From: Gemmata palustris
GTDB lineage: Bacteria > Planctomycetota > Planctomycetia > Gemmatales > Gemmataceae
Reading direction: 5' to 3'
NCBI RefSeq assembly: GCF_017939745.1
Contig: NZ_JAGKQQ010000001.1
Span: 5,518,001-5,582,000 of the forward strand
DNA length: 64,000 nt
The notes below the pieces were generated by a model, which was given only the letters and a program-made list of their open reading frames with translations, had not been told where the DNA came from and searched no databases. Within the stretch, counting starts at the first letter, position 1, and each line of letters begins with the position of its first letter. Shown here piece by piece: positions 1 through 64,000 of this stretch. Position numbers and translations under genes: made by a program.

Positions 1-61
1 ATTATCGGTGCCAACCGGTCCCCTCGACACCGGCCACCGACGCACCAGGAGTTTCACTCTA

Positions 62-847
62 ATGTTGTCCCGTCCCGTTCGCCCCGTCCGATCGCTCGCA
101 GTAGCGGTTGCGGGGCTGGTTCTGCTCGCTTCGGCCGGGTCCGCCCGTGCCGATCTCATCAGCTTCACCGGCGGGGGCTCCGCCACGCACCCCAGTTCTT
201 ACTCGGGCTCGATCGAAGTCAAGAACCAGACGACCACCTCGGCCGTCATCGAAGTGAAGCTCACGAACACCAGCACGAACGCCTTCAATTCCAGCGCCGC
301 GAGCGGGTTCATCACCGGGTTCGCGTTCAACAACCCGGGCACCGCGGCGAAGGGGAACATCACCGGCGTGACCTCGCTGGCGGCCTCGTACAACCCGTCC
401 ACGGGCCAGTCGTTCCAACTGGTCAGCGCAACGCCGTCCTCGAACCTGGACCTCGGCGGCCTCTTCGGGAAGTTCGACGTCGCGGCCTCGGTCGGTTCGA
501 CGCTGCACACCAGCGGGACCGCGTCGAACGGCCTGTCGGTCGGCGAGACCGGTACGTTCACGTTCGTGGTGAGCGGGACCAACCTGACCAACCTGACGGC
601 CGCGAACCTGCTGTCGGAACTCAGCACGGGCGGGAGCCAGAACACGCCGTTCGTGGTCCGGTTCCGCGGGTACAACACCCCGAAGCTGCCCTACGGCGGC
701 GACGGTGACAAGGTGCCGTTCGGCTCGGTCACGACGCCGCCCACGCCGCCGAACGGCGTGCCGGCCCCTCCGGGTCTGGTGCTCGCGGGCATGGGCTTCG
801 GCTGCATGATGCTGGGCCGCCTCCGCCGGAAGCCGGCGCAAGCGTAA
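62..847 (+). CDS. Exported protein with PEP-CTERM-like C-terminal sorting signal
   Basis: A 261-residue predicted exported protein of unknown function. The N-terminus has basic residues and then a hydrophobic core (AVAVAGLVLLA), with a likely signal-peptide cleavage after SARA. The body is rich in Ser, Thr, Gly and Asn, as is common in extracellular beta-rich planctomycete proteins. The tail has a VPAPPG motif, a hydrophobic helix and a basic RLRRK end. This is the three-part plan of PEP-CTERM signals, which are processed by exosortase-type systems; VPAPP is a variant of the usual VPEP. ATG 62 is preferred over an in-frame GTG at 8 because AGGAG (47-51) sits 10 bases upstream and the signal peptide follows directly. 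The anchor is a confident call; the function is not known. Confidence 0.8.
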   Translation: MLSRPVRPVRSLAVAVAGLVLLASAGSARADLISFTGGGSATHPSSYSGSIEVKNQTTTSAVIEVKLTNTSTNAFNSSAASGFITGFAFNNPGTAAKGNITGVTSLAASYNPSTGQSFQLVSATPSSNLDLGGLFGKFDVAASVGSTLHTSGTASNGLSVGETGTFTFVVSGTNLTNLTAANLLSELSTGGSQNTPFVVRFRGYNTPKLPYGGDGDKVPFGSVTTPPTPPNGVPAPPGLVLAGMGFGCMMLGRLRRKPAQA

Positions 848-893
848 GCCGCGAAGCTATTTAGAACTCGGCGCCCGTCGCCCTGCGCCCGAA

Positions 894-936
894 ACCCTGC
901 GACGCACGGATCGTGTCGCGGGGTCTTCTTGTTTTT
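894..936 (+). terminator. Intrinsic terminator after the PEP-CTERM-like gene
   Basis: A stem of about 12 bp (894-906 pairing with 912-924, with G-U wobbles) is followed by the T-rich run CTTCTTGTTTTT. It lies 46 bases after the stop codon at 847 and ahead of the homoserine dehydrogenase start. Confidence 0.6.
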
Positions 937-1015
937 ATGCCCTTCAACTGTTCGCGTGGCCGTCCGCGCACCCGGCGCTAATAATAGCCCCAAAGAACCG
1001 GGGAGTTCGGCACTC

Positions 1016-2425
1016 ATGAGCGACACGATCAACATTGCCCTCATCGGCTGTGGTACCGTCGGTGGGGGCGTGGCGCGCGTGCTGCTCGCGCACGCGGACC
1101 GCGTGACCCAGCGGGCGGGCCGGCCGCTCGCACTGCGCCGGGTGGTCGTGCGCGATCTGGCGAAGGCGCGCGACCCGCTCATCCCGCGCGCGATCATTTC
1201 CACGGATATCGACGCGGCGATTCACGACCCGAATATTCACATTATCGTCGAATTGATCGGTGGGACGGGGCTCGCCAAGAAGGTCGTTCTCGATTCACTT
1301 GCGGCCGGCAAACACGTCGTCACCGCGAACAAGGCGCTCCTGGCCGACGCGGGCGCGGAAGTGTTCGAGGCCGCGCGCCGGGCCGACCGCACCGTGTGCT
1401 TTGAAGCGGCTGTGGCCGGCGGGGTGCCGGTCATTCGCGCGCTGGCCGAGAGCCTCGCTGCCAATCAGGTGACCGCGATCCAGGCGATTCTGAACGGCAC
1501 GTCGAACTTCATTCTGACGTCCATGACCGAGCACAACATGAGCTACGCTGCGGCCCTCGCCGAAGCGCAGCGGCTCGGCTACGCGGAGGCCGACCCGACG
1601 CTCGACGTGGACGGCAGCGACGCGGCGCACAAGCTCGCGATCCTGGCGCAAATTTCGTTCGGGGTGGCCGCGAAGCCGCACGAGATCGCCCGCCAGGGCA
1701 TCGACACCATCGACGCGATGGACATCCGGTTCGCGAACGAGCTCGGTTACACGATCAAACTCCTCGCGGAAGCATGGACCAGCGAAGAAACGCGCACCGG
1801 CGATCGCGGGGCGCGGAACAGCGGCGGGATCGACACGACCCTATCCGGGTCCGGCATCCACCCGGCCCCCGGCCCCCGGCAGACGGTCGAGAAGGCGGTC
1901 GCGCTCCACGTCGCTCCCGTGCTGCTGCGTCACACGGATTTGTTGGCGCAGGTCCGCGGGGCGTACAACGCGGTGCTGGTGTACGGTGACGTGGTGGGCG
2001 AGACGCTGTACCAGGGACCGGGCGCGGGCCAGATGCCGACCGCGAGTTCGGTGGTCGCGGATTTGATTGATTTGGGCGTGGGCCGGGCGCAGCGGACGTT
2101 CGCGGCGGCGAAGTTATGGAGCCGCGAGGGGCGCGGGTTCACGGTGGAACCGCCGGAACGGGTGCGGAGCCGGTTCTACCTGCGGTTGCAGGTCGCGGAC
2201 AAACCCGGCGTACTGGCCGACATCACGCGCATCCTGGCGGACGAAGAAATCAGCATTTCGAGCTTGGTGCAGCACGAAGCTCAAGAGGACGGCGCGAGCA
2301 GCCCGGTCCCGCTGGTGATCGTGACCCACTACGCCGCGACCGGCCGGTTCCGGCGCGCCCTGGAGCGCATCAACAAACTCGGCACGATCGCCGCCCCCGC
2401 CGTGTTCTTCAGCATGGGGGATTGA
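1016..2425 (+). CDS. hom: Homoserine dehydrogenase
   Basis: A 469-residue NAD(P)-dependent homoserine dehydrogenase. It reduces aspartate semialdehyde to homoserine, the branch to threonine and methionine. Residues 6-20 carry the Rossmann motif GCGTVGGGV. The family signature ILNGTSNFIL lies near residue 160. A C-terminal ACT domain (about 380-469, containing ADKPGVLADIT) indicates amino-acid feedback control, as is usual for this enzyme. ATG 1016 begins the conserved N-terminus and has GGGGAG upstream; an earlier in-frame start at 929 would add residues unlike the family. Between the catalytic core and the ACT region there is an unusual polar stretch rich in Gly, Ser and Thr (about residues 258-290). 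Identification is secure. Confidence 0.96.
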   Translation: MSDTINIALIGCGTVGGGVARVLLAHADRVTQRAGRPLALRRVVVRDLAKARDPLIPRAIISTDIDAAIHDPNIHIIVELIGGTGLAKKVVLDSLAAGKHVVTANKALLADAGAEVFEAARRADRTVCFEAAVAGGVPVIRALAESLAANQVTAIQAILNGTSNFILTSMTEHNMSYAAALAEAQRLGYAEADPTLDVDGSDAAHKLAILAQISFGVAAKPHEIARQGIDTIDAMDIRFANELGYTIKLLAEAWTSEETRTGDRGARNSGGIDTTLSGSGIHPAPGPRQTVEKAVALHVAPVLLRHTDLLAQVRGAYNAVLVYGDVVGETLYQGPGAGQMPTASSVVADLIDLGVGRAQRTFAAAKLWSREGRGFTVEPPERVRSRFYLRLQVADKPGVLADITRILADEEISISSLVQHEAQEDGASSPVPLVIVTHYAATGRFRRALERINKLGTIAAPAVFFSMGD

Positions 2426-2442
2426 GGTCACTCCGATAGATA

Positions 2443-2638
2443 CCACCCGCTCGTTGGCACTCGCGGTTCGCTCAAGCCTCCGGGCGAACGGCCGGTGTGA
2501 GCCGGCCGGTTGCTGTGTTCTCGCGAACGGGGCGGCGCAAGCCCGCCGGTAGTGCTTACACACCGCTCACATCGGCCGTTCGCAAATACCTTTGATTTCA
2601 ACGCAGCACTAACCGGGGGAAGTTCCACCCGCTCGTTG
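2443..2638. repeat. Intergenic palindromic element flanked by 14-bp direct repeats
   Basis: The hom to 2722 spacer (2426-2721) has no credible gene. It contains an 18-bp inverted repeat with one mismatch (2485-2502 against 2565-2582, CGAACGGCCGGTGTGAGC and its complement). Identical 14-bp direct repeats CCACCCGCTCGTTG lie outside it at 2443-2456 and 2625-2638. The interior carries GCAAGCCCGCCGGT; a similar GAGCCCGCCGGT motif recurs near 57068. The layout resembles a small non-autonomous mobile element, but no transposase origin is visible. Confidence 0.5.
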
Positions 2639-2721
2639 AGACTTCACACTCGAACCGGTCGCGGTTGCGTCGCTTTGCGCCCTTCGCTATCTTCCCGCGT
2701 CGCCGGGATTGAGGTAGCGGA

Positions 2722-4167
2722 ATGAAGTGGGCCGATCACGGACTGGTGGCGTGGGTGCTGGCGGGAATCGCGTTCGCGGGCGCGGCCGTCAGCGCGCGCC
2801 CGTTCGCATCATCGTGGAACGATGGCAGCCGACTCGCATCAGTGGAATCACTCGTCGAGCGCAACACGTTCTGCATTGATGGCAGCGTGTTTCTCACACC
2901 GCCCGAAGAACTCTTCACGCGCGGCACCCCGCCCTACGATCCCGACGACGCCCTCACGCGGCGCGGGACGCTCGACAAACTCCTCATTGACGGCCGTTAC
3001 TACTCCGATAAGCCGCCGCTCGTGAGTCTTCCCCTCGCGGCCGCGTACCGCGGGCTGATGCAGCTCGGGCTGCCCGCACCGAGCGAACGGCCCGACGTGT
3101 TCGCACAAGTGGTGTGCGCGCTGCTGAGCGGGGCCGGCTTCGCGGTCGCGGTGGGGTGCATGTGGAGCCTCGGCACCCGGATCGGACTTTCACCCGGTTG
3201 GCGCGTCGCGTGGCTGGCCGCGTTCGCACTGGCGACCGTGCTGCCCACATACACGCGGAGCGCGAACAACCACATCGCCCAACTCGGGGCAGTGGCGGCA
3301 ATCTGTGTGCTGCTGTGTCGGATTGCGGATCGGGCCGCGGAGGTGCGAACGGCATGGGTGTCGCTCGTGGCCGCGGGGTTCATTACGGGGTTCGCTTACA
3401 ACCTGGATTTCGGCGTCGGCCCGCCACTCGTGCCGGTCGTGTTAGTAGTCGTCGCCATACGCACCCGGCGCGTGCTTCCCGTATTGGTGTGTGGCGCTGC
3501 GATGCTGCCCTGCGTGGTGACGGGCCACGCGATCAATTACGCGATCGGCGGCGACTGGCTCCGCCCGCTGAACATGCACCCCGAATACCTGAGCTGGCCC
3601 GGCAGCCCGTTCGAGACCACCATGACCGGCGTCGTGCGCCCGCGCCCGCTCGCCCAGTTCGCGTACACGCTCGATTTGCTCTTTGGGAAGAAGGGCTTCC
3701 TCACACACAACCCGCCGCTGTTGCTCGCGCTGACTGCGGGCGCTCTGGTGCTGTGGCGCCGGGGAACAGCCCACCGCACGGAACTGCTCGGGCTGATCGC
3801 GTGGTGCGCGGTTGGGTGGGCAATGTACGGCGTACTCTCGAAAAACCACGGCGGCGCGTGCGTGTCGGTGCGGTGGTTCGTGCCGTTCCTCGCGCCGGGC
3901 TTCTGGCTGCTGGCGAAGATTATCAAGGAGCGGCCCGAGTTCCGGCGCGACTTCGTTGTGCTCGCCGCGTGGGGGCTCCCGCTCGCGGTGAGTGCGTGGA
4001 TCGTCGGCCCCTGGTGGGTGCGGGTGGTGCCGCTCTACTGGTGGGTATTTGGTGGCTCGCTCGTGTCGTGGTTGGCGGTGCGCTGGCACGCGGCACGAAC
4101 ACAACCGCGAATCACGCGGGTAGCGCGTCCCGCGTCGAACGAAACGCCGGTATCGCGCGCGGCGTGA
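2722..4167 (+). CDS. Multi-pass membrane protein, GT-C (ArnT/PMT-like) glycosyltransferase candidate
   Basis: A 481-residue integral membrane protein with about ten hydrophobic segments. After the first segment, a long polar loop (about residues 30-105) contains DGSRLASVESL, a Cys and the motif YYSDKPPL. Acidic residues and a D-x-P-type motif in the first large extracytoplasmic loop are typical of GT-C transferases that use polyprenyl-linked sugars. The C-terminal tail is short and basic. It overlaps no neighbour and is convergent with the cytochrome/WD40 gene 30 bp away. The membrane nature is clear; the transferase activity is inferred from layout, and the donor and acceptor cannot be read from the sequence. 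Confidence 0.62.
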   Translation: MKWADHGLVAWVLAGIAFAGAAVSARPFASSWNDGSRLASVESLVERNTFCIDGSVFLTPPEELFTRGTPPYDPDDALTRRGTLDKLLIDGRYYSDKPPLVSLPLAAAYRGLMQLGLPAPSERPDVFAQVVCALLSGAGFAVAVGCMWSLGTRIGLSPGWRVAWLAAFALATVLPTYTRSANNHIAQLGAVAAICVLLCRIADRAAEVRTAWVSLVAAGFITGFAYNLDFGVGPPLVPVVLVVVAIRTRRVLPVLVCGAAMLPCVVTGHAINYAIGGDWLRPLNMHPEYLSWPGSPFETTMTGVVRPRPLAQFAYTLDLLFGKKGFLTHNPPLLLALTAGALVLWRRGTAHRTELLGLIAWCAVGWAMYGVLSKNHGGACVSVRWFVPFLAPGFWLLAKIIKERPEFRRDFVVLAAWGLPLAVSAWIVGPWWVRVVPLYWWVFGGSLVSWLAVRWHAARTQPRITRVARPASNETPVSRAA

Positions 4168-4197
4168 TGGCTCAGCGTGTTCGCGCGACCGAACCCG

Positions 4198-5628
4198 TTA
4201 CTTGGCGAAGCCGGGTGCGGCCACGAAGGACGTTATCGCGTTCCCGGTTTTGGTGTCCCAGACGCGAACGGTCCCATCGAACCCGCCGGTAGCAACTCGC
4301 CCCGCACCGGAGTGCGTCGCGACCGCAAATATCCAGTCGTTGTGTTTCGGGTATTCGCGCACGAGCTTGCCAGAAGCGATGTCGTGCTCACGTAACAGGC
4401 CATCACCACCTGCCGAGAACGTGTGCCCGTCGCCCAGGGCGAGTGCGAACACCGGCTTGCCCGCGGGGAATTCCAAATAGCGGGTGTGACCGGCCTTCTT
4501 GAATCGCTCCTCCATGTCGGCGGCGCTGCCGTTCTCGTCCTGCGTCTTGATCGGCTCCCACGCCCGAATCGCGGCTCCTCCCCCAACCGATAACGCGGTT
4601 CCCGCCGAATCGAACGCGACCGCGTACACCTCGAGCTGCCCGACGTGCGGCGCGTACTGTCGGCGGTGCCCGTTGAACGTGGTGAACAGCTTCCCGGTAC
4701 CGGCTTCGAGCACTTTTACTGTGCGGTCCTTGCTGCTCGTCGCGACCCACTTACCGTCCGGGCTGAACGCGACTCCGGTGATCCAATCCGAGTGCAGTGA
4801 CGCGCGCCACGCCTCTTTGCCGTCCGCGAAGTGGAACCCGCGTGCGGTGCGGTCCGCGCTGCCGGCCGCGACCAGTTTGCCGTCCGCGGAGAACGCGACC
4901 GCCAGCACGATGTCGTCGAACGTGCCGAACACCCGGACGCGCGCGCCGGTCTTGGCGTCCACGAGCGCGACTTCGCCGTACTCGCCCGCGGTCCCGCCGC
5001 CGACCAGAAGGTGTTTGCCGTCTGCGGTGTAGGCCAGTGCGTGAATCCGGGCCGGGAGGCGCGGGAGCCGGCGCAGCAATTTCCCGTTCGCGGCGTCCCA
5101 CACAGTCACTTCGTTGACGCCACTCGCGGCGAGTTCTTTGCCGTCCGGTGAAACCGCGAGCGCGAACACCGGCGCAGCGGCCGGGTACTTCTCGGGCGGG
5201 GTCGGGTGCTTGCGCGGCGGAAGAATGCCCTTCAGCGCGACCGCGCGGTCGGCCCCGTCGAACGTCCCGCCGGCCGCGATCCACCGCTTCACCGCGGCGA
5301 TTTCGTCCGCCGAAAGGGAATCATCGCCCGGCGGCATCCGCTCCTTCGGATCGGGCGCGATGAGACGCTGGTACAGCGCGGACTCCTCCGGCTTGCCCGG
5401 CACCACGGGCTTCGCGTCCGACGAACCCGGGTTCAGGAGGTTGTCGAACGTGTCCAGCTTGTAAGCGCCGCGGGCCTTCACTCCACCGTGGCAACTCACG
5501 CACCGCGACACCAGCACGGGCGCAACGTCCGACAGGAACGCCGGGTCCGCGGCCGATACCGGCGCGGCAAACGACACGATCAGCGCGACCGCGCCCACAA
5601 AGCGAAGAGGTCTCGACAGGCAGCGCAT
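4198..5628 (-). CDS. Exported cytochrome-c-domain protein with C-terminal WD40 propeller
   Basis: A 476-residue exported protein. The start at 5628 gives a clean signal peptide (VGAVALIVSFAAPVSA). Next comes a planctomycete-type cytochrome c domain with the haem motif CVSCH and a downstream MPP ligand-type motif (RMPPGDD, about residue 100), then WD40 repeats to the end (repeated GKxVAxGSxDRT and VRVWD blocks). The cytochrome part likely binds one haem c outside the cytoplasmic membrane; the propeller is a protein-interaction platform. It is the last gene of a five-gene minus-strand operon that starts with DUF1501 and follows the 68-residue Cys protein by 26 bp. The partner and electron acceptor are unknown. 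Domain calls are secure. Confidence 0.9.
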   Translation of the reverse strand: MRCLSRPLRFVGAVALIVSFAAPVSAADPAFLSDVAPVLVSRCVSCHGGVKARGAYKLDTFDNLLNPGSSDAKPVVPGKPEESALYQRLIAPDPKERMPPGDDSLSADEIAAVKRWIAAGGTFDGADRAVALKGILPPRKHPTPPEKYPAAAPVFALAVSPDGKELAASGVNEVTVWDAANGKLLRRLPRLPARIHALAYTADGKHLLVGGGTAGEYGEVALVDAKTGARVRVFGTFDDIVLAVAFSADGKLVAAGSADRTARGFHFADGKEAWRASLHSDWITGVAFSPDGKWVATSSKDRTVKVLEAGTGKLFTTFNGHRRQYAPHVGQLEVYAVAFDSAGTALSVGGGAAIRAWEPIKTQDENGSAADMEERFKKAGHTRYLEFPAGKPVFALALGDGHTFSAGGDGLLREHDIASGKLVREYPKHNDWIFAVATHSGAGRVATGGFDGTVRVWDTKTGNAITSFVAAPGFAK

Positions 5629-5654
5629 ACGATTCCCGGGGCGAAGGGCCGTGT

Positions 5655-5861
5655 TCAGGGCTGGTCCGGTAGCGGTTGGTTCGGGCAGTCGTCGCAAGTA
5701 GCGGAAATCTCTCCCGCCGACTTCCGCGTTTCCCGCTTCACTTCGGTCAGAACGTCCGGCTTGCAGTAACCAAGTCGCTGGTACTGGATATCGAGGCAGT
5801 ACCCTTCCGCGATCGCGCGGTTGAGTAGGGGACAGAACCAGTGGGTACCCAGCGCAATCAC
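5655..5861 (-). CDS. Small five-cysteine protein of unknown function
   Basis: A 68-residue protein with Cys at 10, 22, 33, 56 and 59, the last two as CDDC. There is no signal peptide or membrane helix. The pattern CPLLNRAIAEGYC followed by YCKPD and a final CxxC suggests a small metal-binding or redox protein. It sits between the DUF1549/DUF1553 gene (25 bp upstream) and the cytochrome/WD40 gene (26 bp downstream), all on the same strand, so it is probably co-transcribed and real despite its size. I do not assign a function. In a group of haem c proteins, a metal or redox role would fit; this is inference only. Confidence 0.6.
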   Translation of the reverse strand: MIALGTHWFCPLLNRAIAEGYCLDIQYQRLGYCKPDVLTEVKRETRKSAGEISATCDDCPNQPLPDQP

Positions 5862-5886
5862 GATCGTACCACCTGTGGCGCCCGGA

Positions 5887-8331
5887 TCAGTGCTGTAACA
5901 GGAACTCGCGCGTGTTGATGACCGCCCACACCAGATCGCGCACCGCGTCCGGGCGGTTCGCGGCCTTTTTCAGGTGGTCGGCCACCTTCTTCCGCTCGGC
6001 TTCGTTGGGTAATCGAGTGAATGCCGCGAGCCAGAGGTGCTCGGCCAGCTCCGCGTCCGTGAGTTTCGCGAACGCATCGGCGGACCCGCTCACGCGCCCG
6101 GCCACGAGCGGGCCGTTGAGCAACTGCAGTGCCTGATCGACGGTCGGCTCGTCCACGCGCTCGCACGCACACGGACTTTCGCGCTTCGGCTGGCCGAACG
6201 CCATGAGGAACTGCGACTGCTCGGGCGTGAGGCGCTGCGTTGCGTAGGAGGTGCGGTCCTTCAACCGGCGCAGGGCGGTTTGTTTGGCTTTATCTGCGGG
6301 CGCTGCGGCGAGTTCGGTCTCCGCCTTTGTGATCTGTGCTCCGAGATCGACCGGAGGTGCCAGGCTCCCGGTCGCGTAGCCGATCGCGTCCTGCATCTGC
6401 TCGGCGGTCAACCTGCGGATCGGGTAGCGCGAGAACAGCGCGTCGTCCGTTTCGTTGAACTTGTTCGTCGCGGTGGACCGCTGGTAAGTGCGGCTGTTGC
6501 ACATGAGCCGGAGAATGTGTTTGCGATCGAAATTGCTCCGCTCGAACTCGCTCGCGAGTGTGTCCAGGAGTTCGGGAATCGCCGGCGGGTTCGAGGAGCG
6601 GAAGTCGTCCACAGGATGAACGATCCCGCGCCCGAACAGCCCGAACCACATCCGGTTCACCTCGACGCGCGCGAAAAACGGGTTGCCCGGCTTCGTGAGC
6701 CAGCGCGCGAACGCGACCCGGCGATCCGCCTTCGGATCGGTTACCACATCGCCGAACGGGGTGAGTACCTTGCCGCTCGTGGGGTGCGTCGTCTCGCCGG
6801 TGGTACCGGCCGACACCACTTTGCCCGTCTTCTTGACGCGAGTGAACACCGCCGCAATGCGGAAATAGTCCTCCTGGGTCCAGTTCTCGAACGGGTGGTT
6901 GTGGCACTTCGCACAGTTCACGCGCGATCCCATGAACAGTTGCGCGGTCGTCTCGGCGAGGTCTTCGAGGTTCGGGATCGCGAGGAAGTAGTTCGCGGTG
7001 GGCACCTTCGCGGCGTCGCCGGTCGCAGTGAGTAGCTCGGTCGCGACCTTGTCGAACGGCGCGTTCTTGCGGTAGCTCTCGACGAGCCAGTCCGCGAGCA
7101 GTTCCGCGCGACCTTCGGGAAGCGTTTTGGAGTTCACGCGCATCAAATCCGCTGTGCGTAGCGCCCAGTATCGTGCGAACTCCTCCGACGCGAGCAACTC
7201 GTCAATGACCTTCGCGCGCTTGTCGGCGGTTGTGTCCGCGAGAAAGGCTTTCGCCTTTTTCGCAGGCGGGAGCAAGCCGGTAAGGTCGAGGTAGACGCGG
7301 CGCAAAAAGGTCGCGTCGTCGCAGGTGCCCGACGGCAGTACGCGGAGCTGGTTGAGCTTCGCGTGAACGTGCTTATCGATGAAGTTCGCTTCTGCGGGGT
7401 TGTTCCAGACGAACCCCTCCACCTCTTCGGTCATCGTGAAGTGAACCGATTCGAGGTGATTGAGGTAGCGAACGGAAACGGCCCCTTGACCGCGCTTCGC
7501 ACCCGTAACCAATCCCGTATCGGAGGCAGATAGCACGTCCTTGTGCGACACTTCGTAGGTGGCGAGTGCGGTCACATCGCGGGTGGTGCCGTCGGCGAAC
7601 TTGGCGATCACGCTGAGTTGCTGTGCGAGGTTCGGCGCACGCAGAATGCGGTTCGGACCCGGATACACCACGAGTTGCACGCACGCGGGTTGCTTGTCAT
7701 CATCCGTTTTGGCCCCCTGCGCGATCCAGTCCAGGAGCACGCGGTAACCGAGGTCGCTCTTATTGAGGCGCTTCCCTCCAACGTGCGGGACGCGCATCAG
7801 CGGCTTCTTGAGTACCAAACTGTCCGCCGGGGTGAACGCATCGACGCGCCGATTGAGTCCGCCGCGAACGAGGCTCTCCGCGTCAATGCCCGGATCGTAG
7901 CCGAACAACGACAGTCGGAACCCGCCCTTCCCTTCCGGCGAGCCGTGACAGGAACCGCCGTTACACCCCTGCTTGGTCATCACCGCGAGCGTTTCTGTGC
8001 GGAACCGCATTGGGTCGGGCTCGCTCTGGCCACTCACTTCGACCGGCACTTTGATCGTGTGCCCACCCACAGCCACCGCAATCTCTCCCCGCCCGTTCTT
8101 CTTGGGCGCGACTACGCCATCGCGTATTTCGACCACGGGCGCGGGCGGAGTAAAAGTCGCGTCGCGCGTGAGGTCGCGCGTCTCGCCGGTCGCGAAGTGC
8201 CCGGTGACAACGAGTTGACACACCGCGCGCGGGGACGTGAGCGTGACCTTCGTGGGGTACACCTCGATGCGCGCCGGAGCATCGGCGGGGGCCGCGAGAG
8301 TCGCACCGAGCAGTAGCGTGAAGATCGTCAT
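5887..8331 (-). CDS. DUF1549/DUF1553 exported protein with Ig-like N-terminus (PSCyt2/PSD1)
   Basis: An 814-residue exported protein of the planctomycete DUF1549 plus DUF1553 family. The start at 8331 gives the signal peptide FTLLLGATLAAPADA. An Ig-like (BIG2-type) domain follows (about 20-110: IEVYPTKVTL, then GETRDLTRDATF). A conserved GCNGGSCHG segment near residue 130 has a CX4CH haem-like motif, and a second Ig-like stretch comes after it. DUF1549 contains NCAKCHNHPF, a standard CxxCH. DUF1553 closes the protein with VNRMWFGLFGRGIV and the C-terminal helices. It lies 19 bp after the 98-residue gene and 25 bp before the Cys protein. The role is unknown; members usually pair with DUF1501 genes, as here. 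Family assignment is secure. Confidence 0.92.
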   Translation of the reverse strand: MTIFTLLLGATLAAPADAPARIEVYPTKVTLTSPRAVCQLVVTGHFATGETRDLTRDATFTPPAPVVEIRDGVVAPKKNGRGEIAVAVGGHTIKVPVEVSGQSEPDPMRFRTETLAVMTKQGCNGGSCHGSPEGKGGFRLSLFGYDPGIDAESLVRGGLNRRVDAFTPADSLVLKKPLMRVPHVGGKRLNKSDLGYRVLLDWIAQGAKTDDDKQPACVQLVVYPGPNRILRAPNLAQQLSVIAKFADGTTRDVTALATYEVSHKDVLSASDTGLVTGAKRGQGAVSVRYLNHLESVHFTMTEEVEGFVWNNPAEANFIDKHVHAKLNQLRVLPSGTCDDATFLRRVYLDLTGLLPPAKKAKAFLADTTADKRAKVIDELLASEEFARYWALRTADLMRVNSKTLPEGRAELLADWLVESYRKNAPFDKVATELLTATGDAAKVPTANYFLAIPNLEDLAETTAQLFMGSRVNCAKCHNHPFENWTQEDYFRIAAVFTRVKKTGKVVSAGTTGETTHPTSGKVLTPFGDVVTDPKADRRVAFARWLTKPGNPFFARVEVNRMWFGLFGRGIVHPVDDFRSSNPPAIPELLDTLASEFERSNFDRKHILRLMCNSRTYQRSTATNKFNETDDALFSRYPIRRLTAEQMQDAIGYATGSLAPPVDLGAQITKAETELAAAPADKAKQTALRRLKDRTSYATQRLTPEQSQFLMAFGQPKRESPCACERVDEPTVDQALQLLNGPLVAGRVSGSADAFAKLTDAELAEHLWLAAFTRLPNEAERKKVADHLKKAANRPDAVRDLVWAVINTREFLLQH

Positions 8332-8350
8332 TGAATCCGTTTCGTGGGGC

Positions 8351-8647
8351 TTACGCTTCGGGAACCTCAACTCGACACAAGCGCTCGCGGTGGAAGATCG
8401 CCAGTACCAATTTGACCGCCACGGCCGGGCGCACGCGCTCGCGGGCCGTTTCGTGGAGCGCCGGCTCGTAAACGACATCGACCAAGCCGTCGGCCGCGCT
8501 ACGAACGGTGGCCTCCATACGACCGCGCCGGAGCACCGCGCTCGCCCGGCCCTCTTGAATCGCGCACTGATTCTCGGGCCACGGGAGCGACTTCAACAGC
8601 GCGAGTGTTTCAGCAAGGGGAGTCATCCGAATCTCGGCGAGCGTCAC
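8351..8647 (-). CDS. Small protein of unknown function translationally coupled to the DUF1501 gene
   Basis: A 98-residue protein that I do not recognise. Its GTG start (8647-8645) overlaps the TGA stop of the DUF1501 gene in a GTGA arrangement, the classic sign of translational coupling. The downstream DUF1549/DUF1553 gene begins 19 bp after its stop. It has no signal peptide, membrane helix or metal motif. It reads as a mixed alpha/beta protein with an RxGRMEATVRSA strand and a hydrophobic VAVKLVLAIF helix near the C-terminus, and Cys at 28 and near 90. Coupling and tight spacing argue that it is genuine and works with its exported neighbours, although it looks cytoplasmic. Confidence 0.6.
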   Translation of the reverse strand: MTLAEIRMTPLAETLALLKSLPWPENQCAIQEGRASAVLRRGRMEATVRSAADGLVDVVYEPALHETARERVRPAVAVKLVLAIFHRERLCRVEVPEA

Positions 8648-10035
8648 ATCACTTCCGTGATCGCGTGCCCGTCTTTGCCGGGGTAGATCGGGCGGCCCGC
8701 GGGGGTGTAAATCGGCTTCGTCAGGTCGATGCCGAGTTTCTCGTAGATCGTCACCGCGTAATCTTCGAGAGTGTAGGCCTTCGAGCTGGTGATGTAGCCG
8801 CCTTCCTTGTCGGTTTCGCCGACCACCTGACCGCCCGGCACCCCGGCGCCCGCGAACGCGATGCTAAAGGCGTGCGTCCAGTGGTCGCGGCCCTTGCGGT
8901 CGTTGATGCGCGGCGTGCGGCCGAACTCCGTCACGAAGCACACGAGCGTTTCTTCGAGCAGCCCGCGCTGGTGCATGTCGGCGAGCAGCGCGGAAAACGC
9001 GCGGTCCGTGCTGCCCATCATCGGCCACGTCTGAATGCCCCACCGCCCCGCGCCGGCCCCGCCGCCTTTAATGGCGGTGTCCTTCGGCGAATAGATGTGG
9101 TCGTGGTGGTCCCAGTTCATGTTGCCACCGCCGGGGTACTCGCGCGCGGGCGGTTCGCGGCAATCGATCGTCACGAACCGCACCCCGGATTCGATCAGCT
9201 TGCGGCCGAGCAAGTAGCACTGCCCGCGGTGCCCCAGCCCGTATTCTTCGCGCACTTTCAGCGGTTCGGCCCGCAAGTCGAACGCCTTCCGCGTCGCGGG
9301 GTTGGTGAGCATGTCTTCGGCCTGGTCGCGCATGCTCGTGAGCGTCTTCGCGTCTTTGGCTTGGTCCGCTCCCGGAATGCCGACATCGAGGTTACTGAGC
9401 AGATCGGTGCGGTCCTTGAAGCGATCGGGAGCGATGCCGGCGAGTGCGAGGTTGGGGACCGTCCATTTAGGATCGTGCGGCTTTCCGCCGGTCTTGAAGA
9501 CGCGGTGCTGCGGGGGGAGAAAGCCAATTTTTGTGTTGTACTCCTGCTCGCTCGTCCCCGGAACCATGATGTACGAGGGAAGGTTCCGCGCCGCGCTCCC
9601 CATCCGGTACGACACCACCGAGCCGATGTCCGGCATCACCTCCGCGCCGTCGGGCGATTCGCCACTGAAGATGTACTGCGAGCCTTTGGGGTGGCTGTTG
9701 CCGATACCCGGTTTCGGCTGCGTCATGCACCGGACGACGGTGAGCTTGTCCGCGTGTACCGCGGTGCGCGCGAGCAGTTCGGTGAATTGCATTCCGCGCG
9801 CGGCCGTATTAATGGTTTTGAACGGCGTGCGGTGCTCGGCGGGCGCATCCGGCTTCGGGTCGAACGTGTCCATGTGCGACACACCGCCCTGCTCGAACAC
9901 CACGAGCACGGACTTCGCCCGGGCCTTCTTGCCGGCGGCGAAGGCGGGTTGCCAGTGAGGTAGCGCGAGCAGCCCGCACGCGCCCAAACCGAGGAAACTG
10001 CGGCGCGTGGTGACCAGTGAGCCGGATCGGAACAT
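8644..10035 (-). CDS. DUF1501 protein with twin-arginine signal
   Basis: A 463-residue DUF1501 protein; the family is related to the alkaline phosphatase/sulfatase fold and has no settled activity. The start at 10035 places the Tat motif TTRRSFLGLG at residues 9-18, followed by a hydrophobic core and an AFA cleavage site, so it is exported folded. Family landmarks are VVFEQGGVSHMDTFDPKPDA near residue 50, NWDHHDHIY in the middle and CFVTEFGRTPRIND towards the end. It is the first gene of the five-gene operon. A divergent spacer (10036-10265) with a perfect dyad separates it from the beta-CASP nuclease gene. Family call secure; substrate unknown. Confidence 0.93.
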   Translation of the reverse strand: MFRSGSLVTTRRSFLGLGACGLLALPHWQPAFAAGKKARAKSVLVVFEQGGVSHMDTFDPKPDAPAEHRTPFKTINTAARGMQFTELLARTAVHADKLTVVRCMTQPKPGIGNSHPKGSQYIFSGESPDGAEVMPDIGSVVSYRMGSAARNLPSYIMVPGTSEQEYNTKIGFLPPQHRVFKTGGKPHDPKWTVPNLALAGIAPDRFKDRTDLLSNLDVGIPGADQAKDAKTLTSMRDQAEDMLTNPATRKAFDLRAEPLKVREEYGLGHRGQCYLLGRKLIESGVRFVTIDCREPPAREYPGGGNMNWDHHDHIYSPKDTAIKGGGAGAGRWGIQTWPMMGSTDRAFSALLADMHQRGLLEETLVCFVTEFGRTPRINDRKGRDHWTHAFSIAFAGAGVPGGQVVGETDKEGGYITSSKAYTLEDYAVTIYEKLGIDLTKPIYTPAGRPIYPGKDGHAITEVM

Positions 10036-10175
10036 TGCGGGCTCTCGTGAAACGATCGGTGGGCGGGAGAAGCGGTATTGTGGCGCGGTAGGCGAGGGAG
10101 GATAACGATATTGTGCCATCACGCGCGCCCGGACGGAACCAGAAAACTGCGCCGGATGGTTCAAATGCACGGCCC

Positions 10176-10193
10176 CGGACCGAACTCGGTCCG
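10176..10193. promoter_or_regulatory. Dyad-symmetric candidate operator between divergent genes
   Basis: CGGACCGA-AC-TCGGTCCG is an 8+2+8 perfect dyad inside the 230-bp spacer between the DUF1501 operon (leftward from 10035) and the nuclease gene (rightward from 10266). Its size fits a homodimeric repressor site. There is no T-run on either side, so it is not a typical terminator. The regulator is unknown. Confidence 0.35.
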
Positions 10194-10265
10194 ATTGCCT
10201 CGAACGCACACAGCGACGATACACGGGCTCGGTCTTCGCCTGCCCGTTCTAACTCGAAAGATCTT

Positions 10266-11684
10266 ATGGCCAAAGACCCACAGCCCCCGGCCGAACCAAC
10301 GGTTACGTTCTGGGGGGCCGCGCGAACCGTGACCGGTTCGATGCACCAGCTCACGACCGCGGGCAAAACGATCTTACTCGACTGCGGGCTGTTCCAGGGC
10401 AAGCGCTCCGAGAGTCACCTCCGCAACCGCGACTTCCCGTTCCGCACGCGCGACATCGACGCGGTCGTTCTCAGTCACGCGCACGTGGACCATTGCGGCA
10501 ATTTGCCGAACCTCGTGCGCAGAGGGTTCGCGGGGCCGATCTACTGCACCCCGGCCACCCGCGCGCTCGCCGCGGTTATGCTCGGCGACGCCGCCAAGAT
10601 CCAGGAAGAGGACGCGAACTACCTGAACCAAAAGCGCGCGCGGCACGAACCGAAGGTCACCCCGTTGTTCGACGCCCGCGACGTGTTCCGCACACTGACC
10701 AAAATGCAGGCGGTGCGGTACGGTGAGCCGTTCACCCTGAGCAAGGGAATCGAAGTCACGTTCGCGGACGCCGGGCACTTGCTCGGCTCGGCAACGGTTC
10801 ACCTGCGACTCGACGGACCGTCCGGGGTGCGGCGCCTCACGTTCACCGGCGACGTGGGGCGACCGGGGCTGCCCATTTTGCGCGACCCGGAACCGATCCC
10901 GGCGTGTGATCTGCTCATCAGCGAGAGCACCTACGGCGGGCACACGCACGAGCCGGTGGACGAAACGGCCGACAAGCTGGGCGAAGTGGTGCGCCGAACC
11001 ATCGCGCGCGGGGGCCGCGTCGTCATTCCGGCGTTCGCGGTCGGGCGCACGCAGACGGTGGTGTACTTCCTGCACCAGCTCATTTCGAGCGGCAAACTCC
11101 CGCCCATTCCCGTGTTCGTAGACAGTCCGATGGCGAACCGGGCGACCGAAGTGTTTCGCGCACACACGGAGTGCTTCGACGAAGAAACGCTCGCGCTCCT
11201 CGCGACCGAACCGGACCTGTTCGGCGAAAAGCACGTCCGGTACGTCGAGACGGTGAACGAGAGCGTGAAACTGAACCGGCGCGAGGGTCCGTGTGTGGTG
11301 ATCTCGGCGAGCGGAATGTGCGAAGCGGGGCGCATCCTGCACCATTTGAAGCACGGCCTCAGCGACCCGCGCAACACGATCCTCATCGCCGGCTTCCAGG
11401 CCGCGGACACCCTCGGTCGGCGCCTGGTCGAGAAGCGCCCGGAAGTCCGCGTGCTGGGCCGACCGTGCCCGGTGAAGGCCGAGGTGGTCGTGCTGAACGG
11501 GCTCTCCAGTCACGCCGACCACAGCGACATGCTGCGGATGCTCGGCCCTCTGGCCGGTTCCACCGCGCGCGTGCGCCTCGTTCACGGCGAACCCGAACGG
11601 GCCGCGAAACTGGCGGAAGGGCTTACGGGCATCGGGTTCGCCGACGTGGGCATTCCCGATCGGGGTGAGACGGTGTTGGTGTAG
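10266..11684 (+). CDS. Beta-CASP metallo-beta-lactamase ribonuclease
   Basis: A 472-residue member of the metallo-beta-lactamase/beta-CASP family that processes RNA (CPSF73/Ysh1-like). The zinc motif SHAHVDH lies at about residues 70-76. Later ligands include the AGHLLGSA His and the Asp in FTGDVGRPG. The beta-CASP insert carries VVIPAFAVGRTQTVVYFLHQ and ISASGMCEAGRI. The C-terminal RMMBL segment has the conserved SSHADHSDML. ATG 10266 removes an unrelated upstream extension that runs through the divergent promoter region. No signal peptide; cytoplasmic. It is convergent with the DUF4139 gene. Endo- versus exonuclease action cannot be decided from the sequence. Confidence 0.92.
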   Translation: MAKDPQPPAEPTVTFWGAARTVTGSMHQLTTAGKTILLDCGLFQGKRSESHLRNRDFPFRTRDIDAVVLSHAHVDHCGNLPNLVRRGFAGPIYCTPATRALAAVMLGDAAKIQEEDANYLNQKRARHEPKVTPLFDARDVFRTLTKMQAVRYGEPFTLSKGIEVTFADAGHLLGSATVHLRLDGPSGVRRLTFTGDVGRPGLPILRDPEPIPACDLLISESTYGGHTHEPVDETADKLGEVVRRTIARGGRVVIPAFAVGRTQTVVYFLHQLISSGKLPPIPVFVDSPMANRATEVFRAHTECFDEETLALLATEPDLFGEKHVRYVETVNESVKLNRREGPCVVISASGMCEAGRILHHLKHGLSDPRNTILIAGFQAADTLGRRLVEKRPEVRVLGRPCPVKAEVVVLNGLSSHADHSDMLRMLGPLAGSTARVRLVHGEPERAAKLAEGLTGIGFADVGIPDRGETVLV

Positions 11685-11770
11685 AGGGCCACAAGCAGAA
11701 GAGATTGGCCACAAAAAGACACAAAGAGCACAAAAGAAGAGGTCCACGTTAGGCCGGTTTCGGCTTCCTT

Positions 11771-11833
11771 GAATGAGCAGTGGCCGCAAGGGAGCGCTGG
11801 CGCCTCCCGCTTCCTTGCGGCCACTGCTCATTC
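11771..11833. repeat. 25-bp inverted repeat between convergent genes
   Basis: Arms 11771-11795 and 11809-11833 (GAATGAGCAGTGGCCGCAAG at the outer part) match with one mismatch around a 13-base loop. It lies midway between the ends of the nuclease gene (11684) and the DUF4139 gene (11896). Ahead of it, 11690-11745 is an A-rich CCACAAAAAGACACAAAGAG tract; a related CCACAAAGATACGAAGG tract occurs near 19749. It could serve as a bidirectional terminator or be a dispersed repeat. Confidence 0.6.
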
Positions 11834-11895
11834 CGTCCGCGGCAGCGATCCCGAAACAAGACGGACTGCGGTGAGCCACGGCCGGTCGTCTCTTT

Positions 11896-13896
11896 TCATT
11901 CAGATACGGGCGCATCGTACTCCAACTTCGCGAGCGCGGCGCTCAACTTCTCGCGAGCATCGTCGCGATCGGCGTGCAGTTTCGCCTCCTCTTCCGCGAT
12001 CTTCGCGAGGCGGTCCTCTTGCTTGTCGAGCGTGGCGACGAAGCGCTCCCGCAGCGCCTTCTCGCTCGCCCGGTCGCCGAGCGCGCCGAGGTTCTCGCGG
12101 ATGCGCTTTTGCTCCGCGTGGATCTTGTTCCGCTCGTCGTTGAGTTGGGCCAATTTCTCCTCAATGCGACCCACCTGTTGCCGCTGAGCGAGCGCCTCTT
12201 TCAGCGCCTTCTCGGTCGCTTTATCGAGGTACTTTGCGGAGACCCACGCCGAGAGCTGCTTGTCGGTGATGTCCGCGAGGCCGAACGACTGAAACAGCGT
12301 CTGCTGTTGCTGGGCGACGAACTTGCTCGCGGTGCTCGGCGGGAGCAGGAACCGGAACCGCCAGTAGTTCTCGGTCGTCTCGTGGGGCTTCGCGGTCTCC
12401 ACCAGTTTCCACCGCGAATCGTCGCGCGGGTGATCGAGGTACACCACCTGTTCCTTGTCGGACGTGCTGTTGAACGTGTACGTCGTCTTCTGCACCTGGG
12501 CGTAGTGCGTCTTGAGGGTGCCGTTGCGGATCGTCACGCGCGTCACGCGGTCGCTGTGCGAGTCGATGTTGTCGAGCACCCGGACCGCCAGTTCCACCGC
12601 GTAGCCGACCAGTCGCTTTTCGGTGGGCTTGAGCGTATCGAGCATCGCTTCCCCGACGTAACTGCCCTGTTCGAGTACCGTGACCGGCCCGCCTTCGAGC
12701 GTGAGCCCGGTTGTGTTCTCGAACTCGACACAGCGGATCGGGTTCTCCGCCCGGGCCGCCTTCTGGTAGAGCAGCACCGAGCGCCCCGCGAACGGCTTCA
12801 GCAGGATCGGCACGAGCGCGGACTGGTTTCGGCGAACGGTGACGGGTTTGTCGATGCTGTACTCGAACAGGTCGCCGACTTGCCGCTCGCGCGTTTGGGC
12901 CTGAACCGAGGATACGGCCGAACTTCTGTTCCCATAGTTTTTCTCAACGACTTCAACGTTCTCCCTCCGACGCATTTTCGCCATGCGGACCGGTGCCGGA
13001 GCAGCGAGGCCGGCCGAGAACGCCGTCAGTTCCCCCGTCATCTCGTAGTCTTCAACGCCCGCTTCCGCCATCGGCGGGAGCACCCCGGTTGTCTCCTTCA
13101 CCTCGACCACCGGTCGGCGAATGTACCGCGGCGTGTAGAGATCGTGCGTGAACGACACCGGAAGGCCCGCCACGAGTGTGAGGCCCACGTCCTGCCAGTC
13201 TTCGTCCGACGTGTTGTCAACGACCGCCCAACCTTGGATGAGGGGAGAAGAACCTACCCCCTCATCCAGCAGTATCCGGTACGTCGCCTTCCACACGGGC
13301 GCTTCGAGCACGTAGCTCACGCGGACCGTGCGCGTCCCCTCGCCCTGCGCGAACAGCGTGAACGTGCGAGCGTCCTTCTTCTTCGACGCGAGTTGCGTCT
13401 TCAGGTAGAAATCGAGGTCGCGCTTGATGCCCTCGTCGAGGATCGTGAGTTCGAGGTCGAAGAGGTCGAACGTGCGGACGTCGCCGGAGTCGGTGAGGAG
13501 CGAGAGCCGGTGCGTTTCTTCGAGACCGTGCTCGGTGCGCGCGTCCGTCTTGTCGATGCCGAGAATTACACCCTGAACCGTTGAGCCGCCGGTCGGCTTC
13601 ACCGATACGCGCGCGCCCTTAATTTGCGGCAGCAGCCCCTTCAGGCTTCCCGAATCCGGGATGGAGAGCGCGATTTCCGCGAGTAGCTGTTCGACCGGCG
13701 TGGTCGAATCGTAACTGACCGCGGACACGAGGCCGCCGTCCAGGTCGAGCACCGTGAGCGACTTGAGGACGTCGCTCACCTCGCGCTGCTTAAACGAAAG
13801 CGAGAGCGACTGATCGCCCTCAATGTGCGTTTCGCGCTCGAAGTACCCGACACCGTGCTTGTACAAAACCACCCGACGGATCGGCAAATCGGACAT
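11896..13896 (-). CDS. DUF4139 domain protein with C-terminal coiled coil
   Basis: A 666-residue protein of the DUF4139 family. It opens with the conserved PIRRVVLYKHGVGYFER, then a beta-rich region (about 20-200) and the DUF4139 core (about 200-500: VRVSYVLEAPVWKATYRILL, DNTSDEDWQDVGLTLVAG). The last 120 residues are charged heptads rich in Glu, Lys and Arg (RIEEKLAQLNDERNKIHAE), predicting a long coiled coil. No signal peptide is seen, although some homologues are exported. The start at 13896 matches the conserved N-terminus; an upstream in-frame start at 13932 would fall in repeat sequence. Function unknown. Confidence 0.85.
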   Translation of the reverse strand: MSDLPIRRVVLYKHGVGYFERETHIEGDQSLSLSFKQREVSDVLKSLTVLDLDGGLVSAVSYDSTTPVEQLLAEIALSIPDSGSLKGLLPQIKGARVSVKPTGGSTVQGVILGIDKTDARTEHGLEETHRLSLLTDSGDVRTFDLFDLELTILDEGIKRDLDFYLKTQLASKKKDARTFTLFAQGEGTRTVRVSYVLEAPVWKATYRILLDEGVGSSPLIQGWAVVDNTSDEDWQDVGLTLVAGLPVSFTHDLYTPRYIRRPVVEVKETTGVLPPMAEAGVEDYEMTGELTAFSAGLAAPAPVRMAKMRRRENVEVVEKNYGNRSSAVSSVQAQTRERQVGDLFEYSIDKPVTVRRNQSALVPILLKPFAGRSVLLYQKAARAENPIRCVEFENTTGLTLEGGPVTVLEQGSYVGEAMLDTLKPTEKRLVGYAVELAVRVLDNIDSHSDRVTRVTIRNGTLKTHYAQVQKTTYTFNSTSDKEQVVYLDHPRDDSRWKLVETAKPHETTENYWRFRFLLPPSTASKFVAQQQQTLFQSFGLADITDKQLSAWVSAKYLDKATEKALKEALAQRQQVGRIEEKLAQLNDERNKIHAEQKRIRENLGALGDRASEKALRERFVATLDKQEDRLAKIAEEEAKLHADRDDAREKLSAALAKLEYDAPVSE

Positions 13897-13910
13897 GTGT
13901 GCTCCTCTGA

Positions 13911-14040
13911 AGTTCCGAGTTCCATGTTCCAAGTTGGGGGAGTGATTGGGGGCAGTGGCTTGGTCTCACGTGGAACTGCTGGAACGTGGAACCCGGAACT
14001 GTTGGAACTCGAACACTATTGGAAGTTGGACCCCGGAACT
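13911..14040. repeat. GGAAC-rich repeat cluster upstream of glnA
   Basis: The spacer between the divergent DUF4139 gene and glnA holds many variants of GTTCCA/TGGAAC and GGAACCCGGAACT in both orientations. The same vocabulary reappears at 16541-16630, two genes downstream. It can fold into several alternative hairpins. It is non-coding and occupies the place where promoters for both genes should lie. Confidence 0.55.
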
Positions 14041-14122
14041 TATAAAGACTGGACGCGCCACTTCCTCTCCGCGTTCGCGCTTTCCCCACCCGAGCGCCCC
14101 GGCCGCACCCGGAATTTACCCG

Positions 14123-15562
14123 ATGTCCACGCACGCACGCACTCCCCGCGAAGTTCTGGCGTTCATTCGTGAGCGCGAAGTCAAGGCCGTCGACTTCCGG
14201 TTCATGGATTTCCCGGGCTTGTGGAAGCACTTCACCGTTCCGGCCGAGGTGCTCGACGAGAACGCCTTCGAGGACGGGATCGGGTTCGACGGGTCCAGCA
14301 TCCGCGGGTGGGTCGCGATCAACGAGTCCGACATGCTGCTCATGCCGCAGCCGGACACGCTGTTCATCGACCCGTTCTGCAAAGACGTCACGCTCGCGAT
14401 GCTGTGCAACATCCAGGACCCGCTCACGAAGGAAGACTACTCCCGCGACCCGCGGAACGTGGCGCGAAAAGCCGTCAATTACATGAAGTCCACCGGCGTC
14501 GCGGACGCGGCGATGTTCGGGCCGTCCCTGGAGTTCTTCGTTTTCGACGACGTGAAATTCGACCAAACGCCGCACTCCGCGTTCTACTACGTCGATTCGG
14601 GCGAGGGGCAGTGGAACACAGGCCGCGACGAGCGCCCGAACCTCGGGTACAAGGTGCCGTACAAACAGGGGTACTTCCCGTGCCCGCCGCAGGACTCCTT
14701 GCACGACCTGCGGAGCGAGATGATGCTCGCGATGATGCAGTGCGGGATGACCGTGGAGAGCCACCACCACGAGAAGGCCGGCGGCGGACAGTGCGCGATC
14801 AACGTGCGGTACGACGACCTCGTGGCGATGGCCGACAACGTGCTGAAGTACAAGTACATCGTGAAGAACGTGGCGCGCCGGCACAATAAGGCCGCGACGT
14901 TCATGCCCAAGCCGCTGTTCGAGGACTACGGGAGCGGGATGCACGTCCACGTTTCGCTGTGGAAGGACAAGGGCGGCGACCGCGTGAACCTGTTCTCGGG
15001 CAGCGACTACTCCGGGCTGTCGGACCTCGCGATGTACGCGCTCGGCGGGCTGCTGAAGCACGCGCCCGCGCTGTGCGCGATCACGAACCCCACCACGAAC
15101 AGCTACAAGCGCCTGGTACCGGGCTACGAGGCGCCCGTGAACCTCGCGTACAGCCAGCGGAACCGCTCGGCCGCCATCCGCATCCCGGTGTACTCGTCGC
15201 GTGCGAAGTCGAAGCGGCTGGAGTTTCGGATTCCCGACGGCGCCGCTAACCCGTACCTCGCGTTCGCGGCGATGCTCATGGCGATGCTCGACGGGATTCG
15301 CAACAAGACCCACCCCGGCGACCCGCTCGACAAGGACATCTACGACATGCCGGCGGAGCAACTCAAGAACGTGCCGAAGACCCCTGGTACGCTCGTGGAG
15401 GCACTCAACGCGCTGGAAAAGGACCACGAGTTCTTGCTGCACGGGAGCGTCTTCACGGAAGACGTGATCGAGACGTGGATCGAGTACAAGCGCAAGGCCG
15501 AGGTCGCCGCGATCCGCGTGCGCCCGCACCCCTACGAGTTCGCGCTGTACTTCGACTCGTAG
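14123..15562 (+). CDS. glnA: Type I glutamine synthetase
   Basis: A 479-residue glutamine synthetase, which condenses glutamate and ammonia using ATP. Signatures in order: the beta-grasp segment FDGSSIRGW (about residue 55), the metal/ATP segment containing ESHHHEKAGGGQC (about 212-224), FMPKPLFEDYGSGMHVH, and the Arg motif NRSAAIRIP. Tyr407 in the DIYDMP context matches the adenylylation Tyr of type I enzymes, so covalent control by GlnE is possible; no glnE or glnB lies in this window. ATG 14123 starts the conserved N-terminus. The upstream region is filled by GGAAC repeats. The next gene on the strand is an amidotransferase homologue. Confidence 0.96.
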   Translation: MSTHARTPREVLAFIREREVKAVDFRFMDFPGLWKHFTVPAEVLDENAFEDGIGFDGSSIRGWVAINESDMLLMPQPDTLFIDPFCKDVTLAMLCNIQDPLTKEDYSRDPRNVARKAVNYMKSTGVADAAMFGPSLEFFVFDDVKFDQTPHSAFYYVDSGEGQWNTGRDERPNLGYKVPYKQGYFPCPPQDSLHDLRSEMMLAMMQCGMTVESHHHEKAGGGQCAINVRYDDLVAMADNVLKYKYIVKNVARRHNKAATFMPKPLFEDYGSGMHVHVSLWKDKGGDRVNLFSGSDYSGLSDLAMYALGGLLKHAPALCAITNPTTNSYKRLVPGYEAPVNLAYSQRNRSAAIRIPVYSSRAKSKRLEFRIPDGAANPYLAFAAMLMAMLDGIRNKTHPGDPLDKDIYDMPAEQLKNVPKTPGTLVEALNALEKDHEFLLHGSVFTEDVIETWIEYKRKAEVAAIRVRPHPYEFALYFDS

Positions 15563-15570
15563 CAGGACCG

Positions 15571-15642
15571 GTCGGAATTCAGCCCTCAGATGACGCGCTG
15601 TACTTTTCCTGCGCGCACAGAATCTCAGGAGCTGAATTCCGA
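15571..15642. repeat. Imperfect 20-bp inverted repeat after glnA
   Basis: Arms 15571-15590 and 15622-15642 share TCGGAATTCAGC and CTCAGAT with one bulge, around a 31-base loop with GC-rich ends. It starts 9 bases after the glnA stop, in the glnA to amidotransferase spacer. It may act as a transcription attenuator, or it may be one more member of the palindromes scattered through this window. Confidence 0.5.
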
Positions 15643-15748
15643 TCTCCACTGAATTGGCCTTGTATCGTACTTTTCCCGCCCGCTACACTGCTCTTTCACC
15701 TCGGGCATGACGCCCCAGGCCACGCCGGTCACGGAGGACTCGCCGCAC

Positions 15749-16534
15749 ATGCCCCCTCGCACCAAAGAGAAAGAACCCGCCGCGCCGCCCGCCCGTCCGC
15801 TGATCGCGGTGAACACCGATTTCATCACGCCGAAGAACGGCATCCCGTTCGCCAAACTCAACGTCGGCTACATCGACGCGATCCTGACCGCCGGGGGCCT
15901 GCCGGTCGTTCTCCCGCCGCTCCGCAAGGACAACCTCGCGGACATTGACGCGCTGCTCGACCAGTGCGCGGGCATCGTGCTGACCGGCGGGGCGGACATG
16001 GACCCGCGCCGCAACGGGCAGCCGCTCACGGCCGTCGTGAACCCGATGCCGGCCCGCCGCGAGGACTCGGACCGCTACCTGCTCGCCAAGATCTTCGAGC
16101 GCAAGATCCCCGTGCTCGGCATCGGCGTCGGGATGCAGCAGTTGAACGTGTTCGCGGGGGGCACCCTGCACATGCACCTGCCCGCGGACAACCCGAAGGC
16201 GCTGCCGCACTTCGACCAGACCGGCGCCCCGCACCGGCACATGGTTCTCATCGAAGAAAACACCCGCCTCGACGACATTTACGGCACGCAAGAACTGCGG
16301 GTGAATAGCGCGCACCACCAAGCCATCAACCAGATGGGCAAGAGGATGCGCGTCGCGGCCAAGGCGCCGGACGGCGTGATCGAGGCGATCGAATCGACCG
16401 ACCCGAACTGGTTCTGCGTCGGCGTGCAGTGGCACCCGGAAGCGGATACCGCCAGCGCGCTGGACGTGCAGATCTTCGAGTGCTTCGTCCTGGCCGCCGT
16501 GCGGAACTCGGACGTGGCTCTCGCGGCCGCGTAG
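15749..16534 (+). CDS. Class I glutamine amidotransferase (C26, PuuD-like) without the catalytic cysteine
   Basis: A 261-residue homologue of gamma-glutamyl hydrolases that cleave gamma-glutamyl-GABA and related amides (peptidase C26, PuuD-like). The fold is intact: LIAVNTDF start, GIVLTGGADMDP, VNSAHHQAI, and VQWHPE with the catalytic His and Glu. The nucleophile position is changed. Active enzymes read GICRG, but this one reads GIGVG (Gly126, codon GGC 16124-16126), so the Cys is absent. ATG 15749 is chosen because GGAGG (15733-15737) lies 11 bases upstream; an in-frame ATG at 15707 lacks a ribosome site. It is probably not an amidase; binding or regulatory use of gamma-glutamyl compounds is an inference from its place beside glnA. 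Confidence 0.85.
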   Translation: MPPRTKEKEPAAPPARPLIAVNTDFITPKNGIPFAKLNVGYIDAILTAGGLPVVLPPLRKDNLADIDALLDQCAGIVLTGGADMDPRRNGQPLTAVVNPMPARREDSDRYLLAKIFERKIPVLGIGVGMQQLNVFAGGTLHMHLPADNPKALPHFDQTGAPHRHMVLIEENTRLDDIYGTQELRVNSAHHQAINQMGKRMRVAAKAPDGVIEAIESTDPNWFCVGVQWHPEADTASALDVQIFECFVLAAVRNSDVALAAA

Positions 16535-16540
16535 CCCCTC

Positions 16541-16630
16541 AGTTCCACGTTCCACGTTCCAAAGCCAGGTTCGAGAACCGGTACGTTCTCCGTCCGTTCA
16601 ACTTGGAACCCGGAACTTGGAACCTGGAAC
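16541..16630. repeat. Second GGAAC-rich repeat cluster
   Basis: Copies of GTTCCACGTTCCA and GGAACCCGGAACTTGGAACC fill the spacer before the AnmK-like gene. They match the vocabulary of 13911-14040 and include complementary copies able to pair (GTTCCA with TGGAAC). It is non-coding. Confidence 0.55.
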
Positions 16631-16635
16631 TGCTC

Positions 16636-17835
16636 ATGGTCCGAACCTTACTCGGCCTTTCTGTAAGCTCCGGGCTGGAAGGCGTGGACGCGACCGCGGT
16701 GCGGGTCGAGGGGTTGGGCCTCGATCTCACAACCCGGGTGGTCGCTGCGCCACGAATCGCCTTCCCGCCCGCGGTACGCGACGTCCTTCGCGCCTCGGTC
16801 GCCTCCCCCACTGCAGTTCCGCCGGAATTCCTCCGGGCCGTGGCCGACACGGTCGTATTTGCCGCGCGCCAAGCCCTGAGTAAAGCGGCGGTATCACCGC
16901 GCGACACGTTCGCGGCGGGCATCCTCGAACCGACCCGGCCCGCCGCCAGCGTTCCGATTGACTGGCCGGAGGTCGCGGAGCGCGTTGCGGAACAGACCGG
17001 CATCACCACATTGCACGGCTTTACCGACCGCGACCGCGCGACCGGCGGCTCTGGGCGCCCCATCACCGCCGCGGCCGACTTCCTGCTTTTCCGTGACACC
17101 ACCGAATCGCGCCTCCTGATTCACCTGGGGGCGGCTTCGACCGTGCTGTTCGTCCCGGCGGGCGGCACGGTTTCCACCGCGTTCGGCTTTGAAGCCGGAC
17201 CGGGGAACCAGTTGCTCGACGCGATCCTCTTCAACGGGACGCGCGGAAAAGAGCTTCCCGCCAGCGTTGGGAAGCACGCGGTCCAGGGGCGGTGCCTCGA
17301 ACCCCTCCTGGCACGCTGGGCGGAACACCCGCACCTCACCCGCACGCCGCCCAAAACGGTCCACGCGGAAGCCTTTGGCCGCAGCTTCTTACTCGCCGCG
17401 TTCGACGCGGTGCGCCAACTGAACGCGAGCCTCCCCGACCTCCTCTGCACCGCAACGCACCTCGCGGCGCGTGCGATCGGCAGCGCGGGGCGCCTCCCGG
17501 TCATGAAGCCGGATGGTCCGCGCCGCGTGGTACTTTCGGGCGGCGGCGTTCGGAACGGCTTCCTGTGGCAACTGGTGGCGAAGCAGTTCAGCGACAGCGC
17601 CGAACGCGCAGAGGCAGTGGGCGTGCCGGCTCTGTCGCGCAACGCAGCCGCGGCAGCGGTATTGACCGCGCTAACCTGTGACGGCGTGGCCGGGAACCTA
17701 CCAGTGCTCACGGGCGCGACCGGCGGGCGCTTGCTGGGCCACATCTGCCCCGGCGACGGCCGCAACTGGGCGCGCTGCGCCGCATGGCTCGCCGATCAAA
17801 CCGGCGAATACCCCCGCGCGAACCGGGCCGCGTAG
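16636..17835 (+). CDS. Divergent anhydro-N-acetylmuramic acid kinase (AnmK-like)
   Basis: A 399-residue ASKHA-fold kinase. AnmK opens and phosphorylates 1,6-anhydroMurNAc in cell-wall recycling. Family marks are present but worn: the N-terminal loop reads GLSVSSGLEGVD where standard enzymes have GLMSGTSxDGxD. The catalytic region keeps Asp133 in DRATGGSG (DxAAGGxG in the family). LIHLGAAS stands for NIGGIAN, AGPGNQLLD for DTGPGN, and VVLSGGGVRN for the C-terminal GGG motif. It follows the Cys-less amidotransferase and precedes an Rpn-like gene by 28 bp. A GlcNAc-kinase-like gene lies 0.9 kb away on the other strand. Activity is plausible but the altered ATP loop makes it uncertain. Confidence 0.78.
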   Translation: MVRTLLGLSVSSGLEGVDATAVRVEGLGLDLTTRVVAAPRIAFPPAVRDVLRASVASPTAVPPEFLRAVADTVVFAARQALSKAAVSPRDTFAAGILEPTRPAASVPIDWPEVAERVAEQTGITTLHGFTDRDRATGGSGRPITAAADFLLFRDTTESRLLIHLGAASTVLFVPAGGTVSTAFGFEAGPGNQLLDAILFNGTRGKELPASVGKHAVQGRCLEPLLARWAEHPHLTRTPPKTVHAEAFGRSFLLAAFDAVRQLNASLPDLLCTATHLAARAIGSAGRLPVMKPDGPRRVVLSGGGVRNGFLWQLVAKQFSDSAERAEAVGVPALSRNAAAAAVLTALTCDGVAGNLPVLTGATGGRLLGHICPGDGRNWARCAAWLADQTGEYPRANRAA

Positions 17836-17863
17836 CAATCCGCAACTCAACGCGAGCTCCGAA

Positions 17864-18760
17864 ATGCCGGAGAACTATTACGACAAAGCGAGCCGGTTCC
17901 TGGCCAAACTCGACCCCGGCGCGTTCTTGAGTTGGCTCCTTCGACTGCCCGCGAGCGATTTCGTCTTTCGCGGTTGGCTCGATACGCGAGGCGTCCCGTT
18001 TCCCGGCGACACGGATCGCGTATCGGATACGGTGGCTCACGTCGAAAACGCTGGTGCGAACGGCGTACCGTGGATCGTTGCTGTTGAATTTCAAACGAAG
18101 CCGGACCCGGAAATGTTCGGCCGACTGATGGGCTATCTGTCCGGGCTGTGGCTCGAACGGAAACCGGACACCGAGCGCGGCAGCCGCTTCCACCTCGGCG
18201 CGGCGGTCGTTAACCTGACGGGAAGTGGTTCCGCGTCGCGCGAGATGATTTGGCCCGCGGCGGGCCTTTACTCGCAACTCCGGGTTGTCGAACGCAACCT
18301 CGAACTCGAATCGGCGGAGGAGTTGCTGGTGGGGATCGAAGCGGGCCATTGGGCGCCGGCACTACTGCCCTGGCTTCCACTCATGTCCGGAGGAGATACT
18401 TCCGACATCATCGATAGGTGGAAGGTGCTCGCTGGAGGCGAACCGGATCGGCGGCGGAAAGCGCAAATGGCCGCGATCGCGATGCTTTTCGCGACCAAAA
18501 CTGGTCGAAAGGCAATTTGGCAGACGAAATTGGAGGGTTGGAACGTGGACGAGTCCGAATATGTGAACGAATGGATGGCTCGCGGTGAGGTCCGCGAAGC
18601 CCAACAACTCATTCTCCGGATCGGCGCGAAGAAGCTCGGCCCGGCGCCGGAAGGTGTTGAGGTCGTGGTGCGCGCGATTCAGGACCGTGCCCGGCTCGAA
18701 CGCATCGCGGACCGGATCTTCGACGCGCCCGGGTGGGGCGATCTCGTGGCGACTGTGTAA
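17864..18760 (+). CDS. Rpn-like PD-(D/E)XK nuclease-family protein
   Basis: A 298-residue protein resembling the Rpn/YhgA-type PD-(D/E)XK group. The core motif fits: Asp near residue 55 (DTVAHVEN), then a beta strand with VAVEFQTKPD (ExQ near residue 74), then FGRLMGYLSGLWLER. The family often has E-x-Q in place of E-x-K. The C-terminal half is helical with repeated Ala, Arg and Leu heptads. Such genes exist as many diverged copies in planctomycete and cyanobacterial genomes and can act as DNA endonucleases. It starts 28 bp after the AnmK-like gene and ends 14 bp from the convergent GlcNAc-kinase-like gene. Fold call fairly good; activity untested. Confidence 0.65.
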   Translation: MPENYYDKASRFLAKLDPGAFLSWLLRLPASDFVFRGWLDTRGVPFPGDTDRVSDTVAHVENAGANGVPWIVAVEFQTKPDPEMFGRLMGYLSGLWLERKPDTERGSRFHLGAAVVNLTGSGSASREMIWPAAGLYSQLRVVERNLELESAEELLVGIEAGHWAPALLPWLPLMSGGDTSDIIDRWKVLAGGEPDRRRKAQMAAIAMLFATKTGRKAIWQTKLEGWNVDESEYVNEWMARGEVREAQQLILRIGAKKLGPAPEGVEVVVRAIQDRARLERIADRIFDAPGWGDLVATV

Positions 18761-18774
18761 ACCGCAGCAGGTTG

Positions 18775-19713
18775 TTACCGCGACAGTAACCGCCGCGCGA
18801 GAACCACCGCACCGACAACGGGGTCGTCCACCAGCCCAACAGAACTGGGGGAGATGCCGCAGGCCCCGAGTTCGCACAGGAAGCAGTTGCGGAACATTTC
18901 ACTTTCGAGCAGCAGCCCGCCGGCCAGTGCCACCGGGATGCCGTCACGCGACAACCCGCCCGCGGCGACCGCCCCGGCCGCTGTCAGGGCCAGTTCGCGT
19001 GCTTCCTGCTCGAAGATTGCGGTCGCGATGGCGTCGCCCGAAGCCGCCGCGGTCAGCACCAGCGGCGCGAGCGCGGCAATCGCGGCCTTGTCCCACTTTC
19101 CCCGGTACACCGCCGGAATAAACTCGCGCGGATCGTTCGAGCCGAGTGCCTTCAGGTAGGTGGGCAGGAGGGCGGTGCGTTCCCCGATGTTGTCCGCAGC
19201 GCGACACGCGGCTCGCAACCCGAGCAGCCCGATTCGGAACGCACTGCCTTCGTCACCCATCAGGTACCCCCACCCACCGGCGCGAGCGTCCTTCCCGTGG
19301 GCATCAAGCGTGAATGCAATCGACCCGGTTCCTGCGATGACCGCCAGCCCCCAGCCCTCGGGCGTGCCGGCCGCGAAGAGGAGCGTCGCGTCGTTCGCGA
19401 TCGTGAGCTTGTCCGAAAGCTGAACGAGATCGGCCCACCCGCGAATGACGTCAAGGCCCTCGCTCCGGTCCACGCCCGCCAGACCGAGCGCGGCGGCCGC
19501 GACCGGCCCGCGGTGCAGCCCGGCCGCCTTGAACGCGGCTACGACGGCCGCGTTCAGTTCCCGGAGCGCGGATTCGACGCCGGTCGCCTGAATGTTCGAC
19601 GGCCCGCCCTCCCCGCGCGCCAGCGCCGCGCCGGTGCGCGCGTCCGCGAGCACGGCCACCGTGTTCGTTGCCCCGCCATCGATCCCAATAACCAACTGTG
19701 CCGAATCAGCCAT
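18775..19713 (-). CDS. BadF/BadG/BcrA/BcrD-type ATPase, N-acetylglucosamine kinase-like
   Basis: A 312-residue ASKHA ATPase related to eukaryotic-type GlcNAc kinase (NAGK). The phosphate-1 loop IGIDGGATNT (about residues 8-17), LGLAGVDR, IANDATLLFAAG, the adenosine-region IAGTGSIAF and GGWGYLMGDEGSA are all present, followed by VALAGGLL near the C-terminus. The likely reaction is ATP-dependent phosphorylation of GlcNAc or a related amino sugar. The start at 19713 places the conserved loop at the N-terminus. Together with the AnmK-like gene it suggests a route for salvaging peptidoglycan sugars, an inference from proximity. Other BadF members activate acyl-CoA dehydratases, but the motifs here fit the sugar kinases better. 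Confidence 0.8.
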   Translation of the reverse strand: MADSAQLVIGIDGGATNTVAVLADARTGAALARGEGGPSNIQATGVESALRELNAAVVAAFKAAGLHRGPVAAAALGLAGVDRSEGLDVIRGWADLVQLSDKLTIANDATLLFAAGTPEGWGLAVIAGTGSIAFTLDAHGKDARAGGWGYLMGDEGSAFRIGLLGLRAACRAADNIGERTALLPTYLKALGSNDPREFIPAVYRGKWDKAAIAALAPLVLTAAASGDAIATAIFEQEARELALTAAGAVAAGGLSRDGIPVALAGGLLLESEMFRNCFLCELGACGISPSSVGLVDDPVVGAVVLARRLLSR

Positions 19714-19834
19714 GCGACTTCCGTTGCTCAAAACCGAATGCGCCTCACCACAAAGATACGAAGGCCACAAGGGGGTACAAAGCTTGTGAGCTTTTGTACC
19801 TCTCGTGGGTCATGCTTGTGGCGAACCCCAGCGC

Positions 19835-22240
19835 TTATTTCTTCGCGTTCTTGACGTATTTATCGAACCACGCGATCTGTTCGTAGAGCACGTGACCGAT
19901 GGACTCGCGGGCCGAGTACCCGTGGTCCTCGTGTGGTAGAAGCACCAGTCGCACGGTGCCGCCGGTCCCGCGCACTGCTTGGTACATGCGCTCGCTCTGC
20001 ACCGGGAACGTGCCCGGGTTGCTGTCCGCAGCGCCGTGGATCATGAGGAGCGGCTCCTTGATCTTCTCCGCGTGGTAGAACGGCGACATCTGGCCGTAAA
20101 TCTCCGGCGCCTCCCAGAACGTCCGGCGCTCGTTCTGGAAGCCGAACGGGGTGAGCGTGCGGTTGTACGCCCCGCTCCGCGCGATGCCCGCCTTGAAGAA
20201 CTTCGAGTGCGCCAGCAGGTTCGCCGTCATGAACGCGCCGTAACTGTGCCCCATCACCCCGACGCGGTCCTTATCGATCCCGAACTCCGCGGCCTTATCG
20301 ATGGCCGCCAGCGCGTTCGCGTTGAGCTGTTCGACGAAGTTGTTGTTCGCGGTCTCGGGCGGGCCGACGATCGGCATGGATACTTCCATCACCGCGTAGC
20401 CTTGTGTGAGGAAGAACAGGTGCGAATAGCCGGTCACACTCGTGAACCGGTGCGGCGACCCGGTGACCTGACTCGCGGTGTCCGCGGACGCGAACTCGAC
20501 CGGATACGCATAAAACGCCGCCGGGATCTTGGTGCCTTCCTTGTAGTCCGGGGGCAGGTGCAGCGTGAACGAAATCGTGGTACCGTCCGCGCGCTTGGTG
20601 GTGACGAGTTGCTTCTTCGCTTTGCGCAATTCCGGTGCGGGGTCGGTGTTCTTCGTCAGTGCCTTTTCGTGGGTGCCATCGCGGTAGAAGTAGTTCGGCG
20701 GCTCGCTCACCGATTCGCGCCGAACGAGCACCTTCGTCCCCGACACGTTCAGCACCCGAACCACTTCCTCGTACACGCCTTCGGGACAGTGGTAGAGGCG
20801 CTCGGCCTTCATCGTTTTGAGGTCGTACTTGTCGAGGAACGGGCGATCGCCCTTCGAGGTCGAGCCGTCGCCGCGCAGGAAGAACGTGTCGCCGGCCGGG
20901 TCGCCCGCGGTGCGGACGACCGTGTGCCCGCTCGGGAGTTGCCGCATCACCGGTGTACCCGGGTCGCCGTAGTGGTCCTGGACCGAGCGCTCGAAGAGCA
21001 GTTTCGGTTCGGAGGCGAGAATCGCGGTGCTCGACGCGAGGAACGTGCGCCCCCACTTGCGGTCGCGGTCGTAGTCACGGACGAGCATCCGATTCCCGTT
21101 CGGGAAGAAATCTATCCCCGCGAACCGCTGTTCCACCTTCAGCAACTCCGTGCCCCTAATTTCGCCGCCGGCCGTTGCGGTGAAGAGCGCGTCGCGGTGC
21201 GGAACCTTCTTCTTGGGGTCGCCGTCGTCCTGTGCTTCAGCCCAAATGAGCGAGTGCGGAAGGGTCGGCACCCACCGAATCGAGCGCGGACCGGTCGGCA
21301 CGCCTTCGATGGGTACTTTGTCTTGCAACGGCAGTTCCGCAACGGTGCCGTCCTTCGTGCCGCTCGCCTTGTAGACCTCGACCGCGCGCGGGAACGCGGA
21401 GTAGGGGTGCAAGTACGAGAACGGCTTCTGTACGCTGTAGACCAGCAAGAACTGGCCGTCCGGCGACGGGTCGGACCCGATGTGAATCGCGGGCTTCCCG
21501 ATGTTTTGAATCGCGGGCTTCTCGGCCTCGCCACTAATGACCGCGAGTTGCGACGTGCAGTAATACTCGAACAGCGCCGCGTCGTGCGGGTCTTTCAGCA
21601 TGTCCTGGAACGTGCGAACGGGCGCGGCCCTTCCGCCACTTTCTTGGATGACCGGTCCGACCGGTGCGATCGGCGGAGTGGGCGCGGCCCCGCGCCCTTC
21701 GGGAACGAGTTGCACGAGCAGCGATCGGCCGTCCGGCATCCACTGCGCGGATTCGCCGATGGCCGCGTTCAGCCGCACGCCCTTCACTTTTTCCAGTTTC
21801 AGTTCGTCGAGCGCGCACACCCACAGTTCGATGCCAGCGTCCGTGGTGCTCTGGAGCGCGAACCGCTTGCCGTCGGGCGACCACATCGGGAGCCCGATCT
21901 TGGCCTTCTCGGGCAGGACGATCGGCTTCGGTTCGCCACCTGTGATCGGAATCAGCGACAGCCCGGTCACGCGCGTGGGCCGTGCGGGGCCGTTCGTCTT
22001 GGGGTTAATACGCAGCCCCGCGAGCCGGAGCATTGGCGCTGCGACTTCTTCGATCGAAGGGTAGCGCGCGGATTGCACGAGTAAGAGGTTCTCGCCCGTC
22101 GGACTGATCGACAGGGCTGGCGGCGCGGGCGCGTCCAGAATGTCGGTGACCGCTTGCGGCGGCTTCTGATAGCCCTCTTGCCCGAAGGCGTCCACGGAAA
22201 TGCTCAACGCGCACACCCCGCACAACAACAGACGAAACAT
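19835..22240 (-). CDS. Exported S9 family peptidase (prolyl oligopeptidase type)
   Basis: An 801-residue serine peptidase with signal peptide (LLLCGVCALSISVDAFG). The N-terminal two thirds is a beta-propeller with repeated GEPKPI, SPDGKRFAL and DARG-type strands. The C-terminal alpha/beta-hydrolase domain holds the nucleophile in GHSYGAFM (Ser near 663), Asp in GAADSNPG (near 737) and His in PHEDHGY (near 771). It probably trims peptides in the periplasm; homologues are close to glutamyl or dipeptidyl endopeptidases. A hairpin lies between its stop and the GlcNAc-kinase-like start (19774-19800). The opposite-strand ThuA-like gene begins 176 bp away across a perfect 28-bp inverted repeat. Confidence 0.93.
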   Translation of the reverse strand: MFRLLLCGVCALSISVDAFGQEGYQKPPQAVTDILDAPAPPALSISPTGENLLLVQSARYPSIEEVAAPMLRLAGLRINPKTNGPARPTRVTGLSLIPITGGEPKPIVLPEKAKIGLPMWSPDGKRFALQSTTDAGIELWVCALDELKLEKVKGVRLNAAIGESAQWMPDGRSLLVQLVPEGRGAAPTPPIAPVGPVIQESGGRAAPVRTFQDMLKDPHDAALFEYYCTSQLAVISGEAEKPAIQNIGKPAIHIGSDPSPDGQFLLVYSVQKPFSYLHPYSAFPRAVEVYKASGTKDGTVAELPLQDKVPIEGVPTGPRSIRWVPTLPHSLIWAEAQDDGDPKKKVPHRDALFTATAGGEIRGTELLKVEQRFAGIDFFPNGNRMLVRDYDRDRKWGRTFLASSTAILASEPKLLFERSVQDHYGDPGTPVMRQLPSGHTVVRTAGDPAGDTFFLRGDGSTSKGDRPFLDKYDLKTMKAERLYHCPEGVYEEVVRVLNVSGTKVLVRRESVSEPPNYFYRDGTHEKALTKNTDPAPELRKAKKQLVTTKRADGTTISFTLHLPPDYKEGTKIPAAFYAYPVEFASADTASQVTGSPHRFTSVTGYSHLFFLTQGYAVMEVSMPIVGPPETANNNFVEQLNANALAAIDKAAEFGIDKDRVGVMGHSYGAFMTANLLAHSKFFKAGIARSGAYNRTLTPFGFQNERRTFWEAPEIYGQMSPFYHAEKIKEPLLMIHGAADSNPGTFPVQSERMYQAVRGTGGTVRLVLLPHEDHGYSARESIGHVLYEQIAWFDKYVKNAKK

Positions 22241-22313
22241 GGCTGCCCTCCCGAACGTCGTTCAGGCAGTGTACCCGCCCGGCACGCGAGCGTATACTGA
22301 GGCCCGTTCCTCC

Positions 22314-22387
22314 CCTGGGACCGCGGGCGTCCCGCCCGCTGCTTCGGACTAACTCAAAACAGCGGGCGGGACGCCCGCGGTCCCAGG
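22314..22387. repeat. Perfect 28-bp inverted repeat between divergent genes
   Basis: Arms 22314-22341 and 22360-22387 are perfect complements (core GGGACCGCGGGCGTCCCGCC) with an 18-base loop. It lies between the divergent S9 peptidase and ThuA-like genes, 28 bases before the latter's ATG. There is no T-run. The self-similar GGGCGTCCCGCCCG core resembles dispersed REP-type elements. Confidence 0.75.
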
Positions 22388-22415
22388 AATGCCACCCTCA
22401 CCCATCGTACACGCT

Positions 22416-23429
22416 ATGAAACTCTCTCGATTCGCTGCCCTGCTCGCTCTCGTCGCGCTCCCGCGCTCGCTCGCGCGGAAGACAAATCCGTCGCTCGAAG
22501 GCGGCGACGGTCCCAGGAAGGGCAAGCACATTGTCCTCGTGAGCGGCGACCAGGAGTACCGCTCCGAAGAGGCGCTCCCGCAGCTCGCGAAGATCCTCTC
22601 CAAGCACCACGGGTTCAAGTGTACGGTCCTGTTTACGGTGGACCCCAAAGACGGAACTGTCAACCCAAACATCAACAACGTTCCGGGACTCGAGGCCCTC
22701 AAGACCGCCGATCTCCTGGTGATTTTCACGCGGTTCCTCAACCTGCCCGACGACCAGATGCAGCACGTCGTTGATTACGTGGCCGCGGGGAAACCCGTCG
22801 TGGGTCTCCGCACCGCGACGCACGCCTTCAATATCCCGAAGGACCGGAAGTTCGCGAAGTTCTCGTGGAGCAACGGCGAGGCGGACTTCAAGCAGGGCTT
22901 CGGCAAACAGGTGCTCGGCGAAACGTGGGTGGCACCACGGCTCGCACGGCAAGGAGGGCACGCGCGGTATCGTCGTGAAGGGACAGGAGAAGCACGCGAT
23001 CCTGAAGGGAATTGCGGCCGGCGAAATCTTCGGGACCACGGACGTCTACACGGTCACGCTCCCGCTACCCGGCGACAGTACGCCCCTCGTGTTGGGGAAG
23101 TGACCGAAACGCTGAAGCCCGAGTCGAAGGCCGTGAGCGGGAAGAAGAACGACCCGATGATGCCGGTCGCGTGGACCAAGACCTACAAGGGCGAGGGCGA
23201 TAAGGCCGGTCGCGTGTTCACGACCACGATGGGCGCGTCGCAGGATCTGGAGTTCGAGGGCACCCGACGCCTGATCGTGAACGGGTGCTTCTGGGCGGCG
23301 GGTTTGGAATCGAAGATCCCTGACAAAGCGAACGTGGATCTCGTGGGCACGTTTAAGCCGACGCCCTTCAAATTTAGAGGTAACGCCGACTGGAAGCCCG
23401 GCGTCACACCGGCCGACTTGCTCAAGTGA
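22416..23429 (+). pseudogene. ThuA-like (trehalose-utilisation family) gene with paired frameshifts
   Basis: An exported ThuA-type protein (class I amidotransferase-like fold, DUF1080-neighbour type) that appears damaged. Good family sequence runs from HIVLVSGDQEYRSEE to KQVLGETWV, then switches frame. Bases 22933-23100 encode HHGSHGKEGTRGIVVKG and following family-like sequence in the +1 frame, which would stop at TGA 23101. After 23100 the original frame resumes with VTETLKPESKAVSG and runs to 23429. One extra base near 22932 and one missing base near 23100 explain both switches. As written, the gene stays open for 337 codons but about 56 internal residues are scrambled. The signal-peptide end (LARKTNPS against a nearby ARAEDKS in another frame) may carry a third change. 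Sequencing error is possible. Confidence 0.75.
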
Positions 23430-23883
23430 GAATCCGTGTTCCGGTCGTTCGGCCGTGTCGGGTGCAGTTAGCTCGGTGGTTTCCACCAGGATGATGTTGC
23501 GTCATCCGAGCACTTGCTTTTCGACCCTCCGCGGGGACCGCTGTTCCAACACCGCTATCCGGACGATTTGGGAGCGGATCAAGAATCCGCTCCCAATCGG
23601 GGCCAAAGTCGAGTGCGTGCTTGTGGCCAATAGCGTGATGATCCACGGACCACTTCCTGCTTGAGCGCGGTATCGAATAAGTTATCCTGCTGGACGTTAC
23701 ACAGACGGTTGCCGGTCGATCTCTGCACTCGTTTGTTTCAAGGGACAAACGAGTGCAGAGATCGACCGGCAAATTCTAAGTTCGGTTCTCGTCGAACGTC
23801 TCGTCCCTCCAGTGGTCCGGGCAACTGATACGCTCGAAGAGAGCGGCGCAGAAGGGGCCGGTAGGGTTCCAGAAAGTCAACGA
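23430..23883. repeat. Non-coding stretch with two hairpins
   Basis: No credible gene. Two inverted repeats stand out. TTGGGAGCGGAT (23568-23579) pairs with 23585-23596. A perfect 26-bp pair, 23711-23736 and 23745-23770 (GCCGGTCGATCTCTGCACTC at its start), has an 8-base loop. The second lies about 110 bases before the start chosen for the next gene. Both may be dispersed palindromes. Confidence 0.65.
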
Positions 23884-25119
23884 ATGGTGAGCACACACGA
23901 TACCAACCCCGCGAACTGGCAGAAGACGCTGTCCGCTGCGTGGAGCAGTCTGGCACTCGGTACAGCCGGCTGCGGGTTCGTGCTTTACATGGGTTGGTCC
24001 GAATACCGGGACAAGGGAACCCTCGATAGCAACGCGCTGACCGGAATGGGTATCGTCAGCCTCGCTTCGCTCATGTTTCTCGCGTTTGGGGCCATTTTGT
24101 TGCCGCGGGCGCGGCAGGAGGGCCGACAGCAACAGGCCGTCCGGGACGCGACGACCCGAGATACCGCGGTTGTTCCGGACGGGGAGCAACACTGGACCCC
24201 CGGTGCCGGCGTCACCGGGCACGGTGGCCGACCGCTGGTGCCCGAGGGGGATTACTTCGTCGCCCCGCCGCCCGAGATCGGTGCGCCGATCAGCGCCTAC
24301 ACGTCCCTTGTCAGGGGAACCCGGCCACGTGCCGCAGGCAAGGTTCGGCTCGCAAGTTCGGTTCTCGGTGCCCTCGGATTCCTCCTCGGCTGGCTCGTGA
24401 TGTCGGTTCTGGAGCCGAAGGACGCAACCGCCGCTCCGGTCGGTGGTGCGGTCCTCGGTCTCCTGGGTTCGGCGCTGGGGTTGGGGTGGGCGCGGTTCCA
24501 GCATGCGTGCAGTTACGTGGGCACGGGCGGCGTCGCACGGTACATCTGTGTCAACAACCGTCAGCACCTGCGAGAGAGCGAAGTCTTCCTCTTTCGGGAC
24601 GCGACGGCCCTTCGCACCGCCCTGACGCGGCACTACCGGAACGGGGCGTATCAGGAGACCGAGTTCCGCTTCGATTGGGTCGACGCGGACGGACAAATCC
24701 GGTTCCAGACCGCAGACACGTACTACGGTTCGGCGGACGGGCAGAACCCCTGGGCGCACATGCCCTACCAGTGGGCGTGTGCGGCGGAAATCGCCTGGAC
24801 CCAGTACCGACTCGAGAACTTGTCCGACGAACTCGCCCGGCACGGGGCTATCCGGTTCAATCTGGACGGTTCCAATTGGCTGGCCGTTGGCCCGGACGTT
24901 CTGGACGTCCACCGCGGTGGCGAAACGGTTCGTTGCGCCCGAGAGGACATCTGGCAGTTCCATCTGTCTGAAGGTACCTTCACGGTTCGGGTACTCGGCG
25001 GACAGAAAGAGTGGTCCGGGCCGGGCCGCGCCTACACGTTTAATTTCGACGATGTGGCTGATGTTCGCCTCTTCGTCATAGTCATGGACCGGCTGCTGGG
25101 AATTGAGTTGCGGACGTGA
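23884..25119 (+). CDS. Membrane protein of unknown function
   Basis: A 411-residue protein I do not recognise. Two hydrophobic segments lie near residues 20-35 and 55-75. A polar linker follows, then a second hydrophobic pair (about 160-185 and 195-210: GALGFLLGWLVMSVL, VGGAVLGLLGSALGLGW). The C-terminal 200 residues are soluble, with YVGTGGVARYICVNNR, two aromatic strands (ETEFRFDWVDADGQI) and a final VRLFVIVMDRLLGIEL. This looks like a membrane anchor with a cytoplasmic beta-rich sensor, perhaps PH-like: the segments FLFRDATALRT and FDDVADVRLF are the kind seen in bacterial PH-like domains. ATG 23884 is preferred to GTG 23812. The gene is isolated between hairpins and a convergent kinase gene. 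Confidence 0.65.
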   Translation: MVSTHDTNPANWQKTLSAAWSSLALGTAGCGFVLYMGWSEYRDKGTLDSNALTGMGIVSLASLMFLAFGAILLPRARQEGRQQQAVRDATTRDTAVVPDGEQHWTPGAGVTGHGGRPLVPEGDYFVAPPPEIGAPISAYTSLVRGTRPRAAGKVRLASSVLGALGFLLGWLVMSVLEPKDATAAPVGGAVLGLLGSALGLGWARFQHACSYVGTGGVARYICVNNRQHLRESEVFLFRDATALRTALTRHYRNGAYQETEFRFDWVDADGQIRFQTADTYYGSADGQNPWAHMPYQWACAAEIAWTQYRLENLSDELARHGAIRFNLDGSNWLAVGPDVLDVHRGGETVRCAREDIWQFHLSEGTFTVRVLGGQKEWSGPGRAYTFNFDDVADVRLFVIVMDRLLGIELRT

Positions 25120-25391
25120 TTGAGGCAGGTGGAAGCGGAACTGCACGACAGCCGGGCGCTCGGTCGTGCCCGTCCAGTCAACGTCACGCTTCAGGTGCTG
25201 TAACTTGAGACGTGAGCAATCGGGGTTGGTCTCAACTTACAACTGGTGACTGGGGCTGTCTCACAGACAATCCCGCGGGTCGCGGTTCCATCCGCGACTC
25301 GGACGATATCGTCCGGGCGGTGCCGTGAGCGCTCCGCACCCCAGGTTCAGAAGTAACCGCACCCGGCACGGTCGAGCGACCGGAACGGCAT

Positions 25392-27854
25392 TCAGTTCTT
25401 CTTCGGCGGGAAGCCGTCTTTCTTGCCCCAACCCCGATCTCCCTTCTTGCCCCCGTACCACAGGCCGAATGGACCGGGAGGGCCGTCGTCAGGGAAGCCC
25501 AAATCTCTGATCTTCGCCCGCGCCTCATCTGCAGCGCGAACGTCCTTCTGCTCTTCGCAGACCCGCACCAGCATCCAGTACGTATCGGCCAGTTGCATAC
25601 GATTGGGATTGAGGCGCGGGTGCCCCTCGCCCGGTTCCCGTTCGATCGGGTCAACGATCCGGGGCTGTTCCCGAATCGATTGCTCCAGTTCCGCGCGTGC
25701 GGCCGACAACTTTCCCTGGAATCTCAACGCGCTCGCGAGGCGCTGGCGCACGAACCCCAGTTCCGTGTGACCGTGCGGGGGCCAGTTCTCCTTGGGCACA
25801 GAAGTGAATGCCGCGATCGCGTCGCGGTACGCGGACTCGGCGGACTCCGGCCGGTCCTCGGACTGTTCGTTCGCCAAGCCGACGCGGACGAGCACCGAAC
25901 CGGTGAGCCACACGTTCCCCCGCGCGAGTTCGGCCGCGCGCCGGAAGGGGGCGTCGCGGTCCGTCGGGAACGCCTCCTGTGGCGCGACTAGGTACGCGAC
26001 GACGAGTTCCGTTCGCATCCCTTCGTTATCGGGGTACTTGTCCACGAGCGGTTCGAGCAGCGCGACCGCACGGCGGAACGCGGCGATGGCCTTGTCCGAG
26101 CACCTCTGCCGCACGTTCGCTTCGCACAAGCGGCGCGACGCCTTCGCCGCTTCAAATTGGAGTTGCGGGTCTTCGGGCGCATTTTGCTCAACGAACTTGT
26201 CGTAGAACGCGAGAACCGCTTCCAGGATCGCGGCCTTGTCCGAACCGAAGTCTCCAGGTGGTCCCCCACCGGGAGGGCCGCCCGGCCCCCTGGGGCCGGG
26301 ACCAGGGCCACCGGGACCACCGGGGCCGCCCGGTCCCCCAGGCCCGCCCCCGAAGCTGAGGAAGATCCGGTGATCCGGTCCGCGCCCGGCCATCGGCATC
26401 AGGATGCCGAAATCCGAGTGCGCGTTCCCGCTCGCGGCCTCGAAGACCTTGGCGAACGTTTCCAGTGAGAGTTTCAGGTTCGCGCGCAGTTTGTTGGACA
26501 TGTTGCGGGCATCGTTGGTCGCTTTCTCGGCCTCGGTCTTCGCACCCTCGGCCTCCTTCCGGCGGTTCTCTTCGCGCGCGTACCCCACCCAACCCGTCAC
26601 GGCCGCGAGAATGAGGGCCGCGGCCGTACTGAACGCGAGCGACGCGACCGTCGGGTTGCGCCGGCACGCCAGCCACGCGCGCGAAACGAGCGTCATGCGC
26701 CGGGCCTTGATGGGCCGGTCGTCGAGAAAGGCCTCGAGGTCGCGCGCGAGGTCGCGCGCGGTCGCGTACCGGTTCCCCGGTTCGCGCGCCATCGCTTTCA
26801 GGACGATCGTTTCCAGGTCGCGCGGGACGTCCAGGTTCAGCGTGCGCGGGGCCGGCGGGTCCGCGTCGGCCACTTTCTTGATGAGTTGGGCCGGGCTGTC
26901 GGCCGCGTAGGGCGGTTCGAGCGTGAGCAGTTCGTAGAGCGTTGCGCCCAGGCCGTATACGTCGCTCCGGGCGTCCGCGGTCCCGGTCAGGCACTCGGGC
27001 GGGAGATACTGGAGCGTGCCCAGAATGTCGCCGGTCGCGGTGAGGCCGTTGATGTGCATCAACTTCGCGAGGCCGAAGTCCGCGACCCAGACGATTTCGC
27101 CGTCGAGGATGAGGTTGGCCGGCTTCACGTCGCGGTGCAACACGCCCTGCTTGTGCGCGTAGTGCAGCGCTTCCGCGGCCTGAACCCCGACCCCCGCGAT
27201 GAACCGCCAGTCGCCCCGTTCGGGGCCTTCGAGTTCGGGTTCGACTACCTCGAACGGTGCCGGCGCCCCCGTGGGTTTCGCGACGGGCGTATTGGGGGTG
27301 TGCGCGCACGTTTCGTTGAACGCTTCTTCGCTCTTGTTCAGGTGCTTGCGCCACTGGCGCACAACGGAGTGCAGCCCGCACCCCGGTATGAGCTGCATCA
27401 CGTAATACGGCAGCCCGTCCTGCTCGCCGACGCCGAACACCGGGACGATGTTCGTGTGGTGCAACTTCGCCGCGGTCTGCGCCTCGCGCACGAAGCGCTC
27501 GCGCTGCACCGGATCGAGTTGCGCGTGCCGCGCGAGCACTTTGAGAGCGACCGGCCGGCCGAGCGATTCCTGGACCGCCTCGAACACGACGCCCATTCCG
27601 CCGCGCCCGAGTTCGCGCACGATGCGGAAGTCGCCGAGGCGGTCGGGGAGCGATTTCTCGGCCGCGCCCGCGGGCGAGCGGAACCGCTTCAAGAGTTCCA
27701 TCTGCGCAACGGCAGGGAGCAGCTCCTTGAGCTGCTCAGCGTGGTCGGGGTGCGCGGCGGCGTAGGCGCCGACGGACGGGTGCTCCCCGCGCCGCAGCAA
27801 GTCGGCGAACTCTTCGGCCAGTATGTCGACCGGGTCGCGATCGTCGGAGTGCAT
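25392..27854 (-). CDS. Transmembrane Ser/Thr protein kinase
   Basis: An 820-residue Hanks-type kinase. After an N-terminal segment, the kinase domain (about 74-400) shows the glycine loop ELGRGGMG (81-88), Lys105 in VALKVL, HRDVKPANL with catalytic Asp242, and DFGLAK (259-264), so it should be active. It carries an insert after residue 172 (NKSEEAFNETC to about 212). One membrane helix (about 425-445) links it to an extracytoplasmic part with coiled helices, a Gly/Pro-rich tract (GGPGGPGGPGG, about 570-600) and TPR-like helices to the end. The 27992 ECF sigma gene lies 137 bp upstream on the same strand, so sigma and kinase probably act in one signalling route. The start at 27854 follows family practice. 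Confidence 0.93.
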   Translation of the reverse strand: MHSDDRDPVDILAEEFADLLRRGEHPSVGAYAAAHPDHAEQLKELLPAVAQMELLKRFRSPAGAAEKSLPDRLGDFRIVRELGRGGMGVVFEAVQESLGRPVALKVLARHAQLDPVQRERFVREAQTAAKLHHTNIVPVFGVGEQDGLPYYVMQLIPGCGLHSVVRQWRKHLNKSEEAFNETCAHTPNTPVAKPTGAPAPFEVVEPELEGPERGDWRFIAGVGVQAAEALHYAHKQGVLHRDVKPANLILDGEIVWVADFGLAKLMHINGLTATGDILGTLQYLPPECLTGTADARSDVYGLGATLYELLTLEPPYAADSPAQLIKKVADADPPAPRTLNLDVPRDLETIVLKAMAREPGNRYATARDLARDLEAFLDDRPIKARRMTLVSRAWLACRRNPTVASLAFSTAAALILAAVTGWVGYAREENRRKEAEGAKTEAEKATNDARNMSNKLRANLKLSLETFAKVFEAASGNAHSDFGILMPMAGRGPDHRIFLSFGGGPGGPGGPGGPGGPGPGPRGPGGPPGGGPPGDFGSDKAAILEAVLAFYDKFVEQNAPEDPQLQFEAAKASRRLCEANVRQRCSDKAIAAFRRAVALLEPLVDKYPDNEGMRTELVVAYLVAPQEAFPTDRDAPFRRAAELARGNVWLTGSVLVRVGLANEQSEDRPESAESAYRDAIAAFTSVPKENWPPHGHTELGFVRQRLASALRFQGKLSAARAELEQSIREQPRIVDPIEREPGEGHPRLNPNRMQLADTYWMLVRVCEEQKDVRAADEARAKIRDLGFPDDGPPGPFGLWYGGKKGDRGWGKKDGFPPKKN

Positions 27855-27991
27855 GATCGGCCTGCTTTCTTCGCCCCAAAAAGGGCGTGACAGCATAGCA
27901 TACCGCCGGAGCGGTACCTGGAATGCTTTAACGGACAGCGAATCAGGCGAGAGGCGAGGCGCGGACGCACCTCTTGTTGGCATGAGATCCG

Positions 27992-28621
27992 TTACCCGCC
28001 GAAACCCGGGATCGTTTCGAGGATCTGTTTCAAGCGGGCGAGTGCCCGGACGTAGCGCTTGCTCGCGGCGGCGGGTTGGACCCCGAGCAGTGCCGCAGTT
28101 TCAGTATTGCTCAGTTCTTCAAAGTGCCGCAGGGCCAGCACCTCGCGGTCGAGCGCGTCCATACTGTTCAGCGCTTCTTCCAGCCGGACGAACGATTCCG
28201 TCCGCGCCGCCGCGTGACTAGGGCTGCTCCCGGCACCGAGCAGGCACGCCGCGAGGCACGCCGAGTCCGTGGTCGGCCCGCCGCGGTTGATGGACACCTC
28301 TTGCCCGACGTCGCGCTTTTGGGCCAGGTGCTCGCGGTGAACGTCCGCGAGGCGCTGACCGACGATCAACCGCAGCCACCCGAAGAACGGCTGGTCCGGC
28401 TTCTCGAAGTAGTGGTCGACGCGCTTCAGGGCGTCAATGTACGCTTCCTGGAGCACGTCCGACGGCGACACGCGGCCCGCGAGCCGGTGATCGAGCCGGA
28501 GCTGGACCATTCGGCGCAGCTTGTTCCGGTGCCGCGCGAAAAGTTCTGCCAGGGCCTGTTGATCGCCGGCCCGCACCCGCGTTAATAGTTCCGCGATCTC
28601 CTGTTCCGCTTCGACGGCCAT
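27992..28621 (-). CDS. ECF-type RNA polymerase sigma factor
   Basis: A 209-residue sigma-70 family ECF factor. Region 2 (about 15-95) includes LFARHRNKLRRMVQLRLD and DVLQEAYIDALKRV; region 4 (about 145-205) includes LEEALNSMDALDREVLALR and a helix-turn-helix (NTETAALLGVQPAAASKRYV). It is of the planctomycete type that sits next to Ser/Thr kinases and lacks a membrane anti-sigma gene. The kinase gene follows 137 bp downstream, supporting phosphorylation-dependent control, as known for some planctomycete ECF groups. The start at 28621 gives a standard length; the earlier in-frame start adds a Cys/Arg-rich stretch unlike the family. Confidence 0.93.
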   Translation of the reverse strand: MAVEAEQEIAELLTRVRAGDQQALAELFARHRNKLRRMVQLRLDHRLAGRVSPSDVLQEAYIDALKRVDHYFEKPDQPFFGWLRLIVGQRLADVHREHLAQKRDVGQEVSINRGGPTTDSACLAACLLGAGSSPSHAAARTESFVRLEEALNSMDALDREVLALRHFEELSNTETAALLGVQPAAASKRYVRALARLKQILETIPGFGG

Positions 28622-28821
28622 CGTATTCCTCGCATCAGCGCTGTTGGAGGATAAACGGCCTCCCACCCGGACCCGCGACCGCGAACGCGAGTCATGATAG
28701 CGGTCTGAGTGATTGGTCGTGACCGGCGCCGTTCCCCGTTTTCCATTATGACAGAGAACGCAACACGTTGGGCGCCGCGATTCGCCCGTGTTGTCCTCTC
28801 CTATCGCTGCGGAGAAACGGG

Positions 28822-29589
28822 ATGTTCTGGGTTTCAAAAGTGTTGGCCCCGGCAGCTCTGGTTTTGGGACTCGTGGGAGCCGCGGTCGTGACGGCCGCTC
28901 CAGACGACAATCAACCGCCGTTCGGCGGGAAGGGCCAGTTCGGTAAGGGCGGCAAAAAGGCCGACGAGAAGGTCGAGCAAAAGAAGGCTGACGAGAAAAA
29001 GAAGGTTGAAGACAAGAAGGGGCCGCCCCCGGCGCCGAGGAGCGACGCGGTGGTGGATGCGTGGCTGAAGGTGCTGCTCGAAAAGATCACCGACCCGCAC
29101 GACACGGTGCGCGACAGCGCCCGCGGGGCGATTGTGTCGGTCGGCCCGGCCGCACTCCCGGCGCTCCAGAAGTTGGCCGACGGTGACGACCCCGCCAAGG
29201 CGGTCGCGGCCCGCAAGTTGATCCACGCGATCCACGGGCACCACCCGGTCCACGCCGACCATCCCGGTCACCCCGGCTTCGGAGGCGGCGCGCGTGGCCC
29301 GGGCTTCTCCGGTGGCCCCGGGGTGGGACCGATGGGACCGCGCGGGCCGGGTGGCCCGGGCGAGCAACGCGGCATGGGTCCGGGTGGCCCAGGTGGGCGC
29401 GGCGGCTTCCCCGGCGGTCCAGGCGTGGGGCCGGGTGGTCGTTTCCCCGGTGGGCCGGGCGGGTTCCCGGGTATGGGACCGGGCGGTCGCGGCGGGTTCC
29501 CGGGCGAACGCGGCCCGGGGCGCCCCGGGCGCGAAGAAGAGAATGAACTCGAAGTCGCGCCGATGCCGCGTGACTTGGCGAACCGCTAA
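28822..29589 (+). CDS. Exported HEAT-like protein with Gly/Pro-rich tail
   Basis: A 255-residue exported protein. Residues 1-25 form a signal peptide (VLAPAALVLGLVGAAVVTAA). A strongly charged segment follows (about 35-68, repeated KKADEKKK). Next is a short helical HEAT-like unit (about 75-135: DPHDTVRDSARGAIVSVG, ALPALQKLADGDDPAKAVAARK). The last 110 residues are a low-complexity Gly/Pro tract (PGGRGGFPGGPGVGPGG) with His at its start. It is transcribed away from the ECF sigma gene across a 200-bp divergent spacer, so it could be a target or partner of that pathway. The Gly/Pro tract echoes the one in the neighbouring kinase. Function unknown. Confidence 0.75.
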   Translation: MFWVSKVLAPAALVLGLVGAAVVTAAPDDNQPPFGGKGQFGKGGKKADEKVEQKKADEKKKVEDKKGPPPAPRSDAVVDAWLKVLLEKITDPHDTVRDSARGAIVSVGPAALPALQKLADGDDPAKAVAARKLIHAIHGHHPVHADHPGHPGFGGGARGPGFSGGPGVGPMGPRGPGGPGEQRGMGPGGPGGRGGFPGGPGVGPGGRFPGGPGGFPGMGPGGRGGFPGERGPGRPGREEENELEVAPMPRDLANR

Positions 29590-29630
29590 CTTCCTTTGGG
29601 AAATGCGGGCTTAACGAGATCGGGTGCTCT

Positions 29631-29735
29631 TCAGTGTGGTCCGCTCGCTCCGCGAGCGGTTGGCTCCCGCGCTAGAGTTACTGCTCTAGCATCGGAGGCT
29701 CAAGATCCGCTCGCGGAGCGAGCGGACTACACTGA
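29631..29735. repeat. 30-bp inverted repeat with nested hairpin
   Basis: Outer arms 29631-29660 and 29706-29735 (GTCCGCTCGCTCCGCGAGCG core) match except at two positions. Inside is a second hairpin, GCTAGAG (29671-29677) with CTCTAGC (29684-29690). It lies between the convergent 28822 gene and the VanX-fusion gene and probably ends transcription or marks a dispersed element. Confidence 0.7.
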
Positions 29736-29839
29736 AGCGTATCCCTTTGTGTGGAAGTTGCTTCCCGCTTCCTTGCGGCCTCGGTGTACGAAAGAAGCAA
29801 GCGCCACGGCCCCGGTTCACTGCCGGGGCCGCGTTGTTT

Positions 29840-32188
29840 CTACTTCAGTTCCTCGAACGTCTTGTTCAGGATCGGGTACTTCTTCCAGTCCTTGTAGTCG
29901 AAGTGCCACCACTCCTCTTCGTACACCGTGAACCCTTCTGCGTGCATCGCGGAGCGGAGTAACTCGCGGTGCCAGCGCTGCCGGGACGTGCCGCCCATGT
30001 AGTCCGGGAACGCGCGGTCGGAGAATTCGTCGTAGCCGCTCACCATCTCGACGACCTTACCGGTCTTCAGGTCGTACAGCGTGAGGTCCACCGCGCAACC
30101 TCGATTGTGCCGCGACCCCTTCGACGGGTCCGCCACGAAGCCGTGGAACTTCTCCGGCGCCGCGTCCCAGAACATCTTGGTGACGTACCAGGGGCGGTAC
30201 GCATCGAACACGAGTAACCCGTACCCCTGTTCCTTCAGTTTCGTGTGAACGCGGGCCAGCGCGTCGGCCGCGGGCTTCTGCATGTACGCTTTCGCGGAAG
30301 AGTAGAACGGCGTGCTGAGGAAGTTGTTGTCGGTCGCGTAGCGGATGTCGAACTTCACCCCGTCGATGGTCGCGAGGTCGATCAGTTCCGGCTTCAGGAA
30401 CTCGCCCTTCTCGGCAGGCGGTTTGGCCGCGAGTGCCTCTTTGCGCAGGTCCGCGAGCGGGCGCACGGACTTGATCTTGAACGTTTCGCCGTTCTCGCCA
30501 TCGATCTTTCGGCGCGCCATCACGACGCTCGCGGATGTTACTTTCGTGGCGCGCCCGGTCGCATCGCGCGTGAAGACGAGCTTCTCGCCGTGGTACATCC
30601 CGCGATCCGCTGGGAACGCGAACACGTTCTCCGATTCTTCGGTGAGCGGGTCGATTTCGGTCAGCTCGATAAGCGCGTGGAGCTTCCCGTTGCGCTCGTA
30701 AATGTACAGCGGGAGGTGGTCCCAGCCGTACTCGCCGATCAGCCCCTTATACTTGCTCGGCGGTTCCGCGGGGGGAGCGAGTGCCGGCTTCTCCTTCTCG
30801 AACGTGAGCTTCCCGTTCGTGATTTTGCCGTCGGTGAGACCGTACTTGTTACCCCATACCTGCGTATCGTCCGAGATCAGCCCGTTTCCGAACTTCCGGA
30901 GTTGCACGCGCGCGCCACCGCGATCCGGCTCGAAGAACACGCGCCCGCCGGACTCGAACACGTCCGCCCAACGTTCTCCCGTGCGGTAGCGACCGGCCAG
31001 AGCGACAGCTTCGTTCGTCGTGAGCGGCTCGCTCATTTCGATTTTCGGCAGCGGCTTGCCCGATTTCGCCGCGAGCATCTGGCGCAGCGCGTCGTCCGCG
31101 ATGCGCCCCGTCACCGCGTTCGATACGTCACGCGACGCGACCACCACGGCGCCGATCTTCTCTCCCGGGAGTGCGACAAAGGTCGTTGCGAAGCCGTAGA
31201 TCGCCCCGCCGTGTCCGACGCGCGGCTTGCCTTCAAATTCCCCCAGCGAGAAACCGAGGCCGAAGCCGCTCTTGGTTCCTTTCTCCGAGAACTGCGGCCG
31301 GAACATTTCCGCGAGCGTTTCCGGTTTAAGGAACGCTTTGTCGCCGATCTTTCCGCCTGTGAAGAGGCACGACTGGAACTTCGCGAGGTCGAGCACGGTC
31401 GAGTACATGCAGCCCGCGGGCGCTTCTCCAAGTTCAAATAACGGCGCGGGAAACTCCCGCCCCTGGTACGTCCACATCACCGCGTCCGCGAGGCGCTTCT
31501 TCACCTCGGGCGTCGGCAGGAACGAACTCGCGCTCATGCTGAGCGGTTCGAGCACGCGGCGCTGAACGTACTTCTCGAACTGCTCGTTCTGCGACTTCTG
31601 GAGCGTGTATCCGACCACGCCAATGGCGGCGTTGGAATACTTGATGCGCGATTCGGGCGGGTAGATCAGGCCGATCCCGTTCAGGCTCGTAACGGTCTTT
31701 TCGACGCCCGGTTCGGTCGGGTCGAAGTAGTTGCCGACCGGTGGTTCGCGGATCAGCCCCGAGCGGTGCGACATCAGCATCCGCAGCGTGATCTGTTTCT
31801 CACCTTCCTTGTAAGAGGGCTTGAAGTCGGGAATGTATTTCGCCACCGGCGCATCGAGATCGAGCTTCCCCTCTTCCACCAACTGCATCACCGCGACATC
31901 AGTAAACAACTTCGACACCGACCCGACGCGGTACACGGTTTCGGCCGTCGCGGGGATCTTCTTCTCGCGGTCCTGGAACCCGTAGCCCGCGGCCCATACG
32001 ACCTTCTGATCGTCCACGAGCGCGATCGAGAGAGCAGGCAATTTCTTGTCGCCCACCTCATGTTTGATGAGTTTTTCCAGTTCCGCGACCGCGGCCCGGT
32101 ACGGTTCGGCGGCCGGAACGGACGGTTGCGCGAATACGGGCGGGCCGAGCGCACAGAGCGCGAAAACGGTTACGAAGCAGCGCAGCAT
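29840..32188 (-). CDS. Exported class C beta-lactamase-like / VanX-type D-Ala-D-Ala dipeptidase fusion
   Basis: A 782-residue exported protein joining two cell-wall enzyme folds. After the signal peptide (1-20), residues 30-400 are a serine hydrolase of the class C beta-lactamase/DD-peptidase family, with S90-V-S-K93 and Y184-S-N186; HGGAIYGF lies further on. A middle beta-rich segment (about 400-590) is typical of some exported lactamase-like proteins. The C-terminal part (about 600-782) is a zinc D-Ala-D-Ala dipeptidase (VanX/DdpX type): SRHNRGCAVD with His694 and Asp701, and EWWH with Glu759 and His762. All key residues of both active sites are present. The start at 32188 gives the clean signal peptide. 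Fusion is direct and in frame. Probable role: trimming peptidoglycan stem peptides in the periplasm. Confidence 0.9.
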   Translation of the reverse strand: MLRCFVTVFALCALGPPVFAQPSVPAAEPYRAAVAELEKLIKHEVGDKKLPALSIALVDDQKVVWAAGYGFQDREKKIPATAETVYRVGSVSKLFTDVAVMQLVEEGKLDLDAPVAKYIPDFKPSYKEGEKQITLRMLMSHRSGLIREPPVGNYFDPTEPGVEKTVTSLNGIGLIYPPESRIKYSNAAIGVVGYTLQKSQNEQFEKYVQRRVLEPLSMSASSFLPTPEVKKRLADAVMWTYQGREFPAPLFELGEAPAGCMYSTVLDLAKFQSCLFTGGKIGDKAFLKPETLAEMFRPQFSEKGTKSGFGLGFSLGEFEGKPRVGHGGAIYGFATTFVALPGEKIGAVVVASRDVSNAVTGRIADDALRQMLAAKSGKPLPKIEMSEPLTTNEAVALAGRYRTGERWADVFESGGRVFFEPDRGGARVQLRKFGNGLISDDTQVWGNKYGLTDGKITNGKLTFEKEKPALAPPAEPPSKYKGLIGEYGWDHLPLYIYERNGKLHALIELTEIDPLTEESENVFAFPADRGMYHGEKLVFTRDATGRATKVTSASVVMARRKIDGENGETFKIKSVRPLADLRKEALAAKPPAEKGEFLKPELIDLATIDGVKFDIRYATDNNFLSTPFYSSAKAYMQKPAADALARVHTKLKEQGYGLLVFDAYRPWYVTKMFWDAAPEKFHGFVADPSKGSRHNRGCAVDLTLYDLKTGKVVEMVSGYDEFSDRAFPDYMGGTSRQRWHRELLRSAMHAEGFTVYEEEWWHFDYKDWKKYPILNKTFEELK

Positions 32189-32383
32189 GACGTCTCCTCG
32201 AAGTGGTGTGCGGTGTCTGTGTACAGGATTTGTGACGAGCCGGGAGCGTGAGAGGAGAAGCTCGCGCCTCGGCCCGGAGAGGTAACGGCCAGACGAAGAC
32301 GCCAGAACAAGTCTCGCGTTCAAGCGACCGGCACCAGTATAATGCCAACCTCACCGAATCGCCTCCCCACCGATAACTCACCC

Positions 32384-35077
32384 ATGCGATCCTCCGCCAC
32401 TCTCGCATGCGCCCTCTTGCTCGCGACGCTCGCCAAACCCACCGAAGGGTTTGGTGAGCAGCCACCGACTGCTCCGACCGCGCCGCCGGTCGCGGTGGAG
32501 GCTCCGGTCGATTTCGCGCGCGACGTGCGGCCCATTCTGTCGAGCCAGTGCTTTGCGTGCCACGGGCCGGACGAAAAGGTCCGCAAGGCGAAACTGCGGT
32601 TGGACGTGCGCGAGGACGCCATTAAATCGGGCGCCCTCGTTCCGGGGAAGCCGGACGCGAGCGAGGTGTTCACTCGCATCTGTACGACCGATCCCGAACA
32701 GCGTATGCCGCCCGCGAAGTCCAAGAAGCCGGCGCTTACCGAGGCGCAAATCAAGACACTGCGGAAGTGGATCGCGGACGGGGCGAAGTATTCCGAACAC
32801 TGGTCGTTCGTGCCAGTGAACCGACCGGACGTTCCGAAAGCCAAGGTCCAATCCGCGAACCCGATCGATGCGTTCATCCGCGCGCGGTTGCAAAAAGAGG
32901 GCGTTGCCCCCGCGAAGGAAGCGGACCGCGTCACGCTGATCCGCCGACTGTCGTTTGATCTCACCGGGCTACCGCCGAAGCCGGAAGACGTGCGCGCCTT
33001 TGTAAACGACAAAGACCCGAAGGCATACGAGAACCTCGTCGAGAAGCTGCTCGCGTCGCCGCACTACGGCGAGCGCATGGCGGTGTGGTGGTTGGACCTC
33101 GTGCGGTTCGCGGACTCCGCGGGTTATCACAGCGACAACCCCATCAACGTGTCGCCGTACCGCGACTACGTCATTCGGAGCTTCAACACGAACAAGCGGT
33201 TCGACCAGTTCACCGTTGAACAACTCGCGGGAGATCTGTTGCCCAACGCGACGATGGAGCAGAAGGTCGCGAGCGCGTACAACCGCCTCCTGCAAACGAC
33301 GGAAGAGGGCGGCGCGCAGGCGAAGGAGTACGAGGCGAAGTACGCGGCCGATCGCGTGCGGAACTACGGGCAGGTGTGGCTCGGCGGCACGCTCATGTGT
33401 GCCGAGTGCCACAACCACAAGTTCGACCCGTATACCCAAGCGGACTTCTACTCGGTGGCCGCGTTCTTCGCCGACATTCAGGAGCCCGCGATCGGCAACC
33501 GCGGCCCCGGTGTGCCCGTACCGTCCTCGCCCGAACAGGACGCGGAACTGAAGCGCCTTACCAGCGCGATCCCCGTCGCGCAGACGAAACTCGATGCGGC
33601 CGCGAAGACGTTTGCCGAAAGCGCGAAGGCGTTCGAGAGCGCAGAGAAATGGCCCAACCCGAAGCCCGACAAAAAGGGTGCGGCGGTTACCGTTCCCAAC
33701 GACGTAAAGGCAATTCTCGCGAAGGACGTCGACAAACGAACTGCCGCGGAGAACGGGCGCCTCGTGGCCTTCGCACGCGACAACGCGCCCGATCTTAAAT
33801 CTGAGCGCGACGCCTTCGCTACCGCGACAAAGGCGCGGGCGGATTTCGAGAACGCCCTGCCGCACGTCCTCATTTCCATCAGTGGCTCGCCGCGCACGGT
33901 GCGCATCTTGCCGCGCGGCAACTGGCTCGATGAAACCGGCCCCGTCATGAAGCCGAACGCGCCGGGGTTCCTTCCCCCTCTTCCGCCACTCGCCGGGGGG
34001 ACGGGGCGCTACACTCGACTCGATCTCGCGAAGTGGACCGTTTCGGCCGAGAACCCGCTCGTCGCACGCGCCACCGTTAACCGGCTCTGGCGCCTCTTCT
34101 TCGGCTACGGCATCGCCCGCTCGCTCGAAGAAACGGGCATTCAGGGTGAGCAGCCGACGCACCCCGAACTGCTCGACTGGCTCGCGAGCGAGTTCTCAAA
34201 CCCCTCCCCAACCCCTCCCCCAAAGGGAGAGGGGCTAAAAAGCATCAAGGGTTCTGCTCTCCCTTCGACTTCTGGCTCTTCTCCCCCTTCCTTTTTAGGG
34301 AAGGGGGTTGGGGGGTTAGGTTCTTCTTCGTGGGACGTGAAGCACCTCGTCCGGCTGATGGTCACGTCGGCCACATACCGGCAATCGTCGGTGGAAACGC
34401 CCGCGGTCCGCGAGCGCGACCCGATGAACAAGCTGTTCGCACGCCAGACGCGCCAGCGCCTCGACGCCGAGTTCATCCGCGACACCGCGCTGTCTGTGAG
34501 CGGGCTGTTGAACTCGCAAATCGGTGGCCCGAGTGTGAAGCCCTACCAGCCGGCCGGGTACTGGGCCGCACTCAACTTCCCGGTGCGCGAGTGGCAGAAG
34601 GATGCGGGCGACAAGGTGTACCGGCGCGGGATGTACACGCACTGGCAGCGCACGTTCCCGCACCCGGCGATGGTCGCGTTCGATGCGCCGAGCCGCGAAG
34701 AATGCACCTGCGACCGGCCGAAGTCGAACATCCCGCAGCAGGCGCTCGTGCTGCTCAACGACCCGGAGTTCGTGGAGGCGGCCAAGGCGTTCGCAGCGAA
34801 GGCGCTGAAGGACGGCGGCGCGACCGACGACGCGAAAGTGGCGTGGGCGTTCGAGCGCGCCACCGGTCGTGTCGCGAAGCCCGAGGAGACTCAAGTGCTA
34901 CTGAGTGTGCTGAACAAGCACCGCAAGCAGTTCGCGGACAAGCCGGACGACGCGAAGAAACTCCTCGCGATCGGCGACATGCCGGTGCCCAAGGATACGA
35001 AGCCCGAGGAACTTTCCGCATGGGTGAGCGTGTGTCGCGTGATCCTGAACTTGCACGAGACGATCACGAGGGAGTGA
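32384..35077 (+). CDS. PSCyt1-DUF1549-DUF1553 exported protein carrying an in-frame palindromic insertion
   Basis: An 897-residue exported protein with a signal peptide (ACALLLATLA) and an N-terminal cytochrome c domain (haem motif CFACH, later RMPPAKSKK). DUF1549 follows (RLSFDLTGLPPKPEDV, then MCAECHNHKFDPYT with a second CxxCH), then DUF1553 (VNRLWRLFFGYGIA and SATYRQSS). About 45 residues before WDVKHLVRL are foreign (SNPSPTPPPKGEGL to GVGGLGSSS, about residues 605-650). In the window's other family member only four residues separate LASEF from FDRKHILRL. The DNA there (34198-34320) is a degenerate inverted repeat. It precedes a DUF1501 gene by 71 bp, likely one operon. The insertion is probably a surface loop. 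Confidence 0.9.
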   Translation: MRSSATLACALLLATLAKPTEGFGEQPPTAPTAPPVAVEAPVDFARDVRPILSSQCFACHGPDEKVRKAKLRLDVREDAIKSGALVPGKPDASEVFTRICTTDPEQRMPPAKSKKPALTEAQIKTLRKWIADGAKYSEHWSFVPVNRPDVPKAKVQSANPIDAFIRARLQKEGVAPAKEADRVTLIRRLSFDLTGLPPKPEDVRAFVNDKDPKAYENLVEKLLASPHYGERMAVWWLDLVRFADSAGYHSDNPINVSPYRDYVIRSFNTNKRFDQFTVEQLAGDLLPNATMEQKVASAYNRLLQTTEEGGAQAKEYEAKYAADRVRNYGQVWLGGTLMCAECHNHKFDPYTQADFYSVAAFFADIQEPAIGNRGPGVPVPSSPEQDAELKRLTSAIPVAQTKLDAAAKTFAESAKAFESAEKWPNPKPDKKGAAVTVPNDVKAILAKDVDKRTAAENGRLVAFARDNAPDLKSERDAFATATKARADFENALPHVLISISGSPRTVRILPRGNWLDETGPVMKPNAPGFLPPLPPLAGGTGRYTRLDLAKWTVSAENPLVARATVNRLWRLFFGYGIARSLEETGIQGEQPTHPELLDWLASEFSNPSPTPPPKGEGLKSIKGSALPSTSGSSPPSFLGKGVGGLGSSSWDVKHLVRLMVTSATYRQSSVETPAVRERDPMNKLFARQTRQRLDAEFIRDTALSVSGLLNSQIGGPSVKPYQPAGYWAALNFPVREWQKDAGDKVYRRGMYTHWQRTFPHPAMVAFDAPSREECTCDRPKSNIPQQALVLLNDPEFVEAAKAFAAKALKDGGATDDAKVAWAFERATGRVAKPEETQVLLSVLNKHRKQFADKPDDAKKLLAIGDMPVPKDTKPEELSAWVSVCRVILNLHETITRE
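34198..34320. repeat. Palindromic repeat element inserted in frame in the DUF1553 gene
   Basis: The left half is an ACCCCTCCCC-rich tract with CCAAAGGGAGAGGGGCTAAAAA. The right half, read in reverse complement, gives CCTAACCCCCCAACCCCC and CCCTAAAAAGGAAGGGGGAG, so the ends pair with mismatches. It contains no stop codon in the reading frame of the host gene, which therefore stays open. Pyrimidine-rich blocks of this kind are typical of intergenic repeats, not coding DNA. Confidence 0.75.
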
Positions 35078-35148
35078 GTTGGCCCTCACCACCGGTTCGC
35101 ATTAATCGCTAATCACCGCCCGCAAGGGCGGCTTTCAGGAATGCCCTC

Positions 35149-36573
35149 ATGAACCTCCAAACCATCCGGTTCCTCCAGCGCCGCGCGTTCCTCGGTGACG
35201 CCTGTCGCGGGGTGGGCACTGCGGCGCTGGCGTCGCTGCTCGCCGACCGGAACGTGCGTGCGGCGGAGCCGCAAGTGCCGCGTGGAGTGATCGCGAAGCC
35301 GCACGTAACACCGAAGGCCAAGCGCGTCATCTTCATGGTGATGGCCGGCGGCGCGAGCCATCTGGAACTGTTCGACAACAAGCCCGAACTCGCGAAGCGG
35401 AACGGCCAACTGATGCCCGAGAGCGTCACGAAGGGTCAGCCGATCGCACAGCTTCAGGGCAACAAGCTCGTGTGTTTTGGCCCGCAGTGGGGGTTCAAGA
35501 AGCACGGAAAGAGCGGCCAGGAGATGAACGAACTGTTCAAGTTCCTGCCCGACGTCGCGGACGACTTGTGCATCGTCCGATCGTGCAAGACGGAGGCGAT
35601 CAACCACGACCCGGCCCACACGTTCATGAACACCGGGTCGAGCGTGTCGGGCCGGCCGAGCATGGGGAGCTGGCTCACTTACGGCATCGGGAGCGAGTCC
35701 GCCGACCTGCCCGGGTTCGTGGTGCTCACCTCGAACGGGCGGGGCGGGCAGAACCAGCCGATCGCGTCGCGCCAGTGGTCGGCCGGGTTCCTGCCGGGCA
35801 AGTTCCAGGGCGTTCAACTGCGCGGGAAGGGCGACCCGGTGCTGTACCTCACGAACCCGCCCGGCGTGGACGCGGGTCAGCAAAAAGACGTCATCGACGC
35901 CGTCGCGAAGCTCAACCAGATGCAGAACGCCGCGGTAGACGACCCGGAAATCGCTACGCGTATCGGTCAGTACGAGCTCGCGTTCAAGATGCAGACGAGC
36001 GTGCCCGATCTGATGGACATGCGGGACGAGCCCGCAAAGGTCATGGAATCCTACGGCACGAAGGGGAGCGACGGCTCGTTCGCGGCCAACTGCCTGCTCG
36101 CCCGGCGCATGGCCCAGAAGGGCGTGCGGTTCATCCAGCTCTACCACCGCGACTGGGACCACCACGGCGGCATCAAGGACGGCATCAAACTGAAGATCGA
36201 GGAAATCGACCAGCCGCTCGCCGCGCTGGTCCGCGACCTGAAGCGACTCGGGATGTTCGAGGACACGCTGATCGTGCTCACCGGCGAGTTCGGGCGCACG
36301 CCGATGTCCCAGGGCGGTAACGGGCGCGACCACCACATGAAGGGCTTCAGCGTACTACTCGCGGGCGGCGGGATTAAGGGCGGGGTCTCGTATGGGGCCA
36401 CCGACGAGTTCGGGTACAACGCCGAAGAGAACGTGTTCCCGGTCCACGACCTGCACGCGACCATGCTCCACCTGCTCGGCATCGACCACGAGCGCCTGAC
36501 CCACAAGTTCCAGGGCCGCGACTACCGCCTCACCGACGTCCACGGGCGCGTGGTGAGGGACATCCTGGCGTAG
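35149..36573 (+). CDS. DUF1501 protein
   Basis: A 474-residue DUF1501 protein. The N-terminus (QRRAFLGDACRG followed by a hydrophobic stretch) is a twin-arginine-like signal. Core motifs are RVIFMVMAGGASHLELFDNKPE, FIQLYHRDWDHHGGI, VLTGEFGRTPMSQ and GRDHHMKGFSVLLAGGG, with C-terminal LHLLGIDHERLTHKFQGRDYRLTDVHG, all family typical. It follows the PSCyt1-DUF1549-DUF1553 gene by 71 bp. This pairing is the canonical planctomycete arrangement and suggests a secreted pair acting together. Sequence differs clearly from the window's other DUF1501 protein, so the pairs are old paralogues. A 5' CAGGA lies near the start. Confidence 0.93.
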   Translation: MNLQTIRFLQRRAFLGDACRGVGTAALASLLADRNVRAAEPQVPRGVIAKPHVTPKAKRVIFMVMAGGASHLELFDNKPELAKRNGQLMPESVTKGQPIAQLQGNKLVCFGPQWGFKKHGKSGQEMNELFKFLPDVADDLCIVRSCKTEAINHDPAHTFMNTGSSVSGRPSMGSWLTYGIGSESADLPGFVVLTSNGRGGQNQPIASRQWSAGFLPGKFQGVQLRGKGDPVLYLTNPPGVDAGQQKDVIDAVAKLNQMQNAAVDDPEIATRIGQYELAFKMQTSVPDLMDMRDEPAKVMESYGTKGSDGSFAANCLLARRMAQKGVRFIQLYHRDWDHHGGIKDGIKLKIEEIDQPLAALVRDLKRLGMFEDTLIVLTGEFGRTPMSQGGNGRDHHMKGFSVLLAGGGIKGGVSYGATDEFGYNAEENVFPVHDLHATMLHLLGIDHERLTHKFQGRDYRLTDVHGRVVRDILA

Positions 36574-36635
36574 CCCGAGCGCCGCGCTCGTAGTTACACC
36601 TTCGTTGCGCCCCGGTTCGCGGAAGCCCGGTATAG

Positions 36636-36672
36636 TCCAAGCACTCGCGGTCGTGTGCCGCGAGCACTTGGA
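36636..36672 (+). promoter_or_regulatory. Leader hairpin before the rhodanese gene
   Basis: TCCAAGCACTCGCGG (36636-36650) pairs with 36658-36672 (two mismatches) around a 7-base loop, ending 14 bases before the ATG at 36687 and just ahead of GGGAGA. A TATAGT-like box (36631-36636) precedes it. It could fold in the leader RNA or be an operator; neither is proven. Confidence 0.35.
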
Positions 36673-36686
36673 ACGGGAGAGACGCG

Positions 36687-37322
36687 ATGAAGTACCTCGT
36701 CCTAACGCTCGTGTTCGGGGGTGGCTATCTGGCCGCGCACGTCGCCGCACCGACCGCGAACTCGGCCGACTCGCAACCGCCCGCGCCTCAGAAGGCCGTG
36801 GCAAAAGTCCCCGACCCGCTCGCGAACCCCAATATCGACTTCAACGGTTATCTGAAGATCGCTCAGGAGGCCGCCCAGCACCGCGAGAAGCGCCGGCTCA
36901 CGGAATCCGAGTTCATCAAGATGAGCCAGGAGAAGGGTGCGATCGTCCTCGACGCCCGCAGCAAGGAGAAGTACGACATCCTGCACATTAAGGGCGCGAT
37001 CAACCTGAGTTTCCCCGACATCGACATCGAGAGCCTTAAGAAGACCCTGCCGGACAGGGACGCCAAGATCCTGATCTACTGCAACAACAACTTCGTCAAC
37101 GGCGGCGCGCCGACGACCGTCCGTATCACCCCGGACAACCCCACGGGTAAACTCGTGGGGCTCAAAGCGGCTTTAGCGTTTCCCGGCAAGGGCGCGATCG
37201 CGTCGCTGAACATCTCGACCTACATCGCGCTATACGGGTACGGTTACAAGAACGTGTACGAACTCGGGCCACAACTCGACCCCAGTAGCGCGAAGGTCAC
37301 TTTCGAGTCCAACACGAAGTAA
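36687..37322 (+). CDS. Exported rhodanese-like protein
   Basis: A 211-residue protein with an N-terminal hydrophobic segment (LVLTLVFGGGYLAAHVAA) acting as signal or anchor. The rhodanese fold (about 75-180) has VLDARSKEKYDILHIKGAINL and the active-site strand ILIYCNNNF with the catalytic Cys. The active loop is followed by GGAPTTVRITPDN instead of the usual short GxRS type, so substrate handling may differ. The last 40 residues give KNVYELG, as in the C-terminal strand of rhodaneses. Probable sulfur transfer or redox function at the membrane surface. The start is supported by GGGAGA at 36675-36680. It follows the DUF1501 gene by 113 bp, probably with its own promoter. Confidence 0.82.
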   Translation: MKYLVLTLVFGGGYLAAHVAAPTANSADSQPPAPQKAVAKVPDPLANPNIDFNGYLKIAQEAAQHREKRRLTESEFIKMSQEKGAIVLDARSKEKYDILHIKGAINLSFPDIDIESLKKTLPDRDAKILIYCNNNFVNGGAPTTVRITPDNPTGKLVGLKAALAFPGKGAIASLNISTYIALYGYGYKNVYELGPQLDPSSAKVTFESNTK

Positions 37323-37349
37323 AGGCGTGTCCGTTCTGTGCTCAACAGC

Positions 37350-37373
37350 ACGGGGGCTTCTGGCCCCCGTTTT
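37350..37373 (+). terminator. Intrinsic terminator after the rhodanese gene
   Basis: ACGGGGGC (37350-37357) pairs with GCCCCCGT (37363-37370) around a TTCTG loop and runs into TTT. It lies 28 bases after the stop. The rest of the spacer to 37549 shows nothing distinctive. Confidence 0.7.
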
Positions 37374-37549
37374 GCGTTCTTCGGTCTCATCAAACCGATG
37401 CGCCAGCGGCATTTACCCCGATCAAGTCCTTTGCAACCGCGAGCCACGCCCCTTATCATGAGGCGTCTATGAGTGCCGCGTAAGCTCTTCGAGCGGGTGC
37501 GGTATTCACTTGGCGCCTGCCGCAGTCACACTCCCGCTGCCGCTAATCC

Positions 37550-38776
37550 ATGATAACTCGATACGTTGCCGCCACCGTTTTTCTCACCACCACCGCTGTG
37601 CTGGCCGGGTGCGCCCGGAAGCCACCGGAACCGGTGAAGACCCCGCCGCCCGTCGTGCTCGTGAGCGCGCCGCTGGCCCAGCGGGTGAACGACTACGAAG
37701 ACTTCGCCGGGCGCACCGAACCGTACCGGGTCGTCGAAATCAAGTCGCGCGTGACCGGGCACCTGAAGAAAATTCACTTCAAGGACGGTCAGGACATTGA
37801 GGAAGGGCAACCCCTGTTCGAGATCGACAGCCGCATTTACCGCGCGCAGCTCGATCAGGCGACGGCGGCCCTCGGTAAGGCCGAAGTTCACTTAAAAACC
37901 GCGACCGACAACTACGACCGCGTGAAAGGACTGTACGACAAGGGGAGCGCGGCCAAAGAGGACTACGACATCAAGTCCGGTGACAAGGCCGAGGCCGAGG
38001 GCGACGTGAACGTGGCCCGCGCCGCGGTGCAACTCGCCGCCACCAACCTCCGGTACTGCACCATCCGCGCCCCGTTCGACGGCCGACTGGATAAGCGGTT
38101 CGTGGACGAGGAGAACCTCGTCAAAGCCGACGACACGGCCCTCAGCACCATTGTGCAGCTCAACTACGTGTACGCGACGTTCGACGTGGACGAGCGCACG
38201 GTGTCGCGGGTGCGCAAATTGATCGAACAGGGCGCGGTCACGTCGTCCCGCGAGCAGCCGCGCATCGTGCAGATCGCGCTGGCCGACGACGACACCCACA
38301 CGCTCTCCGGGCTGGTCGTGTTCACGTCCAACCAGATCGACGCCGGCACCGGAACGCTCCGGGTGCGGGCCGAGATCCTGAACCCGAAGATCTCTCGGGC
38401 GCCGTGGTACATGCTGTCGCCGGGGCAGTTCGTCCGCGTGCGCATGCCCATCGGGGGGCCGCGCGACGCGATCCTCGTCCCGGAAAAGGCCATCGGGTCC
38501 GACCAGGGGCAAAAGTTCCTGTACCTCGTGGGCGAGAAGAATGAGGTCGTCCGGCGCAACGTCCGCGTGGGCCAGCAGTACGGCCAGTTGCGGGTGATCG
38601 AAGACGGTGCGGTCAAGACGAGCGACAAGGTCATTGTGGACGGGATGCTCCGCGTGCGCCCGGGCGTGGAGGTGAATCCGAAACCGGCTCCGCCGACGAA
38701 GCTCTCTACCGATGCGGCCCCCGCAGCGCCCGAAGCCCCGGCCCCGCGATTGAAACTGGGGCCGGGCTCCGTCTAG
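37550..38776 (+). CDS. RND efflux periplasmic adaptor (membrane fusion) lipoprotein
   Basis: A 408-residue AcrA/MexA-type adaptor. The lipobox VLAGC ends at Cys21, so it is a lipid-anchored periplasmic protein. Domains in order: a short beta strand and biotinyl-lipoyl-like half (about 50-90, VEIKSRVTGHLKKIHFKDG), an alpha-helical hairpin (about 95-150), then TIRAPFDGRL, the beta-barrel part (about 200-300) and a C-terminal membrane-proximal region (about 300-380). It bridges the inner-membrane permease to an outer-membrane channel, and no TolC-like gene is in this window. The permease gene starts 124 bp downstream. It has a long Pro/Ala-rich tail (PAAPEAPAPRLK). Family call is secure. Confidence 0.94.
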   Translation: MITRYVAATVFLTTTAVLAGCARKPPEPVKTPPPVVLVSAPLAQRVNDYEDFAGRTEPYRVVEIKSRVTGHLKKIHFKDGQDIEEGQPLFEIDSRIYRAQLDQATAALGKAEVHLKTATDNYDRVKGLYDKGSAAKEDYDIKSGDKAEAEGDVNVARAAVQLAATNLRYCTIRAPFDGRLDKRFVDEENLVKADDTALSTIVQLNYVYATFDVDERTVSRVRKLIEQGAVTSSREQPRIVQIALADDDTHTLSGLVVFTSNQIDAGTGTLRVRAEILNPKISRAPWYMLSPGQFVRVRMPIGGPRDAILVPEKAIGSDQGQKFLYLVGEKNEVVRRNVRVGQQYGQLRVIEDGAVKTSDKVIVDGMLRVRPGVEVNPKPAPPTKLSTDAAPAAPEAPAPRLKLGPGSV

Positions 38777-38900
38777 CCCACTCGCACCCGACTGGTGACT
38801 CGAATCGCCCGATCGCGCCGAACGGCGCACCGAACCGATGGCAGCCGGAGGTGGAACCTCACTCCGGCGGGCGCCCCACCCGACCTCTCCTTGCTGACTT

Positions 38901-41900
38901 ATGATCGCACGGTTCTTCATTGATCGGCCCATCTTCGCCACCGTCCTCTCGGTGGTGATTACCCTCGCCGGGGCGATGGCCGTCGGGTCGTTGCCCGTCT
39001 CGCAGTACCCCAAAGTCACCCCGCCGACGATCCAGATCGACTGCAACTACCCCGGCGCCAGTGCGCAGGTCGTGTCCGAGACGATCGCGTCGCCCATTGA
39101 GCAACAGGTGAACGGCGTCGAAGACATGCTGTACATGACCTCGCAGTGTACGAGCGACGGGACGTACACGTTGACGGTCACGTTCAAGAGCGGCACGGAC
39201 CTGAACATGGCCCAGGTGCGGGTGCAGAACCGCGTCAACCTCGCGTTTCCGCAACTGCCCGAAGTGGTCCGCGCCACCGGCATCACCACGCGGAAGCGGT
39301 CGCCCGAACTGCTCATGACGGTCGGGATCACGTCCCCGCCGGAGCCGGGGCTGCCCGAGGGCCGGTACGATCAGCTCTACCTGAGCAACTACGCGGTCCT
39401 GAAGCTCAAGGAAGAACTGCAGCGGTTGCCGGGCATCAGCGACGTGACCATCTTCGGCCAGCGCGACTACGCGATGCGCCTGTGGGTGGACCCGGACAAG
39501 CTCGCCGCCCGGAACCTCACCGCGGCCGACGTGATTCTGGCGCTCCGGCAGCAGAACCTGCCCATCGCGGCCGGGCAAGTGGGGCAACCACCCAACGGGT
39601 CCGGGCAGCCGTACCAGTTCACGCTCACCGCGCTCGGCCGGCTCGAGGACGTCGAACAGTTCGAGCAAATCGTCGTGAAGGCCGGCCCGCAGGGGCAACT
39701 GGTAAAGGTGAAGGACATCGCCCGGGTGGAACTCGGCGCGAAGTCCCACGACGTCGCTAACCGGTTCGACGACAAGGCCACCGTCGGCCTCGCCATCTTC
39801 ATTCTGCCCGAAGCCAACGCCATCGAAACGGCGGAGGCGGTGAAGGGGCACATGGCGAAGATGGGCACGGACTTCCCGCCCGGCATCACCTACGAAATCG
39901 GCTACGACACCAGCCCGTTCATCCGCGAGTCCATCTTCGAGGTGTTCAAGTCGCTCCGCGACGCGATCGTCCTCGTTGCAATTGTGGTACTCGTGTTCCT
40001 GCAGACGTGGCGCGCCGCGTTCATCCCGCTCGCCGCGGTTCCGGTCGCCATCATCGGCACGTTCGGCGCGATGGCGCTGGCCGGGTTCACGATCAACAAC
40101 CTGACGCTGTTCGGTCTGGTGCTCGCCGTGGGCATCGTGGTGGACGACGCCATCGTCGTCGTCGAGGCCGTTCAGCACCAGTTGGAGAAGGGCTTCACTC
40201 CGCGCGAAGCAACGTTGCGCGCGATGGAGGACGTGTCCGGCCCCATCATCGCGGTCGGCGTCGTACTCGGCGCGGTGTTCCTCCCGTGTGCGTTCCTCTC
40301 GGGGATCGTGGGGGCGTTCTTCCGGCAGTTCGCGCTCACGATCGCGGTCAGCACGCTGATCTCCACCTTCAACTCGCTCACGCTCAGCCCGGCGCTGTGC
40401 GCGCTGCTGCTCAAGGGGCCGCCCGACCCGACGCGGAAGCGATCGATTTTCGCGGTCCTGATGGGCTACGCCTTCTTCCCGCTGACGTACCTGGGGCAGT
40501 TGTTCAACCGGGTGTTCGCGACCGTGAACCGCGGGTACGTGAAGCTCGTCAGCCTCGGGCTGCGCGTGCCGCTACTGGTTCTGGCCGGGTACGGGGCGAT
40601 CGTCGCATCGGGCATGGCCGCGTTCCGCACGCAGCCCACCGGGTTCATCCCGCAGCAAGACAAGGGCTACATGATTTGCAGCGTGCAGCTCCCGGACGCA
40701 GCGAGCGCCGAGCGCACGCGCGAGGTGATGTCGAAGATCAGCCGGATCGCGCTGGAGACGGAACTGGACGACGGCACCGGCAACAAGGTGCGCCCGGTGC
40801 GGCACGTGAACGCGGTCGCGGGCAACTCGTTCGTCATCAGCGCCTACGGCTCGAACTTCGGCTCCATGTTCGTCATCCTCGACGACTTCGAGAACCGGCG
40901 CTCGAAGACCCTCACGGCCGACGCGATCGCGATCGAGTTGCGGAAGCGGTTCAACATGCTCTGCCCCGAGGGGCAGGTGCAGGTGTTCGGCGCACCGGCG
41001 GTGTCCGGGCTCGGGCGCGCCGGCGGGTTCCGCATCATGATCGAGGACCGCGGCGACGTCGGCCCGGCCATGCTTCAGCAGCAAACGGAAGCGTTCATCG
41101 ATAAGGCGAACCAGCAGAAGCAGGTGGTCGGGCTGTTCACCGTGTTCAAGACCAATTCGCCGCAACTCGTGCTGTCCATCAACGTTGATGCGTGCCTGCA
41201 GCGCCAGGTGGACGTGGGGGACGTGTACGCGGCCCTCCAAGGGACGATGGGCAGCCGGTACGCGAACGACTTCAACCGGTTCGGCCGCACGTGGCAGGTG
41301 AACGTGCAAGCGGACGACCGGTTCCGGGACCAGTTGGAAGACGTGAAGCGCCTGAAGGTGCGGAACAAGAAGGGCGACATGGTGCCCCTGGGCGCACTGC
41401 TGACCGTGAACGAGCGGAGCGGGCCGCTGGTCATCACGCGGTACAACATGTACCCGGCCGCGGCGGTGAACGGCAACGTGTCGGCCGGGAGCAGCACCGG
41501 CGACGCCATCGGGATGCTCGAGAAGCTCGCCGAGCAGCAACTGCCCGACAAGATGGCCTACGAGTGGACGGAACTCACGTTCCTCGAAAAGCAGTCGCGC
41601 AACACGGGCGGGCTGGTGTTCGGGCTGTCGGTCGCGTTCGTGTTCCTGATCCTCTCCGCGCTCTACGAGAGCTGGGCGTTTCCGCTGGCGGTGATCCTCG
41701 TCGTGCCGGTGTGCGTGGCGTGCTCGCTCGGCGCGGTGTGGCTCAGCGACCCCGGGTCCGCGACGCAGCAGGTTCTGCAGTGGAACGCGGGCGACGGCCC
41801 CGAGTTCCTGAAGCTGGGGCCGTGGGCACTCGGCGCCGCGGGGTGGACCGACCGGGTGCTCATCGGCAACGCCAACAAGTGGGTGCTCGCGTCCGGCATC

Positions 41901-42563
41901 GGCAAGCAGGACGTGAACATCTTCACGCAGGTCGGGTTCGTGGTGCTCGTGGGGCTCGCGTGCAAGAACGCCATTCTGATCGTCGAGTTCGCGAAGATTG
42001 CGCGCGACAAGGGCGCGGACCTGAACGCGGCGATCCTGGAGGCGTGCGCGCTCCGGTTCCGGCCGATCATGATGACGTCGGTCGCGTTCATGCTGGGCGT
42101 GGTGCCGCTCGCGATCGCGAAGGGCGCGGGGGCCGAGATGCGCCAGGCGCTGGGCGTGGCCGTGCTGGGCGGGATGCTCGGGGTGACCGCGTTCGGCGTG
42201 TTCCTCACGCCCGTGTTCTTCGCCCTCATGGACCGCCTCGTGCGCCGCACGCGGCGCCTGACGGGGCACTCCCGGGTGATGTCGCTGGCGGAACTGGCAC
42301 TCGTCCTTGTTGCCATCCCGGGGATGCTCCTCGCGATCGAGTTCGGGTCCGAGGCGCTGCTTTACGAGATCCTGTTCGGGTTCGTCGGCCTGCTCCTCGC
42401 GGTGTTCCTCGGGATGCTGGTCATCGCCACCGGCGACACGGTGGGCACGCTCGGCGGCGCCGTGCAGGGGGCCAGTCGCATCGTGCTCGCGGTCCCGACC
42501 CGGACCGCCCGGCGGCTCGGCGACGTCGTGCGCAAGATCCGGGCGCGCGGCGGAACGAAGTAA
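38901..42563 (+). CDS. RND efflux permease, HAE1 family (first of two)
   Basis: A 1220-residue HAE1 (AcrB-type) proton-driven drug exporter. The N-terminus MIARFFIDRPIFA, the FNSLTLSPALCALLL helix, the proton-relay VGIVVDDAIVVVEAV with paired Asp, and the C-half LACKNAILIVEFAK with its conserved Lys are all present. Two unusual features: an insert of about 50 residues (roughly 948-1003) between the VWLSDPG helix end and QDVNIFTQVGF, absent in the second permease at the same spot; and a C-terminal extension of about 100 residues (from about 1120) with two more membrane helices. It is followed by a 323-bp repeat-filled spacer and a second permease gene. One adaptor gene serves both. Confidence 0.95.
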   Translation: MIARFFIDRPIFATVLSVVITLAGAMAVGSLPVSQYPKVTPPTIQIDCNYPGASAQVVSETIASPIEQQVNGVEDMLYMTSQCTSDGTYTLTVTFKSGTDLNMAQVRVQNRVNLAFPQLPEVVRATGITTRKRSPELLMTVGITSPPEPGLPEGRYDQLYLSNYAVLKLKEELQRLPGISDVTIFGQRDYAMRLWVDPDKLAARNLTAADVILALRQQNLPIAAGQVGQPPNGSGQPYQFTLTALGRLEDVEQFEQIVVKAGPQGQLVKVKDIARVELGAKSHDVANRFDDKATVGLAIFILPEANAIETAEAVKGHMAKMGTDFPPGITYEIGYDTSPFIRESIFEVFKSLRDAIVLVAIVVLVFLQTWRAAFIPLAAVPVAIIGTFGAMALAGFTINNLTLFGLVLAVGIVVDDAIVVVEAVQHQLEKGFTPREATLRAMEDVSGPIIAVGVVLGAVFLPCAFLSGIVGAFFRQFALTIAVSTLISTFNSLTLSPALCALLLKGPPDPTRKRSIFAVLMGYAFFPLTYLGQLFNRVFATVNRGYVKLVSLGLRVPLLVLAGYGAIVASGMAAFRTQPTGFIPQQDKGYMICSVQLPDAASAERTREVMSKISRIALETELDDGTGNKVRPVRHVNAVAGNSFVISAYGSNFGSMFVILDDFENRRSKTLTADAIAIELRKRFNMLCPEGQVQVFGAPAVSGLGRAGGFRIMIEDRGDVGPAMLQQQTEAFIDKANQQKQVVGLFTVFKTNSPQLVLSINVDACLQRQVDVGDVYAALQGTMGSRYANDFNRFGRTWQVNVQADDRFRDQLEDVKRLKVRNKKGDMVPLGALLTVNERSGPLVITRYNMYPAAAVNGNVSAGSSTGDAIGMLEKLAEQQLPDKMAYEWTELTFLEKQSRNTGGLVFGLSVAFVFLILSALYESWAFPLAVILVVPVCVACSLGAVWLSDPGSATQQVLQWNAGDGPEFLKLGPWALGAAGWTDRVLIGNANKWVLASGIGKQDVNIFTQVGFVVLVGLACKNAILIVEFAKIARDKGADLNAAILEACALRFRPIMMTSVAFMLGVVPLAIAKGAGAEMRQALGVAVLGGMLGVTAFGVFLTPVFFALMDRLVRRTRRLTGHSRVMSLAELALVLVAIPGMLLAIEFGSEALLYEILFGFVGLLLAVFLGMLVIATGDTVGTLGGAVQGASRIVLAVPTRTARRLGDVVRKIRARGGTK

Positions 42564-42579
42564 CCGGAGCAGTTTTCTG

Positions 42580-42808
42580 CTTTGCCCTCTCCCGCAAGGG
42601 GAGAGGGCGGCGAGGCTTTGCGAGACGGGTGAGTGACTGTGTTGAATTGGGCGCTTGTCGTTTTGTTCACAAGCGGGACGCGCCGCAATTCAACACATGT
42701 CACTGTTGGTCCTTCGGACATACCAGGGGTGGCTTCCGCACTCAGGGCGCCACCCCTCACCCCGCCGCGAAGCGCGGCGACCCTCTCCCGCAAGGGGAGA
42801 GGGCAAAG
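42580..42808. repeat. Nested palindromic element between the two permease genes
   Basis: The 42564-42886 spacer has no gene. Its ends carry CTCTCCCGCAAGGGGAGAGG copies (42587-42606 and again near 42784-42803), each self-complementary. Broader arms of about 53 bases pair imperfectly across the element. The interior has a second pair: GTGTTGAATTG near 42640 with CAATTCAACAC near 42700. The whole folds on itself and looks like a miniature mobile element or repeat cluster. Confidence 0.65.
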
Positions 42809-42886
42809 ATAAATGCAGTGACGAGCGAAGCGCTCGGTGCTTGTTCAAAGAGCACTGGGCACCAAACACTCACCACCAAGCGCGGC

Positions 42887-45800
42887 ATGTTCACACGCTT
42901 CTTCATCGACCGACCGATTTTCGCCGCGGTGCTGGCGATCATGACCGTGCTCGCGGGCATGGTCGGCCTGTACTCGCGCCCGGTCGCGCAGTACCCGGAC
43001 ATCACCCCGCCGACGGTCGAGGTGTACGGCATTTACCCGGGGGCGAACGCCCGCACCGTCGCGGACACCGTGGCTGCACCGATCGAGCAGCAGGTGAACG
43101 GCGTCGAGGACATGATGTACATGTCGTCCACGTGTGGAAACGACGGCTCGTACACGCTGACGGTCACGTTCAAGCCGGGCATCGATCTGAACATCGCTCA
43201 GGTGCTCGTGCAGAACCGCGTGAACCTGGCCGAGCCGGTACTGCCCGACCTGGTGAAGCGGCGCGGGGTGACCGTTAAGAAGAAGTCGCCCAGCCAGTTG
43301 ATGATTATCAACCTGTACAACACCGCGGACACGCCGGACGACGAGAGGGCGCGCCAGCAACTGCTCCTCGAACTGAGCAACTACGCGACCATCCAGCTCC
43401 GCGACGAACTGGCCCGGCTCCAGGGCGTGGGCGACATCACGTACCTGGGCCAGCGCGACTACTCGATGCGGATCTGGCTCGACCCCGAGAAGATGGCGGT
43501 GAAGGGGCTGTCTTCCGCCGAGGTGCTCCACGCGATCGAACAGCAGAACGCACAGGTCGCGGCCGGGCAGGTGGGCCAGCCCCCGGCCCCGCGCGGGCAG
43601 GCGTTCCAGTACACGATCAACACGTTGGGCCGGCTCACCGACGACAAACAGTTCGGCGAGATCATCTTGAAGGCCGACCCGGACAGCCGACCGGTGCGCC
43701 TCAAGGACGTGGGCCGGATCGAACTGGGCGCGCTCAGTTACGACCAGTCCTGCACGTTCGACGGCAAGCCGTCTGTGGCGCTCGCGGTGTACCAGCTCCC
43801 CGGCACCAACGCGATCGACACGGCGAAGCGCGTGCGCGAGAAGATGGCCGAACTCAAGAGCCGGTTCCCCGCGAACGTCACGTACCAGATCGCCTACGAC
43901 ACCACGCCGTTCATCGACGAGTCGATCACGGAAGTGTTCCACACGCTCCGCGACGCGGTGGTGCTCGTGGCGATCGTAATGCTCGTGTTCCTCCAGAGCT
44001 GGCGCGCCGCGATCATCCCACTGGCCGCGGTGCCGGTCGCCATCGTCGGCACGTTCGCGGCGATGGCCGTTCTCGGGTACTCGATCAACAACCTGACGCT
44101 GTTCGGGCTGGTGCTCGCGGTGGGCATCGTGGTGGACGACGCCATCGTCGTCGTCGAGGCCGTTCAGCACCACATCGAACACGGGCTCGAGCCGCGCGCC
44201 GCGACCATGAAGGCACTCGACGAGGTGTCCGGTCCCGTCATCGCGGTGGGGCTGGTGCTGTCGGCGGTGTTCGTGCCGTGCGTGTTCATCTCGGGGATCG
44301 TGGGGGAGTTCTACCGCCAGTTCGCGGTGACGATCGCGGTCAGCACGCTGATCTCGGCGTTCAACTCGCTCACGCTCAGTCCGGCGCTGTGTGCCCTGCT
44401 GCTCAAGTCCAACACCGACGCGCGGGCGCGCGACCCGCTGCCCTCGATCGCGTTCCCGCTCATCGGGGCGGGGTTCGTGTACTACTACCTGAACGCCAAC
44501 CCGCAGCCCTGGGCCGTGGGTCAACTGGACGTGCCGCTCGGGTCGATTTCCTTCTCCCTGCCGATGTCCGTGGCAGTGGCGGTGGGGGCGGCGCTGGTGG
44601 GCGGGGCGGCCGGGTGGGTGCTGCGTACCGTGCTGAACCGCACACTGGGGTACCTGTTCACCGGCTTCAACCGCGGCTTCGACGCGGTCACCGTGGGCTA
44701 CACGCGGGTCGTCGCGGTCACGCTGCGCGGGTCGCTGCTCATTCTTCTCGGTTACGGCGGCCTGCTGTACCTCACATACGACACCCTCAACACCACCCCA
44801 ACGGGCTTCATCCCGGCGCAGGACAAGGGCTACCTGCTCGTGAACGTGGTGCTCCCGGACGCCGCGTCGGTCGAGCGCACGGAACAGGAGATGCGGAAGC
44901 TGGAAGCGGTCGCCCAGCGCACGCCCGGCGTGAAACACACCGTGAGCGTGTCCGGGAACTCGGTGATGATCGGCACGACCGCACCGAACTTCGCGACGCT
45001 CTACGTCATGCTCGATGACTTCCCGAACCGGCACGACCCGGCCCTTTCCAGCGACGCGATCGCGGCCAAACTCCAGCGCGAGCTCTCGGACGAGGTTCCC
45101 GGCGCGAGGCTCACCGTGTTCGGCGCGCCGCCCGTGGACGGGCTCGGTAACACCGGCGGCTTCAAACTGATTATTGAGGACCGAGGCGATACCGGGTCGG
45201 AGGCGATCGAGGAGGCGGCACGGAGCATCGTTGAGAGTGCGGACGAGAAGGAACTGCGCGACACGTTCACGGGCTTCCGCGCCGATACGCCCTGGCTGCG
45301 GCTCCACATCGATCGCGACGCGGCCCAAACGAAGGGCGTGGCGGTCGGCGACATCGTGAGCGCGCTGCAGGTGTACTTTGGCTCGCTGTATGTCAACGAC
45401 TTCAATCTGTTCGGGCGCACGTGGCAGGTGAACGTCCAAGCCGACGAGAAGTTCCGCCGGCGCTCTTCGGACCTCAAGCGCCTGCGGGTCAAGAGCGCGG
45501 GGGTCGAACTCGAAAACCAGATGGCCGCGCAGCAGGCGAAGGCGTCCGGGAAGCCCGCTCCGCCGCCGAAGGAAATCATGGTCCCGCTGTCCACGTTCCT
45601 CTCGGTGCGCGACGCGAGCGGCCCGGTGATGGTGCAGCGGTACAACCTCTACCCCGCCGCCGCGATCACCTCGAACCCGGCGCCGGGAACCAGTTCGGGT
45701 CAGGCGCTCGCCGCAATGGAGCGCACCGCGAACGAGAAGCTCCCCGCCACTATGAAGGCCGAGTGGACCGAACTCGCGCTGTTGCAACTGGAAACGAAGG

Positions 45801-46348
45801 ACACCGCGCTGCGGGCGTTCGTGTTGAGTGTGGTGCTGGTGTTCTTGGTTCTGGCCGCGCAGTACGAGAGCTGGGCGCTACCACTGGCCGTGATTCTGGT
45901 GGTCCCGATGTGCATCCTGAGTGCCGCGATCGGCGTTCTGTACGCGGGCCAGGACGTGAACATCTTCACGCAAGTCGGGTTCGTGGTGCTCGTGGGGCTC
46001 GCGTGCAAGAACGCCATCCTCATCATCGAATTCGCGAAACAGCGGGCCGACGCGGGCGCAACGCGATGGGAAGCGGCGCTCGATGCGTGCAAGCTGCGCT
46101 TGCGGCCGATCATCATGACGTCGGTCGCGTTCATTATCGGCGTGGTGCCACTGGTGCTGGCGAAGGGGGCCGGGGCCGAGATGCGCCATGCACTCGGCAC
46201 GGCGGTGTTTGCCGGGATGCTGGGGGTGACCGCGTTCGGGCTGTTCTTGACGCCGGTGTTCTTCGTGGTGATTCAGCGATTGAAGGAATCGTGGGCCGGC
46301 GCCAGCGAGCTGGTGCCCGAGGCCCCGCCTCCCTCAACTCATGAATGA
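42887..46348 (+). CDS. RND efflux permease, HAE1 family (second of two)
   Basis: A 1153-residue HAE1 (AcrB-type) permease. The N-terminus MFTRFFIDRPIFAAVLAI matches that of the first permease, and the same key motifs are kept: VGIVVDDAIVVVEAVQHH with paired Asp, FNSLTLSPALCALLL and LACKNAILIIEFAK with the Lys. It lacks the 50-residue insert and long C-terminal extension of its neighbour. An extra segment sits in the loop with GVELENQMAAQQAKASGKPAPPP (about residues 877-900). ATG 42887 is the conserved start; the frame stays open far upstream inside the previous gene, which is only a high-GC artefact. The two permeases could form homotrimers with different substrates, or mix as MdtB and MdtC do. 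Confidence 0.95.
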   Translation: MFTRFFIDRPIFAAVLAIMTVLAGMVGLYSRPVAQYPDITPPTVEVYGIYPGANARTVADTVAAPIEQQVNGVEDMMYMSSTCGNDGSYTLTVTFKPGIDLNIAQVLVQNRVNLAEPVLPDLVKRRGVTVKKKSPSQLMIINLYNTADTPDDERARQQLLLELSNYATIQLRDELARLQGVGDITYLGQRDYSMRIWLDPEKMAVKGLSSAEVLHAIEQQNAQVAAGQVGQPPAPRGQAFQYTINTLGRLTDDKQFGEIILKADPDSRPVRLKDVGRIELGALSYDQSCTFDGKPSVALAVYQLPGTNAIDTAKRVREKMAELKSRFPANVTYQIAYDTTPFIDESITEVFHTLRDAVVLVAIVMLVFLQSWRAAIIPLAAVPVAIVGTFAAMAVLGYSINNLTLFGLVLAVGIVVDDAIVVVEAVQHHIEHGLEPRAATMKALDEVSGPVIAVGLVLSAVFVPCVFISGIVGEFYRQFAVTIAVSTLISAFNSLTLSPALCALLLKSNTDARARDPLPSIAFPLIGAGFVYYYLNANPQPWAVGQLDVPLGSISFSLPMSVAVAVGAALVGGAAGWVLRTVLNRTLGYLFTGFNRGFDAVTVGYTRVVAVTLRGSLLILLGYGGLLYLTYDTLNTTPTGFIPAQDKGYLLVNVVLPDAASVERTEQEMRKLEAVAQRTPGVKHTVSVSGNSVMIGTTAPNFATLYVMLDDFPNRHDPALSSDAIAAKLQRELSDEVPGARLTVFGAPPVDGLGNTGGFKLIIEDRGDTGSEAIEEAARSIVESADEKELRDTFTGFRADTPWLRLHIDRDAAQTKGVAVGDIVSALQVYFGSLYVNDFNLFGRTWQVNVQADEKFRRRSSDLKRLRVKSAGVELENQMAAQQAKASGKPAPPPKEIMVPLSTFLSVRDASGPVMVQRYNLYPAAAITSNPAPGTSSGQALAAMERTANEKLPATMKAEWTELALLQLETKDTALRAFVLSVVLVFLVLAAQYESWALPLAVILVVPMCILSAAIGVLYAGQDVNIFTQVGFVVLVGLACKNAILIIEFAKQRADAGATRWEAALDACKLRLRPIIMTSVAFIIGVVPLVLAKGAGAEMRHALGTAVFAGMLGVTAFGLFLTPVFFVVIQRLKESWAGASELVPEAPPPSTHE

Positions 46349-46416
46349 AGGGCATTCTTCCGGCACGCGCCTTGCGGTAGAATCTCAGCGCGGCCCCTCA
46401 CCGCGGAGGAACACCA

Positions 46417-47016
46417 ATGGCGCGCATCCTGTTCGCACTCGTGGCAACGGCCGGGTTCGCCGGCTTTGCCGATGCTCAGCAAAACCTACCCCTTTCACCA
46501 GGTGTCCGACCGGTGATGCCGGCGGGCATCGGCGCTGCGACGTCGCGCCCGGGTCAGCCGGGCATCATCTACTTCCCCGCAATCGCTCCGTGGGGGTGGG
46601 CCAACGGTTGGGCCTACCAGTCGTCCTACAGTCCGTGGACCGGCTTGGGGTACACGTTCGGCGGGTATCTCCCCAACGGGACCACAACCATCGCGCCCGT
46701 CCAAGACGCCCCCGCGCAGCGCCCGCAGAAACCCGAACCACGGATCGTGCTAGCGAACGAGTTCCCGGCAACGCTTTCGCTCCAGTTCCCGGCCGCGGCC
46801 GAGGTCTGGCTCAATGGGGAAAAGGTGAAGGGCGAGGCGCAAGAGTCGCGCGCCCTGACGTCCCCCGTGTTGAGGCCGGGTACGCAGTACACCTTCGAGG
46901 TGAAAGCCCGCTGGACGAGTCGCGGTAAAATCTATGAGAGTGCCCGAACCGTGACACTCGGTCCGGGAGACCACAGTCGGCTGCTCGTCGTATCCGGGAC
47001 CGAAGTACGGGAATAA
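46417..47016 (+). CDS. Exported TIGR03000-type protein (first of a tandem pair)
   Basis: A 199-residue exported protein; signal peptide MARILFALVATAGFAG with cleavage near DA/QQ. The middle is Pro/Gly/Trp/Tyr-rich (about 40-90). The C-terminal 75 residues have the planctomycete TIGR03000 pattern: FPAAAEVWLNGEKVKG, RALTSPVLRPGTQYTFEVKARW and a final VTLGPGDHSRLLVV. The domain is a beta-sandwich of unknown role. A strong GGAGGA site (46406-46411) precedes the ATG. The next gene encodes a close relative only 20 bp away, and the C-terminal DNA is nearly identical over about 70 bases, so the pair is a recent duplication or is kept alike by gene conversion. Confidence 0.85.
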   Translation: MARILFALVATAGFAGFADAQQNLPLSPGVRPVMPAGIGAATSRPGQPGIIYFPAIAPWGWANGWAYQSSYSPWTGLGYTFGGYLPNGTTTIAPVQDAPAQRPQKPEPRIVLANEFPATLSLQFPAAAEVWLNGEKVKGEAQESRALTSPVLRPGTQYTFEVKARWTSRGKIYESARTVTLGPGDHSRLLVVSGTEVRE

Positions 47017-47036
47017 GTGCCCACCGGAGAGACACC

Positions 47037-47684
47037 ATGATCCGCACCCTTGCGGCACTTCTGGCGCTGACCAGTTGTGCCGAGTTCGCGAGCGCGCAAC
47101 GCCATAGCGCTCCCCTTCCACTTTCGCCGGGCGTTCACCCGGGTAGCCCCATCGGACCGGGAACGCAGTTCATCCCTCAAGCCACGCCCCGATTCACGCC
47201 CGCCGGCGGAGGGGGCGCGCACGGGGGGCACGGCTGGGCCGGCCCGGGGCGCTACTTCTCCAGTTACGATCGCAACTATCTCTTCGGTTCCGGGTTGTAC
47301 GAGTACGGCGCTTACGGGGGGTACGGATACGGTTACGGCCCGTCGTATGACTACGCGCCTTCAGTTATCGTTGAGTTCGTCCCCGCACTTCCGCCGAGAC
47401 CGCCCGAACCGCGGATCGTGTTGGCGAACGAGTTCCCGGCGACGCTTTCGCTCCAGTTCCCGGCCGCGGCCGAGGTCTGGCTGAACGGGAAGGCCGTGGC
47501 CGGTGGCGCGAGCGAGGAGCGCGTGCTCACGTCCCCGGTGCTCAAACCGGGCGAGCAATTTGCCTTCGAGGTCAAGTCTCGTTGGTCCGTTAGCGGCAAA
47601 ACTTACGAGAACACGCGCACCGTGACACTCGGTTCCGGGGACCGAAGTCGGCTGCTCGTTGTATCGGGAGCCGAAGTGAAATAA
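47037..47684 (+). CDS. Exported TIGR03000-type protein (second of the pair)
   Basis: A 215-residue exported protein with the same plan as its upstream neighbour: signal peptide (LAALLALTSCAEFASA), then a Gly/Tyr-rich segment (about 55-105, with YGGYGYGYGPSYDY), then the TIGR03000-type C-terminus (FPAAAEVWLNGKAVAG, RVLTSPVLKPGEQFAFEVKSRW, VTLGSGDRSRLLVV). The Cys in LTSCAEF could form a lipobox, but the spacing is poor. It starts 20 bp after the first copy and was probably transcribed with it. The Tyr/Gly tract differs strongly from the first copy's middle, while the C-terminal domain is nearly the same. Confidence 0.85.
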   Translation: MIRTLAALLALTSCAEFASAQRHSAPLPLSPGVHPGSPIGPGTQFIPQATPRFTPAGGGGAHGGHGWAGPGRYFSSYDRNYLFGSGLYEYGAYGGYGYGYGPSYDYAPSVIVEFVPALPPRPPEPRIVLANEFPATLSLQFPAAAEVWLNGKAVAGGASEERVLTSPVLKPGEQFAFEVKSRWSVSGKTYENTRTVTLGSGDRSRLLVVSGAEVK

Positions 47685-47716
47685 CACTTGCCCGCAACGC
47701 ACCGTACACTGTGAGT

Positions 47717-49258
47717 ATGCCGATACTCTTGGTGTTCGTGCTCATCGCCGCGTGCCTCCCGGTTGAGTGGCCGCTCCCGCCCTTCGCCCCCGAGCGCGAG
47801 GCCGCGTTCGCACTCACGGGCGGGGCCGTGGCACTGGTTCTGGCGCTCCCGTTTGCCCTCCGCACCTGGGTCATTCGTACCCTCCGCATCGACCCGGCCC
47901 GCCGGTACGAGGTCGCGCGGGTGTACAACTGGTGGCGTCGGGCGCTGTTCTTTATCAACATCGGAACGGTCGTCGCGTCCGTTCTCGCGTTCGGGTGGGG
48001 GTGGCTCGTCTGGCGCGAGACCCTCATCTTCTGGAACAAATCCGCGCAAACCGCGCCCTTTGCTGAACTTATGGTTCCGCTCCCCTACTTCGTCGTCCTC
48101 CTGGGGTGCTGGTTCATCTACTACGACGCCGAGCGCGCGCTGCACCGCGTGCTGCACCTCGGGGACCGCCCGTACTGGCCCCGGTCCGCGTACCTGCTCC
48201 ACAACCTGCGCCAGTTCGCGCTGATGGTGCTGTTGCCCATCGTGCTGATCGTGACGCAGCAGACGCTCGGTCGGTACGCGCCGGAGACGTCGCGGACCGC
48301 GCTCTACAAGATCGCGTCGCTGGCGGTCGTGCCGTGCGTTATCTTGTTCATGCCGCTCGTGATGAAGCCGCTTTTGGGGCTGCGGCCCATGCCCGCGGGA
48401 CCGACGCGGGACCGGTTCGAGGCGCTGGCGAAGCGGCTCGATTTCCGCTGCGCGGACTACCTGCTGTGGCACACACACGGGGCCGCGGTGAACGCCTTCA
48501 TCACCGGGCTGTTACCCCGGGTGCGGTACGTCGTTTTTACTGACCGAATATTGGAAGACCTTCCACCGGACGAACTGGACGGCGTGCTCGGCCACGAGAT
48601 CGGCCACGCGAAGCACGGCCACATCTGGCTGTACGCGATCTTCCTTGCTCTGAGCCTGTCCGTACTGGCGGCGCTGGCACTGTACCTCGACCGGTGCCTC
48701 GGCACGGCCACGTCCGAGCAGATGGTGCGCCTGCGGGTCTGGCTCGAGGGGTTCAAAACGTGGGTTCTGCTGCCCCCCATCGCTCTGATCGCGGGTTACT
48801 TGTTCGTGGTGTTCGGTGCGCTGTCGCGGCGCTGCGAGCGACAGGCCGATCTGTACGGGTGCAAGACAGTTTCGTGCGCGAACCCGGTGTGTACCGAGCA
48901 CGACGAGAAGACCGTTTACCCGCCGGGCGGTAACTGCTTGTGCCCGACCGGTATCCGAACGTTCGCCCGCGCACTCGATCGCGTGCGCGAGCTGAACGGC
49001 ATGGAGCACGAAACCGGGGACTGGCGCTCGTTGCGCCGGGTGCTGCGGTCCGCGTGGGGGTGGGTGCGGGCCTGGCAACACGGCCCGATTTCCCGTCGGA
49101 GTTCGTACTTGTTGGACGTCGCCAACGGGCTCGTCGACGAGCCCCGGTTCCAGCGCCGGGTGTTCGCGTTCAAGTGCGTGCTGATGGCGTCCCTGGTCGC
49201 CGCACTCGTCGCGCTCGGTGAGGCCGTCGGGTGGAAAGACCTGTTCGATGCGTTGTAA
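47717..49258 (+). CDS. M48 family membrane metalloprotease with Cys-rich insert
   Basis: A 513-residue integral membrane protease (HtpX/Ste24-like). Several membrane helices precede the zinc site HEIGH at about residues 293-297 (GHEIGHAKHGH); the third ligand is the Glu in RRCERQADLYG (about 375). After that Glu comes an insert with five Cys (about 381-412: GCKTVSCANPVC, then NCLC) which is not part of the standard fold and could bind a second metal. The C-terminal part holds a further helix. ATG 47717 and the GTG 47711 two codons earlier are both possible. Role in envelope protein quality control is inferred from the family. It follows the TIGR03000 pair and precedes an NHLRC2-like gene. Confidence 0.9.
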   Translation: MPILLVFVLIAACLPVEWPLPPFAPEREAAFALTGGAVALVLALPFALRTWVIRTLRIDPARRYEVARVYNWWRRALFFINIGTVVASVLAFGWGWLVWRETLIFWNKSAQTAPFAELMVPLPYFVVLLGCWFIYYDAERALHRVLHLGDRPYWPRSAYLLHNLRQFALMVLLPIVLIVTQQTLGRYAPETSRTALYKIASLAVVPCVILFMPLVMKPLLGLRPMPAGPTRDRFEALAKRLDFRCADYLLWHTHGAAVNAFITGLLPRVRYVVFTDRILEDLPPDELDGVLGHEIGHAKHGHIWLYAIFLALSLSVLAALALYLDRCLGTATSEQMVRLRVWLEGFKTWVLLPPIALIAGYLFVVFGALSRRCERQADLYGCKTVSCANPVCTEHDEKTVYPPGGNCLCPTGIRTFARALDRVRELNGMEHETGDWRSLRRVLRSAWGWVRAWQHGPISRRSSYLLDVANGLVDEPRFQRRVFAFKCVLMASLVAALVALGEAVGWKDLFDAL

Positions 49259-49348
49259 CGATGGGGCCGGTTCTGTGCTCCGCTCTATGCGGCGCGGATG
49301 GCATTGGTTACGATAGTGGCGACCACGACCGACCCAGGAGTGAGCACG

Positions 49349-51184
49349 ATGAGCGACACCCCGCCGCCGGCCGACGCTGCGCCCGTTCCCGCCCCCGTAC
49401 CGTCCGCACCCAAAACCAAGTTCGCGTGGCAGTGGGCCGTCGCGCTGGCGCTCGGGTGCGGCACGGTGTACCTCACGTTCGAGGCGGTGGCCGGGCGCGC
49501 GGAGTCGGACCCGCCCGCAGAGCCGCAGAGCAAGAAGCAACTGGACGTTCCCTCCCTCAAAACCTCGGAAGCGATCGCCTTCCGCCGGGACGATAAAGAG
49601 AAGAAAGACGACAAGAAGGAAGAAAAGAAGAAGGTCGCGGCCCCGGAACTCGAGGGCGGCACCGCGTGGCTGAACAGCGGCGGGGCGCTCACGCTCAAGA
49701 AGGATCTGAAGGGCAAGATCGTTATTCTCGACTTCTGGACGCTGTGCTGCATCAACTGCATTCACATCATGCCGGACCTCGCGAAGCTCGAGAAGAAGTA
49801 CCCGAACGAACTGGTGGTCATCGGCGTCCACTCGCCGAAGTTCGAGAACGAAAAAGCGACCGCGAGCATCCGCAAGGCGGTCCTGCGCTACCAGATCGAG
49901 CACCCCGTCATCAACGACGCGGACCACACGATCTGGAACAAGTACGAAGTGGAAGCGTGGCCGACGCTCGTGGTCATCGACCCCGAGGGCAACCTCGTCG
50001 GGTACACGTCGGGCGAGGGCAACTACGAGTTGCTCGATGTCGTCGTTTCAAAGCTGATCGACGAGCACAAGAAGAAGAAAACGCTCGACGAGAAGCCGCT
50101 CCGGTTCGACCTCGCGAAGTTCCGTGAGAGCGGCGACACCCCGCTGTTCTTCCCCGGCAAGGTTGTGGCAGACGAGAAGGGCAAGCGGTTGTTCATCGCG
50201 GACAGCACGCACCACCGGCTCGTCGTGACCGACCTGCAGGGCAACAAGATCGCGGTGATCGGCACCGGGGCGCCGGGCAAGACCGACGGCGCGTTCGACA
50301 AGGCGCAGTTCGATGACCCGCAGGGCATGGTGGTACGAGGCGACACGGTGTTCGTGGCGGACCGCAAGAACCACCTCATTCGCGAAGTCGATCTGAAGGC
50401 GAAAACGGTCACCACGATCGCGGGTAGCGGTGAACAAGATCACGAAATTGACAACCGCCGACTCGCGCGATCCGTACCCGCGAAGCAGATCGGCCTGAAC
50501 AGCCCGTGGGACTTGGCTCTGGAAGGTGACAAGCTCTACATCGCGATGGCCGGGCACCACCAAATCTGGCTGCTCGACCTGAAAGAGAAGACCCTCACCC
50601 CCTACGCCGGCAACGGGCGCGAAACGATCGGCGACGGCGCGCTGCGGAAGGCCATGTTCGCGCAGCCGAGCGGTTTGGTGAGCGACGGCAAGAACCTGTT
50701 CGTTGCGGACAGCGAAATCAGTGCTCTGCGCAAGGTGCCGCTCGATCCCGAGGGTAAAGTCGAAACGCTCGTCGGGCGCGGGCTGTTCACGTTCGGTGAC
50801 GTGGACGGGCCGGGGCAAGTTGCCGACGACCCACTGATGCAGAAGACCGAGGCCCGCCTCCAGCACGCTCTCGGCGTGACCTACGCGGACGGCAAGTTGT
50901 TCGTCGCCGACACCTACAACAGCAAAGTCAAGATCTTCGATCTGAAGACTGGTGAACTAAAGACGCTCGTCGGCGGGAACCCGCTCGGCTGGTTCGGGCC
51001 GACGACGTTCAACGAACCAAGCGGCATCAGCTACGCGAACGGCAAGCTCTTCGTGGCGGACACGAACGCGCACCGCATTCGTGTCGTGGACGTGGCAACA
51101 AAGGCCGTCAGTACGCTCCAACTGAAGGGCGTCGAACCACCCCTTGTGCCAAAAGAAGTGAAGCCGCAGGAACCGAAAAAGTAG
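49349..51184 (+). CDS. NHLRC2-like thioredoxin-fold plus NHL-repeat protein
   Basis: A 611-residue membrane-anchored protein. One hydrophobic helix (about 26-48) is followed by a charged linker rich in Lys and Glu (about 78-100). Next is a thioredoxin-like domain (about 105-245) with WTLCCINCIH at 130-139, the CCINC signature of the NHLRC2 family. The C-terminal two thirds is an NHL beta-propeller with repeated LFIADSTHHRL, VFVADRKNHLI and LFVADTYNSK units. ATG 49349 has AGGAG (49336-49340) eight bases ahead. NHLRC2 proteins are widespread but their substrate is unclear; the redox pair suggests thiol exchange at the outer face of the membrane. It opens a group of disulfide-related genes. Confidence 0.9.
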   Translation: MSDTPPPADAAPVPAPVPSAPKTKFAWQWAVALALGCGTVYLTFEAVAGRAESDPPAEPQSKKQLDVPSLKTSEAIAFRRDDKEKKDDKKEEKKKVAAPELEGGTAWLNSGGALTLKKDLKGKIVILDFWTLCCINCIHIMPDLAKLEKKYPNELVVIGVHSPKFENEKATASIRKAVLRYQIEHPVINDADHTIWNKYEVEAWPTLVVIDPEGNLVGYTSGEGNYELLDVVVSKLIDEHKKKKTLDEKPLRFDLAKFRESGDTPLFFPGKVVADEKGKRLFIADSTHHRLVVTDLQGNKIAVIGTGAPGKTDGAFDKAQFDDPQGMVVRGDTVFVADRKNHLIREVDLKAKTVTTIAGSGEQDHEIDNRRLARSVPAKQIGLNSPWDLALEGDKLYIAMAGHHQIWLLDLKEKTLTPYAGNGRETIGDGALRKAMFAQPSGLVSDGKNLFVADSEISALRKVPLDPEGKVETLVGRGLFTFGDVDGPGQVADDPLMQKTEARLQHALGVTYADGKLFVADTYNSKVKIFDLKTGELKTLVGGNPLGWFGPTTFNEPSGISYANGKLFVADTNAHRIRVVDVATKAVSTLQLKGVEPPLVPKEVKPQEPKK

Positions 51185-51244
51185 TCGGCGCGGTTTTTCA
51201 GCCTCATCCCTTTGCGATACTGCGTTGAAACGATGAGTTTCGCC

Positions 51245-51318
51245 TTTGGTTTCGTGGCACAGGTCTCTGGCCTGTGTGTAAGACTTCACAGGCCAGAGAC
51301 CTGTGCCACGAAACCAAA
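51245..51318. repeat. Perfect 32-bp inverted repeat
   Basis: Arms 51245-51276 and 51287-51318 are exact complements (GGTTTCGTGGCACAGGTCTC part) with a 10-base loop. It lies between the NHLRC2-like gene (ends 51184) and the DsbD-alpha-like gene (starts 51385). It could end transcription or block readthrough; it has no T-run. Confidence 0.75.
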
Positions 51319-51384
51319 GACTCAAACCTTCAACACAGCAGGCTTGTGAGACGGGTAAGTCAGAAAGGCTCAGGAGATTCACCG

Positions 51385-51969
51385 ATGACCCGCGCGCGTG
51401 TGGTCGTGTTTGCGATGGCTTTGGCTACGCTGTTCGCGCTCGTACCCGGTTCGGCGAGCGCCCAGAAGTGGTACGAGAAGGCCGTGAAGAAGGTCGAGGG
51501 GCGCTTCACGCCCGCGGAGGCGAAGCGGGGCCAAACGGTCACGTTCTCGCTGACCGTCGAACTCAACGAGGGGTACCACACCTACCCGCTGTTCCAGCCC
51601 GAAAAGAAGGCGGACGGGATGGTGAACACGATCAAGTTCCCCGCTCCGGACAAGCTCATCTTCGTGGGCAAGCCGGAAGACCCGAAGGACTTCGCCACGA
51701 AGGAAGAACCGGATCTCGACATTAAGGAACTGCGGTACTGTCCGGGCACGGTGGTGTACACCCGCAAGGCGGTCGTGTCGCCGAAGGCCACGGCCGGCGC
51801 CACGACTGTAAAACTCGCGTCGTTCGGCCTGAACGTGTGCGATAAGAACAACTGCTTCCCCTCGAAGGCGGTGCCGGTGGAGGCCGCGTTCAAGGTGCTC
51901 GAAGGCCCTGCGGTACCGGTAGAAAAGGCGTTCGCGGAAGAAGTCGAAAAGGCGCTCGGCGCGAAGTAG
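51385..51969 (+). CDS. Stand-alone DsbD N-terminal (alpha) domain protein, exported
   Basis: A 194-residue exported protein with signal peptide (ALATLFALVPGSASA). The mature part is a DsbD-alpha/DsbC-like immunoglobulin fold: FTPAEAKRGQTVTFSLTVELN, then FPAPDKLIFVG, and a C-terminal pair of Cys in VCDKNNCFPS, which matches the redox Cys pair of DsbD alpha. AGGAG (51372-51376) lies eight bases ahead of the ATG. The next gene encodes a full DsbD with the same N-terminal domain, so this may be an extra electron acceptor for that transporter, or a duplicate. It is separated from the full DsbD gene by a terminator. Confidence 0.85.
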   Translation: MTRARVVVFAMALATLFALVPGSASAQKWYEKAVKKVEGRFTPAEAKRGQTVTFSLTVELNEGYHTYPLFQPEKKADGMVNTIKFPAPDKLIFVGKPEDPKDFATKEEPDLDIKELRYCPGTVVYTRKAVVSPKATAGATTVKLASFGLNVCDKNNCFPSKAVPVEAAFKVLEGPAVPVEKAFAEEVEKALGAK

Positions 51970-52085
51970 CCGGACGTGCGGCGCGCGAATAAGGCGCCCG
52001 CGGTCCGCGTCTGTAAGGGCATCTCAAACCGTGCTGTATGTCCCCTCAGCGGGGCAGACCGGCATGTCGCCCCTTGATCCATAGA

Positions 52086-52110
52086 AAAGCCCACGGCTCC
52101 CGTGGGCTTT
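52086..52110 (+). terminator. Intrinsic terminator between the two Dsb genes
   Basis: AAAGCCCACGG (52086-52096) pairs with CCGTGGGCTTT (52100-52110) around CTC and is followed by GTTCTTGTTC. It lies 117 bases after the stop of the first gene and 31 bases before the ATG of the full DsbD gene, so both genes probably have separate transcripts. Confidence 0.75.
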
Positions 52111-52140
52111 GTTCTTGTTCCCCCGTCGCGGTGCTCTCAC

Positions 52141-54351
52141 ATGCCACGCTCCGCCCTCCCGCTCGCGATATTCGTTCTGTGCGCTGTCACCGCGCCCGCC
52201 GGCGCCCAGTTCGGGGACGAGCCGTTCGCGCGGGCAGAAAGCAAGTTACCGAAGGAGTTCGCAAAACGCGCGGACGTGACGGTCCAAGTCGTGCCCGCGA
52301 AAGTGAAATGGGGCGAAACGGTCGCAGTAAAGGTGACCGTTTCGCCGAAGTCGCACGCCTGGACGTACCCGGCGTTCCCAACGGACCCGAAGCAACTGGC
52401 CCGTAACACGCTCGAGCTCTCTTCGCCCGGCGAACTGATCTTCATCGGAGGTGTGGCGGACCCACCGGTCAAGTGGAAGCAGAAACCGCGCCCGGATTCG
52501 CTCGCGATGGACGAGTACACCGATCAGCCGATCACCTGGGAGTTCAAGGCCGTGGTTTCGCCGAAAGCGAAGCCCGGTGCCAAATCGGTTGTGTTAGACG
52601 GCCTGGACCTCCAGGTGTGCGACGATAAAAACTGCATTCCTGCGGACGGCAAAAAGCTCCCGCCCGCCGAGTTCCGGGTGGAAGAAGGCGCGTCGGACCA
52701 CGTGAACCCGCAAGACCTCGCTTCAGCGCTCCTCAAGATTCAGTCGCCGACCGATGTCATCCGCGTGGGTGCCGGTGCGATTCTTGTAGCCGGACTGGAT
52801 ACGGCCACCGCCCGCTCCACTGCGCCCGGTGCGGAGGCCGCAAAAAAGAGCAACCGAAAGGCGGCCAAACCGGTTGCCGCTTACACCGAAGAGATGAACG
52901 GGTACGCGGGCAACATCGAGCGAACCGGGGACACGAGTGGTGGGAGCGACGGTGGGCAGTCTCAGGGATTGTGGGCGTTCGTTCTCACGGCCGCGGCTTG
53001 GGGGCTGATCTCGCTCGTCACGCCCTGCGTCTTCCCCATGATCCCGATCACGGTCAGCATCTTCCTCAAGCAAGCGCACGGCTCGTTCCGCGAGCGCCTC
53101 AAACTGGCGGGCGTGTACTGCCTCACCATTATCTCGGTGCTCGGGGTGTCCGCGTTCGCGCTCCTGAAATTCATGGCGTGGCTCAGCACGCAACCCGTTA
53201 CCAACGTGCTGCTCGCGCTGCTGTTCCTCGTACTGGCCCTGAGCCTGTTCGGGATGTACGAGATCTCGCTGCCGAACGTGCTCCAGAAGCGGTTGCAAGC
53301 GAAGCAGTCGAAGGGCGGCGTGATCGGTACGATCTTCGGCGCGCTGGCGTTTACGGTCATCAGTTTCACGTGCGTGGCCCCGTTCCTCGGTGGGTTCGCG
53401 GGCATTTCGGCCGGTAACGACACCGGCGGGAGCCTGATCGCGGTACCTACTGTAAAGGAAATCGCGGGCGGGCTGGCGTTCGCCACCGCGTTCGCGGCCC
53501 CGTTCTTTGTGCTCGCGCTCGTACCCGGGCTGATGAAGGCACTGCCCAAATCCGGCGGGTGGCTCGATAGCGTGAAGGTGGTGATGGGTTTTCTGGAACT
53601 GGCGGCAGCGCTCAAGTTCCTCCGCACCGCCGAACTCGGTGTACTCCCGACGCCGCAATACTTCACCTACGATGTGGTTCTGGGCGGATGGATCGCGATC
53701 AGCGTCGCGTGCGGGCTGTACCTGCTGAACGTCTACCGCCTGCCGCACGACGAGGAGAACCCGAACATTGGCGTCCCCCGCTTGATCTTCGCGCTACTGT
53801 TCCTCGGGCTCGCGCTGTATCTGCTCCCGGCGACGTTCAAGGGCCAGGACGGGAAGCCGCAGCGCCCGGCCGGCACCGTGTACGCCTGGGTCGAATCGTT
53901 CCTCCTCCCGGAAACGAGCAAGGACGAGGGCTGGAGCACGGACCTGAAGGAGACCATCGATACGGCGCGCAAGAGCGGGCGCCCCATCTTCCTGGACTTC
54001 ACCGGCGAGACGTGTACGAACTGCAAGTACAACGAGCACTCGGTGTTCCCGCAACCCGCGGTGCGCGAGGAGATGCAGAACTTCGAGAAGGTCCAACTCT
54101 ACACCGATTGGCTCCCGGCCGCGTCGTACACGTCCGATCCGGGATTAGCGGCTCGTAAGGCCGAGGCGCGGGTCAATCGCGACTTCCAGACCGAGGTCTT
54201 CAAGGACATTAAGCTCCCGCTCTACGCGGTGCTCGTGCCGCAGGCCGACGGAAAGTTGAAACTGATCGGCACATACGAAGAGGGGAAGATCAACGACCCG
54301 GCGCAGTTCGCGGCATTCCTGAAGGACTCGTTGGAGAAGGCAAAGAAGTAA
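52141..54351 (+). CDS. dsbD: Thiol:disulfide interchange protein DsbD
   Basis: A 736-residue full-length DsbD. Signal peptide first. The alpha domain (about 20-185) has a Cys pair in VCDDKNC (about 159-165). The beta domain has eight membrane helices (about 275-560) with TPCVFPMIPI (Cys near 295) and FTCVAPFLGG (Cys near 411). The gamma domain (about 605-736) has a thioredoxin motif FTGETCTNCKYN (Cys near 624 and 627). All three Cys pairs for electron passage from cytoplasmic thioredoxin to the periplasm are present. A Ser/Gly-rich linker joins alpha to beta. It ends 25 bases before the large inverted repeat. Partner candidates are the neighbouring Dsb-alpha-like and NHLRC2-like proteins. Confidence 0.95.
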   Translation: MPRSALPLAIFVLCAVTAPAGAQFGDEPFARAESKLPKEFAKRADVTVQVVPAKVKWGETVAVKVTVSPKSHAWTYPAFPTDPKQLARNTLELSSPGELIFIGGVADPPVKWKQKPRPDSLAMDEYTDQPITWEFKAVVSPKAKPGAKSVVLDGLDLQVCDDKNCIPADGKKLPPAEFRVEEGASDHVNPQDLASALLKIQSPTDVIRVGAGAILVAGLDTATARSTAPGAEAAKKSNRKAAKPVAAYTEEMNGYAGNIERTGDTSGGSDGGQSQGLWAFVLTAAAWGLISLVTPCVFPMIPITVSIFLKQAHGSFRERLKLAGVYCLTIISVLGVSAFALLKFMAWLSTQPVTNVLLALLFLVLALSLFGMYEISLPNVLQKRLQAKQSKGGVIGTIFGALAFTVISFTCVAPFLGGFAGISAGNDTGGSLIAVPTVKEIAGGLAFATAFAAPFFVLALVPGLMKALPKSGGWLDSVKVVMGFLELAAALKFLRTAELGVLPTPQYFTYDVVLGGWIAISVACGLYLLNVYRLPHDEENPNIGVPRLIFALLFLGLALYLLPATFKGQDGKPQRPAGTVYAWVESFLLPETSKDEGWSTDLKETIDTARKSGRPIFLDFTGETCTNCKYNEHSVFPQPAVREEMQNFEKVQLYTDWLPAASYTSDPGLAARKAEARVNRDFQTEVFKDIKLPLYAVLVPQADGKLKLIGTYEEGKINDPAQFAAFLKDSLEKAKK

Positions 54352-54375
54352 GAGGCTGATAGGCTGATAGTATTC

Positions 54376-54474
54376 ACCGCCGAGGGCACGAGAGGGCGCG
54401 GAGAAAAGCAAAGACCTGAGTAACTTACCTCAAGGTCTTTGCTTTTCTCCGCGCCCTCTCGTGCCCTCGGCGGT
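54376..54474. repeat. Perfect 42-bp inverted repeat between convergent genes
   Basis: Arms 54376-54417 and 54433-54474 are exact complements over 42 bases (inner part GGAGAAAAGCAAAGACCT) with a 15-base loop. It is the longest palindrome in the window. It starts 25 bases after dsbD stops and ends 28 bases before the convergent 54502 gene ends, so it can act as a two-way terminator. Confidence 0.85.
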
Positions 54475-54501
54475 TAAACGCTTTTGCGAATCGCGTTTCG
54501 G

Positions 54502-56832
54502 TTATTCCTCCCCGCGCCGCTTCCACACGCGGAGCAGGTTCGCGAAGTCGTCGCGCCAGATGGGGCCGTCTACTAGATCAACGGGATCCCACTGAATGAA
54601 CGACTTCTTGGCGTGAGTTTTGTTGAAGTTGAGAACCGGTGCGAGGTCGCTTTCCGAGCGCGCCAGCAGCATCCACTGCGACTCGGTCTTGCCGTCTTCG
54701 GGCTCGCCGTCGAGGGGCACGTCGTGACAGTAGCGAGTGGCCAGCGACGGGCTGTGGTCGTCGGCTAATCGGCGGATGAGGGGCGGCAGGTTCAGGTGCG
54801 CGTTCGAGACGTGTAGGGCGATGATCCCGTTGGGCGCGAGTTTCGACATGTAAAGTGCGATGGCCTCGCGCGTGAGCAGGTGAACGGGGATCGCGTCGGA
54901 ACAGAATCCATCAAGGATAATGACGTCGAACGCGCCGTCCGGGGCACGGTTCAGGTGCCGGCGGGCGTCGCCGAGGATCACGTCGCACGACCCGCGGCAA
55001 TCCGACAGGAACCGGAAGTATTGCTTGTCGTTAGCGATGCGCACGACCGCCGGGTCGATTTCATAGAAGGTCCACTTCTGACCGGGTTGCGCATACGACG
55101 CCACGGCTCCCGTCCCCAATCCCACCACCGCGACGTTATTCACCCGCTCCCGGGGCAGCGCGTCGAACAGGTTACCGACCGGTCCCTTTTGGTGGTAGTA
55201 CGTCATCGGGCGCGGCTGGCCGGGTTCGTCCGCGCGCTGCTGCCCGTGAAGTGTGGTGCCGTGAATCAACTTGATGAACTTTCCGTCCCGCGTCACGCGG
55301 ATCACGCCGAAGAAGTTCCGCTCTTTATGGAGTGTCTCGCCGAACAGTCCCGTGTCGAAGGCGCCCGCGAGCAGAATTGCCGCGAGCGCGAGGGAGTAGC
55401 GGGCCGGTTTGCGGATCAGCGCGAACGCGGCGACGCCCGGAATCCCGAACATCAGCCCCCCGCGGAGCAGGCGCTGGGCGACGGCGTCGGGCGCGCTCTG
55501 TTCCACGGGCATCTTCAAGAACTGCTGCACCGTGAGCACCAACCCGACCGAAAGGCCGAGCAGCACCAGCACGAGCACGACGTCGGGGACACGCAGCTTC
55601 CCTTCCTGCTCGTCGTCGTGCGGACGGATGGCCCCGGCCAGCACGAGGGCCAGCGGGTACTCCACCATCCCGAGTGACGAAAACAGGAGCGGCGCGATCA
55701 GGGCGTTAAACAGCCCGCCGAGGACGCCCCCGAACGAGAGCCAGAAATAGAACGCGGTCAGGTACTCGGCGGGCGGGCGGTCCTTGGCCAGTTCGCCGTG
55801 GCACACGAGGCAGACGCCGAAGAACGCCGCCATGTGTAGCAGCACGACCAGGGCCAGTGGTTCGGCCGCGTTCAGCAAGAGCGTGAGCACGACGAACAGG
55901 AGCAGCATCGGTGTCACCCGACCGACGACGCGGTGTACGCCGTCCGGCCACCGGGCGAACACCAGAATGAAGCTCATGAGGTACAGTGCCAGTGGCGCCA
56001 CCCACAAGAGCGGGACCGGCGCGAGGTCGGTCGAAATGTGCGTGGTCACCCCGAGCAACAAACTCGACGGCAGCGTGGCGAGAACGACCCAGCGCCCGAT
56101 CCTTCGGGCCGAAACGGGAAACACGGACGTGGGGGGGGCAAGTTCCGACCCCAGAGCCTCCGGCACGTCCCCTTTTGGTTCCGCGCTCGGGGCCGGGCGC
56201 TCCCCGTTCCTGATGACGGTGAGCGCGCACGCCACTACCAGCGCCACGTACCCGAGCACGCCGCCCGCGAACACCCACTGCTGGTCCTGGAGCGTGAGCC
56301 GCGGTTCGATCAAGAGCGGGTACGCGAGGAGCCCGAGTAGGCTGCCGGCGTTACTCGCCGCGTAGAGGAAATAGGGGTCTTTGGCGGCCGGGTGGCCGGT
56401 CGTGGCGAACCACCGTTGGAGCAGTGGGGACGTGGTGGACAGCACAAAGAACGGCACGCCGATGGAAATCCAGACGACAACGCCGAGTCGCGCGACCATC
56501 AGGAGCAACGAGTCCTGGTCGTCCGGTAGCATGGAGGGGACGACCGCGACCGGCGAACCCGTGTACGCGATCGCCGCCTTGAACGACACGATGACCGCCG
56601 CGAGCAACAACAGGTGAAACACGGCCTGCCGGCGGACGCCGAACTTCCCGGTGCTGCGGTGCGCGTAGAGATAACCGCCGAGGAGCACGATTTGGAAGAA
56701 CACCATACAGGTGTTCCACACCCCGGGCGTACCCCCGACGAGCGGTAAGAGCAGCTTGCCGACGAGTGGTTGCACGAGGAACAGCAGGGCTGCGCCTACG
56801 AACAGAGTCGTCGCGTATAGAACGGCGAGCAA
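54502..56832 (-). CDS. Membrane-fused spermidine-synthase-like protein
   Basis: A 776-residue protein. The N-terminal two thirds has many membrane helices (starting LYATTLFVGAALLFLVQP). The C-terminal third (about 560-740) is a spermidine-synthase-like methyltransferase fold: VAVVGLGTGAVASYA, FYEIDPAVV, DVILGDARRHL and FDVIILDGFCSDAIP. It lacks an evident decarboxylated-SAM signature, and such fusions are not proven aminopropyltransferases. The start is TTG at 56832: the upstream GGAGG is seven bases away, and no ATG before residue 43 fits. The family is common in planctomycetes and myxobacteria; substrate unknown. A divergent 282-bp spacer and a broken FabH gene lie on the other side. Confidence 0.85.
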   Translation of the reverse strand: MLAVLYATTLFVGAALLFLVQPLVGKLLLPLVGGTPGVWNTCMVFFQIVLLGGYLYAHRSTGKFGVRRQAVFHLLLLAAVIVSFKAAIAYTGSPVAVVPSMLPDDQDSLLLMVARLGVVVWISIGVPFFVLSTTSPLLQRWFATTGHPAAKDPYFLYAASNAGSLLGLLAYPLLIEPRLTLQDQQWVFAGGVLGYVALVVACALTVIRNGERPAPSAEPKGDVPEALGSELAPPTSVFPVSARRIGRWVVLATLPSSLLLGVTTHISTDLAPVPLLWVAPLALYLMSFILVFARWPDGVHRVVGRVTPMLLLFVVLTLLLNAAEPLALVVLLHMAAFFGVCLVCHGELAKDRPPAEYLTAFYFWLSFGGVLGGLFNALIAPLLFSSLGMVEYPLALVLAGAIRPHDDEQEGKLRVPDVVLVLVLLGLSVGLVLTVQQFLKMPVEQSAPDAVAQRLLRGGLMFGIPGVAAFALIRKPARYSLALAAILLAGAFDTGLFGETLHKERNFFGVIRVTRDGKFIKLIHGTTLHGQQRADEPGQPRPMTYYHQKGPVGNLFDALPRERVNNVAVVGLGTGAVASYAQPGQKWTFYEIDPAVVRIANDKQYFRFLSDCRGSCDVILGDARRHLNRAPDGAFDVIILDGFCSDAIPVHLLTREAIALYMSKLAPNGIIALHVSNAHLNLPPLIRRLADDHSPSLATRYCHDVPLDGEPEDGKTESQWMLLARSESDLAPVLNFNKTHAKKSFIQWDPVDLVDGPIWRDDFANLLRVWKRRGEE

Positions 56833-57114
56833 TCGCGACCTCCGCGAAGGGCGGTGGACCCTCGGAGCGGTGGCGGGCAGACCCGACCGGCGGCACCGGT
56901 GTTAACAGGATGCGGACGCAACCGTGCGGGGGCAAGAGGGGAGTTGCCGTAACTCGAAAACAGCAACACCCGTGCCGCGTGTCCGGCACCAATATGACAG
57001 AAAAATGAGTGCGGCGCGACTTTTGTAGCGACCGAGCCGTTGGAGCCTTACGAATGGCGCGGCGTGAGCCCGCCGGTTGTATTTGAATCTGCTCTTGGCG
57101 CGACATCCTTAAAT

Positions 57115-57405
57115 ATCACGCCGCCAAATTGAGCATGCGTTCCGCCACCGCATGTAATTCTTGCTCGGTCGCTCCAGGGCGTAGAACGGCCCGGATTTCA
57201 TTTCCCAGCAGCTCTCGCCGCTTGTCCGCGTGCCCCGGCCACTGCGAACCATCGTCCCACGGGCTTCCGGACCGGTGAAATCGATGATGCGCGAGCGCCG
57301 CGCCCCGATCACGAGCGCGTGCTTCACGGCGCCCGTCCGAATGAACTGTGCCCCGACCGACAGCGCATAACGAAAGCCCGAGCACGCGGCCGAAACGTTG
57401 AGTCG
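57115..57405 (-). pseudogene. fabH: Fragment of 3-oxoacyl-ACP synthase III (FabH)
   Basis: A degraded piece of a FabH-type condensing enzyme. The stretch 57270-57402 encodes LNVSAACSGFRYALSVGAQF and KHALVIGA, which match the active-site Cys region and following strand of FabH. Later in-frame sequence does not match the family. Another frame (57116 onward) gives GATEQELHAVAERMLN, so the frame is lost. The N-terminal and C-terminal thirds are missing. Just upstream (57417-57480) the DNA is unusually AT-rich for the window. The piece sits between the spermidine-synthase-like and YkgJ genes. Likely a decayed copy. Confidence 0.65.
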
Positions 57406-57558
57406 TCGCGAAACCACAGAATAAGCGGCGAAACATACAGATATTCTTAATTTAAATGCAACAAATATCGGACGGATCACCAGACGGAAGGCGCGCCCCA
57501 GTTGGTACCAATCGGCGCGCGCGGTATCATCAGGTTCACCGTTCTCGGAGTGATAAAC

Positions 57559-57993
57559 GTGAGTGACGCGAAGTCGGCCCGCACGACCGAACCGTGGTAC
57601 GCCGACGGTCTGGCGTTCGAGTGTACGCAGTGCGGCGACTGCTGCACCGGGGCGCCCGGGTTCGTGTGGGTCACCGACGAAGAACTCGAGGCCCTCGCCG
57701 CGTTCCTGGGTCAACCGCTCGACGAGGTGCGCGACCTGCACACCCGCAAGGCGCGGGGCCGCCGGACGATCCGCGAAAAGGCCAACGGTGACTGCGTGTT
57801 CTTCGATCACAAGAAGGGCTGCACTGTGTACCGCGTGCGCCCGGGGCAGTGCCGCACGTGGCCGTTCTGGGACAGCAACGTGGAAACGCCCGAGGACTGG
57901 AAACGCACCTGCGAAGTGTGCCCCGGCTCCGGGCGCGGGGAGGTGATCCCGGTCGAGGAGATTTCCCGGCGGCTGAAGGTCATCAAGATGTGA
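57559..57993 (+). CDS. YkgJ family cysteine-cluster protein
   Basis: A 144-residue YkgJ-type (zinc/iron-chelating Cys cluster) protein. The N-terminal cluster is CTQCGDCC (Cys 22, 25, 28 and 29). Further Cys lie in GDCVFF, KGCTVY, GQCRTWPFW and CEVCPG, matching the family's spaced pattern. GTG 57559 is the start: GGAG (57547-57550) lies eight bases ahead, and upstream residues are unlike the family. The family is thought to bind a metal cluster and its biochemical role is unclear. A second family member lies at 59825. The hairpin at 58006-58032 follows it. Confidence 0.88.
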   Translation: MSDAKSARTTEPWYADGLAFECTQCGDCCTGAPGFVWVTDEELEALAAFLGQPLDEVRDLHTRKARGRRTIREKANGDCVFFDHKKGCTVYRVRPGQCRTWPFWDSNVETPEDWKRTCEVCPGSGRGEVIPVEEISRRLKVIKM

Positions 57994-58005
57994 GAGATCG
58001 TCTGG

Positions 58006-58032
58006 CAACTGGCTGGAGGTTCCAACCAGTTG
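58006..58032. terminator. Hairpin between convergent YkgJ and lipoprotein genes
   Basis: CAACTGGCTGG pairs with CCAACCAGTTG (one wobble) around AGGTT. It lies between the stop at 57993 and the convergent lipoprotein stop at 58054, with no T-run on either side. A two-way termination role is plausible. Confidence 0.45.
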
Positions 58033-58053
58033 CGAGCGGCCGCACACGCGACC

Positions 58054-58485
58054 CTATTTCTTGGAGATCGTGATCTCGATCACCGAGTCCGCGGCCACCG
58101 TGTAACTGAGGCCGGACGTCGCGACGTCTTCGTACTTCTTCGGCACCGGTGTGTAGGTGCCGTCGCGCCCGCCCACGGTAACCGTCTTACCGTCCTTCGA
58201 CGCCGGGCGAGCGAACCGGGCGTAGTTCGCGGTGCGCACGGCGGCTTTTACCTTGCCCAGTGGAGAAGATGGCATCCGGTATGTACCGTCCGGGGCGATC
58301 TCCCCGCGTGCGCTTGCCTTGCCGTCCTCGGATTCAAAGTACACTTCACCCATCGTCAATTTCTCGCCATCGAGAAGGACCGAACCGGTGACGACGGTTT
58401 CTTTCGTTTCCGACTTCGACGAGCACCCGAGTGCGATTAGTGCGACCGTTGCAACACAGAGAAATAATGAGGCAGTCCGACGCAT
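58054..58485 (-). CDS. Lipoprotein with carboxypeptidase-regulatory-like fold
   Basis: A 143-residue lipoprotein. The lipobox LIALGC ends at Cys21. The mature part is a beta-rich domain of about 110 residues with VTGSVLLDGEKLTMGEVYFES, PDGTYRMPSSPLGKVKAAV and GTYTPVPKKY, the pattern seen in planctomycete lipoproteins that accompany DUF1559 prepilin-like genes. It is located 83 bp downstream of that gene on the same strand, so they form an operon. Function unknown; surface or periplasmic role inferred from the lipobox. Confidence 0.8.
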   Translation of the reverse strand: MRRTASLFLCVATVALIALGCSSKSETKETVVTGSVLLDGEKLTMGEVYFESEDGKASARGEIAPDGTYRMPSSPLGKVKAAVRTANYARFARPASKDGKTVTVGGRDGTYTPVPKKYEDVATSGLSYTVAADSVIEITISKK

Positions 58486-58568
58486 TCGTATATCCGCTTG
58501 CGGAGTGGAGAGGGTGGGAAAACGCGCGGCCCCGGGCTACAAGGCGCCGGGACCGCGCGCCAGTGGGC

Positions 58569-59558
58569 TTACCAGTTCGTCAGCACGCTGCCGTCGCGCG
58601 GCAGGACGGCCTGGCTCCAGGTGAGCTGCGTGACGCTCGACGAGACCCCGCGCACGCTCCCGTCGCCGAGCCCGACCATAATCACGCCCGAGGACATGCC
58701 GTGAGCGCGGTAGTTGTCGCAGTTCGCGTTCGTCGGGGCGAACTGCGGGACCGGGAACTGGCGCTGATCGACCGGCACGCCCGTGCTAACCGGGATACGG
58801 GCGAAGGTCGGCCAGTACCGGTCGTCGGCGGGGTGCCCCCACGCGGTGCCGAACGTGTTCGAGTTGTTCGGCGTTCCGGCCGGACCGCACGCCTTTCGCT
58901 TCTCGGCGACGAAAATGGTGTTCGAGGTACCGTCGGAGATGCTCGTCAGCGTGCTCTTGCCGGCCGTGTTCTGCCAGTCCCACGGGTCGTTGGCGTTCTG
59001 GCCCGGGCGCCCGAACACCTGGAAGTTACAGGCGTAGCTGCACAGGGCCACGTCCACACCGCCCGCGCTCTTCGCCGGATCCCACATCCAGTCCGCGTTA
59101 AACCCGCGGGCGAAAATGCCGTCTCCGCCGCTCGGGTCGTTCGGGGCCGTCAGGATCTTGATCGGGAAGCTCATCGCCGCCTTGCCGGTGTTGCCGACCT
59201 GACCCAAACCGGAGCCGCCCCAGTTCGAGATGCCCGCGGAGATCGCGCCCTGTTCGTAGTACGGGAGCAGGGAGAAGTAGAACGTCGCGTCGCTGCTGGA
59301 GTAGGTGAAGTTGGTCGGGTTGCTCCACCAGAACGACACGACCGGCGGTAGGTAGTTCGTGGTGTCGTGCCCGTTGTGGCACGCGAGGAGCGTTTGCTTG
59401 ATGTTGTTCTGGCTCTGCGCCCGGGCCGCGGCCTCGCGGACCTTCTGGACGGCGGGGAGGAGGAGTCCAATGAGGATCGCGATGATCGCAATTACCACCA
59501 ACAATTCAATGAGTGTGAACCCGCGCGAGCGGGTAGCACGAGAGAGGGAGAGAGGCAT
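58569..59558 (-). CDS. DUF1559 prepilin-like protein
   Basis: A 329-residue protein with a type IV pilin-like N-terminus: [20 protein letters not shown] starting near residue 12, a Gly before the cleaved Phe-Thr-Leu, and a single helix. The body is the planctomycete DUF1559 domain with [21 protein letters not shown], then [13 protein letters not shown], and near the C-terminus the conserved [15 protein letters not shown]. It is processed by a prepilin peptidase and assembled in or near the membrane. The start at 59558 is preferred because the short basic leader follows. The lipoprotein gene is 83 bp downstream. Family call is secure; function unknown. Confidence 0.93.
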
Positions 59559-59710
59559 GACAGACTCCGAACGAAAAATGAGAGAGACACCCAAAATGGG
59601 GCGAACATGAAACAAACGGGGAATTCATCATGAACGAAGTATAAATTTCCGTCAAGGATTTTCGTGAAATCGGCGCCGGCGTTTTAAGAAGCGGCCCGCG
59701 AATTGGACCT

Positions 59711-59737
59711 CTCATTGTGTATTTACACTCATAAATG
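59711..59737. promoter_or_regulatory. AT-rich dyad between divergent genes
   Basis: CTCATT-GTGTATTTACAC-TCATAAATGAG is a nested dyad (GTGT/ACAC inside CTCATT/AATGAG) in the 265-bp spacer between the DUF1559 gene (leftward) and the second YkgJ gene (rightward). It is AT-rich in a GC-rich window, so a promoter or operator is likely. No other gene is seen in this spacer. Confidence 0.35.
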
Positions 59738-59824
59738 AGCTTGCGCATTACCTGTGGCGCCTTCACGAGAGACAAAGGTCGACATTCCCGCTCCAGATTT
59801 TGACCCACGACTGGGACCGTGCTG

Positions 59825-60319
59825 ATGACTGACGAGGTGCGAAAAGACGTGCTCGCGGTGTACGCGGACGCGGACGCGGCCATTGCGGAGGCCCGCCCGC
59901 GGTGCGATGCGTCCGGGCGCTGCTGCCGGTTCACCGAGTACGGGCACACCCTCTTTATCAGCGCGTTTGAAGCCGAGATTCTGCTCGAGCGCGCCCCGTT
60001 CTACGAGCAACCCGTTTCGCGCGACGGGTGCCCGTTCCAAATCGAAGGGCTCTGCACCGCGCGCGACTCGCGCCCGCTCGGGTGCCGGATCTATTTCTGT
60101 GACCCGGGCTACGAAGCGCGCATGTCGGAAATCACGGAAGACGCGCTCGCGAAACTGAAGCGGATCGCTGACGTACACGGCACGGGCTGGCACTACGCGC
60201 CCCTCCACCACTTCCTGAACGCCCCCCGTGAAGCGGGGCCAAACGATCGGGCAGGCGATAGCATGACACCGCCCGTGACACGGGTGCCGCTGCCCGTCGT
60301 CAATCACTCCGGGGGCTGA
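59825..60319 (+). CDS. YkgJ family cysteine-cluster protein (second copy)
   Basis: A 164-residue member of the YkgJ family. The N-terminal cluster CDASGRCC (Cys in C-x5-CC) is followed by CPFQ, GLCTARDSRPLGCRIYFCD and a basic C-terminal tail. The spacing differs from the YkgJ protein at 57559, so it is a different subfamily. ATG 59825 is used; GTG 59819 two codons earlier is possible. The role is unknown; metal-cluster binding is expected. It precedes the propeller gene by 27 bp, so may be co-transcribed. Confidence 0.8.
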   Translation: MTDEVRKDVLAVYADADAAIAEARPRCDASGRCCRFTEYGHTLFISAFEAEILLERAPFYEQPVSRDGCPFQIEGLCTARDSRPLGCRIYFCDPGYEARMSEITEDALAKLKRIADVHGTGWHYAPLHHFLNAPREAGPNDRAGDSMTPPVTRVPLPVVNHSGG

Positions 60320-60346
60320 TGCCGCCCGGCTCGCCAGGAGGTTCGC

Positions 60347-61567
60347 ATGTCCCGCTTCCTCGCTGCTTTTGCGCTCGCGCTCGTGCCCGCGCTCCCACTG
60401 AGCGCGGGCGACTGGCCGCAGTTTCTCGGGCCGAATCGCGACAACAGCACGCCCGAACCGGTCGCGCCGTGGGAAGGTACCCTCAAGCCCGTGTGGGTGA
60501 AGCCGGTCGGCGAGGCGCACAGCTCGCCCGTCGTCGCCGGCGGGGTCGTGTACGCCTTCTACCAACCGAAGGACAAGAACGCCGACGCGCTGGCCGCGTT
60601 CGACGCGAAGACCGGTGACCTGAAGTGGGAAAAGAGCTACGACCGACCGGAGTTCAAGCCGCTGTTCGGCAACGGGCCGCGCGGCACCCCCTCCGTCAGC
60701 GGCGGTAAGATCTTCACCTACGGCGGGACCGGTGTTCTCGCGTCCTGGGACGCCAAAACCGGCGAAGTCGACTGGAAAGTGGACGCGCTCAAGGAGTTCG
60801 GCGCGAAGAATCTGTTCTTCGGTACCTCCGCGTCACCGCTGGTGACCGGGGACAAAGTGGTCGCTCTCGTCGGCGGAAAAGGCGCCGGGATCGTGGCGCT
60901 CGAAGCGAAGACCGGCAAGACCGCGTGGAAGGCCACCGACGACCCGGCGAGCTACGCCTCCCCGACCGTCATCAACGAGCAGATCGTCGCGCTGACCGGG
61001 TCGCACGTCCGCGGCGTGGGATTGGACGGCAAGCCGCTCTGGGAAGTCCCGTTCAAGGACAAACTGAACGAGTCGTCCACCACCCCGCTCTCCGCCGGCG
61101 GGCTGATCTTCGCCAGCTCCGTCACGGCGGGGAGCATCACGGTGAAGGTGACCGACAACAAGGCCGCGAAAGCGTGGGAGAACAAGGCGCTCACCTGCTA
61201 CTTCTCGACCCCCGTTGTGGTCGGCGATTACCTTTACATGGTGAACGGCATGGCCTCGCTGACGAACGCGAGCATCACCCTGCGGTGCGTCGATCTCAAG
61301 ACGGGCAAGGTCGCGTGGGAGAAGAAGAACGTCGGCAAGTACCACGCGGCGATCCTGCGCTGCGGCCCCGCGGGGAAGGAAACGCTCCTCATGCTCGACG
61401 ACAACGGGTTCCTGTCGCTGTTCGAGGCGAACCCGAAGGAGTTCAAGGAGCTCGCGCGCTCGAAGGTGTGCGGCACCACGTGGGCGCACCCGGCCCTCGT
61501 CGATGGTAAGCTCTACCTTCGCGACGAGAAGGAACTGTTCTGCTTCGACCTGAGCGAGAAGAAGTGA
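60347..61567 (+). CDS. Exported PQQ-like beta-propeller protein
   Basis: A 406-residue exported protein. Signal peptide LAAFALALVPALPLSA, then WPQFLGPNRDNSTPE, the usual opening of planctomycete PQQ-like propellers. Repeats VAGGVVYAFY, FDAKTGDLKWEK, SWDAKTGEVDWK, LEAKTGKTAWKA and VDLKTGKVAWEKK mark about six blades. No PQQ-binding catalytic residues for dehydrogenase activity are evident, so it is more likely a structural or binding propeller. A strong AGGAGG (60337-60342) lies ahead of the ATG. The next gene follows 79 bp downstream. Confidence 0.9.
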   Translation: MSRFLAAFALALVPALPLSAGDWPQFLGPNRDNSTPEPVAPWEGTLKPVWVKPVGEAHSSPVVAGGVVYAFYQPKDKNADALAAFDAKTGDLKWEKSYDRPEFKPLFGNGPRGTPSVSGGKIFTYGGTGVLASWDAKTGEVDWKVDALKEFGAKNLFFGTSASPLVTGDKVVALVGGKGAGIVALEAKTGKTAWKATDDPASYASPTVINEQIVALTGSHVRGVGLDGKPLWEVPFKDKLNESSTTPLSAGGLIFASSVTAGSITVKVTDNKAAKAWENKALTCYFSTPVVVGDYLYMVNGMASLTNASITLRCVDLKTGKVAWEKKNVGKYHAAILRCGPAGKETLLMLDDNGFLSLFEANPKEFKELARSKVCGTTWAHPALVDGKLYLRDEKELFCFDLSEKK

Positions 61568-61646
61568 CCTCGGAGTGCGGGCCTGCGTGTTGCTTCGGCG
61601 CGCACTCCAAGTGCCATACCCCGCACCCCTACGTCCCAGGTGCCCC

Positions 61647-62207
61647 GTGGTTTACGGCCTGATACTCGCGGCGGCTCTGGTGCTGGTCGGCTCGGCCACA
61701 GTGATCCGCCAGCGCAAGGCACTCCGTGCGCTGGCGGACGAGCCCTTCCTCCCGGACGAAGACCGCGCGTACCGGCGCGGTCAGGCCCGGCGCCGGGCGG
61801 CCACGTCCGGGTTGCTCGTTCTCCTCGGCGTACTGATCGCGAACTACTACCTGTCCGGTATGGACGCGCGAATGGACGCGATCCCGGACCAGAACAAGGT
61901 CGGCGCCGAACCTGATGCCAATCCCGAGCCGCGTTCGGATTCGGACCGCCAGTTCACGAGGCTGGTCGGTTTCTACTGGATCGGCGTAATGGGGCTGGTG
62001 TTCGTTGCCGTGTGCCTCGCGGTGGTCGACTTCTGGGCCACGCGGAAATACTGGATGGCGCGTTACAAAGAGCTGAAGGCCGACCACGATGTGAAGTTGC
62101 AGCGCGACCTAGCCGTGTACCGGCAGCAGAAGCTAAACGCACGTGCCCCCGGGCTGAAGCCCCCCTCCGTGGCCGACGATACCGCGATCGACGAACCGCC
62201 GGTGTGA
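61647..62207 (+). CDS. Two-helix membrane protein of unknown function
   Basis: A 186-residue protein I do not recognise. Hydrophobic segments lie at about 3-18 (YGLILAAALVLVGSATV), 53-69 (TSGLLVLLGVLIANYYL) and 110-130 (FYWIGVMGLVFVAVCLAVV). The loops are charged, and the C-terminal 50 residues are helical with KADHDVKLQRDLAVYRQQ. GTG 61647 gives a plausible start; no ATG in this frame precedes the first helix. It is 79 bp after the propeller gene on the same strand. Confidence 0.6.
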   Translation: MVYGLILAAALVLVGSATVIRQRKALRALADEPFLPDEDRAYRRGQARRRAATSGLLVLLGVLIANYYLSGMDARMDAIPDQNKVGAEPDANPEPRSDSDRQFTRLVGFYWIGVMGLVFVAVCLAVVDFWATRKYWMARYKELKADHDVKLQRDLAVYRQQKLNARAPGLKPPSVADDTAIDEPPV

Positions 62208-62227
62208 TCCGCAGTTCTTCCAATCAC

Positions 62228-62260
62228 AAAAAATGAAAAAGGGTGAGCCGAAGCCCACCC
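62228..62260 (-). terminator. Intrinsic terminator with TTCG tetraloop for the histone-like gene
   Basis: On the minus strand GGGTGGGC-TTCG-GCTCACCC forms an 8-bp stem (one G-U) closed by a TTCG loop and followed by TTTTTCATTTTTT. It starts 31 bases after the stop of the 62291 gene. It is the strongest terminator seen in the window. Confidence 0.85.
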
Positions 62261-62290
62261 CGTCCGAAACCTGCCAACCGTTCCGCGAAC

Positions 62291-62644
62291 TTACGCGGGC
62301 GGGGCGGCCGGCGCGGGCGCCGGTTCCGGGGTCGTCACGGGCGCGGGGGCCGGCGCGACCGGCTTCTTGGCGGCGGGCTTCTTCTTGGTAACTTTGCTCG
62401 CGGCGGTCGCGGTCTTCTTGGGGGCGGCCTTCACCGCGGCTTTCGGCGCGGCTTTGGGGGCCGCCTTCTTCACTGCGGGTTTCGGTGCGGCCTTCGCGGG
62501 CGCGGCCTTCTTCACCGCCGCCTTCGGCGCGGCCTTCTTCACTGCGGGTTTCGGTGCGGCCTTCGCGGGCGCGGCCTTCTTCACCGCCGCCTTCGGCGCG
62601 GGTTTCTTAGCGGGTGCGGGTTTCTTAGCGGGTGCCTTTGCCAC
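62291..62644 (-). CDS. Histone H1-like Lys/Ala/Pro-rich DNA-binding protein
   Basis: A 117-residue protein made almost wholly of Ala, Lys and Pro, with repeated AKAAPKPAVKK, KAAPKAAVKKA and AKKPA units and no hydrophobic core. This is the composition of bacterial histone-H1-like (Hc1/HctB or AlgP-type) proteins, which compact DNA. Within it a 69-bp unit is repeated exactly (62466-62534 and 62535-62603). GTG 62644 is the start: AAGGAG lies about ten bases ahead on this strand. A TTCG terminator follows the gene. It is cytoplasmic. Nucleoid packing fits the compact nucleoid of Gemmata-type cells, an inference only. Confidence 0.8.
   Translation of the reverse strand: MAKAPAKKPAPAKKPAPKAAVKKAAPAKAAPKPAVKKAAPKAAVKKAAPAKAAPKPAVKKAAPKAAPKAAVKAAPKKTATAASKVTKKKPAAKKPVAPAPAPVTTPEPAPAPAAPPA
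62466..62603. repeat. Exact 69-bp tandem repeat inside the histone-like gene
   Basis: Two adjacent 69-bp copies (62466-62534, 62535-62603) encode 23-residue units. A length that is a multiple of three keeps the frame. Such repeats change number easily by slippage. Confidence 0.8.
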
Positions 62645-63013
62645 GATGCGGACTCCTTGAACTTGGGGGGGAATGGGGCGGTTCGACCGTGCCCGGAATC
62701 AAACCGGTGTCGCACTCATCGACCGCGACGAGATCGGCGGGCAGCGAATCAAGCCGAGTTGCGGGACATCTTGTACATACCCGCCGCGCCAACCGGCGCC
62801 GCCACACTCTCTGTGTTAACTCTGGCACACGACGCGAACCGCGCAACTGGCGCAGGCGCGGAATTTCACCCAACTGCTGAACACGGCCGGTATGTTCGGC
62901 CGATCTAGTCCAAGTTCACCCAAAAACGGGTGCATTCGGGGTCGAGCGGCACGCCGAGTCACGGATTTGGGACTCGATCACCCGGAGCCGAAACTTCCGC
63001 GGACGAGGTTGTC
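62645..63013. other. Non-coding spacer between divergent genes
   Basis: This 369-base stretch divides the leftward histone-like gene and the rightward lipoprotein gene. I see no gene, RNA gene or clear hairpin. Promoters for both should lie here; AAGGAG near 62654-62659 is the ribosome site of the histone-like gene. A possible tRNA-like T-arm near 62697-62707 was examined and rejected. Confidence 0.6.
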
Positions 63014-63937
63014 ATGGGCTGGAAGTCGATCGCGTGGACGGGGTTGCTCGTCCCGGCGCTCGCCGGGTGCGGCGCGCTCCGTCACGCCGCACCCGGCGTA
63101 TCGGACGATAACGTACCGAGCCGAACCCGGCTCGGGATCGAGCGCGACCAGCGCCGCGACGCCCGCGCCGCGTGGCAGGCGGTGGGCGCGCGGCACACGG
63201 ACCGCGCCTTCAGTACCGAGTTCCGGGACGGGTTCCTGGACGGCTACGCGGCCTACCTCGATCGCGGTGAGGCCGCCCAACCGCCGGCCGTGTCACCGGC
63301 CAGTTTCGTGCAGAACAAGACCTCTAGTTCTTCCGAAGACGGCGGACTGATCCGCGACTACTACATCGGCTTCCAGTACGGCGGCGAGGTCGCGGGCGCG
63401 AACGTCCGCCGACCGGCGCCGATCACCCTACCGACCGAACCGGTCCGCCCGGCTCCGATTACCCCGACCGTTCCCTACGTGCCGCCGGCCTGGTCGAACC
63501 CGAACTCGAAGCCAACACCGGCCCCGCTGCCGCACTCGGGGCCGAGCGCCCCCGGGACCAATACGGGCAAGTTCGACACGATCGATTCCTGGTCCCCGGA
63601 AGGTTCGGGCAAGCCGGTTCCGCCGCTCCCGAAACCGGAGCTACCGGTCATCAAGCCGTTTACCCCGACCCTGCCGGGCGACACGAAGCTCGCGCCGCTG
63701 CCCGTGCCCCCCGCACCGGATCGACTGCCGTTGCCCGTGCCGCCCTCTTCACGACCGGACCCGCTGCCCGTGCCCGCGCCGCCGGGCACGCTGGTGCCAC
63801 CCGCGCCGACTCCGAACGTACCTCTCCCGCCGCCGGGTGCGTCCGCGCCCTCTTTTCTGGGTGAGGTGCCCGTGATCCCGTTCCAGTTCGCGCCCGTGCC
63901 GGTCCCCCCAGTGGTCGTCCTGAGCCCGCAGAAGTAG
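63014..63937 (+). CDS. Proline-rich lipoprotein of unknown function
   Basis: A 307-residue lipoprotein. The lipobox LAGC ends at Cys19. Residues 20-120 hold the only conserved-looking part: RDQRRDARAAWQAVGARH, then FRDGFLDGYAAYLDRG and YYIGFQYGGEVAGAN. The rest is a proline-rich tail (about 55 prolines, repeats of LPVPPAP, PLPVPAPPG). Such tails act as spacers or as wall-associated stalks. ATG 63014 is the start next to the lipobox. The gene ends at 63937, 63 bases before the window end. Function unknown. Confidence 0.75.
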   Translation: MGWKSIAWTGLLVPALAGCGALRHAAPGVSDDNVPSRTRLGIERDQRRDARAAWQAVGARHTDRAFSTEFRDGFLDGYAAYLDRGEAAQPPAVSPASFVQNKTSSSSEDGGLIRDYYIGFQYGGEVAGANVRRPAPITLPTEPVRPAPITPTVPYVPPAWSNPNSKPTPAPLPHSGPSAPGTNTGKFDTIDSWSPEGSGKPVPPLPKPELPVIKPFTPTLPGDTKLAPLPVPPAPDRLPLPVPPSSRPDPLPVPAPPGTLVPPAPTPNVPLPPPGASAPSFLGEVPVIPFQFAPVPVPPVVVLSPQK

Positions 63938-64000
63938 AGGGGGCGCCGAACCGCGATATCGGCACGCCCGTTGCTCTCTATCGGTCGAAAAGTGCGTTAG

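Follow-up and report, generated by a model that had tools for sequence, protein, structure and literature searches.

A dispersed palindromic repeat inserted in frame in a DUF1549/DUF1553 gene of Gemmata palustris

The best-known case of in-frame palindromic insertion is that of Rickettsia, whose reduced genome and weak selection readily account for it. The elements concerned, the Rickettsia palindromic elements (RPE), are reportedly those of Ogata et al. 2000/2002. In the passages of PMC10969869 and PMC3733652 drawn on here, RPE are palindromes of about 150 bp that form several families with many copies, lie in frame in unrelated genes and are read as peptide. The passages used from PMC3733652 also report intragenic REPs from several species, including one in uvrA of Opitutus terrae (PVC group). 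Intragenic REP copies occur there in DNA-repair and tRNA genes, most REPs being intergenic, and two recB genes of Xanthomonas carry different REPs at about one site. Enterobacterial RU/ERIC are small mobile repeats with open frames that are fused in frame to genes (PMC2759123, in the part considered). In kind the phenomenon is already known, both as in-frame palindromes (RPE) and as intragenic REPs.

Here we describe a repeat of this kind in Gemmata palustris, starting from a window (the whole stretch of 64,000 nucleotides that was analysed) that corresponds to C1:5518001-5582000 in a genome of 9.23 Mb and three contigs. The initial annotation of this DNA had likened the insert to the palindromic elements of Rickettsia. 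This likeness stands as far as behaviour is concerned, and RPE are the nearest known analogue: as in RPE, the repeat is palindromic, roughly 100-150 bp long and dispersed, and lies in frame in many unrelated protein genes. It is, however, a likeness of behaviour alone and not of membership, the host being a planctomycete with a 9.2-Mb genome instead of a Rickettsia. Compared with RPE, open frames on two strands were measured for the Gemmata element, and its loops are shared by unrelated families.

In structure it resembles REP/BIME (GTAG- and CGTC-tagged), as the element consists of two facing short hairpin units arranged as an inverted pair. Unlike REP/BIME it is not mostly extragenic, and no repeat-flanked RAYT (Y1 transposase) was found at the three Y1_Tnp loci. 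As for the GTAG tag of REPs, TTAG stands as end motif in 33 of 36 copies and GTAG in 3. With RU/ERIC the element shares the nature of a small mobile repeat whose open frames are fused to genes, as given in the part of PMC2759123 considered; repeated use of one loop in conserved enzymes was not found claimed in that same part. With regard to the MITE features of terminal inverted repeats and target-site duplication, the ends are short (AACC...GGTT) and no clear duplication is seen at PheT, the one clean empty site examined. Among the titles and abstract openings of the literature matches listed, with subscription papers outside the coverage, no in-frame palindromes in Gemmata were found. Neither the in-gene proportion, nor the two-strand frame design, nor the reuse of loops by unrelated families was found among these listed matches. 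In this 9.2-Mb planctomycete genome the phenomenon extends to genes such as pheT, mfd, tilS and queG; a search revealed no further copy of these.

The element and its host gene

The host gene at 32342..35077 (+) encodes a protein of 911 aa with PSCyt1, PSCyt2 (DUF1549) and PSD1 (DUF1553) domains, as judged from the ORF and its domain matches. As the initial annotation had held, the reading frame stays open across the insertion: the ORF shows no break along its whole length. Between ...LLDWLASEF and WDVKHLVRL... it contains 135 nt, which translate in frame as SNPSPTPPPKGEGLKSIKGSALPSTSGSSPPSFLGKGVGGLGSSS and form an expanded loop of 45 codons (34196..34330, +). The insertion noted before WDVKHLVRL is confirmed; of the 14 same-genus orthologues examined, 11 have an empty loop of 9 nt (3 codons). 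The Pfam PSD1/DUF1553 match in the ORF is split, with profile positions 1-62 running to C1:5552198 (window 34198) and positions 63-243 resuming from 5552322 (window 34322). A paralogue without insert lies elsewhere in the window on the minus strand (5887..8478); its domain match and loop alignment give a loop of the four residues that had been attributed to it (ERSN).

The insert itself is a palindromic element at 34199..34322 (+). It is delimited by a match to family model R1 (124 positions; C1:5552199-5552322, 131.8 bits) and by a multiple alignment of 36 full copies in 125 columns. The central claim, that of an in-frame palindromic repeat in a DUF1549/DUF1553 gene, is borne out, and the span first assigned to it (34198-34320) is correct to a few bases. 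The inverted repeat is real, with arms at 34206-34224 and 34295-34313 that are 79% complementary. Consensus pairs define a first internal hairpin in the 5' half (34212..34234, +; alignment columns 15-37) and a second one in the 3' half (34283..34307, +; columns 86-110). The ends of the element pair outside these hairpins (34203..34320, +), namely 34203-34209 with 34312-34320, or columns 6-12 with 115-123. Sequence comparison reveals an imperfect 24-nt tandem step (34250-34266 / 34274-34290) in the spacer (34250..34290, +); the loop of the G008 orthologue is 24 nt shorter than that of the window gene, with the frame preserved. In the 36 aligned copies the first half begins with AACCCCTCCCCAACCCC and contains a hairpin; next come a spacer that varies and the other hairpin, which ends in GGGGGTTAGGTT. 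The two halves resemble inverted relatives of one another, as they do in REP/BIME pairs. The predicted RNA fold of the element reaches -62.4 kcal/mol (z = -2.39), and a double change is seen in 1 of 26 consensus pairs. Given such slight covariation support, we regard the palindrome as belonging to the DNA family and do not take an RNA structure as proven.

The frames of the element are strongly unequal. Sense frame 0 is free of stops in 44 of 49 simple copies and antisense frame 2 likewise in 44, against 6, 5, 1 and 0 of 49 for the other four frames; in shuffled element sequence each frame is open in about 25% of cases. The family is frame-transparent, having one stop-free frame per strand and lengths that are nearly all 1 mod 3. 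Length modulo 3 was considered as a test of selection at individual sites, and dropped: 10 of 12 places lacking same-frame flanks have a length of 1 mod 3 too, so that the length reflects inheritance within the family and not selection per site.

Most likely the insert is read by the ribosome and yields a disordered loop rich in Pro, Gly and Ser. In the structure that AlphaFold2 predicts for the 911-aa protein (25 sequences, mean pLDDT 73.0, pTM 0.72), residues 631-660 have a pLDDT of about 30 and no secondary structure, between a helix at 608-619 and another at 666-674. The insert is accordingly predicted by this model to be a floppy loop joining two helices. The tryptic peptide expected from its interior is GSALPSTSGSSPPSFLGK, and that across the junction GVGGLGSSSWDVK.

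Dispersal in the genome and relation to genes

Absence of the repeat from the rest of the genome, which had been named as an outcome that would speak against the insertion, is contradicted by at least 52 DNA matches to the element at E <= 0.001 (40 of 174 first-look candidates scored). Since the repeat is dispersed, the palindrome in the window is more than a product of chance. Model R1 yields 140 matches in the genome, in which palindromes are often counted on both strands. After merging, 81 places were classified, 53 of them strong (at least 84 bits) and 28 weaker. For each place the best coding strand and frame were sought in 240 nt on each side by codon log-odds, for which 30 PSD1 loci supplied their longest ORFs as training set; the gene calls depend on these codon scores.

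The genome-wide comparison of copies in genes and between them, which the initial annotation had proposed, gives a clear picture. At 41 of the 53 strong places both flanks are coding on the same strand and in the same frame, and in all 41 the frame is open through the repeat (15 in sense, 26 in antisense orientation). Unrelated flanks would agree by chance at 1/6, for which 41/53 gives p = 4e-22. Random gaps of 124 nt in the same loci have same-frame flanks in 387 of 561 cases, which is similar to the value for the element (Fisher p = 0.27). Hence the element family does not avoid genes, but is intragenic about as often as random positions are. The other 12 strong places could lie between genes or disrupt them. 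Under a stricter coding score (at least 0.1 on both flanks), 29 of the 53 are same-frame and open. Same-frame flanks are found at 16 of the 28 weaker places, 12 of them open; among the weaker places are copies of a related family whose reading is PTPPAPLPEGKGE...SPFPSGRGAGGVG, for example within a penicillin amidase. For the best 30 of 133 matches in G008 the corresponding figures are 20 same-frame and 19 open, with a background of 234/360.

It might be argued that frames are kept by accident, with G+C-rich repeats lying within spurious long ORFs or decaying genes. Overlapping long ORFs are indeed frequent (126 of at least 150 aa in 64 kb), and some copies have a weak coding score on one flank. 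The nature of the hosts makes this explanation very improbable, and for the named hosts it is already hard to hold. Hosts of strong copies include PheT, UvrA, Mfd, TilS, SelB, QueG, ThiL and RecD2. A Pfam match is present in 38 of the 41 same-frame host ORFs (33 of 36 scanned plus the five PSD1 genes; 3/41 are without match), and in 21 of the 41 (16 by reading of positions plus the five PSD1 genes) Pfam matches flank the element on both sides. The latter count excludes L179, L067, L073 and L175, as well as L174, where sulfatase and BNR domains share one ORF that possibly represents two genes. In six cases (QueG, AMP-binding, TilS, glycosyltransferase, PheT and MobA-like) one Pfam model spans the element.

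Curated NCBIfam models point in the same direction. Even with the insert, eight of ten proteins scanned score above the cut-off of an equivalog or equivalog-domain model, namely PheT (652.7 vs 402.65), UvrA (1285.1 vs 1147), SelB (365.3 vs 242.25), RecD2 (876.8 vs 500), QueG (333.3 vs 200), ThiL (238.4 vs 184.15), TilS_N (165.4 vs 93.6) and Mfd (800.5 vs 800, in an ORF truncated by the locus end). The RarA-like and CCA-like hosts score below every NCBIfam cut-off. A search of the own genome with joined flanks covered PheT, TilS, QueG, Mfd, MobA-like, ADH, CCA-like, SMUBP-type helicase, UvrA and ABC (SelB, RecD2 and ThiL were left out), and yielded no second, uninserted copy of these ten genes with the exception of UvrA-type paralogues; this too argues against accidental frames. 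PheT is the cleanest case, with a net insertion of 96 nt here, at a point where the aligned PheT of PDB 2rhs passes from residue 538 to 540, and an empty site in G008 and G010. Overall, dozens of proteins in Gemmata palustris, housekeeping ones included, probably carry a foreign loop. For annotation this is relevant in that such loops can pass for assembly errors or lineage-specific domains.

Frame keeping and frame breaks in relatives

Outside the PSD1 genes, the sites of the ten joined-flank hosts were compared in relatives. At every resolved site of G008 (10/10), G002 (9/9) and G004 (6/6) the length of the loop is divisible by 3. Net inserts of at least 45 nt are found at 9/10 sites in G008, 9/10 in G010, 4/9 resolved sites in G002 and 4/6 resolved sites in G004, which for G008, G002 and G004 together amounts to 17 of 25 resolved sites. 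Some of these inserts are other palindromes, such as CCCTCTCCCCTTGCGGGAGAGGG in the helicase of G004 and GGAATTCGGAATTCGGAG in QueG of G002.

These lengths bear on the alternative in which RNA excision or ribosomal bypass of the hairpin takes the insert out, ahead of translation or in its course, and leaves the protein unaltered. The strong predicted RNA structure of the element fits such a process, and bypass elements of other systems are hairpin-prone. Moreover, under removal the copies whose frame is broken at these loops, those of G010 and the single one of G008, would do no harm. Nevertheless, a skipped segment could hold stops or have any length, yet all 41 same-frame places are open and all 25 resolved sites in G008, G002 and G004 conform to a multiple of 3, the 17 with at least 45 nt of net insert included. 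We therefore consider excision or bypass improbable.

The picture is different for the draft genome G010, in which the length is a multiple of 3 at only 4 of the 10 host sites, and one of these four (QueG) has Ns together with a stop in the match. Of its six PSD1 sites, four lack an intact frame: lengths of 110, 130 and 152 nt account for three of them and stops for the fourth (L124). The 110-nt site belongs to the orthologue of the window gene. By comparison, one of four PSD1 sites is out of frame in G008, which consists of one contig (L121, 181 nt), and none of five in this genome. In G010, 5/10 copies have a run of 4 G after GGGAA where 5 are usual; this shorter run is seen in 1/60 copies of G000 and 0/35 of G008. 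These run lengths suggest that the frame breaks of G010 are homopolymer errors in the draft rather than real disruption. They had first been read as pseudogenes; the comparison of G-runs makes sequence error the likelier, though unproven, cause.

Reuse of the DUF1553 loop and target choice

Orthologues of the window gene were examined in 14 of 18 same-genus relatives (G010 among them) and in four more distant ones. This comparison, also proposed in the initial annotation, yields loops both with and without a repeat. The same element is found at the loop of two close orthologues, in G008 (111 nt, in frame) and in G010 (110 nt). In G003 the loop measures 39 nt and contains a different palindrome; in the distant relatives it measures 12 nt in three of four, and 54 nt with a third palindrome in G022. 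Both of these palindromes are dispersed in their own genomes, with 195 matches at up to 2 mismatches in G003 and 43 matches at up to 3 mismatches in G022 (control 0 in each case). Three repeat families without evident sequence kinship occupy one loop of 3-4 residues in one protein. Orthologues with the same loop but different DNA had been named as evidence against the insertion. They do occur in part (G003 and G022), but because the different DNA consists once more of dispersed palindromes, the earlier reading is extended and not refuted.

A wider census of 136 distinct resolved PSD1 loops, the window loop not counted, gives lengths of 12 nt in 88 cases and 9 nt in 23. Loops of 27-60 nt are found in some paralogues (L109, L100, L108, L102, L116 and L115) and most of them are not obviously palindromic, which would fit a native variable DUF1553 loop that is palindromic by coincidence. 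That explanation is extremely improbable: the insert is a dispersed repeat, which contradicts it, 111 of 136 loops measure 9 or 12 nt, and loops of at least 100 nt are confined to G000, G008 and G010, where all bear palindromes.

In this genome the element is present in five PSD1 genes (the window gene and four paralogues), each time at the same loop and in sense orientation. From length alone about one PSD1 copy would be expected, as a rough estimate for 62 genes of 2.7 kb. Four PSD1 genes in G008 and six in G010 are likewise split at the loop.

Taken with the frame data, these observations make it very probable that a REP/BIME-like palindrome was inserted in a frame-neutral manner into the DUF1549/DUF1553 loop, that its family is frame-transparent, and that surviving copies mark tolerant loops. 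A copy that enters a tolerant loop in the correct phase, whichever way round, would leave the gene readable. Copies at other intragenic positions would be purged, in which case the visible ones mark loops that tolerate insertion, and such loops might be struck again by the same or other palindrome families. Mobilisation would depend on an enzyme acting in trans, for which a Y1 tyrosine transposase is our leading guess. This genome has three Y1_Tnp matches. A link to a RAYT was rejected, as no element was detected in the 3.2-3.3 kb loci of these three matches (BLAST, E <= 1). The element ends in short AACC...GGTT, and there is no clear target-site duplication at PheT, the sole clean empty site examined, the PSD1 loop being too variable to judge.

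On balance we lean towards a broader proposal, in which several unrelated palindrome families of Gemmata, including at least one whose two strands are both frame-transparent, repeatedly colonise the same tolerant loops of conserved and even essential proteins. They would then provide a natural insertion map of the proteome and a standing supply of new loops. From such a map one could read where conserved enzymes tolerate insertions.

Alternatively, hotspots could reflect a preference of the inserting enzyme for particular DNA targets, or insertion into elements already present at the same place, instead of survival in tolerant loops alone. Several observations agree with this: all five PSD1 copies of this genome share one loop and one orientation, two native loops of this genome (L116 and L115) begin with GTCAACCCC or GTGAACCC and thereby resemble the element end, and nested or tandem elements are present at L078, L121 and L124. 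We nonetheless regard it as rather unlikely, though worth serious consideration. AACCCC is missing at the loop in the empty same-genus orthologues of the window gene, and elsewhere both orientations are used, as the counts for the 41 same-frame places indicate. One G008 copy (L122) sits in this PSD1 loop the other way round and still keeps the frame. Finally, the loop is occupied by unrelated families in G003 and G022, and with unrelated families reusing identical loops the choice between enzyme preference and survival becomes testable.

In-frame relatives of the dispersed palindrome

The Gemmata palustris genome also holds a family related to the 124-nt palindrome found in the DUF1549/DUF1553 gene. 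Loci L194, L197, L201, L204 and L208 carry its elements, which measure approximately 129-135 nt, lie within open frames and read PTPPAPLPEGKGE...SPFPSGRGAGGVG; a penicillin amidase is one of the hosts, and a PNKP-type ligase is another.

In one PSD1 paralogue of this genome (L103) the loop measures 57 nt and contains CCCCGACCGCAAGGTCGGGG. This is an additional palindrome, located at the same PSD1 loop as the 124-nt element.

Host gene models and draft sequence

The insert-bearing uvrA ORF (L048, C1:1680868-1686180, on the contig that also holds the window) encodes 2412 aa with repeated UvrA-type matches, and it looks as if UvrA units had been fused. The uvrA genes of G008, from the same genus, and of comparison genome G002 are similar in appearance.

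Repeats in the draft genome of Gemmata sp. IIL30 (L085, L123-L127 and L249-L257) have shorter internal G-runs than those of G. palustris and G008, and one element contains Ns. Sequence error may break the draft gene models across these repeats.

Other inverted repeats in the window

Six additional inverted repeats, four of them between long ORFs (22314-22387, 23709-23772, 29622-29744 and 54373-54477) and the others at 51244-51319 and 11771-11833, differ in sequence. Several palindrome families seem abundant in this region. Directly past the ORF at 38901-42563 lies an inverted repeat with CCCTCTCCCGCAAGGGGAGAGGG (42580-42808), and a palindrome resembling it is held in a loop of the helicase gene of comparison genome G004 (L225), where the loop spans 141 nt, a multiple of 3.
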